Below are positions 1-64,000 of a DNA stretch of 64,000 nucleotides, one piece after another (position 1 is the first letter of the stretch; every line of letters starts with the position of its first letter). The stretch comes from Limanda limanda. Its lineage: Eukaryota > Chordata > Actinopteri > Pleuronectiformes > Pleuronectidae. The notes under the pieces are model-generated. The model saw nothing but the letters and a program-made list of their open reading frames with translations. It ran no database searches and was not told where the DNA came from. The position numbers and the translations under genes were made by a program. The stretch spans positions 27,944,900-28,008,899 of the forward strand of contig NC_083638.1 of assembly GCF_963576545.1 (NCBI RefSeq). The letters are read 5' to 3'.

Positions 1-1616
1 ATAATGTGTCCCTGCTGGTGACAGGCTGATGACCGCGGTTGCCCTGCAACCCTGGAGTTAACTCAGCCCGGCCGACCAGGCTGCTCCTGAGGCTGCGCTG
101 TGGAAATAAAACCGGACAGTGAGGCGCGTGCATGTGTGCGTGCGTGAGTGAGTGTGTATGAAGTAGAGTCACTGCTAGTTGTTTCTGACATATGCTGTTG
201 TTGATTTACGATGGAAACAAAACAAGCTCAGCTGCATGGGTAAGCCATCAGCTCCCAATGGATTTTAATAAATGAGAAAGTGAACTGGTGGAAAAAAATG
301 CTTGTGTGTGTTGAGAGTACAGCTTCAAGACTGTGCATCACACTAGTGTGCATATAGGAAGGTTATATTTACACAGCCACTCGTCATGTATAGCTATTAT
401 TATAATACTGGTGGCAGACAGTTATCTTAGACTGGAAACAAGGCAGCTCTGCAATTTAAAAAACTTTGAAGCCACATGTTATACTTAATCTTCAGTTTAC
501 ATATATTTTTTGATAATTATCAAGTTTTAGAGGTGCTGGTGGAGTTTGTTACTGATTAACCAAAGTATCATTAGCTGTTTCTCCCCACTTTCTTTGTGCT
601 AAGCTAACTCTACAATTAACCAAAGTGTAAAACCAAAACTGTAAATTTTCTATTCAGTTTATGTTAATAAAATATATTATATATCATAATACAGCTACAT
701 ATTGGGTTTTGTTATTAACACAGGTCTCTTTGGCAAAACAGTCGGCTACACTGCAAAGACAGGTGTTGAAAACAAGGCAGGTTGAGTATAAATGAGAATG
801 TGAGTGAGACACATTTACCTCGTTCAGAAAAACAAACAGAAACCTTGTCTGCTCACAGAAGTTGGTTATGTTCTTGGCAACGGAACTTGCTGAACTTCGG
901 TTCAATCCTAGGTGCTTGTCGCCAAATGGATTATTGCCTGGTTTGAGGTCAGATATGATGCCTTATTAGCTCATGAAAGAGCAGGACAGAGTGCCAGACT
1001 ATTGTTCTCCATAGCGAGATGAAAGGCTAGCTGGCTAATGAACATCTGCCAGCCAGCATAAGGACCCCAGCAGACACACAAAACCTTGAATTGACCATTG
1101 CTGAGAGCAGCTGCTCTGATCAGAAAGATTTTGATGCAAATTTAGTCTGAGGGTCCGCCATGGAGCAGCTGTAATACCCAAGGACCAAGATTAGTGGGAA
1201 GGCTTACAGTGCTCTTCTTCTGTGTGTCTGAAATGCCAAAGTTCATCAGCCTAACCTCTATTAGACTACAGGAGTGTCCACTTGTCCTGGTTGCCAAAAT
1301 CAGGATAATGAAATAGGGATGATGTAGATTTTAAAGATACATGCACTGTCACCTTCTCAGGATATGAGAAATGCTATCTGACTTTACCCGTGACTCCTTT
1401 GAACCTGTTCAATTGCCTAGGGATCATCTGAAAAAAGCCTAAAAAGGCACATGTAAAACTGGATATATATGAGTCCTGAGAAATATCACACATCGTATTA
1501 GCTGTTAGAAAAAAAGACATGAATAGTCAATGAACAAACCTCATTTAAAAAGTGCTGCAATCCCCAAAAAACTCTATTTATGCACATTTGCAATTTAAAC
1601 GTAACAAACTTTAATT
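1..1616. other. noncoding stretch, no gene seen
   Basis: No frame here shows a recognisable domain or a convincing exon. The stretch around 525-630 (text like 'ttttagaggtgctggtgg' followed by 'gctaagctaac') resembles a dispersed fish repeat whose relatives also appear near 12.7, 13.4 and 62 kb. The rest is AT-rich and unassigned. Confidence 0.5.
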
Positions 1617-1937
1617 TGGGCAGTACAGTGATGCAGGGATAAGCCCTGTCGCAAAAAGGATGTTGGTCCATATCCTGGTTTGGCTATGGAACTTTCTATT
1701 TGTAGTTTGTATGTTTTTCCCGTTTTTGCACGGGTGGTTTTTGGGGACTCCTACTGATCAAACAGATCAAAGACATGCAGATTGTGGTTGACAGGAGACA
1801 CTAAATTGTCTGTAGGTGTGAGGGTGAGTTGTATGTTGTCCCTGTGATGCACTGGTGACCTGTCCAGGGTGTATCTGCCTCTCGCATAATGTCAGTGGGT
1901 CATGGGTAATCAATTCATCCATAGATAATGAATGGGT
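1617..1937 (+). repeat. tRNA-derived SINE, V-SINE/Mermaid-like
   Basis: The segment follows the common fish SINE layout: a degenerate tRNA-like head (GGCAGTACAGTGATGCAGG, then a decayed B-box near 1668-1682), a body with 'gtttgtatgtttttcccg', 'aaagacatgcag' and 'gacactaaattgtctgtaggtgtga', and a tail with 'gatgcactggtgacctgtcc', 'agggtgtatctgcctctcgc' and 'aatgtcagtggg'. The tail is the part such SINEs share with LINE partners for retrotransposition. Several differences from the usual B-box mean polymerase III transcription is probably lost. The family name is from memory of fish SINE consensus text, so the exact subfamily is uncertain. Confidence 0.75.
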
Positions 1938-4550
1938 GGAAATAATTTCATCTTAACTTAGTCCTGATTGGTGCAGGTATGTGATCTTACCTTTTACCTG
2001 ATGAGTCCCATCACTTTAAAACCAGCAAGAAGAGCTGTTACTGCAGCAGTGAGCTGTTTGTTAATGTTGGACCCTACTGGTCAGAGGAAGACACTGATTG
2101 AGAAAATATGTTGCCAGGGTTGTTGAGCATTGTCTTTGCAGTGCTTCTGACAACCATAATATTGCTTATCAACAAAATCTGAAAAATGCCTTTCTGTCAT
2201 GTTAAGTACAACTGGTTAGGGACATCATTAAGTTATCCTCCACATGCCTCTGAAGTCATTTGCATAATGCAATAACTCTAAACCCTAAAGTGCAATTACA
2301 TTGTTCATACTACCATGCAGTAGGAAATGATTCCCCTAACTACTGTGTCAGAACGCATCACGAAACATATCAGAGCAGGATCTGAATGCGGCAAAGGCTA
2401 CAGTGCAGTGTTAATTAGGTTACTGATACTTTCCACTGCACAATTACTCTGTCAGAGTGGCTCATCTTTCATTTCTCTGGTCACCTCCTTCCTTCTGTGA
2501 GGCTTATTCCGGGAAATTTCTTCTGCTCTGCACACTTCTGAAGGCGATAAGGTAACAAGGAGGATGGGAGCTTCTGACGACACCTATGACCCACTGTCTT
2601 TTTGAGTAAATGGTAAATATGCATTGTGTGAAAGAGCGGCTCTTAGAAGCTGGTATAAACAGTGCTTGGCAGTATCAGAGCTCTTGCCTCTTGGACATAT
2701 GTAAATAGAGGCTTACCCCAGGAGATAGAGGAGGACTTTGAGGTAATTGTTCAGAGATCCTTTTCTCACCATTGAAGAGGGCTGATGCATTTTGGAAGAA
2801 ACCTCAGGGATTAAGGGGGGCTCAGGTGGAAGCACTGGGTCACACACACAGAGCCATCCAGGCCGAAAGAGAAAACAGTCAAATCAAGGTGATGCAGTAG
2901 TAGAGTATGTGTGCACTTGAGCGTGAATGTGCAGATGTGGATGTGTGAATATGAGGGTCTGCATGAGGCAGTGGATAATTGGTATTAACATTGAGGAATC
3001 CTCAGACAGTGATCCTGTCCCCTGTAGTCTGAGCTAATCCCACTGCATTTAAGGAGCAGCTCTCTCCTGCCTCACCAAAGCACCACAGATCAGAGCAGGC
3101 TACTAGTCCATTAACTAAGTCCAGCTCTGCCAAGTCAGAACTCACCTGTGGGACTAACTCGGCCTATTACATGAAAGACAAGAGTACTCTGACTCAACTA
3201 CACAAAATATGGTCGTGTTTCAGTGCACTTGGGTACTCTACTACAAGTGTGCACATGTGGTGCATGTAAGCCTCTACTTGTGAGACCTTGAAGCTTGTTG
3301 TTGCATGCAGAACATTCTTTCCCTCAGATTTCCTCTGATCACAGTCTAACAGATACTCTTTTCTTCTCCAATTCCTTAATCGCTTTACCGTCCAGCTGCC
3401 TGCCCCTGCTCCATTCATTTATACCACATTCCTATATTAGCCTAGCTGTCTTGAATAAACAGCCTTTGCTGTTATATTCCCAAACTGTCCTGCAGTGTAT
3501 CCCGAAACATATATTTATATCAGCTAATCAGAAACAAAAGATAAGATCTCTTGTTTGAAACAGGTCCTTATTCCTGTATAGAGAGTAAAATGTTAAATTT
3601 CCTGTATGTAAGCAATTGCATTGTCAGAAATAAGAGCATATATATATATATATTGGAAAATCTGTAGTTGCTGAGGGGTGATATTTATCTTCATATCAAC
3701 AGATACTAATTAAGAAAAAAACTGTCTATCATTATTTGCTAAATAAACAAATATACTTTTATTATTAAAAAGGATCAAGATTTTCCTTAATTATTGTTAT
3801 ACAATTAAACAAATTGGCACTCTAGGGAGTAGTCAGTTTGGTGTGGTAGTATTTGGGATTGACGCGAAACAAACTAGTGGCCAAAGTTCAACAGAGTGAC
3901 TCACTGATATGTTTTAGTAGTTTTGTACAACAATGCTCAAAAGCACAGAGTTATAATATATGTCAGGTTTACTCTGTTATGAAAGTTAATAGGATCAGTT
4001 CAATGCTGGGTTTGGTCTTTTCTCGCACATAGATTATGTTAACAATGAGTAAATGTGGTGTGAGCATCTTTTGCCTGATTCTTTAATGGTCTCTAGCTGA
4101 GCACATTCAACCGCTACTAGTAACACGATAAATGTAATTTGGCAAAAACAGCCAATATCTGGAAGGACCAGCGATTTGTTCAGGTTATGGTGTTTACATG
4201 ACTCCTTGATTCCCTGTGATTAATGTTCCCTGTTGACATGACTAAACCAGCCGACAAAATATTCTCCTCCGCAGATAGAAGCATCCGCCTGCGAGTATGA
4301 AACGTTACGCCCACCAGCATCCTACACTCTCTGAGGGAGCACATGTATGGAGAAGAAAGGATGATCCTTTAGTAATATGCAGTGTTTCTTCCCTCCTGGC
4401 ATTGAAATGCACCACGTGTGTAAGAATTTGGTCAGAAAGTGAAAATAAGAAGTTGAAGCTTCATGAGCTCCATGCTGAAAGAATGAGACAAAATATTAAA
4501 CTATTATTATCCTGATCAGTTATTTTAATTAGTTTCATATTGATAAACGA
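1938..4550. other. noncoding stretch, no gene seen
   Basis: Only short open frames without domains or plausible splice sites are present. A GT-rich patch lies at about 2900-2950 and a short (TA)n tract at 3640-3655. Nothing else is recognisable. Confidence 0.5.
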
Positions 4551-4592
4551 GTGTGTGTGTGTGTGTGTGTGTGTGCGTGTGTGTGTGTGTGT
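4551..4592. repeat. (GT)n microsatellite
   Basis: About 21 GT units, interrupted once by a GC step, run through this interval. The cysteine/valine-rich open frame over it is a by-product of the repeat. Confidence 0.95.
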
Positions 4593-5061
4593 AGAGGATT
4601 CTTAGAGATCAGTTTGTATCTTGGAGCAATGTTTCATGAACCAATTAAAAATGATACACATGCAGAGCCCACTGGTCATAAGATTTATTACACCCACATG
4701 TTTCCAGTTTTTGTTGAAAGTTCGACTCCAGTTTTTATATTCAATACTTCCAGATTTCTCTGTCTTTCCATCTGTCTGTGGAATGTATATCTCCTGCATA
4801 TTGGTGCGATTTCAATATGCAAAACAATTTATATGTTATAAACTTTGTGACATTGTCGATCACAACAACAGTGCTTTGATTTCAGTGAGTGGAGCTTCAC
4901 TGAACTTTGAATAAATAGAGTTTTTACTTACTGCTTCTTAATCACTGCAGGTTAAAGTTTTAGGAAGAAAACTGCAACCAGCACCACCTCAGGTCAGGCA
5001 AACATCCATTCCAAATAGGCAGGTTTAGAACAGTCACTGCACTACTAACCTTAAATGGTAC

Positions 5062-5185
5062 AAAGGTAATGCAAGGCAACTTCATTTGTAGAGCACATTT
5101 CGACAATCAGGCAATTCAAAGTGCTCGCCTAAAATATGTAAAAGGCATGATGATAAATTCTAAAAGCAACCTAAAACAATGTAGA
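5062..5185. repeat. dispersed fish repeat, class uncertain
   Basis: The text 'aaggcaacttcatttgtag', 'agcacatttcgacaatcagg' and 'caattcaaagtgctcg' matches the well-known fish dispersed sequence usually written as 'aaggcaagtttatttatatagcac...caattcaaagtgctttac'. It reads on into an A-rich tail with 'aaaaggcatgatgataaat'. I recognise the family text but cannot say which element class it derives from. Confidence 0.5.
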
Positions 5186-5336
5186 AAATTAGCTTTCCTA
5201 GGTGTATACGTCACAAAGAGATAGATAAAGCCTTAACGTGAATGCACACGTCTCACAGGTGCCACAGCCCTTGGCTCAAAGAAAGTGTTTGAACAAACTG
5301 TGTTACTACAGCCTTTAGTGCATTATCAATACAATA

Positions 5337-5690
5337 CTGCAGGAAGTCGTACTGCGTGAGAAAACGTAACTCAGGAAGACGAACTGGTTGGTCAGGACTT
5401 CATCCTGCAACATAATGAGCCAAAACATTTGGGAGCAGAGCCAGACAGTGGCTGCAAATGATGGAGGAGAAGCACAGTCTCCAAATCTAAACCCCCTTGA
5501 GCTGCTTTGGGATGAACAGGACAGAGGTAGAAGCAAAGCAAACTGCTAGTGCAACACATTTGTGTGTGAACTTCTGCAACAGTAGCCGGGACGAGCTTCC
5601 CAAACAATGTTTCATTCCCATTGTAGAGAGAATGTCACAAGTGTGTTCGGCTGAGAGTAAAAACATTTTTTTATATAAAATCTGGGAAAA
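5337..5690 (+). pseudogene. Tc1/mariner-like transposase relic
   Basis: Translation in the frames between these positions gives pieces that line up with the C-terminal half of fish Tc1-like transposases. 'SPNLNPLELLWDEQDR' stands where the family has SPDLNPIELLWDELDR, and includes the third acidic residue region of the DDE catalytic triad. 'LCVNFCNSSRDELPKQCF' and 'VERMSQVCSAESKNIF' match the family's LWELLQQ.W..LP and ERMPRVC.AVI.AKGGYF. The reading frame changes at least twice, so it cannot code for an active enzyme. No terminal inverted repeats were found near it. The DNA-binding N-terminus is absent, meaning this is an internal remnant. Confidence 0.75.
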
Positions 5691-8600
5691 AACGAGGTGT
5701 TCTTCAACTGGATACTGTATATTTTAACAATGACTTTTCTCAAAGTAACTTTACAGAACAGACATTCAAATTTCCTTTCTTTTTATCATGTACTGAATCA
5801 GAAAGGCCAAAGAAAAGTGTGTCTGCTGCTGCACCATCAGTAGAAAACTTCCCTGTTTGCCCTTTTGGCAAGTCTTCAATAATAAAACATTTCTCAGAAG
5901 AATTTGAGATGCTCCCTCAGCAATAATTTTTCACAAAATGCGTAAGATGGAGTATTGTTCACCTCCGCTCTTGGCTCAGTGACATTCATCTAGATATGGT
6001 ATTTCTTCACGGCTAGATAGGCACACATCCTCGTAAATAAATTGCTTATGGCTTTAATATATGCCCTCAACAGGGAGGAGCTCAGGTCAGTGGGCGTTGG
6101 AAGTAGAGTTAGATGCTGATGTTACATAATATTAACAAGGCCAATGCTGCCAAAAAACATATTTTATCATAATATTTCAGGCAGTAATGTGGAGCACATG
6201 GTGCAGTCTGACATTTGTCGAGGGAAGATCAGTTTTACACCCAGTCTCTGCTTCCAATCTATAGGTTTGGTTCCAGGACATGGAAAAAGTGCTGGATCAG
6301 AATAATGGGCCAAAAGCTGCAATATACTGTGAAGAAATTTACAGTACAAGACTTTATTTTACAGGACAGACAAAATTCTACAAGATTCCTCAGATACCTT
6401 AGATGACCGATTGTGTTATTACTTGGGAATCAAGGCTCAAAACAATATCGCGGCATCCCAGAAGCCCAAAGCATCCTAATGATGCACCATGGAGAAGTTC
6501 TCAAACTTTGAACATTATGCAAAACGTTGCCGACGCGCAGGAGGGACATTCCAGAGTCGAGCAGTCGTGGTTGTTTTTTATTCCAGCAGCTTTTTGCTGC
6601 TGAGCCAACTCAACCAAAGAAAAGCCAAGCAAACGTGAGGAAAGCCAGTTGTTGGAGTCAACTGTTTCGCTTTTCACTGAGATATAATTAACTAGCTGGA
6701 CTTGAAGACAATGCACAGAAAGACAATGCTTGCATAATTAACTTCTACATAGTGTGAGACTAGCTGCTGCTGCATGCTTTGCTTTGTGAGCAGCTGTTTG
6801 CCTGCTTAACTCCAAGAAACAGAGTCGCTCCACACTATGGTTCACATCATAGTTTTATTTATACTGCTTAAATACTTTGGCCCTGAGAGCTCAACACATG
6901 CAGTCAGAAAAAATAAAGCATCAATTTGCCAATGCATGCGCAATTACAAAAGTATAGAACACAGTGGAGTGTATACAGTACCTCAGTCAGGGTCTAACAG
7001 TCCCATTATGAAACCACAGTTAAATTCACCAGATATAGATTTTTATTTGGAACTTCACCAAATAGCACACACTGATAAATATCAGCTCCATAAATATGCC
7101 TGTTTTTTTCATCGAGATCCATGAATTATATTTTGAGAAATCAACAAAAATGTTAAAAACACCCTACCGACATTATTAAAAAGGGAAACAAATCCTGGAT
7201 TCGCTATAGGATAAATATCCTATAATGCATGATATTTTGATTGAGTAAGGTTAATGTTTGCCTCCCTTCCTGGCCTACAAATACTCGTCCAAATTGTTTT
7301 TTTCATCAGTGAATGTGACATGATCGCATGTAAAAAGTACAACTTTCCACAAGAGGATAGTTGAAGTTGACCAGTGTTCATGGCTCATCACCTGTTTGGA
7401 AACGAGATGGTGGTGGAATGCGGAGCTAGATTGCTGAACAAAAACTGGATTTATTACACAATACCTTCTTTTTTGTAACATTTGAAAAACTAAGGGAAAA
7501 TCACCTGGTACACACTGGATCGATGCATGTTGGGGAACTTTCAAAGCTACCTCTCTGTGGGTGCTTTTTGTGTTAAGTGTGTGCGTAGGAATGCATGTGC
7601 GAGCATGTGTGTCACCACAAGTAATAAAGGCACCTGGGCTGTGTTGCAGGGAGCCTGGGTGTGTGACCGCCACTCTCAGACCACAGGGGAGGAGAGGATG
7701 GCTGTTCAGAGCTTGAAATATTGAGCTCTGGTACAGTCGTGTAAGCAGCGCGCCTTCGGCTCCTATAGTCATGACCCCCCCTCTCAGCCCAAGGAAATTA
7801 CAATGGATGAGAATCAGGAGCTCAGGGCCACAAAAAGCCTCCTACAAAAACAACACAATAAAGCGTAATTTCCAATTCCACCTCCACCTGCATGAATTGA
7901 AAACATGAATGTATTGTCTTTGCACTGTCTACTTATTAAACACAAAAGTGTAGAGGAGGCAACGCTGGTAATAACAATGTGCAGAGTCTGTGTCGTGCTT
8001 GAGTGAGCAATGCTACGATAAATAACAGAGGAAGAGGAGGAAGACGAGGCTGTGGTGTACCTGGAGCAGCCGAGCTGGAGCCCGAGTGCTACAGGAGCTG
8101 CATTGTGTTGCAGTGTAAGAGCAGAGGGAACCACCGCTCTGCTACCTGGCTTCACTCACCTGCTTTGATCACCAACTGGAGTGTCATTCATCCCCTACAG
8201 CCCTGCTGAAGGCTGAAAATGGTGTGTGCATGCGTGGGGGTGTGGTGGGGCGGGTTGTGTGTGTGTGAGCGCACGCCGTCTCTGAATATCAGCACTGTCT
8301 CTCTATCTCATTTCAACTCAACTTTTTTCCGAAGTCCACACAGAAAGTTAGCAGACATAGAAAAAGCCCGGAAAAAGTGTGAAGCAGACACGTAGGCAGA
8401 CGCAGGGAGATTTCATTCGAGCAGGTTTTCATTTGGTAGAAATTAAAAATCTAATTTTGCCACCAAATCAATACTCTGAACCCTTAACCGATTATCCTAT
8501 GACACTGACAAACGTGAATCCCCTCCCACTTATTTGATTTCTCAGAAGACGTTAGGGTAGAGAATGCGTCTTAAGGATTATGAATTCCTTTGAGTTGACT

Positions 8601-8972
8601 TGAGGGCTGCGAGTCACACAATGGAGGATGTAAAAACTGCACAATCGAGGATGTGTACGCCTGTCCATTTAAATTTCACTGCCTCTAATAACAAATTGCT
8701 AAATTCTGCGGCAACACTGCCAGTGACCTGTTAATGATGTTGCTTCAAGCGCCGGTTCAAACTTCTGTAAGATCCTCATCGCTTCTCGGGTTAGCCCTTT
8801 GATATGAGAACTGAAATAAACCCGTGCTGCTGTTGATAGTGTTATGAAATACCCAATGAGGTTTAAATCTCTGCAGAAGCAACAAACCTGAAGACAACAG
8901 AGTGATCCTGTGTTGGATAGAGACCACATCTAAATTCAGAGACAGAAAACATGTTGAAAGGTGTGGAAGATG
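5691..8972. other. noncoding stretch, no gene seen
   Basis: Short open frames only. 8005-8200 is moderately GC-rich and purine-rich and 8220-8275 is GT-rich, but neither shows a promoter or exon pattern I can defend. The 165-codon minus-strand frame at 7275-7772 has no recognisable domain and contains composition typical of chance translation. Confidence 0.45.

Positions 8973-9062
<90 letters not shown>
8973..9062. repeat. (ATA)n trinucleotide microsatellite, ~30 units
   Basis: An uninterrupted AAT/ATA/TAA trinucleotide array of about 90 bases. The poly-isoleucine (plus strand) and poly-tyrosine (minus strand) frames across it are translation artefacts. The lack of interruptions suggests it is young and likely length-polymorphic. 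Confidence 0.97.
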
Positions 9063-9496
9063 GTTATTGCCAGATTTCAAATTGAACTTGATGGATTAAA
9101 GATAAGTACCCACAAAAATAAATGCTCTTTTCTCATTTCAAGTCAAATATGAAATACATAACAAACAGCTTTTTTCGGGTGCTATAAAAAATTATTAAAA
9201 GGTTTCAATTGTGTGTCACTTTTATTTTAATACTGTCTTGGCTTTTCTCTTGTTAGAGCACACAATATAAAATGACTCAGACTCACTTATCACTGTCTAT
9301 TCTCCCTTCTCTCACCTGTCCACTGATCTCTTTTCAAATGCTCATTGGAATTCACAGATTTGATTGGCTCAGATGCATCACATGAGATGGTGTAAAATTC
9401 ATGCAATTGGTGTATGAGTTTCCACAGCTGCTGGATGCGGATCCGCACTGTTTATTAGTGACCCTTGCTCCAGCACATACAATGTTACATGATTGT

Positions 9497-9668
9497 ATAT
9501 AAATCGTTTCTATTTATAGAGCAGTTTTCTAGTGTAGATCACTCAAAGTTCTTTACAGTACACTTCACACACATGTTCCTACAGTGCATCAATGTGCAAC
9601 ACTTTCTCTATCACACATCATTCACCTCCTTCAGGGCTGACGTCCAGTATCTTGCCCAGGGACACTGT
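9497..9668. repeat. dispersed fish repeat ('tttatagagc...cactcaaag')
   Basis: The order 'atttatagagcagttttcta', 'gatcactcaaagttctttac', 'agtacacttcacac', 'atcacacatcattcacc' and 'gtatcttgcccagggacac' is the familiar fish dispersed sequence ending in 'cttgcccaaggacac'. A shorter fragment of the same family sits near 14850-14890 ('accactcacagggctttac'). Its parent element class is not clear to me. Confidence 0.55.
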
Positions 9669-12600
9669 GGTAAAAGGGTTAAACCTACTTTAGTTAACAT
9701 GACAGATAAAGAAGCCTCAAATTACCATATCATTGAAGGTGCCACATCTACACTACATGATGAGTCTTTTAGCTGCAGGACAAATGAACACGCCAAAATC
9801 ACACAGCCCCAAAGCTCAGCTGCCACAAAGGCAGAGGGAATCAAAATCTCAGCAGTTTGACGGGAGTCTTCAGCTCAGTCCCTGGTGGTTCTGAGAGGCA
9901 GGATCCTCCATGTCTGGGTTTCTATAATCTGAGACTGTCTCTCACCAGGCAGCCCCTTTAAAAAATGGATCTTTGATATTTCCTCCTGTGATAAGTGCTT
10001 GACTTTTACTCTCAATCTCAGTGAGAAAGACATGGTTTCTCTCTTCGGACTGGTTAGTACTGTAGGTCCAAACTCCACAAAATGCTCCAAGCTATATTTC
10101 TGCAGTCCATAAACCCTGGCAAGATGGGCACATGGGTATGTTAAAAAATGTATGGCAACACAGTACACAATACAATACACTACCACCAGTGATTACAAAC
10201 CTTTACTGAGAGGTTCTTTCACCCACCACGGATGAACTTTAACCCTTTTACCTTCTATATCATAAATCATACAATTCAACAAAAGATCATATTTTATTCC
10301 TTCAAAAACTGCACTTAGGTCCATTTTTGAAGTATTGGCTTTTCATTTCTTATACCTATCCTGCTATACTTTTCAGAAGGCTTTGAAAGAAATCGAAAGT
10401 ATAATTCCCGTACATTTGATTGACAGCTGTAGCTTGTTGTTATTTTACAGATCATCCATTTTCTGCAGTAGGAGACTGAGCAAGGTCCAGATGTTTCTCT
10501 CTTTTCGCAACATTAAAGAAATATATTTACATTCAACATATTGATAAGATTAATCTATTGTAGTATATTTATACTTCATATGCTGTCTGAGGCCCGAAGA
10601 AGCAAGATTAGAAAATAATTGAAATATTAAAATACTCCCTCTGTAGAGCACCAACAGTCCCCCTGAAACTCAACCAAGTCGCCGCAAACTGCACACACTC
10701 ATAGATGTCAGATGTCAGCCATTTTTTCCATCCAGAAAAATGTCCGCCTCTTTTTTCTGGATCCACCGCAAAATTATATATTCTTTATTTTGTGGACGAA
10801 TGTCTTTTATATTTTATTGCTGTAGAAAAATGTGTGTTAACTTTTTCTAATACAACCTGAAATTTAATTAAAGAGTATTTCAAATATACATTAATGTATA
10901 TGTGCATTCAATGTTTTTCACATGCATTATCATGAGGCTAAACTTTTGATCACATCTGAGACCTTGACCTTTGCTGGAGTTCAGAAAAAAGAACAATAGC
11001 CATACCCAAATCCAACTTTCTTTGTCTCATTCAAATTGAAACAAAAGTTTCCACAAACACCACAAAGAACTACAATACATCCAATCCAATACAGGATGTG
11101 AACACCTTAGAATTTAAAAAAGCAGTAACTTTCATTATATAATTATGGTGTTAGCATATTTATAAAGATTTTGTTCCATATTTGTTGTTAATCTGTTGTG
11201 CAGTCGTTTGACACTTCCTCTGTGAATGCAGCAGCTGAACAAAAGATGTCCCCGGTAATTCAATTAACAGGGGAGCTTTTTGTTTCATTTTTGCCCAATA
11301 TCCTGAATCCTGAGGGCCTCTCCATGAACTTTGAAATCAAGGCAGGTTCCATGCCACTAGATTTTGAAATAATTACTGAGAGAATATGCAAACACATACA
11401 ATATCCCATTACAGCAACGAGAGAAGATAAGCAACTCTCACACAACAGTATTAGAGCAGCAGTTGAGATGAAGAGAAGTGGGGGGGGGGTGCCGTACCCT
11501 CAGGTACATTGTTGCTTTGTTGCTTATTAAACTTGCATTGTTTGAAGTGTTTAGCGGCTGAGCTTGTTGACACAGAGGTGCCCGCGTGATGCACAGGAGG
11601 CAAACAACTTCTACTGCCAACCAGGAGCTGAAAGCCTATATTGGCACAGTAATGAGCCTGGAGAAAATGTAAAGCAGGGAAAGATGAAACAGACTGTGTG
11701 ATCCATCAGCTGTTCAGCCTGGTGGATTTCTAACAGCTCCTCTGAGCTGCAGTGAAAAAGCCGATTGACGAGTGTGCAGGGTGGACGGGGGCACAACGGC
11801 GGTGGAAAAAAGAGAGGGCGTAGCAGGTGGGGGGGATTTTCACAAAAGCACACGTCTGAAATATTCAATTTACCACTCATCAACAGTTGCCTTTTTCAAA
11901 CTCAGATTGAATTATCCTATACGGCAACGCCATTATGTTAGGGATTATTACATGCTCTCCAGGAGATTTGGTTTATTCATCATTCTGCCTATTGTTGACG
12001 ATGACTGGAGCCCTCCCTAGAGAGCAGCCCAGAGAATTGATTTCTGACAATCCATGATGCACCTCCTCGAGTCCCCCACTCTTCTCTGACACTCCTGCAA
12101 ATCAACTTAAAGGCAGAGCCTGACAGCTGCTCACATCACGCTCCATATAAACAGCCATTATTTCTTCAGAAAGCTCTTTTTGTCTTGTACGGGGCTTCAA
12201 AGCCTGCATGTCCCTGTTAGGACGAGCCGCGGTTTAGAAGGCACACAGTGAGACTCTGAAGATGTGGAGACATACATGATGTGGAAGAAGGAGTGAGTGG
12301 CCGGTAACTTCCTCGTAACCAGATTGGTCAGGTTTTTACTTTTCAGCATGTCTACTGAAAGTGTGATGTGTTTAAGCAGGGGATTGACCTCATGGACCTG
12401 TCAAGGTCAGTTAGCAATAAACATAATCTTTATTTTTGGAGAACCTCTTTCAAAGATAAAAAAGTATGTATTATATTGGATAAAAGAACACAAACAACAA
12501 AAAACGATTTAGTTAAATAAAATGAGTTAAAAGCTTTTAGAAGATTTTAGAAGCTGAGTAAATCTCAGCAGATTGTGTCCTTGCAGAGTTTGACAGCCCG

Positions 12601-14985
12601 GACATAAGCACACTAGCCTTTAGCGATAAATCAAGCTCTGGCAATAAGTAGTGGTTAAGTAAGTGTCAGACAGATGATGTACAGTAGCTTTCATTTTACT
12701 GTCAACTACTCAATTTTGTTTTGAAAACTCAATCAGGAGATGATATATTTAACTTAAGCTAACAGCCATCCTAGCGCTGCCTAAAGGTAAGACAAGACCA
12801 TGCTAGCAGTTCTGTGTCTCTGTTCAAAGTTAATTCGGCTTTGAGCTAATAATGAATGTTAGCATGCAAACGTGCTCAGAAAACCAATTTCAACATGCTG
12901 ATGTTTGGAAGGTTGTGTCTACTGTGTTCAACCTCTTTTGTGGGATAACATGCCAAAGCAATTCTGTCCCTTCTTGCCACTCCCTTTTGTGGTTCTCTCT
13001 TTTTGGGTGAAGAATTAAAAGTTCCTGTGATCCTGTGTTTGTGTAACTTTACGTTTCTGTAGATTCTGACCTCTTGGCTTTAATTTGGACTGGTTTAATG
13101 TCCCTTTCCGCTCATGTTGTTCAATGAAAATACAAAACTATTCTGAATTGAAGAATAGATTCACATATTATTTGTTTTTGAATCAGAAAATGTATTACAG
13201 ATTATCACCAATATCAAGAAGCTCAAGCTTTTGCAATAAAAATGTATGGTTGTTAAGACAACACACTCTGGAAATAAGTGATGGACATATGGATCAACAA
13301 ACAAGCTCTGCCTTCCTCAGATCCATGATGCTAGCATGGCTGAAAATCCACTTTCCAGAGTTATAAGCACTACTTTTCAATATGTACAAAGACTTGGTGT
13401 AGCTTAGATATCACATGCTAATAGACCATGCTAGCTGTTTACCTATTGCTAAGCTAAGCTAAAATCTACCAGGATATAGCTTTATATTGACTAGTCAGAT
13501 CTGAGTATGTATCTCAAAAAGAAAACAACAGGACCTATTCGTCTACATCTCCAACTAGTCTCTTATAATCACCAAACATGTAAGCACTTGAGCATCTAGC
13601 AATATACATCAATGAAGGATTTATCAACAACACAGTGTTTAACACTGTATTCACAATCTTAATCTAAGCTGGGTTTTTGTCACTGTAAATATGTGTGATA
13701 AACAGGCTTTGCCTCCAAGCAGATGCACTTAATCAATCACAAATTGAATTTGCGATGGTACAGATTCTTATTTAACAGTGCGGGGGCGATGCGACTGTGT
13801 CACAAGACATTCTGATAGATAAATGGCATAAGAAAGGGCCCCCCTCCAGTCACAACTCTATGTTTCTGACATGGCCATTCCACGTCACACTGCTTGAAAA
13901 ATGAGCTCCGTAGAGGCATGCAGTCCTGCTATGAGATTGCACTTCATAAAGGGGAACAGCACACAGGGGTGAAATTCCACTGTAGGGTTATGGATTTTCC
14001 ACTACATCACTGATAGATTGCACTAATATAACCTCAATAAAGAGTTTGAGAACAACTTTATGGATGTTTTCCCTCTTTTGCCATCTAATTTTTCTCCCCT
14101 TTGATGTGTGCTCCACTTGATTTGTCTGTTTTTTTCTTCTTACTTTGTCTGGCTGTCACTCACGGGGCGCGGAGTTACACACTCTCAACACATTAGTCAA
14201 GGGATGTGAACCATGGAGTGTTTCATCCAAAGTTTCACAACTAGAACCTCAAGCAGCACATTTTGTTTGTTTGCTTGCTTCCAGCAGCAGCAGCTCAGTG
14301 TTTTGGAGACGGTGGAGTGTCTATGCGCATAAATTCCTAAACAGCACCGCTTGGCACATAAGAGAAGACGGATACGGCTTTCGGGTTGCATCGTCACTCC
14401 AAGCCATGTCTACAACTCGGCTCAGCTACGCTTCTCTATAATTACCGCAATAATAGAGAGCATATGGTGACTTGTTGAAAATGGGATCGGATGGATCGTA
14501 TAGATGCATTTTCTCCCATAACCTCAAGTATGTACTTATTTCAATGTATCATTTACAAGGTTTCACTCTTCTTTCAATTATCCAGTCTGCTAGGAGAGAA
14601 CAAATAGAAAGGCAGGTAGTAATGAGTTTACATTGTATGTGACTGAGCCACACAGAAGACACTGCAGTCAATGGTGGAAGGACACCTAACATTTCCTCAA
14701 GTACTTTACTTGAGTATTTCAGTTGCATGATACCTTACACTCTTGTAAATGTGAATAATTGTAGGTACCACCACATAACATTTATATGTTTATTTATAGT
14801 GAAGTAAAAATAAAAAAAGAGATGGTAATTATATTTAAAAAGTGATTTACCAGTCTTATGGACCACTCACAGGGCTTTACAGTACAACAAGCATATTGAA
14901 AACATCTTCATAGTTGATGATTTAGGTTATTATATATTTTTTTGATGAAATAAGCAGGAAACAGACTTCAAGGTGCCGATGTAAG
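9669..14985. other. noncoding stretch, no gene seen
   Basis: Low-complexity AT-rich sequence with short open frames that lack domains. Fragments at 12740-12860 and 13385-13470 ('taagctaacagccatcctag', 'gctaagctaagctaaaat') belong to the dispersed repeat family also seen near 62 kb. No RNA gene, exon or promoter could be supported. Confidence 0.45.
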
Positions 14986-15832
14986 ATGGTTCTTCTAAAC
15001 GGTCAACCCCCGCAAAACCCCCCAACTGATGTCATCACAGGCCTTGTGCTCAGGGTGGGCACTGATCAACTGACAGGGTTGTTCTGCAACATCTTCAACC
15101 TCTCCCTGAGTCATTCCGTGGTCCCCACCCCATTTAGGGCATCCATCATTGTTCCAGTCCCCAAGAAACCAGTGAGTGGCCTCCTGTTTAAATGACCCGT
15201 CGCACTGACATTAGTCATCATGAAGAGCTTCGGGCGACTAGTCAAAACCCACAACTGCTCCTCCCGTCCTGACACCTTGGACCCTCTTCAGTTTGCCTAC
15301 AGACCAAACAGGCCCACAGACAACGCCATCACCTTGGCAACCGACAAATAACTCACCCACCTGGACAAAGGGAATACAAATGTGAAAATGCTCTTTGTTG
15401 ATTACAGCTCAGCGTTCAACATCATTATTCCCTCAAAATCCCTTTGGAGCTCATTGATCTTGGCCTGGAGATCCGGAAGCTTCAAACTAAAACAGGTGTT
15501 CCTGTTCCTTCTTTGACTCAGGCCATGACAATCTGATACTCATGTTTTGATGTGGAACACCAACAATGATACTTTTATAATTATCACCTAATTATCACTA
15601 TACATGCAGGTATTACTCTACATTTGTAATATTATTTTCTGTGGTACACCCTTACATCCCACTGGTCTATTGTGCATTCTGTATATCTGTTGATCTTTAT
15701 ACATCACTATGCATGTATGCATTTGTACAGCTGAGCCACACTATCTGGTTAGCTGCTGCACTATATTTCATTGGAATGTGTGTGTGTGTCATGGCAATAA
15801 AGCCGAATCTAATCTATGGGAATACAGTGTCA
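14986..15832 (+). mobile_element. non-LTR retrotransposon (LINE) fragment, reverse transcriptase part
   Basis: Translation gives a chain of pieces characteristic of the fingers part of a LINE reverse transcriptase: 'CNIFNLSLSHSVVPTPFRAS', 'IIVPVPKKPVSG', then after a stop '[20 protein letters not shown]', 'LTHLDKGNTNVKMLFVDYSS' and 'AFNIIIP'. The first catalytic aspartate (FVDYSSAFN) is kept, but the motif with the catalytic DD pair and the rest of the protein are missing. Stops and a frameshift interrupt it. The element's probable 3' end lies near 15785-15825, where 'atggcaataaagccgaatc' followed by 'taatcta' resembles the polyadenylation-type tail of fish LINEs. The clade (RTE-, CR1- or Rex-type) cannot be fixed by eye. 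Confidence 0.8.
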
Positions 15833-18721
15833 TAGTGTTTTACCACAACAGAGAGACTGAGGCTGGAGGTTGTGATGGATAGTGGCTCATGTCTCTTACA
15901 TTTCCATAACTCCACAATTGAGTTTTTTTAGCGAGACGAGACCTGAGCTGTAGATGACATTTGAGAAGTGAGTATCGGTGATGCAAATATCCAAAACACA
16001 ATCTCAACGGACACTAAGTGTGCTCAAGATATCCTACAAATAAAACGTGTCTACTTAGTTAGTCAATGAATTTAAATAGTCACCGACTGACTCGGTTGCA
16101 TTTAGGTAAGGCAGGACTTTCAGTGGAGTCTAACAGTGGGACTTTTAATAGGTGATAACAGAAAATATATAAAGTATTTGTACAAAACACCCAATACTCA
16201 AGATTTCTGTCGGAAAATGTAATCATGTCTCAGAATCTCTAAAAAAGGACCCAACTCCTGCTTGTTCAGTCACCATGGGTTACCTGCTGAGCCCATCTCT
16301 GAGTTCCCTGCGGCTCACCCCTACCACTCGTCCTAGTTCGAGGCACTGCTGTGGCCTTTCTCAACCCAGTCAGCGGGACCTTGCCCCCCACAGCACCCTG
16401 TTACTGCACCTCCCCCCATCACTCCGCTGCTTTCTCTCTATCACTGTCCCTCTCCGCCACCTGAGGGAAGGATTCAATCACCTATGACCCAATCCATCTT
16501 TTAATGATGTCCGAGCACTCCGAGGCCCACCTGCGCCCCATAAAAGGCTCTTCTCACAGTTTGCATTCTCTCCTTGGCGCTTCTACACGGAAACTGATCC
16601 TGCAGGGGTATGTGTGTGTTTTTTGTGTGTGGTGAACCAGCTGCATGTGTGTGTGAACATCCCCTGCAGCTTTTTCCCATATTCCTTTTCTTCTGAGACC
16701 TTGACCAGTTTTTGGTTTGTTTATGAGTGCATGTTGGGAGAGTCCGGAGGAGGCGAGCGATGTGCCAGGAACAACATATGGCACTGGTGGGACACAGACA
16801 CCTGCCGTTGGACCAGTGAGCGCGCTTTCAGAATCATTAGGAATTAAAGGAACTTAATGACTTCACAAACAATGCAAATTCATTTCCTGGGTGGTTTCCT
16901 TTTACCCCCACATGGGTACCGTATCCCTTTTGCAATGCCAGCTGGTGTGTCTTTGCAAAAAACTGTGTGTCAGTGTGTGTGTGTGTTGTGTCATACTTAA
17001 GCATTTCAGTTACTACAACAGCCATCAAACATTTTAGAAATTAGTTTAAATTGATACTGAAGCATCTTGAAAAAAAAATATATAGCCGTGAGGCGAAAGT
17101 TGTTCAGTTATAATTGATTTCACTGTAATAATTAACACTTCAGTTATTTCATCATTTTACTTTATGACAACACTGCAATGCGAATGAGGATGTGCGACTA
17201 AAACCTCCTTGTGGAGGGGCGCAGGGGTAATGTCCTTTCTTTCTTTTTCTTTCTTTCTTCTTCTTTTCCTACCCTTTTCTTATAACACCACAACTGTTAT
17301 CATCAAACTCTCTCTGTAAAGGTCAACACTTACCTCCCCTTTTTGCTAAAGACACTGAAATGTGCTAGAGAAAAAAACAAGGCGACCCACTTTATCCCGC
17401 TCATTGCTTTAACATGCTGATCAACGTAAAAAAAAAAAAGATTTACATATGCAGGCCAGTATCTTCTCAAACTCACGCGTACAGAACACAGTGTAACTGT
17501 TTGTCTCTATGTGGCTATGATGTACTGTAGCTTTGTGGTGTTCAGGTTAAGGAACCTGCTTCACCTTGCATCCCGAGCATCCATCTCTAACATGCCAGTT
17601 AGGATTAAGTCTGGCAGAAGACTGGACTCCTTTTGCTTTATCGTCCAGTGTAAATTCTTTAGCTGCATACAAATCCAATCTTTGTGGACAAATATTTGCA
17701 GGTCGTTTAATATATGGTCATTCAACCGGCTGCTAAATAGAGGAAGATATAAAAAAAAGTGTGAGAACAGCATGAGTTATCATCTAATCATAAAAAGAGA
17801 TTACCTCCTCACATTTGCATGTAGAACTGCATGTGTACACAATGATCAGATAATCATAGGCAGTTTGTGAGTCTTCTTTGTTTTGCATGAAAGGAGTTTT
17901 TGTCAGCACATGTTGCCATAGAAATAACCTTGGGAAGGATGACGTGGCATTTCATGGCTTCTTGTTTACAAAGCATGACACTGGAGGAATCGCCATTCAC
18001 AATATTCAATTATTCATAGCTAACTGAAAATCTCATCTCCAGTTTGACATGTTATATTAGTACAGGTAGTTTGGTTAATTAACTAATGTTGAATAAAATG
18101 CCATGAGACGAGGAAAAAAATCAGCTCCAATAAGTGTATTTCCCAAACACAATAGGTTGTGTCAGTGAAGTAAGTCAGTGAGGGATCAGCATATGTTTTG
18201 CCACACTATACAGATTTGTCTGGGCACATTTATTTTAAAATGTAATGTCTGGTGACATCCTGTGTTTTAGAAGATACCATTTCAAGGCCTGAGGAGAACT
18301 TGAAATTTGAAACACAAAAAAAGTGTAGGAACATAAAAGAAAATGTCTGAGCAAATCTTTGCTGCTCCCTGAAAATAAAATTATTCACTATTCACAGAAT
18401 GTTATCACTTCCAAATTGTTACTAAATATGGACTTTCTCTGCATCCCTGGACGCTGCCTTTACTATGTTAACTAACAATTAATTAGCTGGTAAGATTAAG
18501 ATTTGACTTGGCAGCAGAGCTCCAGTGTTGTGTTACGCAAATAATTTGAACATTTTGCTCTACAGCATGCCAGAAAACATGCATGTATGTAGAACAAGGG
18601 TAATTTCCAAGTGAACACATTCCAAGTCTGTGGTTACAACATGAATGGTACACACCTTTGCAGTCTATCCTCGGCTGAAAACACAAAGCTGAATGGGCTT
18701 TGTAGGAAAAATAATTTCAGT
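15833..18721. other. noncoding stretch with one GC-rich patch
   Basis: Apart from the GC-rich patch at 16225-16600 the stretch is AT-rich. It contains a pyrimidine-rich tract at 17238-17282 and a (GT)n-like tract at 16964-16988. No open frame shows a domain. Confidence 0.4.
16538..16547. promoter_or_regulatory. CArG-box match (possible SRF site)
   Basis: CCATAAAAGG fits the serum response factor consensus CC(A/T)6GG exactly. It sits in a locally GC-rich patch (about 16225-16600) that contrasts with its AT-rich surroundings, and the same bases could also act as a weak TATA-like element. A 10-bp match is expected by chance every few tens of kb, and no transcript start or exon is evident, so this is only a candidate. 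Confidence 0.25.
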
Positions 18722-19700
18722 CCTTCTACCAACTTTGTTTGTTTGTTTTTCCTTTTAGAGGAAGTTAAAATATGTTTGCTGAATATTGCACTGTGAGGCC
18801 TCTGACTCTACCACCAACTCCCCTCTATACAGTGGAACCCAGCTTACTAAATGAAATGTGAAAGCTGTTCAAATTTGGTATACATTCTTTGTTTTTCTCA
18901 GGTTTAAGAGCTGTACTTTTTCTCTGGACACACAGAGCAGGAAGGAAGACAAGTCCAACTTAACGAGAAGGCTTACTCATCGATACCAAATGTTTATATT
19001 TAGTTATTTTCTTGTCAGATGAGGAATATTTGGCTGAATATTGCACTAAACTCCGGCTAAAGCCTCAGGCTCGAACACCCAACATACACAGGGTGAATTA
19101 GCATATAAAAACTATTTTATGTTAAGAAATATGTGTGTTCAGTACAGCTAAATACTGTGTGTTTTATAGTTTTTATAGCTGTCAGGAAGATGAAAAAGAT
19201 GAAAGACAATGACTAACTTGTTGTTTACTGACTGTTTACTTTTAGTTATGTTCTTCTTTTTAGAGGTTAAACGAGGTTGGTTGAATATTGCTCTGTGAAG
19301 CCTCTTGGTCTATTTACACCTGGTATTAAAATATTATCTGTATCCAGATTGTTGTCCGGATTGTGTTTACACCTATCTAAGATCCAAACACAATGCAAGC
19401 CAGACTACCTCCAATTGTGGACTGGCAGATCAGTCCACAATCTGATCTGATCACATTCTAATTACAAAGTGTTTACACCCTGCTTTATGATGCATCTTTC
19501 CTTATCTGGATAACACATCCAGATACAGATCACATTTTAATACCTGGTGTAAATAAGACTATAACTGTGACTCCCCTCGATACAGGTGAGCCCCTGGTTC
19601 TAAAATGAACACGTGAAAGCTATGTATGGTTGTTAAATGCTATGCTATGTTGGCTGAATATTGCAGTTTTAGCCGGCTACTAACAACCTTTGTTTACATT
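18722..19700. repeat. degenerate tandem repeat, unit ~250 bp
   Basis: Four copies of a block with the order 'ttttagagg' (or a variant), 'tggctgaatattgcactg', then 'gaagcctct' occur at about 18778, 19031, 19281 and 19651. The first two steps are about 250 bases. The last is longer because a 241-bp MITE is inserted at 19313-19553. Copies 1 and 4 also share 'actcccctc.atacag' and 'acgtgaaagct'-like text. Copies have diverged enough that the repeat is old. It may be a decayed minisatellite or a local serial duplication. Confidence 0.6.
19313..19553. mobile_element. MITE with ~37-bp imperfect terminal inverted repeats
   Basis: The left end begins TTTACACCTGGTATTAAAAT and the right end, read on the other strand, begins TTTACACCAGGTATTAAAAT. 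The similarity continues for about 37 bases through 'ATCTGTATC.GGAT'. The dinucleotide TA flanks both sides (19311-19312 and 19554-19555), consistent with a TA target duplication of the Tc1/mariner type, although two bases are weak evidence. It carries no coding capacity. It splits the fourth unit of the surrounding tandem repeat, so it inserted after that repeat formed. Confidence 0.75.
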
Positions 19701-21512
19701 GCAATTTATCTCTGGTATTGTCACAATAACTACAGAACAGAACATTCTGCATTTAGTTGTGGTCTTTCTATTAATCAGAATGAATCCATTTTGTGTTGTT
19801 GAACTGCTACAAAATGTGGTTCATGTTATCTGAATAAAATGTCCATATTCAGTATATTATAACTGCACTTCCTTTTTTCACTTTCTGCATAGTATGACAC
19901 ATTGTTTAAGTGGTCAAATATTTTCTCAACTCATGTGTGATATTCTTCAGTGCTATACAATAATTTATTTAATTAGGGAGTTGCAATGATTTTTGGCTGG
20001 TGATTGATGGGTAGAAGGAGATTCTATTCAAAAGAAAAGTGGCCTATTTATATATAGTTATAAAAAAATGTTTTAAATGAACGTGAACAAATTTATTTTT
20101 GTAACCGTGAACTAGTTATTTTTTAGTGTGAACTGGCACACCACTGATCATTGTTAGGTCAATTTTATAGTTTGTGGCCAAAGATCTGCAAAAGTTATGA
20201 CATTTTGGACTCTTTTGTCCAATTCTAATGTGAACATTTGCATGCTTACACACTAACAGAATTGGCTGAATAAAACATACTTCATGCATATTTGTGGTCT
20301 CATCTCGTTATAATATCTTTAGTTTTTTTCTTGAACCTTCAAATGTTTTGCACATATTACATGCAGGTGCATTTTAAAAATACATGAAAAATGTTGTAAA
20401 CTTAACCTTCAAGAAACACAACTATTCATCTTACCGTTTGCCTTTTGAACTAGACTGGCAATGTTATTAATTTTTTATTTTTAGTTTTTATTGTTTTCAA
20501 GAAATGTTTGATCTATAGTTGCATAGACTGATGCAGTCACAAAAGTACAATAGTGCAAGAAAATAACTGACCCAAGTCTGCTTTTAGATTGCTGCTGCTT
20601 CCCCTCGTTGCCTGTTGTTTTTCTCCTGTGTGAGCATCATGTTTATGCATGCCTTGCACACAGGTGCAGCAGATTTGATGTGTCCCTTGACTTTACACCT
20701 AATATATGTGGGTGAAGCTTGGTAACACATCAGCCATTGTACCAGTAAGGCTTTGCCTGTGGCATCTCTCCCCCTTGTTACAATCTCTCCAGTTGTCCAA
20801 ATGTGCTTGACAATGCAAGGCGTGGAATAGATAGTGTTAGATGTTTTTCAGCAAGGCAGGTTATTGAGAAACAGAAGGGGAGTCAGTATTCTGATTAAAC
20901 ATCCATAACTGTCAGGTTCTAATTAAATAAAGGTCAGCCACTCAAGTTGTGTTTATTGAAACAAGTTGTTTCCCTAACCACCGACCAGGAGCCTGCCCTT
21001 GTGTTATTATACCAAATAACATGTGTGATGGATTTACACTGAAATTGTGCAAACAATAAAATTAGGAAGGTAGACGAGTGGTCGATCACTTTGGGAATTA
21101 TGCTTACTTGTTTTCTTCCATAGTTAAAGGAGAGGACCAGTACCACACTCATTTGTAAGACATAAATAAATGATAAATGTAAGGCTTTAGAAATCAACCA
21201 GTTAGCTCAGCTTGGCAAAAGACTGGAAGGATGGAGTAACACCTCTGGCTCACACTGTGCACAAGGCTTTTGCCTGGGACACACCATATGGCAAGATGGA
21301 AGGGGATAAGAGTTGCTTTCACAAAGACAGGGCCCAAGTGTACAAAAAGGAGCAACAGAAAAAGAATAGTGACTAATGATATGCCTTATCTAAATAAAAA
21401 AATACCTCTATCAGGATATACTACTTTGGTCATATTGCCCTAGATATATCTCTTCACCAGGTGCATGGACACTCAGCCAACCAGTAAAGAGTCCAGGTGG
21501 TCACCGCACCTA
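19701..21512. other. noncoding stretch, no gene seen
   Basis: AT-rich sequence with no recognisable exon, RNA gene or element end. The 87-codon minus-strand frame at 20934-21197 shows no domain. Confidence 0.45.
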
Positions 21513-21719
21513 CCGACACACAGTGTTGGGAAGGATACTTTCAAAACGTATTCCGTTACAGAATACAGAATACATGCCCAAAAATGTAATCTGTAACGTA
21601 TTCCATTACATTAACTAATCTGAGTAACGTATTCTGAATACTTGGAATACTTCCGGTTTGTATTGCATTTTTTAAGTGTATGATTGCCGCGTTGTTATAG
21701 TCAGTGGAGCAGCAGCAGT

Positions 21720-21761
21720 TTAAACTCTCTCTCCGCCGATGCGGCGGGCCAGCTGGATGTC
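21720..21761 (-). pseudogene. histone H3 gene fragment (C-terminal end)
   Basis: On the minus strand this reads DIQLARRIGGERV followed by TAA, matching the last 13 residues of H3 (DIQLARRIRGERA) and its stop codon, with two substitutions (Arg to Gly, Ala to Val). It is in the same orientation and order as the larger H3 fragment at 22325-22558. Residues about 99-122 are missing and replaced by the 560-bp spacer. The histone 3' stem-loop expected just after the stop is not visible. Confidence 0.8.
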
Positions 21762-22324
21762 CGGCTCCCATCCACTCCCACCTCTGTGCCGGCCCCACCG
21801 GAGGCTGAAGGACCCCCCCCCCCCCTGCGCCAAGGCTGCCTCGCGCCGTGCTACGATCGTTTCGGCGTCGAGTCTATTTTTTTTTGCGCTTGACGCGAGC
21901 GTATCGCTCCATGAAACACACTGAAAAATGATTTTAAACGATATTGATGACATTTTATATGATATAAATGATAAAGTATGCATCCCATAGTTTGTATTCC
22001 CCTTCTGTTGTCCTGGAGTTTTAATTTTACCAATTTTACCGATCATATTATTAAATGCCCCCCTCTGCCCATCCACTACAGACACACAAGCAGTCATAAA
22101 GATGAAAAGAGAGGGGGGGGCGGAGAATACGTAATTTACCCTCGACACCCGACATTGAACGGAGAGAACAGCGGAGAAGTTCTTGAAGATGGATGAAATT
22201 AAATTGGGACGCTGTTGCAGTTAATGTTGGAGCAACAAGTGAACATATGCTTTTATACTACTGGGTCAACGGGTGATATTATTAGCGCTGCCCGGCGCTT
22301 CAGCGTCCGGTGTGAACCCGGCGT

Positions 22325-22558
22325 GCCTCGCTGGTCTCCTGCAGAGCCATGACAGCGGAGCTCTGGAAGCGCAGGTCGGTCTTCTCTCACCAGGTGCTGG
22401 AAGGGCAGCTTGCGGATCAGCAGCTCCGTAGATTTCTGGTAGCGACGGAACTCTCTCAGAGCCTCGGTTCTTCTTCACGCCGCCGGGGGCCCGGGCGCTC
22501 TTACGGCAGCCCTGGTCTCCAGCTGCTTCCTGGGGGCTTTGCCGCCGGTGGATTTACG
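22325..22558 (-). pseudogene. histone H3 gene fragment (N-terminal to central part)
   Basis: Read on the minus strand, the segment begins at the codon for Arg8 of H3 (RKSTGGKAPRKQL) and runs through pieces equivalent to '[21 protein letters not shown]', '[15 protein letters not shown]' and 'SEA' near residue 98. Two internal deletions (about 21 bases in the PHRYRPGT region and about 17 bases in the IAQDFK region) plus single-base changes break the frame, so it cannot make a histone. Nucleotide identity to typical fish H3 coding text is visibly high, so the capture is not very old. The first seven codons, the start codon and any promoter are missing. The fragment lies wholly inside the hAT element at 21521-22730. 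Confidence 0.85.
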
Positions 22559-22738
22559 AGAGAGTGAATAAACTCGAGAAGTACCGTCATGTAATCCACT
22601 GATTTCAACAATGTAACTGTATTCTGAATACCATCTATTTAATTTGTAACTGTAACGGAATACAGTTACTCATAATTTGTATTCTAAATACGTAACGCCG
22701 TTACATGTATTCCGTTACTCCCCAACACTGCCGACACA

Positions 22739-25257
22739 TAACCCCTTTTGAAGCCAAACCTTGGTTTTTGTACAGAGTTAAAACATGTATCTTTGTAGGA
22801 ATGCTGCCCTGCAGATTGCGTTATCTGTCTTTGGACAGAGCCACGCTAACCGTTTCCACTCTACATTTGAAGTTACGCTAACCTGCTGCTGGCAGTATCT
22901 TCATATTTATCCTTCAGACATGACAGAGTTATTCAGCTTCATGCTTCCATTTAAAAAAGATCTTTCTTGTACCTCCCCGCCCTCTACGCTGTAGTGCTGA
23001 TCTTAAAGACTGAATCAGCCAAGCAATCATTGCTGCACTAAAACATTATAAAATAGGCAGGGGCAGTAGAGTTTGTGTGATGAGGGATTTCTTTGCAGAC
23101 TCAGACTTGCAAAACAGCAGTCCGTGTCCACGCAGCAATTATGGGTTTTGTAACAAATTGGTGTGGTTATCTGATGAAGTGGATCATTAAAACGAATGAA
23201 TAAAAAACATAAATAACTCTTAAATAAATGTAAATAGTAGGAAGTGAATCACACTGTTGTGTGCCAAGTGATTTACTGATTGAAGCTCTTAGTTGTTAAA
23301 TTTCAAAATCAATTACTTTAATGTAGAATTAAAGGTCAATATCACCGTTCGCCTGGTGACTGAATCGAGCAGCAGTTGACAGAAATGTACTTTGAGTGAT
23401 CAGAAATCCACAAAGTTGTGGACAAAGTCCAGACACTGATGGAGCACTGGCTGTCTGATTAAGTGCTCTTTTTGTGAGTGTATTGAACTGATTCGTGATT
23501 AACAATTGTAATCAATTCTGGGCCTCTACCCCCTCAAGCCCACTCACAGTAGGAGCCAATCTAAAGGGCCATGAATATTTTTGAGCACATTCACGACATG
23601 CTGCCCGCTATCACTAAACCATGGTACTTGGCACCAATCACATGGAGGGTCATGAATGCCGAATAGTGACAATCAGCAAACTGGCCCAGACTGAACCCAG
23701 TGAGGTGGACTGAACATGCCCTAAATCTTGCCCTCGATTCCCCTCTTAAAGATACCCATCAGTTTCTTGAACTTCCCAAAAATATTATACATGTATTTTT
23801 GGGACAATATCAAATTCTGTCAGTGTTTGTTTCTGTGTAGCATTGAGGGAAAAGGTTTGCGCTAATATTTAAACTCAAGATGCCACATTTGTACACAGTT
23901 CTCTCTGAATCATCTTTAAACTTGTAGGATCTTTGGAAACATGGGACCTTCGGGGACGTTGTTGTGTCTCGTAATGCTCAGCCACACAAGAGGAAGAAAG
24001 GCCCATCATTAGAATTTAATGGGACACAAAACTAATAACTGCCTTGATATCCCCTGTTTAAATCTCAAGAATTTGCAGCTTCAAAGCATTTCATCCCTCA
24101 ACTGATGTGACAGGTGGTACTTTTGGGCTCGCAATAAATCAAAAGGCAAACAGCACAGTAAGCTAATTATTCCTGGGTTTTAGGGATTGTATGCTCAGAG
24201 CGGCAGACCTACATACAGTCTTTCTGCATGCTCAAATATTTGCTTAGCGATCATGTTTGTTTGGATGTGTGGCCATTGATTTGCTGTGCAAACAAATTCT
24301 ATGAGCAAGACCAAAATAGCACGTTCCACTTCACTGGCTGATTCACATTAAAGGAGGGGCTGAGGATGAAGAAGTGTTGACAGAAAATAACACCATCTCT
24401 CATAAGCCCAATGACGATTATAGGCCTGAGGTAATGTGAAGTGCAGTGGCATTCCACCATGGGTCTTCCTGGGATGAGGGGCCAACTTTGCTACAACGTT
24501 TAATGGCGCAACTAAATATTAATGTCGTATGTCTAGAGTTCAGTGGCAGAGAGGTAGCTGTAGTTATGACCACATTAACCCTTTAGGGGGACTGGCGCAT
24601 AAAATGAGCCAAAGGGCCCCATTGACCTCACATTCTGGACATCCTCAAGTGCCCATCAAAGACAGTTCACACTGCATACTGCATATGGCAGCTGGAGTAC
24701 ATTTTGCCTAAAATCCTGCAAACAATCAGTTGCTTTCTAACTGGATTGCAGCTGACCCCTAAGGTTTGCTTTGTATTTACTTTCTGCTAATTTAAGTACA
24801 CACTAACAAAGGAATATGCTCCATCTAATGTCTTTCAAGCAAAAGTTTGTTATTTTAGTTGATATCTGAGCACCATGGCAAATACAAAAGGGCCTCTGGT
24901 AAGGCAATAATGTACAACCTTCCTCAAGGCACAGATCAATTAAGTTGATATGATGCTATACTAGTGTAAATTTCCAAACAAAACATTGTCATGAATTAAA
25001 TCAGAGCTCTGTCTGACCTATGGAGACTGATCTGGGTATTTTTTCCTTTCTTCGCTCGAATAATTTATAATTGTTGTGATTTTGCCCCAAACACACCACT
25101 CTAGCCACCACCATCACTGTCTAATCTGGATGCAAATGCAACCGGTTTGACCATAAATGTGAACAAATGTGTGGAAATTTGTAAGTGAGGCCTGCTGACT
25201 GCCACATCAGCTGCTATGAATACAAATGATGTTCTGGAAGACGTCTCTGTCCCACAA
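22739..25257. other. noncoding stretch, no gene seen
   Basis: No domain-bearing open frame, RNA gene or element end was found. Composition is ordinary AT-rich fish noncoding sequence. Confidence 0.45.
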
Positions 25258-25258
25258 C

Positions 25259-25331
<73 letters not shown>

Positions 25332-25335
25332 TCCC
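25258..25335. repeat. (CT)n microsatellite
   Basis: About 38 CT units with a few interruptions (TTCT, TGTC, CCCT). The serine/leucine-rich 100-codon plus-strand frame across it is an artefact of the repeat. Confidence 0.95.
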
Positions 25336-28300
25336 TATCTTCTTCTGCCTCTCACTCCACCCTTCCCATCTTTTGCAGTAGCTGTCACATCGCTGTTAAC
25401 ATTGCACTCACATTCTTCTGAGGCATCACCAAAGGGACAGGTTGAAAATCATGTTAATAGTTTGCTGGGACAAAAGGCAAGGGGGCTATATTTATTCATT
25501 TATTTTATAGCTTATTAAGAATTGGGTCTCAAGGACTTGCCAACATTGTCTGCTCATACAGGCAATGTATGCCCTTGGCAGCAACCATAGGTGTGCTACA
25601 GAATAACATTGTATATTGACGAGCTGTTTTGTGAAAGAATTTATCTTTATACCGTGATTGAGCGATGGATATTTCATTATACAAATTATCAGGACAAACT
25701 TGATAGTAAATAACATAATGTACTACCAACCTTGTACTTTAAATGTCCTGTAGGCAGAATTAAGGGGGAACTAACGATATAAAGAGAATATAATAATTAT
25801 AGTTCTGTTTTCATTAATGTACAATCACCCTTCTCTATGAACAGTTAGTATGACCACTACTAACAAAAACACTAGTATTGGTGTTTTGGGTAGTTTAGAA
25901 TGGGCCAGAAACAGCAGGTCCTCTTCCATGTTGCACAGCCATGATTCTACAGTAGCCCACAGCAGACGAGAGGGGATCCTTCAGGTTTTTATATTATCCA
26001 GAGGCCATTGCAGGTTCTCCACTAGGAAAAGGAGGGGTGAGGAGTTTTCAATCAGTTCTATAACTGTAAACTGTTGTTTTGCTTTTGTTTGTTTCATTGG
26101 ATTACATAAAAACTACTAGACAGAAACTCAGTGCAAGGATGCAGTATGGATCAGGGAAGAACTCCGATTTGTTTCCACTTTCTTCAAAATTGCCAAGATT
26201 GCAAAGAATCACGCAGTTTTAGGAGACTAAAGAGGTTTAACTTTCATTTAACCTGCTCTAAATCACAAAAGGTACTCATACTCTACTCCCATTGATGGGA
26301 ATATGTTTTAAATGGGCTGTTTTGCACCTACAAAGAGCTAAGAAATATGAATATAGTCCCTGTTGTGTAGAAATATCCTGTAACTGGCCATCATTATAAA
26401 TAAATATATCAAAGATGCACCTCAGATGGAGCAAATATAGACAATAATCCCCCCGATGTTCAACAGTCATTGAAAAGTGCCTTACAGCTCACCTTTATGT
26501 AGTCCTCAGAGCTGAAAAGATGTGAAATCATTTGACTTTCCCGTCTTCAATAAACTAACACTTGTTTGATGGAAGGGATCAAGTGCACCCTGTGGGTAGA
26601 ATCATCTCTTCAGCATCCCTAGGAGATCTGGATGTTTGGCTTATGGCAGAAGCACTAGGAATGCACAGTTGCACTGTTCAAAAGCATTTTTGACTTTGAC
26701 TGCTTCGCTTTTTTACATGTTAGGCTCCTTCTTGGCATGTGTGTCTGACTATGTCCCTAGAGTGAATTATCGCACCTCATTTGTCTTAAGATGTGATGTG
26801 TGAAAGTAAGTCAAGGCCAGCTAATTGATTTAGTTCCCGTCCCCTGGGTTTCTTGTAATCCAATTATTAGAGTGCACATAATGATTTTAAATTACTTCCT
26901 GATGTGGAAAGTAAATATACTTATTTACTGCGAAGAGAAGAAGTGATGTTGAAATATATACTCACAGAACTAAATAGTAGTAACACTGTGGAGAATAAGT
27001 ATTCTCTACCCACTCTATAATAATGTGATGTGATTCTACTATTTCTGGAGTGGCAAGGAAACTAAGCAGATCCTGGCAACATGTCCAGTCCTTTTTATGG
27101 GATGTTTTTTGTGCAGGCAGCTCACAGTCGGGGCTCAGGTGGCGTTGAGAGGTGCAATTCAACAAGACAATTACCGCGGAAACCTAACCAATTGTCTGAG
27201 GGCCTGTAAATGAATTTTTTTTTTGCTATTATTTCACTCGTGGCAAGAATTTTTAATAACTGCCACCCTGGCATTTTTCCTCATCGAATAGATTAGTTAA
27301 ATGTCAGGCAAAATGTAAATGAATTAATAAACGCAAGCTCTGGTTATTATGCTCTTTGTATTATGCAGCTTTGCAGTGTTTAACGCGGCTTCCTATACAA
27401 GTAGCAGGCTATAACTGATTGCTTGTTTGGCGCTCTAAGCAGGGGAGACATATGATTGGCACGGTATATTTTTTTCCTGAGAAACAAGGTTGCAGGAGAA
27501 TGAGTGACAAAGTTGTAATGGAAAAGACCTGCACAAATGTTTAGGAGTCACACATCTGTCAGTCAGGCCCTGTTTACACGGGGCCCAGACAAATCTCTAA
27601 ATGAAGTTCACAATTATCGATGCTGTATGGGTTTCACTTTATTAACAATACCGTGAAGATTGGTTATGTTAAACAGGTTCCACAACGACACAGGTACGCA
27701 GATAAATACTGTGCCTTCTGTGGTTAGAGTAGTAGGGGCATATTAACCTACCAGTGTGACATCCTGGTAAAAATGCTCCAGGTTCACTTACTCCTTGTGC
27801 GTCATGTAGCGTTTGTCTATGTTGGAAACTCACCTTTATCCTGATTTGCACCATGGTGAGTTGATTTAAGACAAATGAAAGAAAAGGGTAGGCTAGTGGA
27901 CGGGAGGACGTCTGAATGGCTTTAAGAAAGCACTTAAGGACACTATGGAAGACTTTGTCCCTGCTGATGTGGATTTTGTTGTTTTTGATGCTAGTTCATG
28001 AATGCATTTGCAGTATTGTGGTGTAGGAGAGACTGCGATGGCCTTATGGGTGCTGTGAGTTGTATAGTGGGGCAAAAAGAAACATAATCAGCTGATGGAA
28101 TGCACCTGCAGCAAATAGATGCATCCCATCAGCCCGTTGTGTGCTTTGTGCCTTTTCTTTTTGCTTCGTTGTACAAGCCTCACAGTACCTTTGCAATACC
28201 CACCAGAATTTCTCAGTGGTCACGACATTGCAAATAAATAACACCTACCAGGAGGCTTCAAAACTATTCAGTGTGCCGGAAAGTCTTTGTTTTTCACAAC

Positions 28301-29596
28301 AGCAGTGCAGTTTTTCAATGATAGCTCTGCATTGATGTAAAAAGTCCAAACAAAAACCTCACACTACATGAACTCTTCATTCTTTCTTACTGCTGCGATC
28401 TATGCGAATCTGGTACATTTGAATGGCATATCAATATTTTAAATCAGAATTGTATTACTAACATTATTATGCAATTGCACTGGCAATATTTATTGGTGCT
28501 TCATCGATGCTTCTTTTCTTCCATTGAAGGAGACAGACAAAACCTGTTTTCACTGAATGGTTGAAGCTGATATCGGACATTTACTCTTTTGAATCATTGA
28601 TAGCAAGAACTTTGAATTACCATATTTAAATGTATATAAAGAAAGGACTAAGGCATAGCAGATTAAAAATAGTCCTGTTACTTTTCAATGTGCTTTACAT
28701 CCTCTTATACATATTCATTTATTTTATAGTGGATTTCATTTTTTTAGATAGTCCACTGTCATGATCTCATCTGTTTGTGGATTTTTCTTTGCCTGACCAT
28801 AAATGTTGTACTGTGCTGCATTTTGTTATTTATAAAATGGAGAAGACAACAACAAATTCATTAACAATATATATATACACTGTATATATAGATCACCATT
28901 AAATACACAATTATTGAAAATGTATGAATACTAGTACAAGTGTACTGTAATACACTTGAGAAGACAGCTAACAACTTTATCAGCGGTTATAACGAGAAAG
29001 CCTAAGGACAACAATCAAGTGTCATAATTGTCCTCCTGTGCCCTTGAAGAAAGACACAGTGGTGTCCTTTAGGCCTGTCCTTCCCTAATAAAAGTTACAA
29101 GAATCATAAAAATGATTGCAGAGTAACTGGCTGTAATTAATAAAATAGTTTTATGAGTGCAAATTCTGCGGCTATTCTTCTTAGGTATCAAATGTGTTTA
29201 ACATGTTAACAATGTTAATACCACGACAAATGGAGTATGAATGTACAACTTGCAGTTCATCCTTTTAAAAATAAGTGTTTCTATTAAACACCAATTAACT
29301 GTTCTTAATGCTTACAGAAGTATCATGCTGTTTCCCTGGAATGAATATTGTTTACAGAGAGTATGTGGCGACAATACAGCATGTCTCACTCCATGATACA
29401 GGGTATTGTAATGAAATGTAAAAGTTAGCGGAATATATTTAGTAATGAAGCTTGTTCAGAGTTTTGCATCATTAAAACAAATAATAATAATTGATAACAT
29501 TGGTTTAGATACTATTTAAGTCGATTATATAATTTTTACTATATTATAAAAAGCTATGTCCTTTTCATTGTGCACTTTTCGTTTGTAGCGTTTAAG
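25336..29596. other. noncoding stretch, no gene seen
   Basis: No recognisable gene. The part at 27180-27540 is AT-rich with many homeodomain-like TAAT/ATTA cores and could be a conserved regulatory element, but that cannot be judged without alignment. A short (TA)n tract lies at 28868-28878. Confidence 0.4.
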
Positions 29597-29660
29597 ACAG
29601 TGGTCACCAACCCGTCGATCGTGATCGACTGGTCCATCCCTGAACTCCCTGGTCTCACTG
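29597..29660. mobile_element. solitary hAT (Charlie-like) terminal fragment
   Basis: CAGTGGTCACCAACCCGTCG followed by 'atcgtgatcgactggtcc' is the usual start of a family of vertebrate hAT elements, whose ends read CAGTGGTCACCAACC and then a GATCG palindrome. Only this end is seen; no matching right end or 8-bp duplication was found, so it is a truncated relic. Confidence 0.45.
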
Positions 29661-32442
29661 GCTGCGGGTTCGGGAAGTGTTGGAAATAAGTTTGTGACAT
29701 AGACATAAAAACATTGTGGTTCATAGCAGAATAAACAGAGAAAATGATCTTTCACCAGAGTTTTAGTGTTTATCTGATGAGTTTATTTCACAAAAATAAA
29801 TGGTTGCAACACTTTCTGAGTGCGTTTCAAAATGATATCCAGCGTTTCTATTGACGGAAATCATTGTAATGTTTAAAAAGTTTTTTTTACTGTGAAATAT
29901 TTGCAGGAGCAGAAGATGCACGGCTTCAAAATGTGTGGTACTGGTATTTATTTGAGTACGAAGGACTATTTTATACAAGGAAATAGTCATATTTATGGCC
30001 ATATTCAAGACGAAACCTATATGTAAAAACAATGTGCTGCAGTAGCATCTCCTGTGCAGAACATGCTTTTGAACTGAGAATCTAAATATTGTGCATTCAG
30101 CAGATGCTGTAAATATGAATTGATATAATTTTGAATATTGTGCATAACTGCTCTCATATTTATGCTCATACATTCAGTCTTTAACAGAAATTGAAAAAAT
30201 GTATATATATGACAATTCTAATTGTTTTTTTTATGAAGATATCAGGCAGCAGGAACACAACAAGAATAAAGCGTATTATACTGTATATCATGGTGAACAT
30301 GTTATGTAGGTCACTAATCATGGCTCAGGTGAGTCTGTGCTCTTTCTCTACAAACTCTGTTTAATATAAACGATAGAACTTGTATGTGCTGTTGTTGTTT
30401 AGGGCTCAAATGAAACAGCGACTGTAGTATAATTAGAGTATAAAGCTTCCCAGGCTGAACAATGTGAGCAATGTTTTCAGGAGTTCTTTTGTGTTGCTCT
30501 TCATCTCCCTTAACTTCACCCCATCTATCAGAGCTTAAGAATTAATCAATGTATTTATAATGGCCTTCAAGCCCTGTGGCATCTCTCAAGGCTACACAAC
30601 CAAATAGGATGTAAAGCTGTGATCCTCAAAGAATTTCCATCACAGGAATAATGCAGTCCCAGGGCACAGCTGCAAACGCTTGCCCTGAGCATTAGGCACA
30701 GATAATTTAAACACATAAGCAGGTTCTTAGCGCACCTTAATCAATGCCATTGGTGTCTTTTAGTTGGGAGGGAGGGGAAAGCAATAAAGAGATAACACTG
30801 GTATAACCTGGGGACTCGCTGCAGAAGAAATATGGAGCGCTGAAGCCCTCTGGGTAATGAGAAACAAAACTCCTGACAAAGAATTCTCCTCCTGGAGTTT
30901 CTGCACCACAGCAAAGTCACATAATGAGCACGATCACACCTCATACAGTCGACGAGTACAGAAAAAGATGACTGGAGTGCCATTTGACTCACAAATAAAT
31001 GGTGCAATAAAGTTAACATGAGCCTTTGCCAAATCTGTGTCTGGCATATGATGTTTGGAAATAGCTGTTTTGGAGCAGACATGTCGGCACAAATACGAGC
31101 AATCCTCTCAAAATCCCATTGTGCTGGAATGTTTTATGATGTTATCAACTACTAAAAGGCATAAAAGAGAAAACAGAGCAGACAAGTGAAATTTCATATT
31201 GCGGTGTGTAATAAAATAATCCAACAATCATAATTCAAAGACCCAATGGGAAGCAGGAAATTCTTCATCAGAGCACTTTCTGCTGTAACCAGGCATCCAC
31301 ATCAACAGCTCCTTCCCCCATCTCCCATGAAACTGATATATGAAACCATTTCCCCAAAACCAAACATGCCCGAAAACATTATTAGTGCCATTTCCTCTTC
31401 TGTATTAAGGTGAGAAGTGCTGAAGGCAGATCGGACAGAGCCTTTCCCGGTGATGAAGTGCCTTCCTCTTTAGGTCTCTCACACATCACAGAGGAAATGT
31501 GTGAGATTTATCAGTGTTGGCCCTCTCAGGAGCATTCTCTGTGGTGGAGCAGCTCTCCGAGGACACGGCTGTGCTGCTCTTTCTCAGGGAGCAGGTGTAC
31601 CTTTGTTTTGAATCATATCTTTGATAGCATTGTCAAAAACACCAAATGAGAGATAGATAACTGGAAAACAGAAGATTTGTGCCTGTGGGTATAAATAGAA
31701 CTAAAAGAGCTGATCCTGCTATTCAAAACCACAAAAAATGATCAGTCCATTTTAAATTCAAGGCTCCATTTGTGTAAAGTTTGTGTGGAAAATGACCAAA
31801 CAGGGTTTTTATTTTGCTTCATATATTATAAAGCTTTGACCTTTGTGGGTCTTGGATTTTTTTATGCTTTACTTGCATCTGCCACACTGAACTGTGCAAC
31901 AATTTCTGCACCTTAATTATCACCATCAGGTCACAGCCTTTACAAACTGTAATTAGGCTATAGCAGGACACGTTGTTGCATCTTTGTGTTCATAGAACAG
32001 ATGGATCATAGTTTGAGCAGCAGAGGCTTTGCCGCAACAAAATTGTTTTAGCCACATATATCTTGAAAATGTTTAATTCTGTACAGTAACAGGCAATATA
32101 TATGGTGTAGTTTTGTATCGCAATTAATAATTGTGATTCACTATGTTAGTGTTTTTTGCCCTCTATGCGACTTAACTCTACTCTAATCCAAGGGTGTGGT
32201 TGATTCATTTTCAGCAGAAGCCTTGTCTTTGAGATTTTCTGCCTTGCTAACCAAAAAAACAAAGAAATAGAGCTAATTTTAAGAGTATCAATAAATCGTT
32301 CACCTATGTTACCAGTTTGTAAACCACCTAGCCAAGGGTCTGTCCCAGCATGCAGTGGGTTTGAGGCATGTCTGGAGATATCTCCATAATGGTGACATAT
32401 CTGTCACAGGGTTAACACAAAAACACACAGAGAGACAGAAAC
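29661..32442. other. noncoding stretch, no gene seen
   Basis: Open frames here (such as 29763-30173 minus, 31410-31649 plus) show no domains and no credible splice sites. Nothing further could be supported. Confidence 0.45.
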
Positions 32443-32510
32443 AATTTAGGTTCAACTTCACTTCACTAGTCTATGTGCAAAGACTAGTGAAGTGAAGTTG
32501 AACCTAAATT
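32443..32510. repeat. perfect 30-bp inverted repeat with 8-base loop
   Basis: The left arm (32443-32472) starts AATTTAGGTTCAACTT and ends CTAGTCT. The right arm (32481-32510) is its exact reverse complement over all 30 bases. The loop is ATGTGCAA. RNA from either strand would fold into a fully paired hairpin. A perfect match without any mismatch is unusual for a microRNA precursor and suggests a recent origin, for example by template switching during replication. No transposon ends or target duplications flank it. Confidence 0.95.
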
Positions 32511-33060
32511 TCCAGCGAGAGAACGGATACTAAGTTGTCTTTAATGTCTTCTAATTTGCTCTCCTTAAAAAACAATCCAGCAATCTTCAATAAAATATGT
32601 TTTAGTCAAACAAAAGTCCACCAAGATGACAGGAAGGCGGGTTTGAGATAAATTAAAGATATATTTCTAGCTGTTAATCATACAAAGCAACCCTAGTGGA
32701 GCCCAAGAAAAACACATTTTCTTATTGAGTTGTAAATATCATTGGTCCCCTTTAAATCAGGGAGTCTGCACTAAATTAATATTTATAATCCAGGAATCCT
32801 GTAGGCCTGGATAGGCCCTGTGGTTCTTTGAGATAAATGCTACTATAATCATCTAAACTGTCTCACATGGACAATGCTGCCATGTTTATATTGTCCAGCA
32901 GTCTAAAATCAGAATCACCTACATGAAATCTTCATCAAATGCCGAAACCTATTCATTGTACTCAGTTACACAACTTCTGGACTAAATTAAATTCATTGAG
33001 ACACTGAAAGACATTACCTCAGAAGGCCAACATCTCTTGAGTCTACAGCTTTCTTTAAAG

Positions 33061-33130
33061 CGGACCTATAATGCTTTTCCTTTATTTCTGTAATATATAT
33101 AGATGGGTTTCTGAGCATCATCATCATCAG
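33061..33130. repeat. dispersed repeat end ('ttaaagcggacctataatgc')
   Basis: The text TTAAAGCGGACCTATAATGC resembles the start of a fish repeat that usually begins TTAAAGGGGACATATTATG. A closer relative lies at 55611-55790. Only the end is recognisable and the class is unknown. Confidence 0.35.
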
Positions 33131-33240
33131 TGTTCAGGTCCTCTCTCCTAAAAGATGGTTAGAGTTAAAGCAGGGAATGTCAGAGATCTAATCATCTCTT
33201 AAAAATTACTGTTAATTATATTTTTTATCTGAAATGTATG

Positions 33241-34011
33241 TGTCACACCGCGGTAAGGTTTGTCTTGTCTTGGGGTTTTTGTCTCGTAACTTCCTGTTTT
33301 ATTTTGAAATCCTAACTCTCCTCTCGTTTCAGGTCACTTGCCCTTCCTCATGTGTCACCGGTCTGATTGTCTCTGATTGTTTCCACCTGTTCCCTTCACC
33401 CTCATGTGCTTATAGTCTGCGTCTCCCCTTTGTCTTGTGTTTCGTTCTTGTTCGTGCACCTACGCCTTACCCACAGTCATTGTCGTTTTTGCCAAAGAGT
33501 TTCTTGCTACGCCACGTAAGTTGTTTTCTGTTTCCTCCTTGAGAGTGATTTTTTGTTTGTTAAAGTTTTCCAGTTTAGCTTTGTTTTGTGTTGTTTGTAA
33601 ACTGTTTTTCTTCCTCCCTTTTGGAGCGATTTATGTAAAGAGAGATTTAGTTAGTTTGTTGAGCCTCCTGTTTAGGTGAGCCTTTTCTTTTGCCCCATTT
33701 ATTAGTAGTTTGGTTTTCCTCCTTCGGGAGCGCTTTTGATTTCTTGCTCTTGCCATTTGTTTGTCCTCCTTCGGGAGTGGTTTATGTTTAAAAGCTTTTT
33801 CTTTTTCTAGTGTATGTTTTGTATTTATTAGGAAGTTCTTTTTCCCCAGTTATTGCTTGCCAATTTATATAATATTATTATATAGATATAGTTAGTGAGA
33901 TTTTCATAGCCTTCTTGTTTGTCACTCTGCATTGAGGTTCTGAAATCAATAAAGTGTGCTGGTACGTGATATTCTCTGCATCTGAGTCCTCATTCCAGTC
34001 CAGGCCTGACA
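33241..34011 (+). mobile_element. solo LTR of a Gypsy-type retrotransposon
   Basis: The 771-bp segment starts TGTCACACCG and ends CAGGCCTGACA, fitting the TG...CA rule for LTRs. It is flanked by a perfect 5-bp direct repeat GTATG (33236-33240 and 34012-34016). A polyadenylation signal AATAAA lies near 33948, in the place expected before the R/U5 boundary, which sets the plus-strand orientation. No gag, pol or second LTR is present, so the internal part was probably lost by recombination between two LTRs. The LTR is T-rich and contains several CTCC...GGAG hairpins (33535-33777). The superfamily is inferred from duplication size and general style. Confidence 0.85.
33535..33777 (+). other. repeated CTCC-loop-GGAG hairpins within the LTR
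   Basis: Two exact copies of CTCC-TTCG-GGAG occur at 33719-33730 and 33766-33777. As RNA each would form a short stem closed by the very stable C(UUCG)G tetraloop. Degenerate relatives are CTCC-CTTTT-GGAG at 33614-33626 and a weaker CTCCTTGAGAG at 33535-33545. Each copy is followed by a similar T-rich text ('gcgcttttgat', 'gtggtttatg', 'gcgatttatg', 'gtgattttttg'), which indicates serial duplication. The likely stage of action is the retrotransposon RNA, but no function is known to me. Confidence 0.6.
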
Positions 34012-34272
34012 GTATGCTTTCGATATATCTACTGAATGTGAGTTTTTTTAAAGAAATTTAGCATTTTAGCATCGAGTCAACAAGAAAACGAGGCAATATC
34101 TATGCCAATACCTGCTACAAAAGTGGATTTACTCCTTCAGTGATCTGTACTGTGTCAAATAAAGACAGAGTTGCAGTAGAGTGTACCAAGCTAATGAAAC
34201 TTTAAATCGAAATAATACAAAAAATATTGAGTGTCTCTTCTGAATTTCACATTTCAATATGCATTGCTGTAA
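34012..34272. other. noncoding flank of the solo LTR
   Basis: AT-rich text after the LTR target duplication. No feature recognised. Confidence 0.4.
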
Positions 34273-34323
34273 TCACAAATTTATAATGATAAATTAAGTG
34301 TTTTTAAACAACTGCTGCAGGTA

Positions 34324-34446
34324 ATGCGCTTGCTCATCTGTCATCAACACCTCAGGGGTCGCATTGAGACAAAGAAAATCGGACTCATTCGTCTGGCATT
34401 CAAGCATATTTCCCACATCTACAGTCTACAAGAGGTGCATGTGTAA
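34324..34446 (+). other. possible terminal exon, unidentified
   Basis: A 40-codon frame from ATG to TAA reads MRLLICHQHLRGRIETKKIG, then continues as LIRLAFKHISHIYSLQEVHV. It is preceded by a reasonable splice acceptor (a T-rich tract ending CTGCTGCAG at 34320). Its GC content is higher than the flanks and the translation looks like an amphipathic helical protein end. The frame is also open upstream to 34273. I do not recognise the protein and see no partner exons, so this could be the tail of a gene, a pseudogene piece or chance. Confidence 0.25.
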
Positions 34447-37400
34447 CAGAGTTAGAAATGTACTTTATTTATTCTTATAATTTGTAGTTGTGAATTTTAG
34501 TAGTTATTTTGTTTTATTAACGTTACCTGCGGAAATGACCTTGCTGTGCATCACCTTTTGTGTTCCTCCGAAAGTTCATACTTTCTGTCGACCCCTCCCC
34601 CCCTCAGCATTGCTGAGGAACAGAGGTGCAGCAAGAGGAGAAAGTAATCACAGAAAAACAATGTGTTGCTTTCTACAGAGGAAGCAAATAAAAAGCTGGA
34701 AAACAACCCACTGAGTCCAATGCCCAATCCATATCTGTTACACATGTAAAATATTATCAACAGATGACTACATCAGTCATGCTACACAATTAGCAGGATA
34801 ATGGGTGTAATTTAACTCTCAAAGACTTGATCAGATTCAGGCATGTGCACTGACGCAGCTAATAAGTTTTTATTCAGCTCAATTGTTTTCTGCTACTTAC
34901 TTTCAGTTGGGGATGAGCCTGTGCTCACAAACCCTGGATGTGCTGCCCCTTGACAAACGATAATCAGCCAATCAGGAGAAAGCAAGCTTTTAAGGAAGCC
35001 TCTTATTGAAGAATGAACAGACATTCCCTGCTCCAGTCAGAGGTTCATCTGAGATGTTTCATAACAGGCAGTTTGAGATACACCAGCTATATGTGTCACT
35101 TTACTTTTTTTTTGGTGTTGTTCGTATTAATTAAAAATGACTGGGCTGGATCATCATCACATCTATCTGGCAGGTTGTACAAGCCTTGTGTTCATTAATA
35201 ATGCCTGTACCTCTTTTTGTTGACAGCCTACAACGACCAGTGTGATAGTGTCAGTCGAGCAAAGAATCGGGGAATGCAACAGTTGAGTGACCACACAGTC
35301 AGGAGTGACTTCTCAAAGCTTCATAATGCAGGCGAGTGAGGTTCGATGTAGCCATCCCTCATCGGTAGCGTGTCCCAGGATTACACACCCGCTTGCTGGG
35401 AAGCATTTAATTTCTCCTTTCGGCACAGTGACACTTCAGTCTTTTCTCTGTAATTACGCGTTATTAATGTTATGTAATTTGGCAAGACAGAACCTTGGAT
35501 GCAGTGGCACAGTTATTGACATTAGCTGGCGATGCTTCTTTCCTGTGGCTTCAATGAAAAGACCGTGCCTAATTATGGTCCGATTAGGGTTTTTATCTCT
35601 GAGGCTCTGTGTGGTGCCGCTGACAGCTTGTGGACACGACTGCACACTCTGTTTCCACAGACAGGAAGCTCAGTGTTTTCCTCGTGTTATAATATATCAG
35701 AGCTTGTAAGCTTTGTAAATGCATCCTTTATTCACTGCCTGTTGTACAGAAGATACAACATTTTGACATCAACATTTGACAACTGAACAATACCCACTGT
35801 GAAGGAGGTGTAGACTTCAGAAACTTTGGCCCTTACTCAGTTTCATCATCTTACTTTTAGGGGAGGAAACCTGAAAAGTTTTCACCATCTTCAGAATATA
35901 ATAAATAGCATTTGGGTGAAAGATGACATTCTAAGATGCCATTTCTACCAGTAATGGCTTGGTGGCTCTGAAGCCTTAGCTCTCCATTGTAAGGTAATGA
36001 TGTATTATTACATTGTGAAATTGGGTCTTTTTTATCCCAAAAAAAGAATAAAACTGAAATTGGCATCATGAAAGCACAGCTTTGTTTCACAGAGATTGTC
36101 ATCAAAAGCACAGAAAGAGGTTTCAAGGTTTGAATAATACTCAAAATCTGAATTACAGGCTGCAAGTCATCAACTCTAAGCCCTCTATTTTCTTTTTGAC
36201 CTTGTTTTATCTTATTTGTTCATATACTTCTAGCATGTTGGGGCTATGTTTTGCTACTTGTAGTTTTTAAGGAAGTTATGTATTTTGTGTCAATAACAAT
36301 AATATGTTTAAGTTCTAATGAACTGCCTGTTCTAAACTTGCCTGTTCAACTCATTACTCCTTCTTAGTGAGTCCTCCTCAAACAGTTCTACAATATACTG
36401 TACTTTTGTCACTTTTTCATTGTTTTTTATTATTGTTTGTGTTAAGAGTCTATGGTGCAGAGTGAAGTTAAAAGAACTTTGAGTTCTTCTTACCTGGTTT
36501 ATAAAGGAAATTAAATTGTTGAATGCAACATTTGTAGATTGATATTTTTGGTATACAAGTCAAACACTTAATCACAGTCTTTGAGCAGTAATCCACTGCC
36601 ATCCCTACCAAACAAGTCTATTGTTATAGTCTAGTGTTTGTCCAACACTTTGTCCAGACCAGACGGCGGGGAGGGGGGGGGGATCTTACAGTTGCTAGGC
36701 AATCATGTAATCAGCTGTGTCTCCTGTGTGTCAGTGTGATATTGTTGGTTACAGATAACTGACACTTAAAGGAAGGTTATATTCAAGCAATCAAAAACAC
36801 TAGTGTGAAGAAATCTTACATGTCTAGGTTTATCTCATCCGGGTATTTTTGTCTCTTTGGAAGATCACACAGCTCCTGCTATTGTGCAACAGGGACATTT
36901 GAAGGTTCCATTAAAGCCATCCCATGTGAGATCGCCCCCTCGGCTTGTGATTTCATCAGCCCTACATGCAGTTCAATTACAGCCACTTGTGTCAAGGATC
37001 ACTTATAGGAAATGATTATATAATAATATTTGATGGAAAAAGCATTGATTCCGGAGATTCCCGGCAGGAAAAACTACTCCTCCCCGACTACACAGGTGAA
37101 CATGTGTAGTTGGATCTTAAGTCAAATCCACAACAATTATGTGCTACCTGAAACGTGGCACATAAGGTGGCGGTTTTGGAGGCGATCATCGTAACAACTC
37201 CAATGAAGCATGAACATGAACTAACAGATGATCATATATGGTTTAGACACAGATGGGTGAAGTCATAATCCATCACAGTGGCTTTCCTTTTCTCCTGGCT
37301 CAGCGTTTACACCTGCCATATTGCACACAGTCTAGCTGTGCAATGACAGATAATTATTTTTTTACCTCTAAGTAAAGTGCTATTATTGGCTTCTTTACAA

Positions 37401-39212
37401 TCCTTCTGATTGCCTGAATGCTGTGGTTTCATGTTAGCTATGCTGCTGTGTTTCCTTCTTCTGTGATGGCAGTGTTATAATCGTCCTTGGAAACAGTGCG
37501 AAAAAAAACAAAATAAATACAGGACTACTTATTTCAAACCTGAATTATTGTTTGGCTCTGATGCGCCTTGGCTGTGATGTGGCCCCGTTCAGTCCTCTCT
37601 AAAATATTAAAAAACACACTGATATGATGGTAGATTGAAAGTGCTAATTTTTTCACAAAGAAAACACAACAGCAGAACAAAGGCTATTTCCTATAGGAAA
37701 TAACCACACAGTATAGCTAACAGGGAACAATAACAGGCACGCAAATGTCAGTGGGGAGCTATTTACTGAAGACGAGCAAGTCATTTCTAAAATAGTAATA
37801 GTTCCCTAAAAATGTGTATATAACTACATGCATCCATAAGTTACTTATTTTTACTTTCATTGTACATTTTACTGTATAAATCCTGTTATTAATTTTATGT
37901 TTCTTAATCAGAATTATATGTAGAAGAAAACAAGTAGATGGTGTGAAACAGGGCACGCTGGATGGAATAGTAGTGACTGTCTGAAATATTCCATAAATTC
38001 AAACGCAGGTGATTCTTGCGCTCTTAGTGCTGCTGCCTAAAGGCTCCTGAGTTAGTTCCTCGGTGCTGGAGCCTGTCACTCAATGCTGCAGTGTGATCAT
38101 GTCACCAACAGGATTTTAAAACCTCCTTTTGGTGAGCTTTGAAATCGAGACCATGAGCCATTTTGACAGAATATTCTAAATTAAAAAATCCACTAGCAAC
38201 CTAAGGACTGAGATGAGGAACAAAACTACAAAAGAAGTGAATCTCATTAGCTCTTCAATGTAACGAGAGGATCTCCTTTCATATTGAGTAAAAAAACTGT
38301 TCAGATTTCAAAAATAGATGTCCATGATTATATTTTTACATCAAGTGAAGAAGAAACCTCTTCAAAAAGCAAGGGCACCTTTATTGAAGCAAGAACGAAA
38401 CACATCATCTGCCGGAAATTGATACAAGTCTTAGATTGCAATCGAATTTTCTCCTCTTTTAAATGGTCGGCAAAACACGCTAGTCCATGATTGAGGATCT
38501 TCATGAGAACCCTTTGATATTTACTCTTTGATATTGACCACACAATCAATATAGCTTTCCTACAGCAGAGCTGGTAATATTACTCAATTTTCCCAGTTAG
38601 GTAATATTAGTCCCGTAAGAGCCTATCTATTGATCTGACCACACACAGACCTCTTATACTATCAGGAGTATTCCTTCGAATCCAGTATGAGAACAACAAC
38701 ACTGCCCAGTTAGGGAGGCAGAAGCGACAAATTGGACATTCAATATAGTTGTTGAAACCATGCTGAAATAAGAGCAAGGACATATTAATCAAGGAAAGAA
38801 TCATCTGTAGTTGACCAGGATACAGTGACTCATTTGGTGAAGCTTGGCAACTAACTGCAATAAAACACCAGGAGAGCTATCGAGCCATGAGTGAATTTCT
38901 TCCTTTTGTATGCTGTGTATGTTGCCATATACATTTTACATCCTGCTGTTTTTTCATGCTTCCCCACTATTTCAGTCTGTGATATTAACATATAAAGAGC
39001 TGGAATACTGCACTAACGACGGCAGTAAAGACAAAGGCTATCATGTATCAACAATGCTTATTTTAAGATATAAAACAAATAATCTCATGTTATATAACCA
39101 TGTTTGTTTAATCGCAAGCAAAATTTACTTTATTTTTGGTAAGAAAGCAGAGAACGTGAGAATAACTTTTACATATCAATTTCAAAGATTTTTATGCAAT
39201 GTGTGTTTGCAA
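34447..39212. other. noncoding stretch, no gene seen
   Basis: AT-rich sequence. A 12-base G run lies near 36669 and an 18-bp perfect palindrome at 37685-37702. The frame 38284-38490 (plus) has an acidic, serine-rich translation but no known domain, and its composition matches the background. Confidence 0.4.
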
Positions 39213-39215
39213 TAA

Positions 39216-39506
39216 AGGTTCAGTGTGCAGAATTTAGTGACTTCAATTGGTGTAGCTAAATAACCCTCACCTCACCCTCCCTTCCAAACATGAAAGAGAA
39301 CCTGCCATAAGCGTTTAGTTTGTCCAGTTGGTCGACTCCGTAGAGAGGACCCGCTCCTGATGTAAATATAACGTATTTACATATAAAGGGGTAAAGAAAA
39401 CAACAATTCGTACAATTAGATGAAACACTACTGCAAACATCACTACAATTACTTTATATTCAATTGCTGCCAATACCCTTTCACCTAAATCTTACACACT
39501 GAACCT
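39216..39506. mobile_element. MITE, PIF/Harbinger-like
   Basis: The left end AGGTTCAGTGTGCAGAATTT and the right end (other strand) AGGTTCAGTGTGTAAGATTT are nearly identical inverted repeats. The trinucleotide TAA flanks both sides (39213-39215 and 39507-39509), as expected for PIF/Harbinger elements, which duplicate TWA. The 291-bp element has no coding capacity. Elements with this end are common in teleost genomes. Confidence 0.85.
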
Positions 39507-40519
39507 TAAATTGTTCCACTCTTCTTTGTATTTCCTGATTTGATATGGTAAAGTACTCATGCAACGTAGCTGTAAGTTCATTTGTTGTTCTAAATATCCA
39601 AGATGTCATCACATGGAATCAATTACATGTAATGAAATCTATTATGCATTTATATAAATAAAGTCAAAAGAAGAAACAAAAAATGAAAGTAACATTGCAC
39701 GCCATGATATAACTTTCTATGACATTTAATTTTGGCATAGCTGGAATTTAATCTCTATTTTCTGATATTATATTTGAATAGAGACCAAACTTTTCTGTCT
39801 GTTTGCAGTAAAAGTTAAGTCTTTCTTTGTTACTGTTTTTTTCCAAATGTTATTCAGCTACCTTCCATCACTTTCATGGTTTTACCTGGACAATCTTCCC
39901 TTTAAAATACTGCACTATTGGAGGGAATCATTTTTTTGTTTGAACAGATCTAAAAACATGTAAGTTGCCATGCACCTAACAGATTGACTGAACTAAATAT
40001 TTACCTCCATACAGAGTTGGATTTATGTGTTTTCCACTCTTCTCCATCTGTTGAGTGCCAGCAGAATATCTGACAAAAGTTAACACATAGAGTTGCAAAA
40101 GTTAGTGAGTGTTCTTTCAAATACGGTATATAACTTCTGAACAGACTTAAGTTACAAAACATAGTTTTGTGTGTGAGATAGTGAGGAGGCTCCAGTATAA
40201 GTCCAGCCGAATAAAATGGAACTCACCAACCTGTTTCTGTCTGTGTGGGGAGGTGGAACACAAGTCATCCTGCCCACTGAGAGCAAATATAGATGGAACC
40301 AGTCTTTTACAAGAAACATATAAACAGGAAATGAAGAACCGACCAAGCTTGACAACTGCTTAAAAATGGCAAGGTGTGCTCATAGGTGTGCTCATACTGG
40401 ATGTCATGTAAGGTACTTCAAGTACACTTATGGCACCAGGATTAGTGTCTTGATTAGCAAGTCCCATAAATTTGCAAATATGCACGTATGACCCACTGGT
40501 GTATACAAAAAGACCATAC
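39507..40519. other. noncoding stretch, possible repeat debris
   Basis: No gene is visible. The part at 40165-40370 has short coding-like pieces on the plus strand ('NSPTCFCLCGEVEHKSSCPL'), which might be debris of the LINE-type relic that follows, but this is weak. Confidence 0.35.
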
Positions 40520-40830
40520 TATAAGATGTTGCCCCACATGTGTATCACATTGCCATAGAAACCGGCTTGCGACCAGGTAGCACTACCCGACCCATGGCTC
40601 ACCTCTCCTGATCCACAGGACCCTTTGCCTAGTGGCTCCTGCAATGTCCAGCATGTTGTAGCCTCTGCAGATAAACTGGTCTGCGAACCCTCTGCATCCC
40701 ACCTCAATGGGCTCACACCTGCCCGACACCTTTTGCTTCGGCATTCCTCTACTTGCTCAGCATACTTTGCCCTCTTCCTTTCCTCTCGTTGGCCTCCTGC
40801 AGACGGTCCTCCCAGGGAATGGTGAGTTTT
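40520..40830 (-). pseudogene. LINE-type polyprotein relic (C-terminal part)
   Basis: Minus-strand frames contain 'GKEEGKVCGASRGMPKQK', 'KRAKYAEQVEECRSKR', 'EPIEVGCRGFADQ' and 'RVLWIRRGE'. These line up in order with a segment common in fish retroelement polyproteins downstream of the reverse transcriptase (ERK.AKYAEL..ECR, then VEVGCRGFAA.SL, then a closing RWLWIRR). At least two frame changes break it. The reverse transcriptase domain is not present here. The identification rests on remembered family text, not alignment. Confidence 0.5.
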
Positions 40831-41086
40831 AGGAAATGTATATGCTTAGAAGCTTCTGGGGACTTCAATAGTGTTTTTCACATAAGTTACGGTCATTAGG
40901 CGTACCGAAACCATGCTGAATTTTATCCTCACAGACGGCTAACATTAGCATTTTAAACATTATGTCAATATGGCGGACTGCCTGAAACAACAGGCGACAA
41001 GGGGGGGCTGGGGTCCAGAAACATTTAATTCCTAAATAATAATATAAATACTGGTAAAACGTAATCTTTCAAGTTTACACAAAAAG

Positions 41087-41123
41087 TTTATTTAACTTAA
41101 CAAAAGATGAACAACTCTTTATT
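41087..41123 (-). promoter_or_regulatory. two polyadenylation signals after the traf3ip1 copy
   Basis: AATAAA occurs twice on the minus strand, at 41118-41123 and 41087-41092, about 25 and 56 bases after the stop codon. Such a short 3' region with canonical signals is compatible with an expressed retrogene. No long A tract follows, so the original insertion tail has decayed. Confidence 0.6.
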
Positions 41124-41147
41124 TTCCCATGGACCTTTTTTCCCACT

Positions 41148-42842
41148 TCAGGTTGAGTAAGAGACATTAATCCCTGTCACCAGCTTTTGGATTTTCTCTT
41201 CATTCTTCAGTATGTTGGACTTCACAGCACAAATCTTGTCAAGCTCGTCTGCAGTCAGCTGCTCCAGCTCAGCTAGTTCTGCTTTCAGAGGATCCAAAGT
41301 GGGGTCAGTCGCTCTGTGCTCCTCTAGCAAGGCCTGTGCATGCTCCTTGTTAACCTGCCGCCAAGTGTGATGTTCAGTCAGCATGGCATCCGTGTCCTCC
41401 AGGATGTTGTCCATGATCTTTCCTAAAGGAAGGAAACTGCAGCTAACCGTCTGAATGGATGAATGCAGCCACTCGACTTCCCTCGTCACTGCATCCTCTT
41501 CTTTCTTCAATGCTGCTTCAGAAACCAAGTTCTGCTCTTTGGACTCGGGGCATGATGGCGACAAGTCTACCTTTATATCAGGAGCATGTGGGGGTGGATG
41601 GACAGTCGCCTCCTTGAAAAATTGCTTATCTTCACCCTCCTCATCCTCAGAGAGCTTCTCCCTATCCATTATAATAGGTACTGGGTTTATGGCACTAAGG
41701 AGTCTCCCAGCTAAAGTCATACCAGGGTAAGTCTTCTGTCTCTTGAACCGAAGAGTTTCTGGGCAAGCCCTGCTGGGAGCCATGTCAGATTGCACTAAGG
41801 AGACAACGGTGTCCCCATTTTTTGGAGGAATAGAGCTCTGAGGTAACTTTGCATCTCTGAATCCCTCCCTGACCGATTCATCTTGTTCTCTAATTTTACA
41901 TCTTTGCCCCAGCCCTTCAGCAGATGAAGGCAGGGGTTTTCTACCTGGATTTTCAGAAGCTGGTACAGGTTGGGCTGTTTTGCCCCAGCCCTCTGTTTCA
42001 GCTGGAACCTTGGCCTTACTTTTTCTATTTACAGTTTTGTTGCCCTCTTCCCCCTGTTTGGGACGCTCCCGCTCTTTGTCTCTTTGTTTTTTCTTGTCTT
42101 TTTCCATAACTCTGGAGGAGTCTTTCTCCATGTCCTTTTCCCTTTCTCGATCCATCTCTCTGTCCTTCAAATTTTGCCTGTCTTTATCTCGTACCTGGTC
42201 TTGGCTTTTGTGTTTGTCACATTCTTTGCCATGGTCCTGTGCACTGGGGGGATGTTTGTCAGAGCATTTCCTGTCCCTTTGGTGCTTCTTCTCCACATCC
42301 CTCAGTCTGCGCTGCTGCTCTTTGGGCTCGTCTGGGAGATGGTTACCCTTGCAACTGTGCTTTGTGATCTTTTTGCTTTGTTCACATTCTTCCTTCTTCT
42401 CGTTCATTTTTCCATTGCCCTGGGTCCTGGTCCTCATGTCCACTTTTTTTCCACCAAGTACTTGCTTCACTGCATCATTACTTGACATTTTGTTGAGGCA
42501 ACACTTGGCGATGGCCTGCAGCAGCTCATTGGTTTTCTCAGGGTGATGACCAGCTATAATCTCTGATGGCTTTGCCAGCAGGGCCTCACCACTCACCAGC
42601 ATCACAACATCTATGGCTTTCTGGAGGAAGGCTATCTTGGATTGCCTATCCTTAATGTTCTCTAGAATCATTTCATTCTCTTCATACAGGCCTCTCATAA
42701 AACCAGTGTCCCTGATGACCTCAGTGAAGATGTCATGGAGGTATCGAAACGGGGGTCTGTTCAGCAGTTTCGGTTGTAGAGGAGTTTTCTTTATTACTTT
42801 GCTGAGCATGTGCTGGGTCTCTTTCACTACTGCCACATTCAT
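41148..42842 (-). CDS. traf3ip1: intronless traf3ip1 (IFT54 / MIP-T3) copy, retrogene
   Basis: The 564-residue product matches TRAF3IP1/IFT54, an intraflagellar transport complex B subunit that binds microtubules and tubulin and is needed to build cilia; in zebrafish the family gene is known as elipsa. Residues 1-130 carry the N-terminal calponin-homology-like domain, with the family signature PPFRYLHDIFTEVIR at about 31-45, FLQKAIDVV at 73-81 and KTNELLQAIAKCCL near 104-117. Residues about 135-290 form the long Lys/Glu/Arg/Asp-rich linker. The last ~110 residues are the conserved coiled coil (LPLGKIMDNILEDTDAMLTE, then LKAELAELEQLTADELDKIC and NILKNEEKIQKLV) that binds IFT20 and TRAF3/DISC1 in the family. 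The usual gene has many introns, whereas this copy has none, which marks it as a retrocopy. It has no stop or frameshift over 564 codons, and the start context is good (G at -3). This suggests selection kept it. It could still be a young pseudogene. Confidence 0.93.
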   Translation of the reverse strand: MNVAVVKETQHMLSKVIKKTPLQPKLLNRPPFRYLHDIFTEVIRDTGFMRGLYEENEMILENIKDRQSKIAFLQKAIDVVMLVSGEALLAKPSEIIAGHHPEKTNELLQAIAKCCLNKMSSNDAVKQVLGGKKVDMRTRTQGNGKMNEKKEECEQSKKITKHSCKGNHLPDEPKEQQRRLRDVEKKHQRDRKCSDKHPPSAQDHGKECDKHKSQDQVRDKDRQNLKDREMDREREKDMEKDSSRVMEKDKKKQRDKERERPKQGEEGNKTVNRKSKAKVPAETEGWGKTAQPVPASENPGRKPLPSSAEGLGQRCKIREQDESVREGFRDAKLPQSSIPPKNGDTVVSLVQSDMAPSRACPETLRFKRQKTYPGMTLAGRLLSAINPVPIIMDREKLSEDEEGEDKQFFKEATVHPPPHAPDIKVDLSPSCPESKEQNLVSEAALKKEEDAVTREVEWLHSSIQTVSCSFLPLGKIMDNILEDTDAMLTEHHTWRQVNKEHAQALLEEHRATDPTLDPLKAELAELEQLTADELDKICAVKSNILKNEEKIQKLVTGINVSYST

Positions 42843-42935
42843 GGCCGTGCACTTGTCCTCGAGCCGTTTCTCTCGACAGGTTCACGGATAGTCACTGCTT
42901 TGCTCATTCAGATCTGTTGGGGAAACAGAAAAAAT
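42843..42935 (-). promoter_or_regulatory. leader with splice-acceptor-like site upstream of traf3ip1 copy
   Basis: On the minus strand a pyrimidine tract ending TTTCTGTTTCCCCAACAG is followed at 42913 by ATCTGAATGAGC, 71 bases before the ATG at 42842. This is a strong 3' splice site. If used, the retrocopy would have an untranslated first exon upstream, a common way for retrogenes to gain a promoter. No convincing partner donor was located; a CAAG/GTAAGC match exists at 45059-45064 beyond the pdcd5 copy. Confidence 0.35.
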
Positions 42936-43144
42936 TACATACTGATACATTGCCACATAAAATCAGCAGCTAATTCAATAAACAGAAAACAAGAAAGTGT
43001 ATTTATTTAAGGCTTCTATCATGTGTATGTTAACCTTGAAGATACATGTCAGCAAAAAGAAAATATCCAGATGCAACGTCCAGGGCTAGCAGGAAACTGG
43101 CCCTGAATAGAGAAAATGAATTGTGATCAATGAACAGTCTAGAT

Positions 43145-44085
43145 CAGGGGACCCAGAAGCCGTCCCGTACGGACCCGGAGCTACAGCCAAAACAGAAGGT
43201 TATGATTTAAAACCTGACGGGGCACTTCTATTTGTAACCGGCGCAACTTTTGTAGTCTTTACGGTAGTGGTTTAGCAGATGAGGAAACGCAGAGACCAAT
43301 TGCATGTGAGTTAAGCCATCCCATGTGCTACTACTCAGCCAATCAAGTATGTGGTTCCAGGCCGTTAACATTGCGACTCTTCAGTGCAGACAGAAGAGAG
43401 AGTTAGAGGCAAGTTACACATGAAAAGACAGTAGAAAGAAGAAGAAAGATAGCGATACAGGTAGAGAAAACAAAGGGAGAGGTACAGATGACTGAGCCGG
43501 AGAAAGTTGAGAAACAGAAGAGTGAGACAGAGAAAGTGGAGAAACAGGAGTGAGACGAAGAAAGAGAAAGAAAAAGAAGGAAGAAGTGGGGGAGTGGGAT
43601 ATAAGAGGGGAAGAAAGTGATTCAAAACTGTTCAATTGTTAAGATGTGTTAAGATTTATTTTCTGCAAAATTCTTTGAGACTTTTGAGTCAAGATGTGAA
43701 ACAAACATTGAAATTATAGCTTTTGCTCCCTTTATTTTATTTTTCGGAAGTTTTTTTTTCACAATTATCACATTTTATTGATATTCTCTTATTGTGAAAT
43801 GCAGCCCTACTTTTATTTTGTTGATGAGAGAACATTATACATATCTGCCATCATACATATATGTTCAGTTCTATGTAACATGACAATAAATATTGTCAAA
43901 AAGTTTTTGAATTGTACTGAATTCATTTGATTTGACAGTCAGGCATTTAGTACATATAGATGTTGATACAACTGCAAGGCTACTTAAATACATCACTTAA
44001 TAGTTAGACATTATGATCTTCCGGACCTTTGCTTCAAGAGATTTTCTCTAGCCGAACCTCTTTACATTTTTGTTGAATACCCCTG
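43145..44085. mobile_element. non-autonomous hAT-type transposon, 941 bp
   Basis: The element begins CAGGGGACCC and ends ATACCCCTG, and is flanked by a perfect 8-bp direct repeat GTCTAGAT (43137-43144 and 44086-44093), diagnostic of hAT insertion. Inverted ends are short (CAGGGG). The interior includes a long purine-rich tract (43385-43625) that produces leucine/serine-rich chance frames on the minus strand. No transposase coding sequence remains. It sits between the traf3ip1 and pdcd5 retrocopies. Confidence 0.85.
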
Positions 44086-44476
44086 GTCTAGATAAATGCA
44101 TCAGCAGAGTATTTCATTTTCTCTAACATCTTATCTTTGAAGAAGAGAAATCAACCAGGGAGAAAAAAAGGTTAACTGCCACAAAGAACAAGAGGCGTCA
44201 CACAGTGCTGTGTGTGGTCAGGGGTACAAGATATGCAGTTGAAGTTTGTGTCAACTTGACTGAAAAGAGATTGCAAAAGACTGCCTTTTTTGACACTGTG
44301 TATTTTCTACCCCCACTGATGAAACAATATCCCATTTTTTTCCTTTGTGTGTATTTTCCAGAGAGCCAGAGCATCCCACGATTTAGTTATCAGGAATACG
44401 CTGGCTAGAGATGCTAGAGTCCAGGTCAAGCATTTTTCTTCTCACAATGTCTTCGTTACAGGGATCCAATTTAAAG

Positions 44477-44839
44477 TTAGTCATTAATATCGTCATCTGA
44501 GTCCATCACCCTCTGTCTGTTGAATTTGACAGTCGTTTTTTTCTCTGTTTGTTGGCTGACTTGCTCTAGGATTTCGATCAAGCTTGACTCAGAAATCTTT
44601 CCTCCCAAGTTCCCTAAACGAGCCATCTGAATGAGATAGTTTTCAACTGCAGTGGCCTTCTCTGGCTTCACCAAAGCAAGATTGCTTAATCTGGCACGGG
44701 CAGACTGTTCAAGAACTTGGGCCAATATCGAGTTCCGCGTATCAGTTTCTCTTTGTTCGGCCTCCTCTCCTTGCTGATCATTTGGAGCATCCCCTCGTTT
44801 TGCCTGAGCCATCCTCTGTTGCCGGATTGCCTTTAGTTC
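44477..44839 (-). pseudogene. pdcd5: intronless pdcd5 copy, start codon lost
   Basis: The frame gives a close match to PDCD5 (programmed cell death 5), a small nuclear/cytosolic protein that promotes apoptosis and binds the TRiC/CCT chaperonin. Conserved blocks are [55 protein letters not shown] and [16 protein letters not shown], ending in an acidic tail. The homology starts earlier than the first ATG: codons from 44839 read ELKAIRQQR, matching ELEALRRQR of the family, but the normal Met-(3-4 residues) start is missing and an in-frame TGA lies just upstream. Translation could only start at Met 44812, making 111 residues instead of about 125. The parent gene has introns, so this is a retrocopy. 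The otherwise intact frame leaves open a truncated functional product. Confidence 0.88.
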
Positions 44840-46379
44840 GCGGCCCCAGCCTTGTTTTCACAACAGGAAGATGGAACTAAAAGTCTGAGATGGGATGAAA
44901 GAGTGTCATAAAGGTCCTAAACCTCTCTTTCAGTGTTATGTTTACTTTTCTGGTTCTTTTTAGCTACTTCCCTTGATGTGACTGGATTTGTAGATGATTC
45001 CATTCGCTACTGTATTCCCAATACTTTTTCTTTGTTTGGTTTATTCTTCAGCTGTAGTGCTTACCTTGTTTGATAAACATGTGGATCAAAGACATGACAT
45101 ATGGGAAGACAATACGACACAATCAAAGACAACATGCATTATCAAAGGCTACATGTGATGTATATTATTTTGGAACAGGGAAATGGAATAAGGGCTTGCT
45201 CGGTCCACTCCATGCATCGACCTGCCCTACAGGGTCTGGACACTGGTGGTCGCTGATGAAATCTAGCGAATATTGAGGATCCAAATGAGATGTGACAACT
45301 CAGCTAAGCTTTACCAAGGCACCGAATAGGGGGTTAGTAGTGGAGAGGAAGGTCACAGTGAATTAATTGTGAGATTACAGCCGTCAGCAACATAGAGGAG
45401 AACAAATTTAAAGTTTCAGAGTAATTACATGATTGGTTGATGTAGGTCATAGCAAAATCTGATTGGATCATCGTGAACAATGGACAGTCAGCTGAAAATA
45501 GAGCAGGCCCAATGCCATTTCACCCCTTGACCCTAAACCCTTGTTTTCGAGGGTTATCTTGCCCCTTGAAATGGAGTCACAAGGGGTTGTCGTTGAAATC
45601 TTTCCCTACGAATAGGGATCGTTACATCATCTTCAAGAAATCGTTACATCATCAGTAGTCTTTGACATAAACAGATGAAAAAAAGTGTCGCTGGTATTCC
45701 AGTTTAACTGGGTATCTTGGCAACTGATGATTTGTTGTCTTTATTCTAGATGTTGTGGGTCGGTTGCAAACTCGGTCGCAGATTAGTCGTTTTCACAAAG
45801 CGCTTGTGTGTGAAGTGCGGTGATACACTGAAGGTCTCGTTGAAATAAATAAATACGGATTAATATATGTCCGTATCAACATCACGTTTAGACAATATAA
45901 ATCATATGGGTTAAACAATAAACAGGATTTAAAACGACACAGTGAAGCAGTATTATATTCTGGACTGATGACCATCTCATTAAACCACAGAGCCATTGAG
46001 ATAACCAGTGTGCTTCACCTGAGCGTGCATGGACTTCTGTGGTTTCATACTATTGGATTAGTTGGATTTAGGCTAAGTATATTTTTTAAATAAGCTTCTC
46101 TGCTAGAATACTATTGTATCTGCTGTCTTAGGTTAACTAAATTGCTAGTTTGTAGTGTTTTGTCTTACCTTGAATTGTATGAGCTAGGATTTTGTTTCAG
46201 TCAAGTGTTGAGTTAAAAAGAACCAGTTAGAGTTAAAGTTCTTGACTTTTAATCCAATTCAATTTGAATATGTGTTTACTTCCTTTCTCACTCATGCATC
46301 CTAACTCTGCCAGACACTCCCCTTTCTACTCTGTCCTCCTCTCTTGATTCTCTCTGTCATCTTACGTCACAACAGGTCC
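44840..46379. other. noncoding stretch, possible DNA-transposon debris
   Basis: The text near 45505-45620 ('ccccttgaccctaaaccc', 'cgagggttatcttgcccc', 'ttgaaatggagtcacaagg') resembles the end region of a widespread fish DNA transposon family, but I could not find the ends or a target duplication. The rest is unassigned. Confidence 0.35.
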
Positions 46380-47795
46380 ACAAGTCCTCCCCAGGTCCGT
46401 GGTTGTCGGACTCTACAGTGAGCCACTATGTTAGCATCAGAACTGTCAACTACTAAGATGACATACGCTCCTCATTTTCAAATCCACCTTCTGTAACTAC
46501 ATTTCCATCAACTTTATCTTCATCCCCTTTCGCTTTCCTCTTTCATCCCCCTGTCTCCCAACCAAGTTCTTACCTTGGTAACCTCTGCCCGCCCAATCAC
46601 CTGCCCCCTTGACCCCATCCCATCTCACATTCTCCAGTCTATTGCTCCCGAGCTTCTTCCTTTTCTCACCCATCTCATCAAAACTTCCCTGGCAACTGGC
46701 TGTTTCCTTAACTCTCTGAAAGAGGCAAGCGTTAACCCTCTTCAATAGAAACTCTACCCTCAACCATCCTCCTATCTCCATAATAACAACCTTCTTGTCT
46801 CTCACCAGTGTAGTTTCAAGGCAGGCCACTCAACTGAGACCTCCCTCCAGCAACTTCGCACAGCTAGAGCAGCCTCTCTCTCCTCCGTCCTTATTCTTCT
46901 AGATCTTCCTGCTGCATTTGACACAGTGAACCAACAGATCCTGATCTCATCCCTTCAGGACCTGGGTGTCTCAGGCTCTGCTCTCTCCGTGCTCTTATCC
47001 TACCTCAACGACCGCACTTACCGGGTAACTTGGAGAGGATCTGTGTCTGAACCTTGTCCTCTCACTACTGGGGTCCCTCAAGGTTTTGTCCTTGGTCCCC
47101 TCCTTTTCTCTCTGTACACCAACTCTCTCGGTCTGTCATTCTCTAACATGGCTTTTCCTACCACAGCTATGCTGTTGACACCCAACTAATCCTCTCTTTT
47201 CCCCAATCTGAAAAACAGGTAACAGCACAATTCCATGCCTGTCTGACTGACATCTCTCAGTGGATGTCCGCACACCACCTGAAAATTAACAATGATAAGA
47301 CTGAACTACTTTTCCTTCCAGGGAAAGACTCTCCCACCCACGACCTGACAATTACCTTTGACAACTCCGTGTTAGCCCCCACCCAGACTGCTAGAAACCT
47401 GGTTGTGACAATCGACAGTCAACTCTCGCTGACTGCCAGCATTACAGCAACAACACGTTCCTGTAAATACATGCCGCACAACATCAGGAGAATACGTCCA
47501 CTTCTCATTCAGAAGATAGGTTCTGGTCAAGGCCCTGGTCATCTCACGCCTCGACTATTGCAACTCCCTCCTGGCAGATCTACCTGTTAGTGCCATCCCA
47601 CCTCTGCAGCTCATCCAGAATTCAGTAGCTCAACTGGTCCTTAACCAACCTAACTTCACTCACACTACTCTGCTCCTCTGCTCCCTTCACTGGTTACCAG
47701 TGGCAGCGGGCATCCAGTTCAAAACATTAGTTTTGAAACTAAAAACACATCTCTTCCGACTATGTATAACACCCCTGTTATCTGGAACTCAAAAC
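46380..47795 (+). mobile_element. L2-type LINE, 5'-truncated, inactive
   Basis: Translation pieces follow fish L2 (Maui-like) reverse transcriptase: 'DPIPSHILQSIAPELLPFLT', 'KAGHSTETSLQQLR', 'ILLDLPAAFDTVNQQIL', 'LSYLNDRTYRV', 'TTGVPQGFVLGPLLFSLYTN', then after a frameshift near 47155 'YHSYAVDTQL' and 'DISQWMSAHHLKINNDKTEL', and ending with 'LKTHLFRLC'. The catalytic YADD motif reads YAVD at about 47165-47176, so one of the two essential aspartate-box residues is changed (Asp to Val). The endonuclease domain is missing at the 5' side. Stops also occur upstream (near 46745). The element is therefore a dead copy. A piggyBac-like relic abuts its 3' end. Confidence 0.88.
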
Positions 47796-47811
47796 AACGC
47801 TGCATAGTTAA

Positions 47812-48560
47812 CCCTTTGATACACAACATGGGTCAAAAATTACCCATACTTATTTCTTGTGTTAATTCATGCATGACTTGGAGTGTTTCATTTCCATATT
47901 TGTTTTAATAAATGTAGTTTATCATTTAGTATTCTAGTATTTATTAAATATATTGTTTTTGATTACTAAAAATCATAATTTTCCTTTTCCTTTGTAAACT
48001 AATGCAAATTTTGTATTTCTACATCACTTTAAACATGGTTCAAAAATGAAACCTACAGATTGTATTCATTACGGACCACTTGCCATACAGTTCACACATT
48101 TGCATTCGCACACCTGATGCTACTAGTGAGAAAGAGAAATATGTACAATAATAGCTAGCTTCTTTTCTGGCTAACTAACCATAGCTAGATCAATCAAATA
48201 AAACTTGAAATATAACAGTATATACTTATTAGACTGATTGATATGCATTTGAAAATATGCTTTTGATTTTCTTTATCCAGAGTGTTAGTATGGCTGGTTG
48301 CAATCAATAAAGACTTACGGCTGAAGTGGTCATAAATATGCTGAATGAAGAACAGGATTAGGATGATGAGGAGGCAATTCTTGGTCTTTATTCTGAGTCT
48401 GAAATCTCTGATGCTGAGGACCTAGATTACAAGATAAAGCTGGGGTTGTTGGTGTGTCTTGGAATCCACCTCTCCTTAATGAAGAAGGCTCCTTTGGTGA
48501 CTCTATGTCCTTTAATGACATATGGAACTCATCTCCTAAACCATCAAAGGAACCATCTCC
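47812..48560 (+). mobile_element. piggyBac-like relic
   Basis: A TTAA at 47808-47811 is followed by CCCTTTGATACACAACATGG and then GTCAAAAATTACCCAT, the typical terminal text of fish piggyBac elements. At 48330-48430 the translation gives MLNEEQD, a stop, then DDEEAILGLYSESEISDAED, an acidic stretch like the N-terminus of piggyBac transposases. No right terminal repeat or second TTAA could be matched, so the right limit is arbitrary. It starts immediately after the L2 LINE. Confidence 0.55.
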
Positions 48561-51122
48561 TAAATGAAGAAGGTATTATTGATGTGTGATTTCTTGACCT
48601 GCAGTGCTCTTGATATGTCCTTTTGTCAATCAATAACTTTCACCTATGCTTTAAAGTTATGATACTGACTCATTTTAACAAGGTAGTATATATTGCATGT
48701 GTTAGACTTTCTAGTTTCATATGTTACAGTTACACTTATTTAAAAAAAAAAAATTCAATCCAAAATGTATCTTTTTGTCTTGAACAACGAGGAGCATTTG
48801 ACTACGCATATTTTCGATGAAATATATCAATTCACTCTAATTTTAAACAGGAATTACCTAATGATCACACAGAGGCCAACAAGCAGCTGCATGTGCCTTG
48901 TGCAACTTATTTTACAGCAGTGAATTAAAGTGGAGCATGTTTGTGAGGAAACCAGCATATATAATGATTTCACCTGAGGTTTCTTGAACACTGTTGTAAA
49001 TATACAGTTAAGAGAAGGACAGTCAGTTTGTGTGAGAGTATGGGGTGAGTGCTTCTGTGATAAATTGGAATGAACGGCAAAGCAACCATATCCAGACTGA
49101 CAGCTTCGAGTCAATGAGCAGCCAGGTATAGAGGCGTAATGTCTCCTAAGAATCTATCTCTGACTGACAGACAAGTTCACCCAGGTTACTCTTTTCTCAT
49201 TGCAAGGTGATTCTTCATGCAGTCGGAAACAAGGCCCTCTTGAGGGAAACAAGAAGAGACAATGCTGTCAGGCAGCTTGTTGAGGAGTGGAACATACAAA
49301 CATGAAGGGAAGATTGAGACATGGATGGTGCTGTTTAGAGAACTGACACAGATGCACTGACTGACAATCATCAGCAAACTGTTTTGCAACGAGACCTTAC
49401 ATGCTGCGTTTCCTCTTGAGAGCAGCTATATACACTGTTCACTGGATCGATTCGTTTTCTAATCATGACTGTGTTCACCAAATGCTCAAGAAGTTACTCA
49501 GTTTCAGGGGGATTGTCCAACAGAACGTATTCTCTAAATCACTAGACCTGTCAGGAAGTCAGTGGCCACAAAATGATAAAATACTTCTCATATGATTGAT
49601 TAAAAACAAAGTGTGTGGACTTATTTTTCCTTGAACTGTGACTTTCTTGAAACATTTTTAAATTGCTGAATATTTCTCTAATGCTAAACTTTACGAAGCA
49701 GAATAAAGGACCTTAAAGGCTGAATATCTTTGAGATATTAGAAAATATGCCAACTACCGATGTTAGTATTTTAACCTGCCATAATCTCTGACATTTTGCT
49801 GACCAACTACCTGTATAGCTGCAGTTCTCCACAAAGGAGCACATTTTAATTTCTTTACATTTTCATAAAAATAAAAAAAATGAAACGTTGTTTTGGGTAT
49901 TAAAAGGTAATAGATCACTTCAACATGGTGTAATTTACCTTGCCCAGTTTCTGAAGTCCGGCACAAGTATTCTTCCTGTGATCATCTACCTTTTGAAACA
50001 CAACCAGAGGTGACTAAAAAAAAAAAAAAAAGCAAATAGAACAAGAGATCAATAGTTGCCTTACAGCCTCAAGTCGAATGAAGACAGTGGCGATGAATAT
50101 GACCTTCCACATGAGCCATTTCAGATTTGTACGTTGCCTACCGAACCAGGGATGGAGCCTGAACATGAACCCCACCAGTTGTTGCCATGCCAGCACAGCC
50201 TCTTGCTGGAGATCAGCTGGAGGAGCCAAGCACACCTGTTGAAAACCTGCCCAGTGAGGAGATAAACTTGACTGCTGGAAATATGCCTGACGACAAAATA
50301 TCTCTCCATTATCAAGTGCTGCTTCTGAACCTGGGGAGCCAACCCACCAGCTTCCACAGAGAGAGAGACGCCCGCCACGACACATCAACTATGATAAGCT
50401 GTGAATTTGGACCGTCTTTGAGCCGAGACCCTTTGACCTTTTGTCCAAGCCTCAGCTTTCAGAAGAGGATCTTCAGAACAAGTTCATAAGAGACTGTTGA
50501 ATAGAAAAAAAATTACGTTTAGTTAATGTCGGGAAAACATTTATTTTGTAGGGGATAGTGTGACAAGTTGAAAATATACACTTTTACGAGTTGAAAAGAA
50601 AATGGTAAATTAAGTGTTTGTTATGTCAAAATATCTTTAAACCATGAACTTATGAATGGGTTCAAATTCATCACATGTTGAAAGACGGTTTGAATGCTAA
50701 AATGGCATTTATCTTACATTTTTGACTTTGTTCTTTATTGTGTGATTTAATTTTATTAGTAGAATGGTAGCTGTAAATGAAACCAAAAAACCTTGAAAGT
50801 ACATAATTTACTTGTTTTTTTATTATCCTCTTAATCTCAGTGGTGTTATTTTATTGCGCAGGCAAAAATGTATTTGGCTGGTTAGATGAATACAAGGTTA
50901 CATTTTCTGCCACTCGTCTGGTCTCGCAGACAAAAATGAAGCTGTTTCCCAGCTCTTCCCCACCTCTGATACTTGGACTGACAGCTCTGAGATAAGGAGG
51001 CTCAGCTGGATGCACAATGATTGATAACTCATTGCCCAGAGCACTAAATGTCGTTTCAGTTTATAACTCTATTTATTTATTTTTTTCAATTTACCACTTA
51101 TTTTTTTACCTTTCATAAGCAG
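48561..51122. other. noncoding stretch with a possible LTR-element relic
   Basis: At 50080-50480 plus-strand frames give 'DEYDLPHEPFQICTLPTEPG' and 'GDQLEEPSTPVENLPSEEIN', then 'LGSQPTSFHRERDA', which loosely resembles the C-terminal tail of fish LTR-retrotransposon integrases, but no catalytic domain is present. I regard this as tentative. The remainder has no recognisable features. Confidence 0.25.
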
Positions 51123-52327
51123 TACCTGAACATAACATGGAAAAAACATTCACTCACACTGCCAGAGGAATTCCTGAGCAGTCAACCAAAAAGCAGTACC
51201 TTCTGGTTTTACAGTAAGTGTTTTTTATTAACAGTATTCAGTCTAGAGTGTAAACAGCTTCATACAGACAAACAGATCAAATGTGACTTGTTTGTCTTAC
51301 AATTCCCTCTGATGGTTTTCTTGTTGACAAGTATCATTTCAGAGAGATGGGACTATTCTCAGTATAGCTGAGCTGTACAGGGTTCTCAGGGGAGCAGATG
51401 CTGGAGGTTGACAGCTGGAAAAAAAAATCCCACACGGAAAGCGTAAAGAAACATACAAACACACACAAGTACATGACACCTGAGTAATGGTTGGGTTTAA
51501 TCTATTCCCCCCACTTGCAGCCACTTTACCTCCAATTCAACGTGTTTCATGAATTTTTAAACCCTCTCAACCCTTTGTGTCCCATTAAAAGTGTCCAGGT
51601 TAATTTGCCCTCTCTCCCTAACACGTTGGTCCTAAGCAGATCATTTTTCCTGGCGCAAGATGCAGTGAACCTTTGACTTCAATTTCCTGGTGGTGGCAGA
51701 CGTAAATTAGAAGAATGTTCCAACGGCTCCCTGGCCATCACTGCGAAGGCTGAGATAAAACTGAGGGAGGCTCTAGTTAAAGAGGGAAGACGCCTCAGTT
51801 TAGGTTTGGTTGTGGCGCTGATGGGTTTGGGACCTTGTACTTCACTTAACTTCATCATCGAACTGGAAATTCTCACTCAAAAAACTTGAAGCTAAGAAAC
51901 AAAAACTTTGACCAAGCAGATACCAATCATAATGATCGAAATATTATTGGACAACTTTTAGAATAGACAAGAAAACAGTAATTATTAAACCACAATTTTT
52001 TTTTAATCTAAATTGGAATTAATATTTTTTTAATGAATAATATATAACAGAGTTGCACTCATGGTGAACATAATTTTATTACACAATGATGTTTCCTGGT
52101 ATAATGCGCCTGGTTGATCAGAAACAACTGTGAGCATTCAATATAAGTTGTTTTCAAATTGTGTTTGGACTTTTCACAGGACATTCTCCAGACACTCATT
52201 AAATATATTTAGTTTTTTTTTAATCACCATCAATGCAGTCTCAGGTACGGCCGCTGTCACTGAGTTACCTGCGCCGCGAGCTGACTGGCAAAGATATGGC
52301 GACTTCAAGTGGAATGGTGAAAATCTG
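51123..52327 (+). other. cluster of exon-like open segments, unidentified
   Basis: Four short segments look like exons. 51123-51213 has a polypyrimidine tract and AAGCAG acceptor and an ACA/GTAAGT donor, with open frames such as YLNITWKKHSLTLPEEFLSS. 51521-51598 has a good acceptor (CCCCCCACTTGCAG) and a CAG/GTTAAT donor, reading PLYLQFNVFHEFLNPLNPLC. 51700-51889 follows GGTGGCAG and reads RKLEECSNGSLAITAKAEIK, then LREALVKEGRRLSLGLVVAL, to a stop. 52239-52327 has a T-rich acceptor and a CTG/GTAATT donor, reading SGTAAVTELPAPRADWQRYG in one frame. Reading phases between them do not join cleanly, so they may not be one gene. I recognise no family. Confidence 0.25.
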
Positions 52328-52799
52328 GTAATTTCTTTACAAAAAGATTTGGTCCCACCAACACTGCTATGACTGTGCCTATAAACATTAATTTAAAAAA
52401 AAATTGAAGTTATCAGCCTCATGTACCCTGCAGATTTAATAATTTAAACACTGTTACATTTCCAATATATACAAACATGTCTAAAGTAGCAGCATATAGA
52501 GAAACAAAAAAAAAACATTCTAACATCCCAGAACAATAAACAATACTGTGTAACATGTATACTATTAACTTGTAAGTGAAAACAAGCATTATGTTACTGC
52601 TGTTATTTGTGACTTGGTGTTAACTGAGCCTACAATAATATAACTACTTATGCATGCAGAGGGTAGGGACAGTTGGGACAGAGCTGACTTTTTACTTCTA
52701 AAAAATATACTTTTGATAGTGGGAGTTGTTTTTAGCAGACTGATGGTGGCATCTCTTGCTTCTTTACCCAATGAGACTCCGTTAATCTCCTAGAGGTGT

Positions 52800-53048
52800 C
52801 TACTGATTTTCAGCTTGTGCAGTGGGCGTCACTGGAGGTTCCTCTGCATCCCTCAGTGGGCTGGTCATAGTTTCTTTATCCATCTTTTTTTTCCACAACC
52901 ATCCCTTGGCTTTTGTTGGTATTAAACTATCGTCAATCAATGAGGCCCTGTTGTTAGGGAAGAGCTGATTGAGAGTCCCCTCCCCTTGGTGTTTGGGGAG
53001 CTGTCTTGATCCTGGACGTGGTGTCTGGTCCAGATTTGCAAGATATAT
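52800..53048 (-). other. possible last exon, unidentified protein
   Basis: The minus-strand frame is open for 82 codons before a TAG, from an in-frame TAA upstream, with no early ATG. Its translation, including LPKHQGEGTLNQLFPNNRAS, LIDDSLIPTKAKGWLWKKKM and SPLRDAEEPPVTPTAQAENQ, has the look of a natural polar C-terminal tail. A plausible acceptor ends at 'ttgcaaatctggaccag' near 53022. It is on the strand opposite to the exon-like segments at 51.1-52.3 kb. I do not recognise the protein. Confidence 0.3.
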
Positions 53049-53241
53049 TTAAATGTTGATTACTATAATTTTCTATTTATTGATATGTTAGTTTGATATT
53101 TTGCCTATTGAATGAATACACAATTACAAAAATCTACCATCTTGGTGTTTTAAATATAGGTCTAAGTAAAATAGCATTTGGACGAAATCTGATTAATCTT
53201 TTGTCCTTTCAAAACATCAAATAGATCTCATTGCAATACGT

Positions 53242-53700
53242 AAGATGAAACATGAGCACATGCTGTTTTTACAAAACAGAACCACAAGGGCCAGATGCTT
53301 CCATCACCCACTTTCAAATGAAAGTATATCTGTCACAGGCATCGATGCAGGCAAAACACAAGCAGTAACATATTTATTAACTTGTTGCTGTGGAAAGGGA
53401 TATGTCGGGAATCAAAATGACAAGTGAAAATATAAGAACATTGTCGTGCTGCTTCAAATAATGATGAAATCTCCAATGATTCGGTCTGCTCCATGCAAGT
53501 GAGTCACTCAGATATTGAACAGGTGCCTCTCTCAACCAGGGCAGGGATCATTTATTATTCAAAGGGGTGGATACTGGGTCTGTATCATTGTAAACACTCA
53601 GCCCAAGTGGCTGGATGCCATTCCAGTAATAATGTTCAAGTGTAACGTTTTTATTGTATGCATTAGTAATGTTTCCTATTTGTCAAGCACTTGTTTAACT
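53242..53700 (+). mobile_element. Penelope-like element relic (GIY-YIG region)
   Basis: The frame from 53245 gives 'NRTTRARCFHHPLSNESISV', then 'QAVTYLLTCCCGKGYVGNQN', which fits the GIY-YIG endonuclease linker and core of fish Penelope-like elements (…HPLTG…, then VVYLL.CPCG..YVG.T). After a frameshift, 'SFIIQRGGYWVCII' and 'TQPKWLDAIPV' (53540-53625) resemble the closing 'RE..WI..L.T..P.GLN' segment. Stops and shifts make it inactive, and the reverse transcriptase is missing. Confidence 0.6.
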
Positions 53701-55610
53701 ATTGGTAGAGTGTTTTTGTTGAGGCAGTACACATCCTTGAGCAGCCTCTTCTTTTGCTCTACCTAGCTGCAGTGTGTGCATTATGCAATGGTGCCTCCTT
53801 CACCATGGACTTTGGGCTTTTTAACTTTGTAGACCTTTCTCTTAGAAGTAAAACTAAGTCCTTTGTAACATGTATGTGTGTACCAGACAATAATTGTCAC
53901 ATGTGAGTGTTAACACCGGAGCAATAAAACACAGCTATCTATGTTCTTGACTCCCCCAGGGTTGGTCAATTTAACAGAATGCAGAACCTCATGTGTGCAC
54001 CGAGGCTGCACTAATGTATCAAACACATGGGTAATTCACTGCAATTAGTGGTGACTAATTTAGGTAAGTAATGTCAGCACAACACCTGATGAATGACAGT
54101 CGATTCAAAGACACAAGTCAGGCTCTAAGTGTCTAAAGGGAGTATGGCAATTGATATATTCAGTGAGGACAACAAAGTGACACCACATTTAAGACAAATG
54201 CGATATGGAGCATCACTGTATTAAAAACTCCTGTTCAGTGTGTGTTTAACAGGGGAATGCAAATGTACTTGTGAGGTGAAAATGTAAGTTTGGACTGTCA
54301 GAGGCAGTGGGTTCAGCTCTAGCAGTGCTCTTTTCTATGGCTCCTTTTTAGGAATGATAGTGATATGTATTGATGAGCTTTCTAAATTGTTATTACAGTT
54401 TTTTTGATTTTAGTCACAAAGTTAATACATACATACATTTAGTAAATGGGCAGGAAGGAGATCCATGTCACTGACTCTTGTCCTTCTCAACCTGTCTGTT
54501 TTTCATCAGTGTTATCAGTGCTGTTAAAAATCTTGTGATTTCATTGACCTTCTGTTATCTGCCTTTTCATCATTTTTTGTAACATCCCATATTTGGTCAG
54601 TGAAATTACTGTCATGTGATTAAACCAAGAACATTGACACAAACATAAAGGAACTACAGGAAACTTTCGTATTTTTGTTTAAATACTTTTTTGAATCATT
54701 CTATAATTTCACCGATCTTGATCATGGTTTCTGACAGAAACAAAACCATGCTGATGACAACGTTTGGGCTGTCATAGGCCGAGATATGAACAACTGCTAT
54801 TTGCTCGGTTTTTACTCGCTGCCCTTATTGGGTCAAGGGGTTCTTGTTGTCCCACATGGCCACACTAGCAGCTCTGTGAGGGTGTATTTAGGAACAGTGG
54901 TACAGTTTTTAATCTTTTATCCAGCATGCTGAAATTGGTTAGGGGTAAGGATTAGCTAATAGTGACATACTGTTGCCTAATTGTTGCCAAAGAGCTTTGT
55001 GAGCCCACCTAATGATAGCTCAGTGATCAGACAGGATTCTTCTGTGGCAATGACACACTCATCCATTTTCTCACACAGCGAGAAATAAATTAATTTCAGT
55101 CGGGAAAAGACTTACAGGGAACAAATGCGAATGAGAAGATAAGAATGACGGATCATTCCCCCAGACATAGGTGGTGGTGACATGTAATAGAGAACACCGT
55201 TGAGACGTCTCATGATGGCTCCTGATTGAATGGTTTGAAGGGAGAGGATCGGCTGTTGACGTGTTGCAGGGGTAAAGCGGTTCACTCAGTGATAACTGTA
55301 CTGAATCGACAACTGCATGAAAGGAGACAGAAAGTGATTGGTTCATTGGCTCAAGGCTAGCATGTGATGTTGTGATTGGATGAAAAGAGAGAATAAGCTG
55401 GTGGATCTTGCCCTGGTGATAACTGAAACTCTTCATGTGACTTTGGAGGCATGAACAAGAAGACAGGCTTCCTGACTGAACTTATGCTGAGCTTCATAAC
55501 TGATCATGTTGATGTCCAAATAGAGAACAGTTATAGCGCACAGCCAAACAAGACACAGCAGCACAGTGCAATAGCAACTTAAATATTCAACAGTAATGTT
55601 GGGTATTAAA
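53701..55610. other. noncoding stretch, no gene seen
   Basis: AT-rich sequence without recognisable exons or element ends. The 121-codon minus-strand frame at 55071-55436 has no domain. Confidence 0.45.
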
Positions 55611-55790
55611 GAAGACATATTATGTCCATTTTACCACAAGTTGATATGGTTCCTTGGGGTCTTAATGAAATGTCTGTAACATTTTTTGGTCAAAATACCA
55701 CAAGGATCATTTAAAACAGCAGCCTTTTTACCCTGTCTAAAACAGCCCTCCTCAGATTGAACTGTTTTGAGTGCCCCCCCCCCCCCCCAC
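55611..55790. repeat. dispersed fish repeat ('aaagaagacatattatg')
   Basis: The order 'aaagaagacatattatgtcc', 'accacaagttgatatggttc', 'cttggggtcttaatg', 'ggatcatttaaaacagcagc' and 'tctaaaacagccctcctcag' is a widespread teleost repeat, probably DNA-transposon derived. It ends in a poly-C run at 55776-55789. The piggyBac element starts 68 bases further on. Confidence 0.5.
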
Positions 55791-56069
55791 CTCCGGCCCC
55801 CCTAACACACACAGACACATCCACTTTCACGTCTTAAATCCCCCCTTAGCATATTTAACCTTTGTGTCGTGTTCGTTTCTCCCCCATTACTTTGGTGCTC
55901 CCGGTCAAATTTGACCGGCCTGTTTTAACTGCCCTTACATTAACACAAAAACCATTGATCGTCACCAAATTGTATTTAACTCCCTTTTAACCTGTAAACA
56001 ATGTCTCAGACTACTGGTTACATGAATAACTGCAGTGAATAGACACAGAAATTGAAAGTTGTATTCCAA

Positions 56070-56388
56070 AATCCCCTCTTGTTCTGCCTCCTCTGTCCTG
56101 GGGGGATGAATACCAGAGCAAGTTGCCATCCTTGGACTGGAATGTCACCTCAGGTGTGTCTTCCACAGGGGCCTCTTCCCCAGGTGCCTCTTCCTCAGGG
56201 GCCTCTTCCTCGCCATATGTTGACTGTTCGGTCTCATGATGGTCTGGATCAAAATCAGGATCGTTGTCTTCTATTTCTGAAACATCCTCCTCTATTTCTG
56301 GTTCAACTCCAATCCCGTCTTCATCAGTTTGAAAAAAAAGGTCAAGAGCCTCTCTGACAGAAAAACGTCTGATCGGGCGCCGACTCAT
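56070..56388 (-). pseudogene. piggyBac transposase N-terminal remnant
   Basis: The frame starts at Met 56388, preceded by AT-rich leader, and reads MSRRPIRRFSVREALDLFFQ, then an acidic low-complexity stretch rich in Glu and Asp (EIEEDVSEIEDNDPDFDPD), a run of four EEAP-type repeats, and SKDGNLLWYSSPQDRGGRTR. The last part corresponds to the WS/SSP...GR segment that stands just before the DDE domain in fish piggyBac transposases. The catalytic Asp residues, the dimerisation domain and the C-terminal zinc finger are deleted. A few vector-like codons follow to a stop at 56011. An upstream extension of the frame to 56538 runs into noncoding leader and is not counted. Confidence 0.75.
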
Positions 56389-56458
56389 TGTGTTCAGAGT
56401 AAAATAAGAGCAATGCACAAGCAAGCTATATATAGGGGATCTGTGAGAAGATATCATA

Positions 56459-56660
56459 CGTTTTGTATCGAAAGTGTGGTTCACGTGGGGGGATGGACAC
56501 ATTAGCCCGGGAAAGAGCCAGGTTCCCATAACAAACACCTAATTGGTAACTTTGAAGTGTTACACGTTTAGTCTGGAAGGTGTGGTTCACGTAGGGGGAC
56601 AGGCACATAAGCACGGGAAAGAGAGGACACATGGTCAGTCTGAAAGGGGTTCACGTGGGG
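56459..56660. repeat. direct repeats with TTCACGT(G/A)GGGG boxes in the piggyBac leader
   Basis: Unit 1 (56459-56522) and unit 2 (56564-56626) share 'acgtttnagtctggaag' or a variant, 'gtgtggttcacgt.ggggg', 'ggcacataagc' and 'cgggaaagag'. A shorter third unit starts near 56636 with 'cagtctgaaaggggttcacg'. The shared TTCACGTGGGG box holds an E-box-like CACGTG core in units 1 and 3. They lie upstream of the transposase start on the minus strand, so they may be promoter repeats or transposase binding sites. Confidence 0.6.
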
Positions 56661-56664
56661 TGGA

Positions 56665-56815
56665 GTGTGTGTGTGTGTGCGTGCGTGTATGTGCGTGCGT
56701 GCGTGTGTGTGTGTGTGTAGGTGTGTGTGTGTGCGTGTAGGTGTGTTTGTGTGTGTGTGTGTGCGTGTAGGTGTGTTTGTGTGTGCGTGTGGTGGTGGTG
56801 GTGGATTTGTGGTTG
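56665..56815. repeat. (GT)n / GTGC-rich microsatellite
   Basis: A long GT-rich array with GC, TA and TTT interruptions, itself containing a repeated 34-base-scale subunit ('gtgcgtgtaggtgtgtttg'). It lies inside the piggyBac element. Cysteine/valine frames over it are artefacts. Confidence 0.9.
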
Positions 56816-57219
56816 TGTACTATCTGATGAATGAACACAATCTAGGGTCACCCATTCATTTCCTATGGCGGTCATTTTTGACCGGGAACACCACAGGTGT
56901 TACAAAGTTGACTAAACAACTCAAAATTCAATGAAAGTAGTGATCAGCAATTGTAAATGTTCAAATGCCTAGTGTGGAGGATATCATAAGCCCTTGAGAC
57001 AATAAAATGTAAAACACAATATTTATGATTGATCGAAATGGAAATCGGTCAGATTTGACCCGAACACGACACAAAGGTTAAGGTTGTTAAAATCATTTTA
57101 ATTCACTGTCCTACACATATATTTCTGTATCCATTTATTTAAATACATGCATTAGATGTGCGTATACAGTATATAATTGTATGTGTATATTTATTCATAC
57201 AGGGCATATATTCTGAGCG

Positions 57220-57271
57220 CACACGCACACACACAGACAGACAGACAGACAGACAGACACACAGACAGACG
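57220..57271. repeat. (ACAC)n and (ACAG)n microsatellite
   Basis: CA steps are followed by about ten ACAG units with one CACA interruption. It lies just upstream of the CpG-dense patch. Confidence 0.93.
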
Positions 57272-57289
57272 GATCGTGTGGAGCTGTAG

Positions 57290-57610
57290 CTTTGGAAGCT
57301 AACACTGCTCTCTCCCCCCCTCCTCCTCCTCCTCCTCGCGTCTCCCGCGGCAGGGGACTCGTAGCGGAGCGGGGAGCGGAGGTCCGGCCGGCCGGAGAAC
57401 TTTGCAAAGAACTCCACACCGGAACACCATGCTGCACACCTTACCTACACACTGTACGTCCACACGCCACTTCTCCAAACTACCGTTTGGCCCACTTTCC
57501 ACAGCTGATGCTCTGCTCAGGGTTTTATTGGCCACACCCTGATTCCAGAGTGGCCTCAGCTGTGCCAGTGGAGGTGCTTCCAGAGCGCCCACCTGGAGGA
57601 GGTGAGAGAG
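57290..57610. promoter_or_regulatory. CpG-dense patch, possible promoter/first exon
   Basis: 57335-57405 holds about eleven CG dinucleotides in some 70 bases, including CCGCGG and GGCCGGCCGG, in strong contrast to the AT-rich surroundings. On the plus strand a GAG/GTGAGA donor-like site occurs at 57600. On the minus strand the same place is a strong acceptor-like site (pyrimidine tract ending CTCCTCCAG) followed by an open stretch (GALEAPPLAQLRPLWNQG) to a TAG/GTAAGG donor-like site near 57446. The orientation is therefore unresolved. A vertebrate CpG-island promoter is the simplest reading. Confidence 0.4.
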
Positions 57611-57942
57611 GGAGAGAAAAACAAAACACGGCACATGACAATGTTGCATGTCAGAAATGTATTTCTGATAAATGTTACCAAAAATCACAAAAATACAATT
57701 GGACTTTTTATTATAACAGTAAAAGTAATTCAAAAGGTGCCTTCAGTTAAACCTTCCAATTTTTTTGAAACACAAAAATCTACCCTATGGATAAGACCCC
57801 TTTTTTGGAATCTTAACAGCCCTAAACATTGTAACAGTGGCACGACAGGCATTAATCAACAAAACAGTCATACACCATTGATATCAACTGGTGATGGGAA
57901 ATGATGCATTCACAATGATGCATCTTACAAACAGACCAATAG
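57611..57942. other. noncoding stretch, no gene seen
   Basis: AT-rich flank of the CpG-dense patch without recognisable features. Confidence 0.4.
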
Positions 57943-58287
57943 TTTACAAGGTCAACCACAAAGGCCTGGATATATTTGACCACATCCACCACAGTCTTTT
58001 GTGGTGTCAGAAGTGATGAGGACAATGCCAGTTGGTGTGATCAGAAAGTGGAGGGTCCATTTAACGACAAGCTGGTGTATATGAGCGGAGGGTCCAATGG
58101 AGCTGTCAGTGTCTTTGCAAGAATGGATTAGTCATTTGCAAGATTGAAGACTTATTTTGGGTTTACTAAACCAGCAGCTGATATTGACTACAGGCAATAT
58201 CTCCTTGCCTTCAGGAGGGATGGAGACATCCACCAGATCCTCTCCAACAGCACCATAAACAACCAGGATGTAGAGGATGAGAAATGA
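57943..58287 (+). pseudogene. coding-like segment with internal stop, unidentified
   Basis: One plus-strand frame is open for 60 codons, meets TAG at 58129, then is open for another 51 codons to TGA at 58285. The translation looks natural, including VFCGVRSDEDNASWCDQKVE, GPFNDKLVYMSGGSNGAVSV, then after the stop LKTYFGFTKPAADIDYRQYL and AFRRDGDIHQILSNSTINNQ. Frame continuity across the stop suggests a single decayed exon or retrocopy with a nonsense change. I do not recognise the family. Confidence 0.35.
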
Positions 58288-58853
58288 CGAATGACGAAAT
58301 ATTATCTTTGACACGTGCATCATTAAAATAAAGATCAGGTTACAATAATTGAGAAAATGTATTTTACAATGAGCTGCCACTATGGCTTTGTAACCTCAAA
58401 GCATTTAACATCTTTATGATAACATTTAACTTAAATCATTGATGAATATCTTCAGGATGATATAAGATTTTGTTGGCTTTTTTATTGTATCATTAGAGTC
58501 ATTGCTGAGCATAATATCTCCATCCCTTCATCTGCTTTCTCTCTTATTTTAGGGTTAAATTTCACTTCAAATGATGAACACCTTAAAAAGTAACTAAACC
58601 CCCAAACCACTTTTTTCAGCTGAAAATCATTGAATATGGGTTGTAGTTTTGTTAAGAAACGCAAGAGCATACATGTGCAAAGAGCAGGGATTTGATTGCA
58701 CGGAGCAAGAGCCGTTAATGGAAGGATGGAGCGTGCACAGAAGCTCCTGAGTGTGTTCACATGGGACAGTGTGCGTGTATCTGAGAGACAAATAAACAGT
58801 ACGTCCTTCTCCCTGCGAAAAATGTGAACAATCACAATTGTCAACAAACACAC
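58288..58853. other. noncoding stretch, no gene seen
   Basis: AT-rich sequence. The long minus-strand frame that reaches 58482 runs past the candidate exon's donor and is probably intronic read-through. Confidence 0.35.
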
Positions 58854-61212
58854 CTGACTCGGTCTGTCCAGTAAGGGCCTCATCGTAGTCTCCATGACAC
58901 CTCCCTTGGCCTTGATCAGAGGGTGAGGGTTATCTTGGGCCTGACATTTGATACCACAACTCACTGTAGTAGCTTCCTGTTGATAGAAACATACATTTGT
59001 AATACTGATAATACTTAATCATGCTCTATGACGCCCCATATGTCACTAAACATACACAATTATTCTGTCCACAGTAGCTCTATAAACATGGTAGATGCAG
59101 AGGACAAAGCGTTGCTTGTTGTTCATCCATTGTTCTACACAATGGAAGTATTACATACATAAATACTTAATACTGAAATATTTGCAGGAGACTTAGTTTA
59201 ATTTTTACACTACTTGTACGAATCTGTATTGTCTGAAATAAATTGACCCTATATGTCAGGGCCTTCATATGTGATGTAAACAAATATTAGCATTACAGCC
59301 CCAACTTTTTGCTTTTGTTAAAAAATAATCAAAAAATACAATGACTGAGTAGACTATGTACAATCAAAGAACAGGAACACTGAAACCAGAAACAAATGTT
59401 TTTGCAGGCAAGATTTTGAGAAAATCAAGATTATTGGCAAGCAAGGAGACTGGATTACTCAGTTACAGGCAGCACTATATGATTGTTTTGTTAGAAATAA
59501 CTTTCAAACTACGGCAGAAACGTGCATCAATTCAACTCAGCACACATTATAGCAATGTTTTCTTCAGTTTTGAAAGTAACACATCCCTGAAATCAGTAAG
59601 TAACCTGTCCTCCACTTTCTGCTTGATAGTGTCTGCTTCACAGACAAGACATCCAGGTAAGTGCATCTGTTGGAACAGCACGGCCTGTTGGGGAAAAGAA
59701 GCCTGAACAGATCTGACTGAAATGTTCACTGGAAAGGTTCAAATATCGGCTCTGCTTTCTCCAATTCTGACCGGATCCGGATTAAGATCACTTCTGGAGG
59801 AGATACAATGCTAAATGTCAGTGTGCATTTTTCTTTCAGTAGAGACACAACCAAGGAAGAAGTCCTGCTGATTTCATCGAACACTGAAATCCCTCTATCA
59901 TAATAAAGAGGCCTCTCCCCTGAAATAGAGGGGTGGATCATGCTTCCCCCAGGTAGACACCATGACGAGCTGGCAGATGGAGGCTGCAGCTGTTCCCAGG
60001 TAGGAGAGCAGGCTGGAGATTGGCTTGCAGTCCCTCTGGACCAAGCCCATCTCAGTGGGGATTTCACAACCAGGCCTTTTCATACTGGCAGCCTCTCCGA
60101 CTGGGATGCAACCAGAGCTAAAGGTTCACACTTCTCCCCTGTACTGCTTCCATCCTGAGCCTTTTTCCCCCTCATTTGAACCTGAGCTGTGCTCCTGGAT
60201 GCTTCTCTGCTATAAAAGCAAGACAGAAAGTAAACACATTTGAATTTGTATTCAATTAGAGTCTTGCAGGTACACTTACTCAGTGTTCACAGAAGTTGTT
60301 CTAAATTTGCATACATTTTTAATCCAATCTTGACACAACCGGAAGCACTGCTGTTTGAAATGTAAAACACAGTGTCATTGGAGCTGCAATATTTAGTTTC
60401 AAATACTGAACAAATGGAAACTAGTTTTTAAGAAGTCATACAAAAGACAATGAAGAGGTCTTTTGTGTTAAAACAAGTGTGGCTGAGTGGGGCGCACAGA
60501 GAGGCACAGGGACAAAAGGTGAATTGAGCAAAATTAAAAAGCATATTTGAATTTATCCGTTGGAAATACCTAGAAAATAACCAAATTAGTGCATAATGAA
60601 TTTGTAGTCAGTGATTCAACTGCCAAATACAAAAAATGTGTGGTACTACATGAACTCAGAGCAGTAAAAAAAAATGCCAGGCTGAAATAAAATGCAACAA
60701 TACAATTTTAAACAACTTAATAGTAGCTCTGTCCCATATTTGACCCCTGGTTATCGGTATATGAATTATTATATGAACCGGGATCATGGCATTGCTATAT
60801 TTAGGTGACCAAACACCAACACTTCAAGGGAAAACAAATATAAGATGATATCTTTCTACGAGATGCATTAGCAGACCCTCAGACACCATTGTGTGGCTAA
60901 GTCCACTAGCATCTCCACTTCCATTGGACATTTAAGCTTAAAACACGGTGTAAATAACCTTGTTTGAAATGTTGATTATTCCAACTCGCAAGCAACAATT
61001 GAGCTTGCAAAACAAAGAACATGAATTACCATAACATCATCAAATACTACATTAAGATACACAAGATCAGGAGAGAAATCATCACCTGGATTACTATAGG
61101 ATGCTGTTTCTGAACAGGTATCGTACATTTGAAAAAAGGAAGGAGGCAGCATACCAGAGTAATACCCTGAAAAGCTGCCACTGAGTGGCAAGAGGGTTGA
61201 CACAAATTCCAT
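58854..61212 (-). other. candidate multi-exon gene or decayed copy, minus strand, unidentified
   Basis: Several segments read like exons. 61030-61212 starts at an ATG with good context and is open for 61 codons (MEFVSTLLPLSGSFSGYYSG, then FSPDLVYLNVVFDDVM) to an ATG/GTAATT donor. 60086-60206 follows acceptor TTGCTTTTATAGCAG and reads EASRSTAQVQMRGKKAQDGS, then EKCEPLALVASQSERLP, to a CCA/GTATGA donor. 59726-60085 holds frames reading LVQRDCKPISSLLSYLGTAA and GISVFDEISRTSSLVVSLLK, then FSIVSPPEVILIRIRSELEK. 59547-59729 reads AVLFQQMHLPGCLVCEADTI, then KQKVEDRLLTDFRDVL. 58854-58976 is 123 bases, follows TTCTATCAACAG and reads EATTVSCGIKCQAQDNPHPL to CAG/GTGTGT. Joining them needs two one-base frameshifts (at the G run near 59945 and near 59729), which hints at decay. 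No family recognised. Confidence 0.35.
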
Positions 61213-62049
61213 CCTCAGCTTAATTTAAAGTTTAACTGCAGTTAATTCACTGTCAGCAGGAAAGACTTAATTTACTTTAAAGGTTGGTAGAGTAGATCAA
61301 ACCAATGTAAGTAGTGAAAGTAACATACTGGAAATCATATTACAAAACTGAAATTCAACATGATACATATATACAATTATCCAACTAAATATTTCTGGAA
61401 ATTAATCTTCTGGAATATTTTTTTGAATATATAATACAACAAATTTTATTATTCCAACTGTAGATCTGGTGAGACAGCTGCAGCCCTGTGCCTTAGGTCG
61501 AATACCTTCTGTATCTGTCTGTACTTTTCATATATTTGTGATGGAAAAAGATTTATTTAGGGCTTTCAGTACACGATATGGCTTTTAGCATTTTGACTTC
61601 ATGTATCTGCTTTAAAGCGACGGGATCTATAATGATTTGTCCACTCTGTGTGTGGTGCTTAATGTCTCACTTTAAATTTAGCTGAAGCTGCACAGAATGG
61701 CCGTGTGAGGGCACTTGTGAAGATGTGGACAGGGTGACTCATTGTTTTCAGTTTTACTCAGTCTCCGATTTGGAATCATTTTGTCACGGCAAAAAAACAA
61801 GCTTGTTGTTGTATTTTGGTATAATATCCCTTCATTTAAATGTATACACCCCTAACCCATATATATATACTGCATATAGCAAATATAAACCAAGCCATGT
61901 TTATCTGACTCTCAGCTGTGCCATAATATTTCACCCTTTGCAGGTTTTTTATTTGAACCATGCAGGTCTGACTGTCCCTGGCATCTCTTCCCTGTCAGAC
62001 TGCACAAGGGATTTGTCAGTATTTGGACAGTTAATGGGAGGGTGAGAAG
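61213..62049. other. noncoding stretch, no gene seen
   Basis: AT-rich sequence. The plus-strand frame 61725-62045 shows no domain. A short (TA)n tract lies at 61860-61869. Confidence 0.4.
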
Positions 62050-62700
62050 TTCAGAGACTTAAATGAGTAGTTTGACATTTTGGGAAATACATTTTTCTGC
62101 TGAAAAGATTCATATCTTTCTCATATAGTAGCCTATTTATTTATTCTGCTACATCAGTGACTGTATAAAAAGATCGACAACACGTCCACTCATATCCCTG
62201 ATATGGGTGTTGTCAAGTTGTATTAGGTCTCACTGATACACACACTCAACATGTGGGGTAGTCTCACTGTCAATCACAATGTTTTATCTGGTTTTTATAT
62301 CACCAAATAAATAATTCAAAACAAATTAAGTAGAAAAAATAGCACTTAGTGTGATAAGAACTACCTCAAATGACAGAAATCATCTTTGAGAAAAATAAAT
62401 AAAAAATGTGCTTTGACACTTTGGTTTGGTCTATGTCCCATCTCTTAACACGGAGGAGGCAGTGTTTATGACCTATTCTACAGCTAGCCACCAGGGGGAA
62501 ATCCACATGATTTGGACTTTTGTCATCAATCTTTAAATACAGTCCATGTGCTACATCCAACAGCTGTGCTCATATTAGCACAATGACTACACAAAGGGGG
62601 GGGGGGGGGTACTGCTAGACTGTCTTTTAAACCAACAAAACATAATGTGTTAATTAGTGAGCTTTAGAGGTGCTGGTACACCAATATGTTTTTTAAATCC
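62050..62700. repeat. split dispersed fish repeat ('gtagtttgacattttgggaa')
   Basis: The left part (62058-62145) has 'gagtagtttgacattttggg', 'aaatacatttttctgctg' and 'aaaagattcatatctttctc'. The right part (62615-62680) has 'taaaccaacaaaacataatg', 'tgttaattagtgagctttag' and 'aggtgctggtacacc'. Both belong, in this order, to one widespread teleost repeat. Unrelated sequence and a 13-base G run (62597-62609) lie between. Fragments of the same family occur near 525, 12750 and 13440. Confidence 0.5.
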
Positions 62701-64000
62701 TTTGACAAAGCTAGACAGACCTTTGTTTCTGGTCTGTAAGCAAACATAATCAAATCACCTCATTGCTCTACTTTCATGTAAAGACATGTGAGTAGTGTTC
62801 ACTTTCTCAATTGTCCCAAAATATTATTTTTTATATGTGAAGCAATCCTAAGGTTGTTTCGTTTGTTTCTATCTTTCCTATCTAGTCTGGCATGTTCATC
62901 AGCTCACCAGCACCCCCCTTCACTTTGGTGACAAGAGACATATACAAGCTAAGCAGTGTAACAGGTTAAATATTTTAGTACTGTCACTATTTATTAGTAG
63001 TATTTTTCTATTACTCCAGCTTGGTCACTGTCATCTTGTTTGAGCATCAGAGCATTTGAGAAGTGGCGTTTGAAATATATTCACAATTATTTAATATGAA
63101 AAGGCACACTGTAAAAATGCTAGCTAGCCCTTGTGCTAAAATAACTTGTTGATCTTAAGTGTACTGTTAAAACCATAAAGATAGACAACATGACAGTTTC
63201 CCAAAAGTCAAGCTCAAATGTATTCATAGTGCTTTCTGTGTTAAACTTACCCTGCATCATTATATACTTTCTGAAGTTATAATGATACTGTCATGATGTA
63301 ACACAGTAAAAATAATTCTTTTTTAAATATAATGTAATTATCCCTGTAATTTTCTGTCACAGCGTCCACTCAAAACAACATCACAATCATAGAGAGAATG
63401 TTATAAGCTCTCTTTCTATTTGTTGCTGTCTTTCAGAGTAGCAGAGCATAAAATTGGAATATCATTCCACGATGGCAGAAAAATCGTTTGATGGCTGCAA
63501 CTCAATTGTATATTTTGTAATTACTATAAAAGGTACTGGGGAAGAACCAAAGCGTTTAAGGTGGATGGCTTTTTCATTTTCTAATATGATGGCTTTGTCT
63601 TTTCTGTCAGTCCTTGTCTGTCAATGCAGCTAGTCTGCAGGCATCTACTAGCCACATTGATACAAGAGAATAATCTCTAGGAAAGTTAACCATGTTTATT
63701 TGTGTACCACAGGTTTAAAGTATACTGTGTGTCTGTCTTGGACGCTGACTGACATTTAATAATGGCCTTGGAAAGGCATCCAAATTTAGAAACATGTCAA
63801 CATTTGGTCTTAAAGGCTCTGATATTATGATTTTTAGATTATCACTGTGGTCCTGCATGAACACCAATATTTTCTGTCATATTCAGATTAAGATTAGTTC
63901 AGAGAATACTGTCTTTATTGTTTTCTCTGTGTTCTCCTCGTTTGTTGAAGTGGTTTCAGCTCAGATGGGAAATGTCACAAACGTCTGCCCAACCTGTCAG
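62701..64000. other. noncoding stretch, no gene seen
   Basis: AT-rich sequence up to the window end, without recognisable genes, RNA genes or element ends. Confidence 0.45.

Follow-up and report, generated by a model that had tools for sequence, protein, structure and literature searches.

A probable Pack-hAT family with captured histone H3 cargo in Limanda limanda

Capture and amplification of histone H3 by hAT transposons has been published for fungi, namely for Pseudocercospora fijiensis and its relatives and for Pyrenophora tritici-repentis (PMC6710886). That study reports 8-bp duplications in P. fijiensis and C. zeae-maydis and infers that what was captured in the former was a transcript or retrocopy (PMC6710886). 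In animals, a survey of 100 genomes lists 370 Pack-TIRs, 208 of them hAT-associated and only four multicopy (PMC8277862). The window analysed here, a 64,000-nucleotide stretch of the Limanda limanda genome, contains an element that we regard, with high confidence, as a copy of a young, multicopy, non-autonomous Pack-hAT family with captured H3 cargo, assembled stepwise.

As in the fungal elements, a hAT transposon, a captured H3, many copies and a remaining intact host gene are found together (PMC6710886). In contrast to the P. fijiensis elements, which are ~9.5 kb long and possess a transposase domain, the window family is ~1.2 kb and non-autonomous, and its damage consists of deletions and a 562-bp replacement as opposed to repeat-induced point mutation (PMC6710886). 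Whereas 23 of 26 P. tritici-repentis copies appear coding, the consensus of the window family lacks an open H3 frame (PMC6710886). An independent origin from the fungal H3-hATs is assumed. Among animal elements, Pack-hAT-N8_XT of the western clawed frog likewise has hAT termini around a host gene piece, with distinct duplications; it is present at three loci and carries a 5′ untranslated piece, while the window family has at least 62 insertions with core-histone coding text, to which a second DNA piece was later added (PMC8277862). The Pack-MULEs of plants are also non-autonomous and capture and spread gene fragments, but belong to another transposon superfamily and another host kingdom (PMC8277862). 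The first-pass annotation had called such a family in fish unusual, a view to be tempered given the published fungal cases (PMC6710886). A literature search of titles and abstract openings, with partial coverage and few subscription papers, found no H3-carrying hAT from fish or other vertebrates. The multicopy Pack-hAT kind is thus already known, and it is the copy number, the core-histone cargo in an animal and the preserved stages that are notable here.

Structure of the window element

The element spans 1210 bp, starting with CAGTGTTGGG and finishing with CCCAACACTG. Direct reading confirms these ends, as well as a perfect 8-bp duplication on both sides, in agreement with the first-pass annotation. 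Short terminal inverted repeats beginning with CAG are typical of hAT transposons, and both termini are of this kind. A scan of the window for exact 10-bp inverted pairs within 3 kb, bordered by an exact 8-bp direct repeat, returned this pair and its duplication as the sole match, with none in 20 block-shuffled windows. The terminal 10-mer alone is common in the window (5 matches at ≤1 mismatch versus 5.3 expected); the similarity of the two ends extends past 10 bp, with a local score of 36.5 compared with a maximum of 25 in 200 shuffles. An Rfam scan of the window gave no matches. The layout is as follows, with the boundary between the left terminal part and H3 set by alignment to a host gene (L090):

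21513..21520, no strand: left 8-bp target-site duplication CCGACACA, read directly
21521..22730, minus strand (as for the H3 text): the whole non-autonomous hAT-type element, a Pack-hAT with H3 cargo
21521..21689, no strand: left hAT terminal part, with inverted repeat CAGTGTTGGG and repeated GTATTC/GTTAC motifs
21690..21762, minus strand: H3 3′ piece with codons ~122-135, followed by the stop TAA (21720-21722) and 30 nt of the 3′ untranslated region
21763..22324, no strand: interrupter of 562 bp, in place of 72 nt of H3 (codons ~99-122)
22325..22560, minus strand: H3 5′ piece, codons ~7-98, disrupted by frameshifts and small deletions
22561..22730, no strand: right hAT terminal part, finishing CCCAACACTG
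22731..22738, no strand: right 8-bp target-site duplication CCGACACA, read directly

The H3 text lies on the minus strand and is scattered across several reading frames, with a stop within the aligned frame; residues 8-25, 26-37, 46-73, 79-98 and 123-135 are represented, and 10 of the 91 comparable residues differ from H3. When compared with H3 by tblastn, residues 2-74 and 80-99 jointly gave an E-value of 1e-22, and residues 124-135 alone 0.078. Of the three H3 pieces submitted to Pfam, two matched the Histone domain (PF00125), one with a score under the curated cut-off. At residues 87-90 the text has S-A-V-M, like the best-matching PDB chains (H3.2). H3 residues ~8-98 and 123-135 plus stop, in the same orientation, had been recognised in the first-pass annotation and are confirmed, while the extents of the two pieces are corrected to 22325-22560 and 21690-21762, the latter including the 30 nt of untranslated sequence.

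The CpG observed/expected ratio of the element is 1.00, compared with a median of 0.35 elsewhere, and was reached by none of 1208 other windows of equal size, which suggests a recent arrival of the block as a whole. A methylation-decay clock based on the H3 residues was dropped; no date is taken from these residues because a CpG transition fits only one of the 10 replacements and the damage is largely family-wide.

Other features of the window include a 577-aa uninterrupted frame at 41148-42881 (minus strand) with both MIP-T3 domains (PF10243 and PF17749), presumably encoding a TRAF3IP1-like protein. This protein is multi-exon in vertebrates, and the single open frame therefore suggests a retrocopy. 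Within 2 kb, an uninterrupted 126-aa PDCD5-like frame (44477-44857, minus strand; PF01984), whose best PDB match is programmed cell death protein 5, is perhaps a second retrocopy. At 46749-47590 (plus strand), a broken retrotransposon reverse transcriptase is found; two overlapping frames match PF00078, of which the second falls short of the cut-off.

Genome-wide copies and age of the family

The copies were sought in the host's own genome, a single assembly of 717 Mb in 336 contigs. With the whole element as query, the best 40 places of 1814 first-look candidates were scored, at 93-100% identity; when these were inspected with their flanks, both ends were present in 39 of 40, and the 39 duplications, of which 37 are perfect and two have one mismatch, were all different. 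The best 40 places scored for the 5′ H3 piece (of 827) were all element copies, 38 of them with both ends. Pooling both queries yields 64 distinct places, 62 with both ends, and among these best-scoring places H3 is present in every copy having both ends (62/62). The end probes were 18 and 17 bases long and matched with at most one mismatch per end, except in one copy (L079), which differs from the 18-base left probe at 6 positions, yet has a perfect duplication. Across the 62 complete copies, 60 duplications are perfect and two have a single mismatch, as expected of the hAT-type element proposed in the first-pass annotation; 61 are distinct, and the one found twice, TATATATA, lies inside TA repeats with unlike surroundings. 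At the target sites, position 4 is preferentially a purine and position 5 a pyrimidine (55/62). The copies are not segmental duplicates, since no pair of them shows similarity in the 90-bp flanks. Only the best candidates were scored and H3-bearing ones favoured, making 62 a lower bound and not a share of the whole hAT family.

Both ends could not be found at two of the 64 places, L010/L051 and L082. The former (C3:28028325-28029519; C numbers denote contigs) lies 60 kb from the window copy and is identical over 1195 bp, but lacks the final 15 bp and with them the right inverted repeat; this truncation may reflect an aberrant local event. When flanks were joined to search for an empty site, neither the window nor the fetched stretches contained a match.

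The target-site duplications indicate transposition, and the presence of H3 in all 62 complete copies, together with perfect or near-perfect distinct duplications, demonstrates that the composite moved as a unit, as the first-pass annotation had supposed. That annotation had also proposed a count of copies with the same ends, different duplications and H3, by which a lack of further H3-bearing copies would reveal a one-off insertion: the count is 62 complete copies with 61 duplications, all carrying H3. We therefore give next to no credence to the idea that an ordinary hAT copy at this site acquired H3 and other DNA by gap repair and did not move thereafter. Most animal Pack-TIRs are indeed single-copy and made by gap filling (PMC8277862), but for the window element this is contradicted by the 62 complete insertions, which share the H3 pieces yet differ in their flanks and have 61 distinct duplications. 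Gap filling is a likely route of the first capture. Three features of a Pack-hAT are found: a host gene piece between the ends, perfect H3 genes elsewhere, and multiple copies with distinct duplications.

On nucleotide divergence, the family of composite copies is young, since the 62 copies differ from their majority consensus by a median of 0.8% (maximum 4%; ≤1% in 39 copies). Five pairs among the 62 are free of substitutions, and the CpG observed/expected ratio is 0.96-1.03 in 39 copies. In an alignment of 39 copies, nearly all columns with at least four deviating copies belong to H3 or the interrupter; the left end contributes two and the right end none. No open H3 frame is left in the consensus of the 39 young copies, and residues 103-121 are covered by none of the 62 complete copies; an H3 protein from the family was rejected accordingly as a candidate. 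Judging from these sequences, the H3 text of the young copies would be a passenger, and H3 protein is not expected.

Source of the cargo and order of assembly

A search of the genome with the H3 protein (best 150 scored of 1720 first-look candidates) gave 153 matches. At least 20 are full-length and perfect (residues 1-136), comprising 10 in a tandem array on C23, eight on C12 and two on C1. The arrays extend over C23:11408640-11523097 and C12:3493655-3564073, with a spacing of roughly 11.5 to 16 kb. More than 100 matches are partial; judged by their spacing, some are exons of intron-containing H3-like genes, and others coincide with element copies or end likewise near residue 77 or 99-102. 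The alignment of the captured segments to host H3 genes, put forward in the first-pass annotation, was carried out with four host genes and seven element copies. The closest of the four to the window copy is the C23 gene: the 5′ piece differs from it by 12 mismatches and 38 gap positions, and the 3′ piece, which extends beyond the stop codon into 3′ untranslated sequence, is identical at 71/73 positions. Two C12 genes come next (13 mismatches; 69/73 in the 3′ piece). The longest perfect run against the C23 gene is 54 nt for the window copy and 68 nt for four older copies. The cargo thus appears to derive from an H3 gene that most resembles the tandem, replication-dependent type of the host.

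Two complete insertions hold an uninterrupted H3, and four older places (on C19, C18, C6 and C17) ranked first with the C19 copy as query, followed by H3 genes and then by pieces (best 40 scored of 890). The C19 copy (C19:6381017-6381815) is 799 bp long, with both ends and a perfect duplication, CCTATCCC; its H3 matches at 396 of 420 nt, without gaps and with one stop. The C18 copy (L110, matched at C18:23062886-23063650) is 780 bp long, again with both ends and a perfect duplication, CCTACAGA, and an H3 match of 394 of 422 nt. In both copies H3 runs from codon ~7 to 30 nt beyond the stop, at 93-94% identity to the C23 tandem gene. When aligned loosely, the C19 copy extended to the ATG, and capture from the start codon was considered; it was rejected and the segment start is given as codon ~7 because the stricter alignment of both copies starts there. 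The other two places are partial relics, on C6 with 399/421 nt of H3 and 19 extra bases, its left end not found in the fetched stretch, and on C17 with a left end and H3 residues 9-111. The comparable H3 codons of the C18 copy are stop-free, but there is no H3 start. These codons are part of an open frame of 169 aa, in which K23M and K27M occur; given the missing start codon, the survival of the frame is probably due to chance.

The bases directly after the captured segment in the C23 gene are GGCTCTTTTAAGAGCC, which we take to be the histone stem-loop, and the transposon departs from the gene at the first G. The captured H3 of the C18 and C19 copies hence ends where the stem-loop starts and passes directly into hAT sequence. 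This bears on whether, instead of being cargo, the H3 text is a tandem pseudogene or processed retrocopy into which a hAT inserted. Replication-dependent H3 genes are intronless, so that a DNA copy and a retrocopy look alike, and a match on C1 (L097) comprises H3 residues 50-136 with no hAT ends in the 701 bp fetched. Against this, H3 lies between hAT ends in all 62 complete copies, it stops in the 3′ untranslated region before the stem-loop in the C18 and C19 copies, and none of the fetched copies has H3 continuing outside the terminal repeats. We consider this explanation extremely unlikely as compared with captured cargo.

Compared with the old form, the young composite has lost 72 nt of H3 (codons ~99-122), with 562 nt present instead, and has acquired small deletions. 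With the interrupter alone as query, 29 of the best 40 places scored (of 1642) were copies already fetched, 10 were newly fetched composites with H3 and the hAT left end, and the remaining one has an H3 match beside it. A nested transposon with its own inverted repeats was considered for the interrupter. Its short ends are alike (score 14.5, equalled by 5 of 1000 shuffles), but this reading was dropped because the longer ends are unlike (score below the shuffle mean of 15.7), inspection by eye found no target duplication and 72 nt of H3 are missing. A 166-aa frame over the interrupter has one protein match, P0001 (94 aa, from an ENA contig of 2018 bp; 90% over 60 aa), which looks like a translation of interrupter-like DNA and indicates that related DNA exists elsewhere. 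Protein searches with two other frames gave no match, and no relatives were found in the viral_contigs, genome_contigs, plasmids and phages collections at the sensitivity used.

The existence of older copies without the interrupter (C18 and C19) makes capture, transposition of the plain form, splitting and a burst of the composite the simplest order, and bears out the suggestion of the first-pass annotation that H3 was captured whole and later split by ~560 bp. In the first step, a hAT element would have taken up ~420 nt of an H3 gene, the boundaries of which are observed; the act of capture may have been template switching during repair or replication. Template switching in gap repair or replication is the published capture model for such elements (PMC8277862). 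The end of the captured segment at the stem-loop suggests that the hairpin may have been the switch point defining it, in which case genes with a stem-loop would be preferred cargo. The element with uninterrupted H3 would then have transposed, leaving the old insertions that are observed with their own target duplications. In one lineage, 562 nt presumably replaced 72 nt of H3 and frameshifting deletions arose, as seen in the state of the present copies. Finally, the damaged composite would have been recently amplified to at least 62 complete insertions by a hAT transposase acting in trans. A genome search with the hAT dimerisation domain (PF05699; best 150 scored of 1081 candidates, all matches listed above cut-off) found several matches in open frames of 512-1088 aa, any particular one of which would be a candidate source.

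Possible effects on host histones

It could be asked whether H3 was kept because it is useful to the family, for example through RNA interfering with histone messages or with silencing. The perfect matches to a host H3 gene, 54 nt long in the window copy and 68 nt in four older copies, would suffice for small-RNA pairing. In contrast, replacement changes are at least as frequent as silent ones (12:11 in the C19 copy and 14:10 in the C18 copy, with silent changes of the gene lineage also counted), so there is no clear sign of constraint on H3, and nearly all subfamily-defining changes among 39 copies are located in H3 or the interrupter. A retained function is thus very unlikely, and H3 would be a passenger in the young copies. 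That transcripts or small RNAs from young copies pair with germ-line H3 messages, and that the burst of the family is tied to such pairing, is a separate proposal that we consider unlikely.

The family records a core histone gene being captured, carried, broken, extended and amplified, with relics of the stages within one assembly. The family is also a natural system in which to ask whether histone text dispersed by a transposon gives rise to small RNAs, gene conversion with the tandem H3 genes or mis-annotated histone genes. After the fungi, it represents a further case of a hAT transposon meeting H3.
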